This document shows positions 1-5,866 of a stretch of 5,866 nucleotides of DNA, piece by piece. The position numbers and the translations under genes are program-made. Source of the stretch: Anaerolinea sp. (GTDB lineage: Bacteria > Chloroflexota > Anaerolineae > Anaerolineales > Anaerolineaceae). The notes under the pieces were generated by a model, which saw only the letters and a list, made by a program, of their open reading frames with translations, made no database searches and had not been told where the DNA came from. Within the stretch, counting starts at the first letter, position 1; the number at the start of each line of letters is the position of its first letter. Location: positions 1 to 5,866 of the forward strand of contig PNNU01000235.1 in assembly GCA_013824385.1 (NCBI GenBank), written 5' to 3'.

Positions 1-27
1 AAAGATCGAATGATTCTATTATACGAA

Positions 28-53
28 AACTGCGCCCTTATGGGGGCGCAGTT
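28..53 (-). terminator. Stem-loop terminator of the lysine-rich small gene
   Basis: A perfect 10-bp GC-rich stem (AACTGCGCCC at 28-37 with GGGCGCAGTT at 44-53) encloses a 6-nt loop. Read on the minus strand it lies 20 nt after the stop codon of the small gene at 73-189 and ends in GTTTTCG, a short U-run. It is best read as the intrinsic terminator of that gene. The short U-run makes it weaker than the dnaK terminator further along. Confidence 0.65.
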
Positions 54-72
54 CATAATTGATCAATTGAAG

Positions 73-189
73 TTATTCAGATTTTTTCTTGGCTTCGTTT
101 TTCTCTTTCCTTTTTTCTTTCTGAGTCATCTTCGGTTTCTTTTTCTGTTCTTTACTGCCTTTATCGGCCTTGCCACCATTTTCTCCCAT
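73..189 (-). CDS. 38-residue lysine-rich small protein, function unknown
   Basis: A complete short gene: ATG at 189-187, TAA at 75-73, with a strong Shine-Dalgarno AAAGGAG at 198-204 placed 8 nt upstream. The product begins MGENGGKADKG. By hand count it has 14 lysines, 1 arginine, 6 glutamates and 1 aspartate in 38 residues, with no aromatic residue, cysteine or hydrophobic segment, so it is probably disordered and basic. Such composition would suit binding to RNA, ribosomes or another polyanion, but that is inference; I do not recognise the family. An extended -10 lies 45 nt upstream and a stem-loop terminator follows the stop, so it looks like a free-standing monocistronic gene. The phenylalanine-rich open frame on the opposite strand is the antisense shadow of this lysine-rich gene. 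Confidence 0.7.
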   Translation of the reverse strand: MGENGGKADKGSKEQKKKPKMTQKEKRKEKNEAKKKSE

Positions 190-233
190 TATCTCATCTC
201 CTTTGTTCGTTTACAGGATTCGGCGTTGCCTCA

Positions 234-242
234 AGTATAGCA
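234..242 (-). promoter_or_regulatory. Candidate extended -10 promoter for the 38-residue gene
   Basis: On the minus strand the sequence reads TGCTATACT, an extended -10 (TGn plus TATACT, 5 of 6 to consensus). It lies 45 nt before the ATG at 189, which would give a leader of roughly 38 nt. No good -35 is visible at 16-18 nt, which is tolerable for an extended -10 element. Confidence 0.4.
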
Positions 243-297
243 CTTTCAGGCAAATTTGAGATTATTTTTAAATGAATTAATGAATTGGAAAATTAAC

Positions 298-331
298 CAC
301 AAAACGCGTACGAAACTGTACGCGTTTTGTG
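298..331 (-). terminator. Hairpin terminator of the broken small-gene copy
   Basis: A perfect 14-bp stem (298-311 with 318-331) closes a 6-nt loop. It lies 22 nt beyond the stop codon of the broken copy at 354-536. On the minus strand the distal arm contains TTTTG and is followed by GTTAATTTTC, giving a broken U-rich tail. It occupies the same place as the hairpin at 2054-2089 behind the intact copy, but the stem sequences differ. Confidence 0.65.
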
Positions 332-336
332 TGGAG

Positions 337-505
337 GAAAGAATCAGAAACGTTTAACAGGTTTGAGTAATCGCAACACAGCTCTGACTTAGACCATTAA
401 AGAGCGGTTGATAATTTTTCTCGAATTTATAATTCCAGTTGAAGATGGTTTTGTAATCGACATGGCATGGACCAGGCGCCATTTAATCTTCCATGGCAAC
501 TGAAA
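337..505 (-). repeat. Direct repeat, left copy (partner at 2095-2263)
   Basis: These 169 bases align without gaps to 2095-2263 (offset 1758). By eye there are about 10 differences, so identity is near 94 percent. The first 44 bases, covering the 3' untranslated part, the stop and the last eight codons, are identical. Both copies are in the same orientation and flank the lipoprotein gene. Similarity fades beyond 505, in the region that encodes the N-terminal part of the intact protein. Confidence 0.9.
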
Positions 506-536
506 TCTGATGGGTTTGATGAGGAGTGTTTCCCAT
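354..536 (-). pseudogene. Broken or split copy of the 77-residue small gene
   Basis: Read on the minus strand in one frame, this matches the intact gene at 2112-2345: NTPHQTHQISVAMED, then a stop, then MAPGPCHVDYKTIFNWNYK and onward to the shared end CVAITQTC. The serine codon TCA of the intact copy is TAA here (485-483). The next codon is ATG (482-480), so TAAATG could allow reinitiation of a 42-residue C-terminal piece ending at 354. The frame is open upstream only to 602 and has no credible start: the ATG at 536 lacks a Shine-Dalgarno site, and the residues before it (YFFGFKILG) do not resemble the intact N-terminus. No operator palindrome is seen upstream. Most differences from the intact copy change the amino acid. 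I call it a decayed paralogue; a functional split gene is the alternative. Confidence 0.7.
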
Positions 537-764
537 ACCCAATATTTTGAATCCAAAGAAATATCTGATAAATTCGAGGTTAGGGTGGCAGAAAATGCTA
601 TACTATAGAAAATTTTTAGAAATTCTTAGCAAGTTAGTCATAAATGAAAGTGTTTTTTTTGACGTGGAAGTCGGGTTAAATTAACTGGTTACTGCTACAC
701 ATTAATCTTCCATTATCCAACATCAATCTATAAACCAGCATCCATTTATCGATATAGAGGGTGC
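537..764. other. AT-rich region between the broken copy and the lipoprotein gene
   Basis: I see no convincing gene here. It should hold the promoter of the lipoprotein gene. It also holds the ancestral 5' part of the broken small gene, which no longer resembles the intact N-terminus. Very short frames starting at ATG (for example near 643 on the plus strand) have no Shine-Dalgarno site. Confidence 0.5.
596..604 (+). promoter_or_regulatory. Weak candidate promoter for the lipoprotein gene
   Basis: TGCTATACT, the same extended -10 nonamer found before the 38-residue gene, lies 160 nt before the lipoprotein ATG and would give a leader of about 150 nt. No good -35 is visible. A second weak possibility is TTGACG at 659-664, which lacks a convincing -10 at the right distance. 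Confidence 0.25.
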
Positions 765-1919
765 ATGTTCTCAAGCAAAGGAAGAATTACTCTATTTGTT
801 TTTGAAGCGCTTTTAATCAGCTCATGGTTGGCATCGTGTTCGACTCCACTCACAGAGAAACCTGCACCAACTGAGACTGTGTCGATCATCCCAACGCAGA
901 GTATTTCAGAAGTGGAATCACAATTTCCACTTTCAAAAATTGGAAAATATTTTGCAGGCAAACTTTCAGTGGAATACGCACATCCATGGATGGAAAATTC
1001 CACCCTGAATCTGCGTATTTTCTACCCGGCTGAAAAGCCTGTTGATTTTACTGGAACTGTTGCCTGGGATGCTGTGCCAGACAAAACATCAGCACCATAT
1101 CCTGTTCTGTTATGTTCAACTACAGTTGCCAATGAGCTTGCACCTCACCTGGTATCGCATGGATTTGTAATAGTCAGTGTTGAAGGCCAGAAATCTTACG
1201 ACACGCTGGGAAGTGAATTGATCGATTATCCTCAAGAGATCCTGGCTGCTCTGGATAATGTTGCCAGCAACCCACCCAATGTATTAATTGGGATGGCAGA
1301 TACTGACAATGCTGGTGTATTTGGTTATTCATTTGACGGGTACAACGCCCTGGCGCTAAGCGGAGCGCGTTTTGACCCACAGTATTATCAGCAAGCATGC
1401 TCTCATGTTGAATCATATATCCCTGGATCGCCGGAAATTTGGCAGGGGTGGAAAAACTACATGTGCCCTGAGAATACTGATTTTATGACAATCGTTGGTG
1501 ATGCGGGAAAGCGGCTAACAATCTCTGAGGATGGTATATGGCAGCCGATGACAGATTCGCGAATTAAGGCTGCAATGCCAATGGCTCCAGAAGGGGCGTT
1601 GTTATTTGGTGAAAGAGGATTAAAATCTGTGGATATCCCCGTCTTCATCATCGGTGCAACAGCTGATGAATATTGCCCGTATTCAATAGAGGCAGCGCCA
1701 ATTTATGAGTATTTGGGCAGTAAGGATAAAGGTATTATCTCGTTCATCGATCAAAACCACATGATGATATTTGATGTGGCACCAAAGGCAAAGATTAAAC
1801 ATTTCCTGGTGGCTTTTTTCAAATACCATTTACTAGGCAGTCAGCAGGATGGATACTTTTTCTCGGAGGAGTTTGTCAATAAACAACCCGGATTGTTTTG
1901 GGGAGTATATAACAAGTGA
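765..1919 (+). CDS. Lipoprotein alpha/beta hydrolase (PAF-acetylhydrolase / dienelactone hydrolase-like)
   Basis: A 384-residue predicted secreted lipoprotein. A short basic start (K5, R7) and hydrophobic stretch lead to a lipobox LASC with the lipidated cysteine at residue 25, followed by a threonine/proline-rich linker; E14 inside the hydrophobic stretch is unusual. The mature part has alpha/beta-hydrolase features: the PYPVLLCS strand (111-118), a nucleophile elbow GYSFDG (187-192, Ser189), the DSRIKAAMPMAPEG block (264-277), the acid strand IPVFIIGATADEY (291-303, probably Asp301) and NHMMIFD (331-337, His332). The order and spacing resemble bacterial PAF-acetylhydrolase-like and dienelactone-hydrolase-like esterases. 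The substrate is unknown, probably an ester acted on outside the membrane. The usual second glycine of GxSxG is Asp191. The ATG at 765 follows GAGGG at a short spacing and gives an intact signal peptide. It is the only plus-strand gene here and sits between direct repeats of a small gene. Confidence 0.85.
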   Translation: MFSSKGRITLFVFEALLISSWLASCSTPLTEKPAPTETVSIIPTQSISEVESQFPLSKIGKYFAGKLSVEYAHPWMENSTLNLRIFYPAEKPVDFTGTVAWDAVPDKTSAPYPVLLCSTTVANELAPHLVSHGFVIVSVEGQKSYDTLGSELIDYPQEILAALDNVASNPPNVLIGMADTDNAGVFGYSFDGYNALALSGARFDPQYYQQACSHVESYIPGSPEIWQGWKNYMCPENTDFMTIVGDAGKRLTISEDGIWQPMTDSRIKAAMPMAPEGALLFGERGLKSVDIPVFIIGATADEYCPYSIEAAPIYEYLGSKDKGIISFIDQNHMMIFDVAPKAKIKHFLVAFFKYHLLGSQQDGYFFSEEFVNKQPGLFWGVYNK

Positions 1920-2053
1920 GCACAACACACTTTTGATATATTTTCTGGAGGTAGTAATCTCTAACGCGGGTAAAACCTTCATTGACGAGGAAATTGCCTG
2001 GTAATCATTGTGTGAATAATTTTGTTTTAAATCTTGTACAAGCGAAGGATTAA
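1920..2053. other. Convergent intergenic region, nothing assignable
   Basis: This lies between the end of the lipoprotein gene and the terminator of the 77-residue gene coming from the other side. I see no U-tailed hairpin serving the plus strand; the 2054-2089 hairpin may stop both directions. A 10-bp palindrome CTTGTACAAG (2033-2042) is too short to interpret. Confidence 0.4.
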
Positions 2054-2089
2054 ACACACAGCGCATACAAACTTGTATGCGCTGTGTGT
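2054..2089 (-). terminator. Long hairpin terminator of the small-gene locus
   Basis: Two perfectly complementary 17-nt arms (2054-2070 and 2073-2089) are separated by 2 nt, so the folded hairpin opens a few inner pairs to make its loop. On the minus strand it starts 22 nt after the stop of the 77-residue gene, and its distal arm runs into TTTAATCC. It matches the position of the hairpin at 298-331 behind the paralogous copy. It would end the transcript that includes the three 24-codon genes. Confidence 0.75.
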
Positions 2090-2094
2090 AAGGT

Positions 2095-2263
2095 GAAAGA
2101 ATCAGAAACGTTTAACAGGTTTGAGTAATCGCAACACAATCCTGAGTGAGACCATTAAAGAGCGGTTGATAATCTTTCTCGAATTTGTAATTCCAGGTGA
2201 AGATGGTTTTGTATTCGACATGGCATGGACCAGGCGCCATTGAATCTTCCATGGCAACTGAAA
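2095..2263 (-). repeat. Direct repeat, right copy (partner at 337-505)
   Basis: The right partner of the 169-bp direct repeat, covering the 3' end and most of the conserved C-terminal coding region of the intact 77-residue gene. Recombination between the two copies would remove 1758 bp including the lipoprotein gene. Confidence 0.9.
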
Positions 2264-2345
2264 CCCGGTGGGCTTTGTGCTGCTCGTTTTCGAAATCCAG
2301 TCTTCTATCCCAAAGCACAACGTTGTTAATTAAGTTTTCGTACAT
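2112..2345 (-). CDS. 77-residue small protein with three cysteines, function unknown
   Basis: A complete small gene: ATG at 2345-2343, TAA at 2114-2112, Shine-Dalgarno AAGAGGAG at 2352-2359 placed 6 nt upstream. The N-terminal ~22 residues (MYENLINNVVLWDRRL and on) align with the three 24-residue peptides encoded just upstream and show the same 4-3-4 spacing of hydrophobics (L5, V9, W12, L16), compatible with an amphipathic helix. A middle part (HKAHRVSVAMED) leads to a conserved C-terminal half with alternating hydrophobic residues (HVEYKTIFTWNYKFEKDY) that suggests beta strands. Cysteines are at 41, 70 and 77, the last being the terminal residue. No signal peptide or membrane segment is visible. 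The C-terminal half is conserved in the broken copy at 354-536, including all three cysteines. It ends the array below lacI and precedes a long terminator. I do not recognise the family. A leader-plus-core peptide is conceivable, but no maturation enzyme is evident nearby. Confidence 0.8.
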   Translation of the reverse strand: MYENLINNVVLWDRRLDFENEQHKAHRVSVAMEDSMAPGPCHVEYKTIFTWNYKFEKDYQPLFNGLTQDCVAITQTC

Positions 2346-2363
2346 GGTATTCTCCTCTTGTGA

Positions 2364-2382
2364 GCAACCGGCAAACTGCCAG
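2364..2382 (-). promoter_or_regulatory. Degenerate operator half-site and hairpin before the 77-residue gene
   Basis: GCAACCGG at 2364-2371 keeps half of the palindrome seen upstream, in the equivalent position just before the Shine-Dalgarno site. As RNA, CUGGCA and UGCCGG (2368-2382) can pair as six base pairs, one a G-U wobble, around a 3-nt loop. It may be a decayed operator, an RNA hairpin near the ribosome site, or a remnant of duplication. Confidence 0.4.
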
Positions 2383-2401
2383 ATAAATAATTGATTATGG
2401 A

Positions 2402-2476
2402 TTACCTTTTCAGGTTATCTGATTCGAGTTTTCGTTCCAACAGAACCACAAACGTGATGAGTTGAGTGCTGAACAT
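2402..2476 (-). CDS. 24-residue micropeptide, third copy
   Basis: ATG at 2476-2474 and TAA at 2404-2402, with AAAGGAT at 2484-2490 placed 7 nt upstream. The product begins MFSTQLITFVV and ends SDNLKR. Against the second copy, nine codons differ synonymously and only three change the residue (F/Y at 9, L/F at 12, S/A at 19). It lies 75 nt after the second copy and 56 nt before the 77-residue gene. Hydrophobic L6, V10, L13 and L17 fall on one helix face, followed by a charged tail. The sequence upstream of its Shine-Dalgarno site has diverged most, with only CGCCGTTTTGATA where the other units have the palindrome. Function unknown. Confidence 0.75.
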   Translation of the reverse strand: MFSTQLITFVVLLERKLESDNLKR

Positions 2477-2551
2477 GGTGTTTATCCTTTCGTATCAAAA
2501 CGGCGATCTGCCTGACCGTAAAATCCGCTGAATGTAATGGTTCAACGGCGA

Positions 2552-2626
2552 TTACCTTTTCAGGTTATCGGCTTCCAATTTTCTTTCCAAAAAAACGACG
2601 TAAGTAATAAGCTGGGTACTGAACAT
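2552..2626 (-). CDS. 24-residue micropeptide, second copy
   Basis: ATG at 2626-2624 and TAA at 2554-2552, with a strong AAAGGAG at 2634-2640 placed 7 nt upstream. The product begins MFSTQLITYVV, continues FLERKLE and ends ADNLKR. It is the same length as its two neighbours, and its gene lies 59 nt after the first copy. Its end can fold as RNA: ACCU and AGGU pair around a GAAA loop, extended by CGAU with AUCG across an A-A mismatch (2549-2570). It looks like an amphipathic helix with a hydrophobic first half and charged second half, too short for a confident membrane call. Function unknown. Confidence 0.78.
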   Translation of the reverse strand: MFSTQLITYVVFLERKLEADNLKR

Positions 2627-2644
2627 TTTTATTCTCCTTTCATA

Positions 2645-2663
2645 TGCAACCGGTTACGACCGG
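2645..2663 (-). promoter_or_regulatory. Imperfect operator before the second micropeptide
   Basis: On the plus strand TGCAACCGGTTACG (2645-2658) differs from the perfect lacI-promoter palindrome at two positions, both in one half. It occupies the same place as the perfect palindrome in the neighbouring unit. As RNA, CCGGU and ACCGG (2650-2663) can also form a 5-bp hairpin with a 4-nt loop. Confidence 0.6.
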
Positions 2664-2685
2664 GACTAAAAAAAGACGATAACGA

Positions 2686-2760
2686 TTACCTTTTCAGGTT
2701 CCCTGTTTCCAAATTTCTTTCCAACAGAATGACGTAAGTAATGAGTTGGGTACTGAACAT
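2686..2760 (-). CDS. 24-residue micropeptide, first copy
   Basis: ATG at 2760-2758 and TAA at 2688-2686, with a strong AAAGGAG at 2768-2774 placed 7 nt upstream. The product begins MFSTQLITYVI, continues LLERNLE and ends TGNLKR. It begins 60 nt after the lacI stop codon, behind a perfect operator palindrome. The same start, length, spacing and end recur in two further copies downstream, which is the main evidence that this is a gene. The peptide resembles the N-terminus of the 77-residue protein at the end of the array. No secretion signal is visible. A peptide that pairs with the 77-residue protein through the shared segment is one possible role, but this is speculation. Confidence 0.78.
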   Translation of the reverse strand: MFSTQLITYVILLERNLETGNLKR

Positions 2761-2776
2761 ATTTATTCTCCTTTCA

Positions 2777-2794
2777 TTTGCAACCGGTTGCAAA
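2777..2794 (-). promoter_or_regulatory. Perfect 18-bp LacI-family operator between lacI and the micropeptides
   Basis: TTTGCAACCGGTTGCAAA is a perfect palindrome with a central CG, the form expected for LacI/GalR-family regulators. Its inner 14 bp equal the palindrome at the lacI promoter 1069 bp away (centre to centre). It lies 2 nt upstream of the first micropeptide's Shine-Dalgarno site. No -10 hexamer is visible beside it, so it might act as a looping partner or roadblock. As RNA, ACCGGUU and AACCGGU (2783-2799) can form a 7-bp hairpin. Confidence 0.75.
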
Positions 2795-2801
2795 CCGGTC
2801 T

Positions 2802-2827
2802 AAAAAAAGTACTGGCTCTATTAAGCC
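2802..2827 (-). terminator. Weak terminator-like element at the end of lacI
   Basis: A 4-bp stem (GGCT/AGCC, 2814-2827) overlapping the lacI stop codon is followed by AGTAC and then seven Ts on the minus strand. The stem is short and the T-run is offset by 5 nt, so full termination is doubtful. It could lower transcription of the micropeptides relative to lacI. A T7 run in the same context (CTTTTTTTAG) recurs at 2668-2674 before the second unit. Confidence 0.3.
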
Positions 2828-3831
2828 GATTTTCGAATGACCAGTTCAACCGGGACGGTCACGTGGGTAATCACGCCGGTTTTGATGGATTGCACCAGAT
2901 TTTGAGCTAATAGTTTGCCCGACATCTGGATGTTCTGCCTGACCGTGGTCAGGGGCAGGTTGTTGTAAGTGGCAATTGCCAGATCATCATAACCAACCAC
3001 CGCTACATCCTCGGGGACGCGTCTGCCGCTGCTTTGGAGCACATCAATCGCGCCGATGGCCATTACATCGCCGCACACGAACACGGCGTCCAGATCAGGG
3101 GTCTTCTCCAGCAGTTGCTTCATACCAGCCACACCTGAATCCAACAGATAATCGCCGTTGACCATCAAATTTGGGTCAATATTGCGGCCCGAGTTTCGCA
3201 TGGCGGTTTCGTAGCCTTTCATCCGCAGTTGACCTTCCAAATCGTATTCAGGTCCGCCGAGGATGGCGATTTTCTTTCTGCCGATGCGGATCAGATGCTC
3301 GGTAGCAAGCATGGCGCCGCTCAAATTATCTCCGGTGACGGTGCAGCAATTGACATCAGGGTCTGGTATCCCCCAAATAATAAATGGGGCTTCCATATCG
3401 GAAAGCATTTTCGAATAAGAATGACCACGTCCGGTTTTCATCAGAATAAAACCGTCCACACGTCCGCTGTCAAAATACTGATGCGCCCAACTGGTGTCGC
3501 GCGGCTTCATATGAATCATCAGCAAGTCGTAATTTAGTTCATCCAGACCGGTGCCGATGGCGCTCATGATCTCCAGACCGAACATGTCTTCGACGGTAAA
3601 GCCGCATTGGTGGCTGTGGGTGACGAAGCCGACTGTGCAGCTCTGACGCCGGCTGAGATTGCGAGCTGGCAGGTTCATGCAGAAATTGTGTTCCTCGGCA
3701 ATGGCCTTGATACGTTCTTTGGTCTCGGGGTTGATCAGGGAACTGTCATTTAAAGCGCGGCTGACCGTCGATTTCGAGACGTTGGCCAGCTTGGCGATAT
3801 CTTCAATGGTTTTGACTGTTTTTGTTCCCAT
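2821..3831 (-). CDS. LacI/GalR-family transcriptional regulator
   Basis: A full-length 336-residue DNA-binding regulator. The N-terminal helix-turn-helix is at about 8-27 (TIEDIAKLANVSKSTVSRAL). It is followed by ALNDSSLINPETKERI and the hinge region NLPARNL (53-59), whose L59 corresponds to the leucine that intercalates at the central CpG of family operators. The periplasmic-binding-protein-like sensor domain spans about 66-336, with VDGFIL (125-130), the DAVFVCGDVMAIGAIDVL segment (248-265), the VVGYDD motif (278-283) and LTTVRQ (294-299). The ATG at 3831 is preceded by AGGA at 3838-3841, 6 nt away. A strong promoter with an operator overlapping its -10 lies directly upstream, so autorepression is likely. 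The ligand is unknown; the family usually senses sugars or nucleosides, but no transport or catabolic gene is in the window. The likely targets here are the micropeptide genes, which carry the same palindrome. Confidence 0.95.
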   Translation of the reverse strand: MGTKTVKTIEDIAKLANVSKSTVSRALNDSSLINPETKERIKAIAEEHNFCMNLPARNLSRRQSCTVGFVTHSHQCGFTVEDMFGLEIMSAIGTGLDELNYDLLMIHMKPRDTSWAHQYFDSGRVDGFILMKTGRGHSYSKMLSDMEAPFIIWGIPDPDVNCCTVTGDNLSGAMLATEHLIRIGRKKIAILGGPEYDLEGQLRMKGYETAMRNSGRNIDPNLMVNGDYLLDSGVAGMKQLLEKTPDLDAVFVCGDVMAIGAIDVLQSSGRRVPEDVAVVGYDDLAIATYNNLPLTTVRQNIQMSGKLLAQNLVQSIKTGVITHVTVPVELVIRKSA

Positions 3832-3847
3832 TTTTCATCCTGTGTAT

Positions 3848-3861
3848 TGCAACCGGTTGCA
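3848..3861 (-). promoter_or_regulatory. Operator overlapping the lacI promoter
   Basis: TGCAACCGGTTGCA is a perfect 14-bp palindrome with a central CG. It begins at the last base of the -10 hexamer and covers the expected transcription start, a placement typical of repression by steric block. The same core recurs at 2777-2794, and in imperfect form at 2645-2658, in front of the micropeptide genes, which links the regulator to them. Confidence 0.85.
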
Positions 3862-3890
3862 TTATAGCATTAATCAAAGAGGCTTGTCAA
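3861..3890 (-). promoter_or_regulatory. Strong sigma70-type promoter of lacI
   Basis: On the minus strand TTGACA (3890-3885) and TATAAT (3866-3861) both match consensus exactly, separated by 18 nt, and TGC before the -10 adds an extended element. Transcription would start around 3854, inside the operator, leaving a leader of about 20 nt before the ATG at 3831. It is the best promoter in the window. Confidence 0.9.
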
Positions 3891-3956
3891 GTGGGTAAAA
3901 AATGATTGTTATTTAACTAAAAAAATGGACAATTGTCTGAATGGCCAAACCCCTAG

Positions 3957-3989
3957 ATACCGGGAATTAAACGTGCAAATTCCCGGTAT
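3957..3989 (-). terminator. Stem-loop after the methyltransferase gene
   Basis: A perfect 12-bp stem (ATACCGGGAATT at 3957-3968 with its complement at 3978-3989) has a 9-nt loop. It starts 25 nt beyond the methyltransferase stop and separates that gene from the lacI promoter. No U-run follows on the minus strand (CTAGGGG), so it may stabilise the 3' end or depend on a factor rather than act as a classic intrinsic terminator. Confidence 0.5.
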
Positions 3990-4014
3990 TCATTTAATCA
4001 ATTCAAATTTTCCA

Positions 4015-4869
4015 TCAGAGTCGTTCAGCCACCAGGATGCTTTGCGTGCCCTGGACGCGAAGCGTTCCCCTGATTCGTCCGCGGGTGTCGGTAAAGAATG
4101 TTTTCTCCAGTGCCTTGGAATCCGTGCGGTCCAAAAGTTGGTATCCAGCCAGAGCCAGGAAATCTTCAACAACAACTTCGTTCAACCCAAACTTGAGATG
4201 CCCAACCCCGTTCTCCAGCCAATCGGTCATGCCCGCTTCACCATATTCCAGGATCAGACGGCTGCCCGCGCCGGTCAGCCCAAGAATGGACGCCATCGTC
4301 TGGCGAACCAGTTCCGGTTTGAGGTACTGCACAGCGCCTTCGATCAGCAGCAGGGTTTTCATGCCCTTGATAAAGCCTGCCTTCTCCAACTTGGCAGTGA
4401 CGGATTCCATTTCAAAGTTGATGGGGATGAAGGTGACATTGTCCGGGACAATTATTCCTCTTTTTAAATATTGCATTGTTTTCATGAGCTGGGTGGTGCC
4501 TGAATCCAATTCAAACACCCTGGCTTTGGCAAGTTCCTTGTGAAAACGTACCGCGCGTGAGTCAAATCCCGCGCCGAGGATCAGTACCTGCCCGAAGGTT
4601 TCTTCACCGGCTTTTTCAAATAAGTTATCAATATATTTGGTGCGCGCGATGACCCATTCGTAAACGCCTTTCGGTCCCAGCATGTATCTGAGCAGCTTGT
4701 CAGCGTAAGGAATTTTCAACAACCTTTGGATTTGTCGCGGCAGCAGCATGGGCGCGATCCAATCTCCACTTTTGAGAAAAGGATTGGATTCGTAAAAAGA
4801 GATGGCGCGGCACCCGCAGGTGATATCAGCAGTTCGAGAAGCTCTGGTTTCAATTCTGTGTGACGGCAT
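4015..4869 (-). CDS. Class I SAM-dependent methyltransferase, leucine carboxyl methyltransferase (LCMT/PPM1) family
   Basis: A 284-residue methyltransferase. The N-terminal segment SRTADITCGCRAISFYE (11-27) resembles the family's typical opening, which supports the ATG at 4869; AAGGGA at 4878-4883 lies 8 nt upstream. SAM-binding motif I is VLILGAGFDSRA (95-106), the acidic post-motif is FELD (119-122), and EGAVQYL (177-183) matches the family's conserved EG-x-x-x-YL segment. Bacterial members of this superfamily are often annotated from this fold as O-methyltransferases acting on small molecules or polyketides; the true substrate cannot be told from sequence. No signal peptide or membrane segment is seen, so it is cytoplasmic. 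It has its own spacer from dnaK and a stem-loop behind it, so it is probably monocistronic. Confidence 0.9.
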   Translation of the reverse strand: MPSHRIETRASRTADITCGCRAISFYESNPFLKSGDWIAPMLLPRQIQRLLKIPYADKLLRYMLGPKGVYEWVIARTKYIDNLFEKAGEETFGQVLILGAGFDSRAVRFHKELAKARVFELDSGTTQLMKTMQYLKRGIIVPDNVTFIPINFEMESVTAKLEKAGFIKGMKTLLLIEGAVQYLKPELVRQTMASILGLTGAGSRLILEYGEAGMTDWLENGVGHLKFGLNEVVVEDFLALAGYQLLDRTDSKALEKTFFTDTRGRIRGTLRVQGTQSILVAERL

Positions 4870-4923
4870 AATACATATCCCTTCTGAATATCTGTTTCCA
4901 TAACTCTGTATACGAGCAAGATG

Positions 4924-4951
4924 TTAATAAGTTTCAAATAATAGTTGGCAA
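4924..4951 (-). promoter_or_regulatory. Candidate promoter of the methyltransferase gene
   Basis: On the minus strand TTGCCA (4951-4946) and TATTAA (4929-4924) are spaced by 16 nt. An overlapping alternative is TTGAAA (4937-4932) with TATACA (4912-4907) at a long 19-nt spacing. Both are partial matches, and the first overlaps the start of the dnaK terminator tail. A promoter is expected here because dnaK appears to terminate just upstream. Confidence 0.3.
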
Positions 4952-4952
4952 T

Positions 4953-4994
4953 AAAAAACAGGCATATCTCAAAAGGGATACACCTGTTTTTTTT
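4953..4994 (-). terminator. Intrinsic terminator of dnaK
   Basis: The 10-bp core stem (CAGGTGTATC with GATATGCCTG on the minus strand, including two G-T pairs) is flanked by A6/T6 arms that extend it to 16 bp around an 8-nt loop. On the minus strand it starts just after the dnaK stop and ends in a run of six Ts. The A-run before the stem makes it potentially bidirectional. Confidence 0.85.
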
Positions 4995-5001
4995 GCACTG
5001 T

Positions 5002-5866
5002 TTACTTCTGTTCGGTGAACTCGCCGTCGATCACGTCGCCATCCGGTTTGGGCGCTTCGCCTGCACCTGCGGCGGGGCCGGGGTCGTCGGGGGTCTGCTG
5101 CGCCTGGGCGTTGGCGGTCATCACCTTGCTGTATTCTGCCTGAAGTTCTTCGGTAAGGCTCTTGATGCGAGCAGTGTCTTCACCCTTCAGTGCAGTACGC
5201 AGTTCCTGCGCTTTGGCTTCAACACTGGATTTCTGATCTGCAGGGATCTTGTCTCCGGCTTCCTTGACGGCTTTTTCCACCTGGTAGGCGGCGTTGTCGC
5301 CAATGTTGCGTGCTTCGGCCAGTTCCTTGCGTTTCAGGTCTTCAGCCTCATGTGCTTTAGCTTCGGTAACCATGCGTTCAATGTCGTTCTTGGCCAGGTT
5401 GGTGGAGGCGGTGATGGTCACTTTTTGTTCGCGACCGGTTGCTTTATCCTGGGCGGTGACGTTGAGGATGCCGTTGGCGTCGATGTCAAAGGTGACTTCA
5501 ACCTGCGGAACACCGCGCGGGGCATTGGGAATACCCTCCAGGCGGAAGCGGCCGAGGGACATGTTATCTGAAGCCATGGGGCGTTCACCCTGCAGCACGT
5601 GGATATCCACGGCGGTCTGGTTATCATCTGCGGTCGAGAAAATCTGCGACTTGCGGATGGGGATGGTGGTGTTGCGTTCAACAACCGGGGTCATCACTGA
5701 GCCCATGGTTTCGACACCCAGCGACAGCGGAGTCACGTCAAGAAGTAAAATGTCTTTCACTTCACCGCCGAGCACACCTCCCTGGATGGACGCGCCAATG
5801 GACACGACTTCATCGGGGTTTACACCCTTGTTGGGTTCCTTGTTGATCAGCTTGCGCACCAGATCC
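5002..5866 (-). CDS. dnaK: Chaperone DnaK (Hsp70), C-terminal part, cut by the window edge
   Basis: The last 287 residues of DnaK; the N-terminal ATPase portion lies beyond the window. The frame runs to the edge (DLVRKLIN), so the GTG at 5859 is an internal valine codon, not a start. Visible in order: the end of the ATPase domain ([19 protein letters not shown]), the interdomain linker VKDILLLDV, the substrate-binding beta domain ([64 protein letters not shown]), the charged helical lid, and a disordered proline/alanine/glycine tail ending [13 protein letters not shown], close to the family's usual acidic end. DnaK binds exposed hydrophobic stretches of proteins in the cytoplasm in ATP-driven cycles with GrpE and DnaJ partners. 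A strong terminator follows directly, so dnaK is the last gene of its transcript. Confidence 0.98.

Follow-up and report, generated by a model that had tools for sequence, protein, structure and literature searches.

A possible ligand-switched terminator formed by a LacI-family repressor and gating 24-codon microprotein genes in Anaerolineaceae

A LacI-family locus with three 24-codon frames

The window analyzed here, a 5,866-nucleotide stretch of Anaerolinea sp. DNA, carries three very short open reading frames in tandem, and the question it raises is whether frames of this size are genes maintained for their peptides and, if so, how their expression is governed. An earlier note, made from the letters alone, had described three ATG-to-TAA frames of 24 residues each, starting MFSTQLIT and ending NLKR; all three are present, on the minus strand, and both ends are as described in 3/3 copies. 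Transcription runs from high to low coordinates, so that copies one, two, and three of that note correspond to 2686-2760, 2552-2626, and 2402-2476, respectively. A Shine-Dalgarno sequence 7 nt upstream, which the note had claimed for every copy, is found for copies one and two (AAAGGAG), whereas copy three has AAAGGA at 8 nt. The note had recognized the frames but did not mention the lacI operon around them, the 77-aa companion, the operators, or the T-tracts. Features are listed below in the order of transcription, with "gate" denoting a T-tract followed at a set distance by an operator.

4869-4015, minus strand: LCM-type methyltransferase gene, on the other side of lacI (Pfam)
3885-3890, minus strand: -35 element of the lacI promoter, TTGACA (sequence, kept in relatives)
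3861-3866, minus strand: -10 element of the lacI promoter, TATAAT, spacer 18 nt, its last T being the first base of the operator (sequence)
3848-3861, no strand assigned: operator O1, TGCAACCGGTTGCA, abutting the lacI -10 (sequence, relatives)
2821-3831, minus strand: LacI/GalR-family repressor, 336 aa (Pfam domains, family homologues)
2802-2808, minus strand: gate 1 T-tract, T7, starting 12 nt past the lacI stop codon (sequence, relatives)
2779-2792, no strand assigned: operator O2 of gate 1, lying exactly 9 nt beyond the T-tract (sequence, relatives)
2768-2774, minus strand: Shine-Dalgarno AAAGGAG of the first 24-aa ORF (sequence)
2686-2760, minus strand: first 24-aa ORF, MFSTQLITYVILLERNLETGNLKR (ORF list, conservation)
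2668-2674, minus strand: gate 2 T-tract, T7, 11 nt past the first 24-aa stop codon (sequence, relatives)
2645-2658, no strand assigned: operator of gate 2, with 2 mismatches, lying 9 nt beyond its T-tract (sequence)
2634-2640, minus strand: Shine-Dalgarno AAAGGAG of the second 24-aa ORF (sequence)
2552-2626, minus strand: second 24-aa ORF, MFSTQLITYVVFLERKLEADNLKR (ORF list, conservation)
2485-2490, minus strand: Shine-Dalgarno AAAGGA of the third 24-aa ORF, 8 nt before the ATG, with the T-tract absent there (sequence)
2402-2476, minus strand: third 24-aa ORF, MFSTQLITFVVLLERKLESDNLKR (ORF list, conservation)
2112-2345, minus strand: 77-aa ORF, conserved, N-terminus like the 24-aa peptide (database relatives, dN/dS, alignment)
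2054-2089, minus strand: hairpin terminator after the 77-aa ORF (fold of the segment -28.1 kcal/mol)
292-517, minus strand: partial duplicate of the 77-aa gene, comprising its 3' piece and terminator and lacking the 5' part (comparison)

The locus is a predicted LacI-family operon comprising lacI, the three 24-aa frames, the conserved 77-aa ORF, and a hairpin terminator. The repressor has the N-terminal HTH and the periplasmic-binding-like core of LacI/GalR proteins (PF00356, 1.2e-16; PF13377, 7.9e-28; PF00532, 6.9e-24), and a palindromic operator with a central CG (TGCAACCGGTTGCA) lies at its own promoter. From the position of O1 against the lacI -10 we infer autoregulation; the same overlap of -10 and operator is repeated at most lacI promoters of relatives. 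LacI relatives at E<=1e-60 occur in 16/147 genomes of the family sample, the family and class samples used throughout being those of the genome (G001) that carries locus L001. With at most 1 mismatch, the operator occurs at 6-9 sites per genome in 4 relatives, vs 0-1 for the reversed control. Further operator sites in G001-G004 adjoin MFS permeases (PF07690), GH3 enzymes, and one GH2 enzyme, five of these proteins being confirmed by Pfam, which indicates that the regulon concerns a glycoside.

The stem of the terminator that follows the 77-aa gene differs in its letters among relatives while its pairing is kept. The piece at 292-517 is identical to the 77-aa gene in 199/227 columns (88%); a second complete copy of 75-77 aa stands in place of this partial duplicate in L004. 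Two other window genes were noted: a lysine-rich 38-aa ORF (MGENGGKADKG...KKKSE; 73-189, minus strand) with a ribosome site and a hairpin terminator, which has no Pfam match and recurs almost unchanged downstream of this locus in L001, L002, and L004, and a predicted lipoprotein-like hydrolase with a PET-hydrolase-like domain (765-1919, plus strand; PF12740, E 1.7e-14).

Maintenance of the 24-residue peptide and its kinship with longer small proteins

The codon comparison of copies two and three agrees exactly with the earlier description, with synonymous differences at codons 3-8, 10, 15, and 17 and non-synonymous differences only at 9, 12, and 19. When the substitutions were placed at random in copy three, the synonymous count was matched in 0/1000 trials for copies two vs three and in 2/1000 for copies one vs three, trials that yielded a stop codon (68% against copy two, 60% against copy one) being scored as not reaching it. 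Copy two vs copy one gives a weaker result (71/1000); these two copies form a 134-nt tandem repeat (2549-2809, TRF). Across the window and its relatives, 10/15 pairs fall at or below 0.05, the other five being 0.071, 0.074, 0.18, 0.19, and 0.25.

Arrays of the same kind occupy the same place in four relatives (L001-L004, in records titled Chloroflexi or Anaerolineaceae), whose LacI proteins are 89-93% identical to that of the window. These loci hold 3, 2, 2, and 2 tandem 24-codon frames (E 3e-17 to 5e-15), each preceded by a ribosome site. All 12 copies, 3 from the window and 9 from relatives, are exactly 24 codons long, with 10/24 columns invariant and another 3 at >=90%; internal stops number 0 among the 12, a count to be read in light of the fact that a broken copy might go unseen by the 24-position profile. 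Pooled pN/pS is 0.28 across all 66 pairs, and pairwise dN/dS is 0.06-0.55 in 64/66, the remaining two having saturated dS. Both lacI (0.04-0.08) and the 77-aa ORF (0.04-0.13) are held more tightly than the 24-aa ORFs. At the sequence level, then, the 24-aa peptide is under purifying selection: the earlier proposal that the peptide and not just the DNA is maintained is supported by the pooled pN/pS, by dN/dS values on the 12 copies well away from 1, and by arrays conserved in four relatives with no frame-breaking stops inside.

The first copies of L002-L004 (B1, C1, D1) are nearer to each other (mutual dS 0.19-0.28) than to the adjacent second copy (dS 0.56-0.79), indicating that the array predates those lineages. 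In the window and L001, copies one and two are nearer each other (dS 0.38 and 0.35, respectively), a pattern as after later duplication or conversion. Searched against 121 relatives, the 12-copy profile finds the 9 known relative copies and nothing else at E <0.002, strong matches being confined to 4/121, and in the class sample (396 genomes) it is strong in G001 only. A match in G109 (E 0.0026) covers positions 6-23 of 24 only and lies among genes unlike those of this locus, and it was left out of the count for these reasons. Pfam and NCBIfam give no match for the two 24-aa ORFs scanned, plasmid sequences give none to window 2390-2820, and the string MFSTQLIT is absent from the open-licence literature searched. 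RNA structure was considered as the conserved element of the 24 codons and rejected, the consensus being only a 4-bp stem; this hairpin, at the 24-aa stop codon, has one pair broken in 3/12 copies and another in 1/12.

A protein database search with the 77-aa sequence gives 12 relatives at E<=5e-22, annotated as hypothetical where named and with no Pfam domain listed; Pfam and NCBIfam return nothing for the ORF itself. The 77-aa protein begins MYENLINNVVLWDRRL (consensus MYENLINxIVLWERRL), which resembles QLITYVVLLERKLE. In six further genomes (G514, G058, G026, G059, G538, G011) a small ORF of 70-89 aa directly follows the same lacI, and no 24-aa copies were seen behind lacI there. Aligned proteins from the first five share a module like QLINxVVxWERRLExE, with G011 a looser match. 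In hhalign, the 24-aa set matches a mixed set (five lacI-following small proteins and five of the 77-aa group) with Prob 91 and P 9.5e-7, ungapped over 24/24 columns; the match to the 77-aa group alone is weaker (P 1.5e-4, Prob 51.5, 19 columns). Proteins with the module stand directly behind the same lacI and gate at L059-L063 and, by eye, at L107 and L120, with L070 a looser match. By sequence, the longer small proteins found behind this lacI in relatives begin with a module to which the 24-aa peptide corresponds as a stand-alone version.

This kinship, together with the broken 77-aa-gene duplicate at 292-517, could also be expected if the 24-aa copies were functionless, degenerate tandem duplicates of the 77-aa gene N-terminus. 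That explanation is disfavoured to the point of being barely credible, given 0/12 copies with an internal stop, the pN/pS of 0.28, positional orthology in three genomes, and ribosome sites that are kept. Another explanation takes the peptides as small hydrophobic toxins or as secreted or modified signals, in keeping with their shortness, their hydrophobic stretch LITYVVLL, the presence of several copies, and the LCM-type methyltransferase gene that flanks lacI on its other side. The nine window ORFs put through a Pfam scan, however, include no peptide exporter or protease, a general Rfam scan finds no RNA family match within the window, and the module is held in common with longer ORFs, leaving this explanation very improbable, if slightly less so than degenerate duplication.

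The T-tract and operator behind lacI

The putative gate consists of a T-tract (usually T7-8), 9 nt, and a lacI operator, and it begins 0-19 nt behind the lacI stop codon. Among 16 LacI loci of the family, chosen by protein homology alone, 15 have a gate behind lacI, with a spacing of 9 in 15/15; L064 (G506) has neither T-tract nor operator behind lacI. In the window and these 15/16 loci the operator thus lies at the end of the repressor's own transcribed gene, as in roadblock-type control. The 9-nt spacer sequences vary among loci and have no -10 common to them. In a list of 33 lacI-end gates, in which close relatives (the window and L055-L058; L114 and L116) count as separate rows and from which L115 and L117 are omitted for having no lacI end in front, spacing is 9 in 29, 11 in three, and 8 in one. 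Gate and lacI-promoter operators are identical at 21/28 loci and differ by 1-2 bases at 7/28 (the 33 rows minus L070, L074, L110, L112, and L113, which have no separate promoter-side operator), which fits one repressor binding both.

Family-wide, class, and phylum site searches began from the tract, a bias of which only the 16-locus LacI set and L005 are free: T6 at 3-20 nt before TGCAANCGNTTGCA occurs at 22 distinct places in the 147 family genomes, 17 of them at 9 (16/21 if a G538 place present on two contigs as the same stretch is counted once), and in the class sample (396 genomes, distances 5-13) there are 33 sites, 22 at 9, 6 at 10, 4 at 11, and 1 at 8. The remaining five family places are at distances 6, 7, 13, 18, and 18, and the reversed-pattern control gives 0. 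At 9 or 10, the class sample also includes sites that are not preceded by a lacI end. When 251 genomes of a phylum sample were searched with a looser operator pattern, no clear peak at 9 emerged, and ATAAT or a similar string adjoins the operator at several of the sites found there at 10 and 11. A LacI-wide gate was accordingly rejected, and the gate seems to be peculiar to this LacI group. Locus L005, the one relative titled as another phylum (Vicinamibacteria) and found by LacI homology (53% over residues 114-336), has at 600-760 an interrupted tract, TTTTCTTTT, that ends exactly 9 nt before TGCAACCGGTTGCA behind the lacI stop. A long ORF follows, and the locus hints at an occurrence of the gate outside Chloroflexi. 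A T-tract with AGTAAAAAT and TGCAAGCGCTTGCA at distance 9, alike in three genomes (L101, L103, and the G443:C29 place) and not preceded by a lacI end in the two loci examined, is possibly another gate type.

A second gate precedes the second 24-aa ORF in the window and L001-L004, at distances 9, 10, 9, 8, and 9, and two of these operators carry 2 mismatches. Tandem gates occur also in G037, G501, and G491. Between the two gates of G037 (L067) lies a 28-codon ORF (MKSMNPCEANPENTLSFGRPVLAACRAH) that is unlike the 24-aa peptide and ends with a stop codon abutting the T12 tract of the second gate. No T-tract precedes the third 24-aa ORF or the 77-aa ORF.

A hairpin of <= -5 kcal/mol lies directly before the tract in 2/32 gates, and in 4/32 when up to four T's may join the stem, vs 9% of shuffled sequences; gate 1 of the window reaches -4.6 at best when T's may join the stem. 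The same approach gives -15 to -26 for eight hairpin terminators of the same loci, these being the simpler controls used with a finder that cannot model interior loops and so missed a terminator near 4980 that contains one. An ACCGG/CCGGT hairpin seen by eye in the 5' leaders of the window group was rejected as a feature of the gate: it is not kept elsewhere, where the 9-nt spacer differs. The stable hairpin that would precede the U-tract of an intrinsic terminator is absent from most gates. The features of a trp-type leader attenuator are likewise absent, with no codon runs by eye among the 24 codons, a consensus stem of only 4 bp within the ORF, and no Rfam match in the window.

We propose, with a probability of roughly 0.55 for the model as a whole, that LacI acts as a ligand-switched terminator gating the small ORFs and that the three frames are genuine microprotein genes in the tail of a sugar-repressor operon under its own control. 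Without inducer, LacI on the second operator would be a roadblock to RNA polymerase, which would halt with the RNA 3' end at the end of the T-tract. Judging from this geometry, the RNA-DNA hybrid would then be nearly all rU:dA and the complex would fall apart, release occurring unaided or with a helper such as Mfd. LacI would in this way terminate its own mRNA just past the stop codon, and the small ORFs would stay silent. With inducer, the promoter and both gates would open together, and the microproteins would be made alongside the other members of the regulon, the MFS permease and the GH3 and GH2 glycosidases. The gate is best filed as a candidate variant of roadblock termination and not as an intrinsic terminator.

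The E. coli operator Oid reaches about 3 bp past the 14-bp core. In E. coli constructs, polymerase advances at most 25 of the 30 bp to the Oid edge (PMC4132739). The two figures together would put the RNA 3' end some 8 nt ahead of the core, a position that at this gate coincides with the end of the T-tract. E. coli LacI at O3 is a roadblock to lacI transcription (PMC3711431), and roadblocked E. coli polymerase is cleared mainly by Mfd (PMC4132739). Yeast Pol I halts within a T-rich element that lies 15 bp ahead of the site of a roadblock protein, and roadblock and T-rich element alone released no RNA, a hairpin being required (PMC12366685); by analogy with this requirement and with the role of Mfd, release at the gate may need help. 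When a hairpin terminator follows a gene by only a few bp in E. coli, ribosomes are reported to repress it almost fully (PMC4824070), which would explain a hairpin-free design near the stop codon. More tentatively, and with somewhat less than even confidence, the gates may represent a bacterial class of hairpin-free terminator, a U-tract with a repressor bound at a fixed 9 nt downstream, present in the sampled class (Anaerolineae by record titles) and perhaps beyond (L005), that turns an ordinary sugar repressor into a ligand-switched termination factor of its own operon. Such gates would control fast-changing microproteins, some of which, the 24-aa peptides, would be stand-alone dimerisation or docking helices of the longer ones.

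The hairpin measurements bear also on the explanation that the T-tracts belong to ordinary hairpin terminators and that the operator controls an unseen promoter. Fair hairpins do occur (L112, -10.2; L118 and L119, -7.9; L062, -7.6), and the G058 gate itself contains TATAAT just before its operator. Hairpins of <= -5 in 2/32 or 4/32 gates are nevertheless at about the shuffled rate of 9%, the other 9-nt spacers have no common -10, and the fixed operator spacing is left unexplained; this explanation is distinctly unlikely.

A different possibility is that the T-tract is a bent A/T element or a spacing feature that aids LacI binding or O1-O2 looping, with O2 only supporting repression of the promoter. 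A-tracts bend DNA, a second operator 1.06-1.13 kb downstream of O1 suits an auxiliary site, and at the lacI promoter of G441 (L109) a T7 lies exactly 9 nt before the operator, so that the arrangement is not confined to gates. Against this possibility, the lacI-end tract is on the upstream side in the sense of transcription, it lies 0-19 nt past a stop codon and recurs after the first 24-aa ORF, and among 42 operator contexts no other permease, glycosidase, or lacI promoter operator has T6 9 nt upstream, the exception being the G058 gate. The spacing of O1 and O2 shows no clear helical phasing (Rayleigh p about 0.08 over 11 lineages), and phasing was dropped as an explanation. The possibility is unlikely, though not negligible.

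Judged comparably unlikely is an effect of translation itself, in which a stopping ribosome pushes the polymerase or masks RNA structure and the 24-codon ORFs act as leader peptides or by coupling. A stop codon lies 0-19 nt before each listed lacI-end T-tract, and for gate 2 of the window and L001-L004 this interval is 10-14 nt. The unrelated 28-codon ORF of G037 occupies the place between its two gates, and gene-proximal E. coli hairpin terminators are reported to be subject to ribosome repression (PMC4824070). Translation as such would not account for codons that drift while amino acids are conserved, for the absence of a T-tract after the second or third 24-aa ORF, or for a consensus RNA structure of no more than the 4-bp stop-codon hairpin, with pairs broken in some copies.

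Known systems, the role of the peptide, and proteins behind other gates

We know of no such gate in print, within the open-licence literature; what is new is the microprotein family and, more so, the fixed arrangement of T-tract, 9 nt, and operator. The closest parallel, E. coli lacI-O3 (PMC3711431), resembles it in that a LacI-family repressor at the end of its own gene stops lacI transcription. In E. coli the roadblock cuts the transcript short and the resulting protein is tagged for proteolysis, whereas the operator here lies past the lacI stop codon and the message would be complete; neither a T-tract at 9 nt nor gated small ORFs are mentioned in the description consulted. The yeast Pol I terminator with its Reb1/Nsi1 site (PMC12366685) shares a non-template T-rich stretch at a set distance (15 bp) before a roadblock, but its polymerase is eukaryotic, its release needs an RNA hairpin, and inducer switching is not mentioned in the description consulted, which makes it an analogy only. 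The CcpA, CodY, and C.Kpn2I roadblocks (PMC4132739, PMC6237814) are alike in that a bacterial regulator halts elongation inside a transcription unit; no T-tract at a fixed distance is mentioned in the descriptions consulted. Intrinsic (Rho-independent) terminators share the U-tract at the RNA 3' end, whereas most gates here have no stable hairpin before the tract.

If the model is true, a T-tract at a fixed distance turns a repressor-operator pair into a ligand-controlled terminator, and bacteria have a counterpart to the eukaryotic Pol I terminators that combine a T-rich element with a roadblock. The model would also account for a separately silenced gene lying only a few bases behind a repressor gene, where ribosomes would mask a hairpin terminator. 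The 24-aa family in turn is conserved, linked to sugar regulation, short enough to escape usual gene calling, and found in a poorly studied phylum.

Small proteins of the SgrT type regulate sugar transporters, and the 24-aa peptide would likewise be a tiny protein made while a sugar system is active, although its function here is a guess. AlphaFold predicts for the 77-aa protein a helix at 2-35 and then no structure, with low confidence (mean pLDDT 55), and a fold search with this model was dropped because the model was too poor. An amphipathic helix was also rejected: of 11 sequences, none has a hydrophobic moment significantly higher than its shuffles (lowest P 0.155). The lack of significant amphipathicity and the low pLDDT make the docking idea weak. 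The most likely role, offered as a guess on slight grounds, is that of a small regulator of sugar uptake or use that docks via the N-terminal helix it has in common with the 77-aa protein; it might, as a further guess, pair with that protein or compete for its partner.

Permeases and enzymes stand behind some gates elsewhere, by eye MFS-like permeases in G370 and G401 and a GH3-like enzyme in G029. Proteins that we take to be ParB-like, from a DGHHRVSVA motif plus likeness by eye, stand behind gates in G037, G570, G027, G392, G453, G501, and G491. Pfam gives no match for the three ParB-like ORFs tested and nothing for six ORFs behind gates in relatives; NCBIfam gives for three behind-gate ORFs just two matches, far under the cut-off, and PDB sequences give none for the one ParB-like ORF searched. 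Proteins of about 140-180 aa, alike by eye, stand directly behind the gate at L067, L068, L069, L104, L105, L110, L118, and L119, and the three of them listed in full carry a DGHHRVSVA-like motif.
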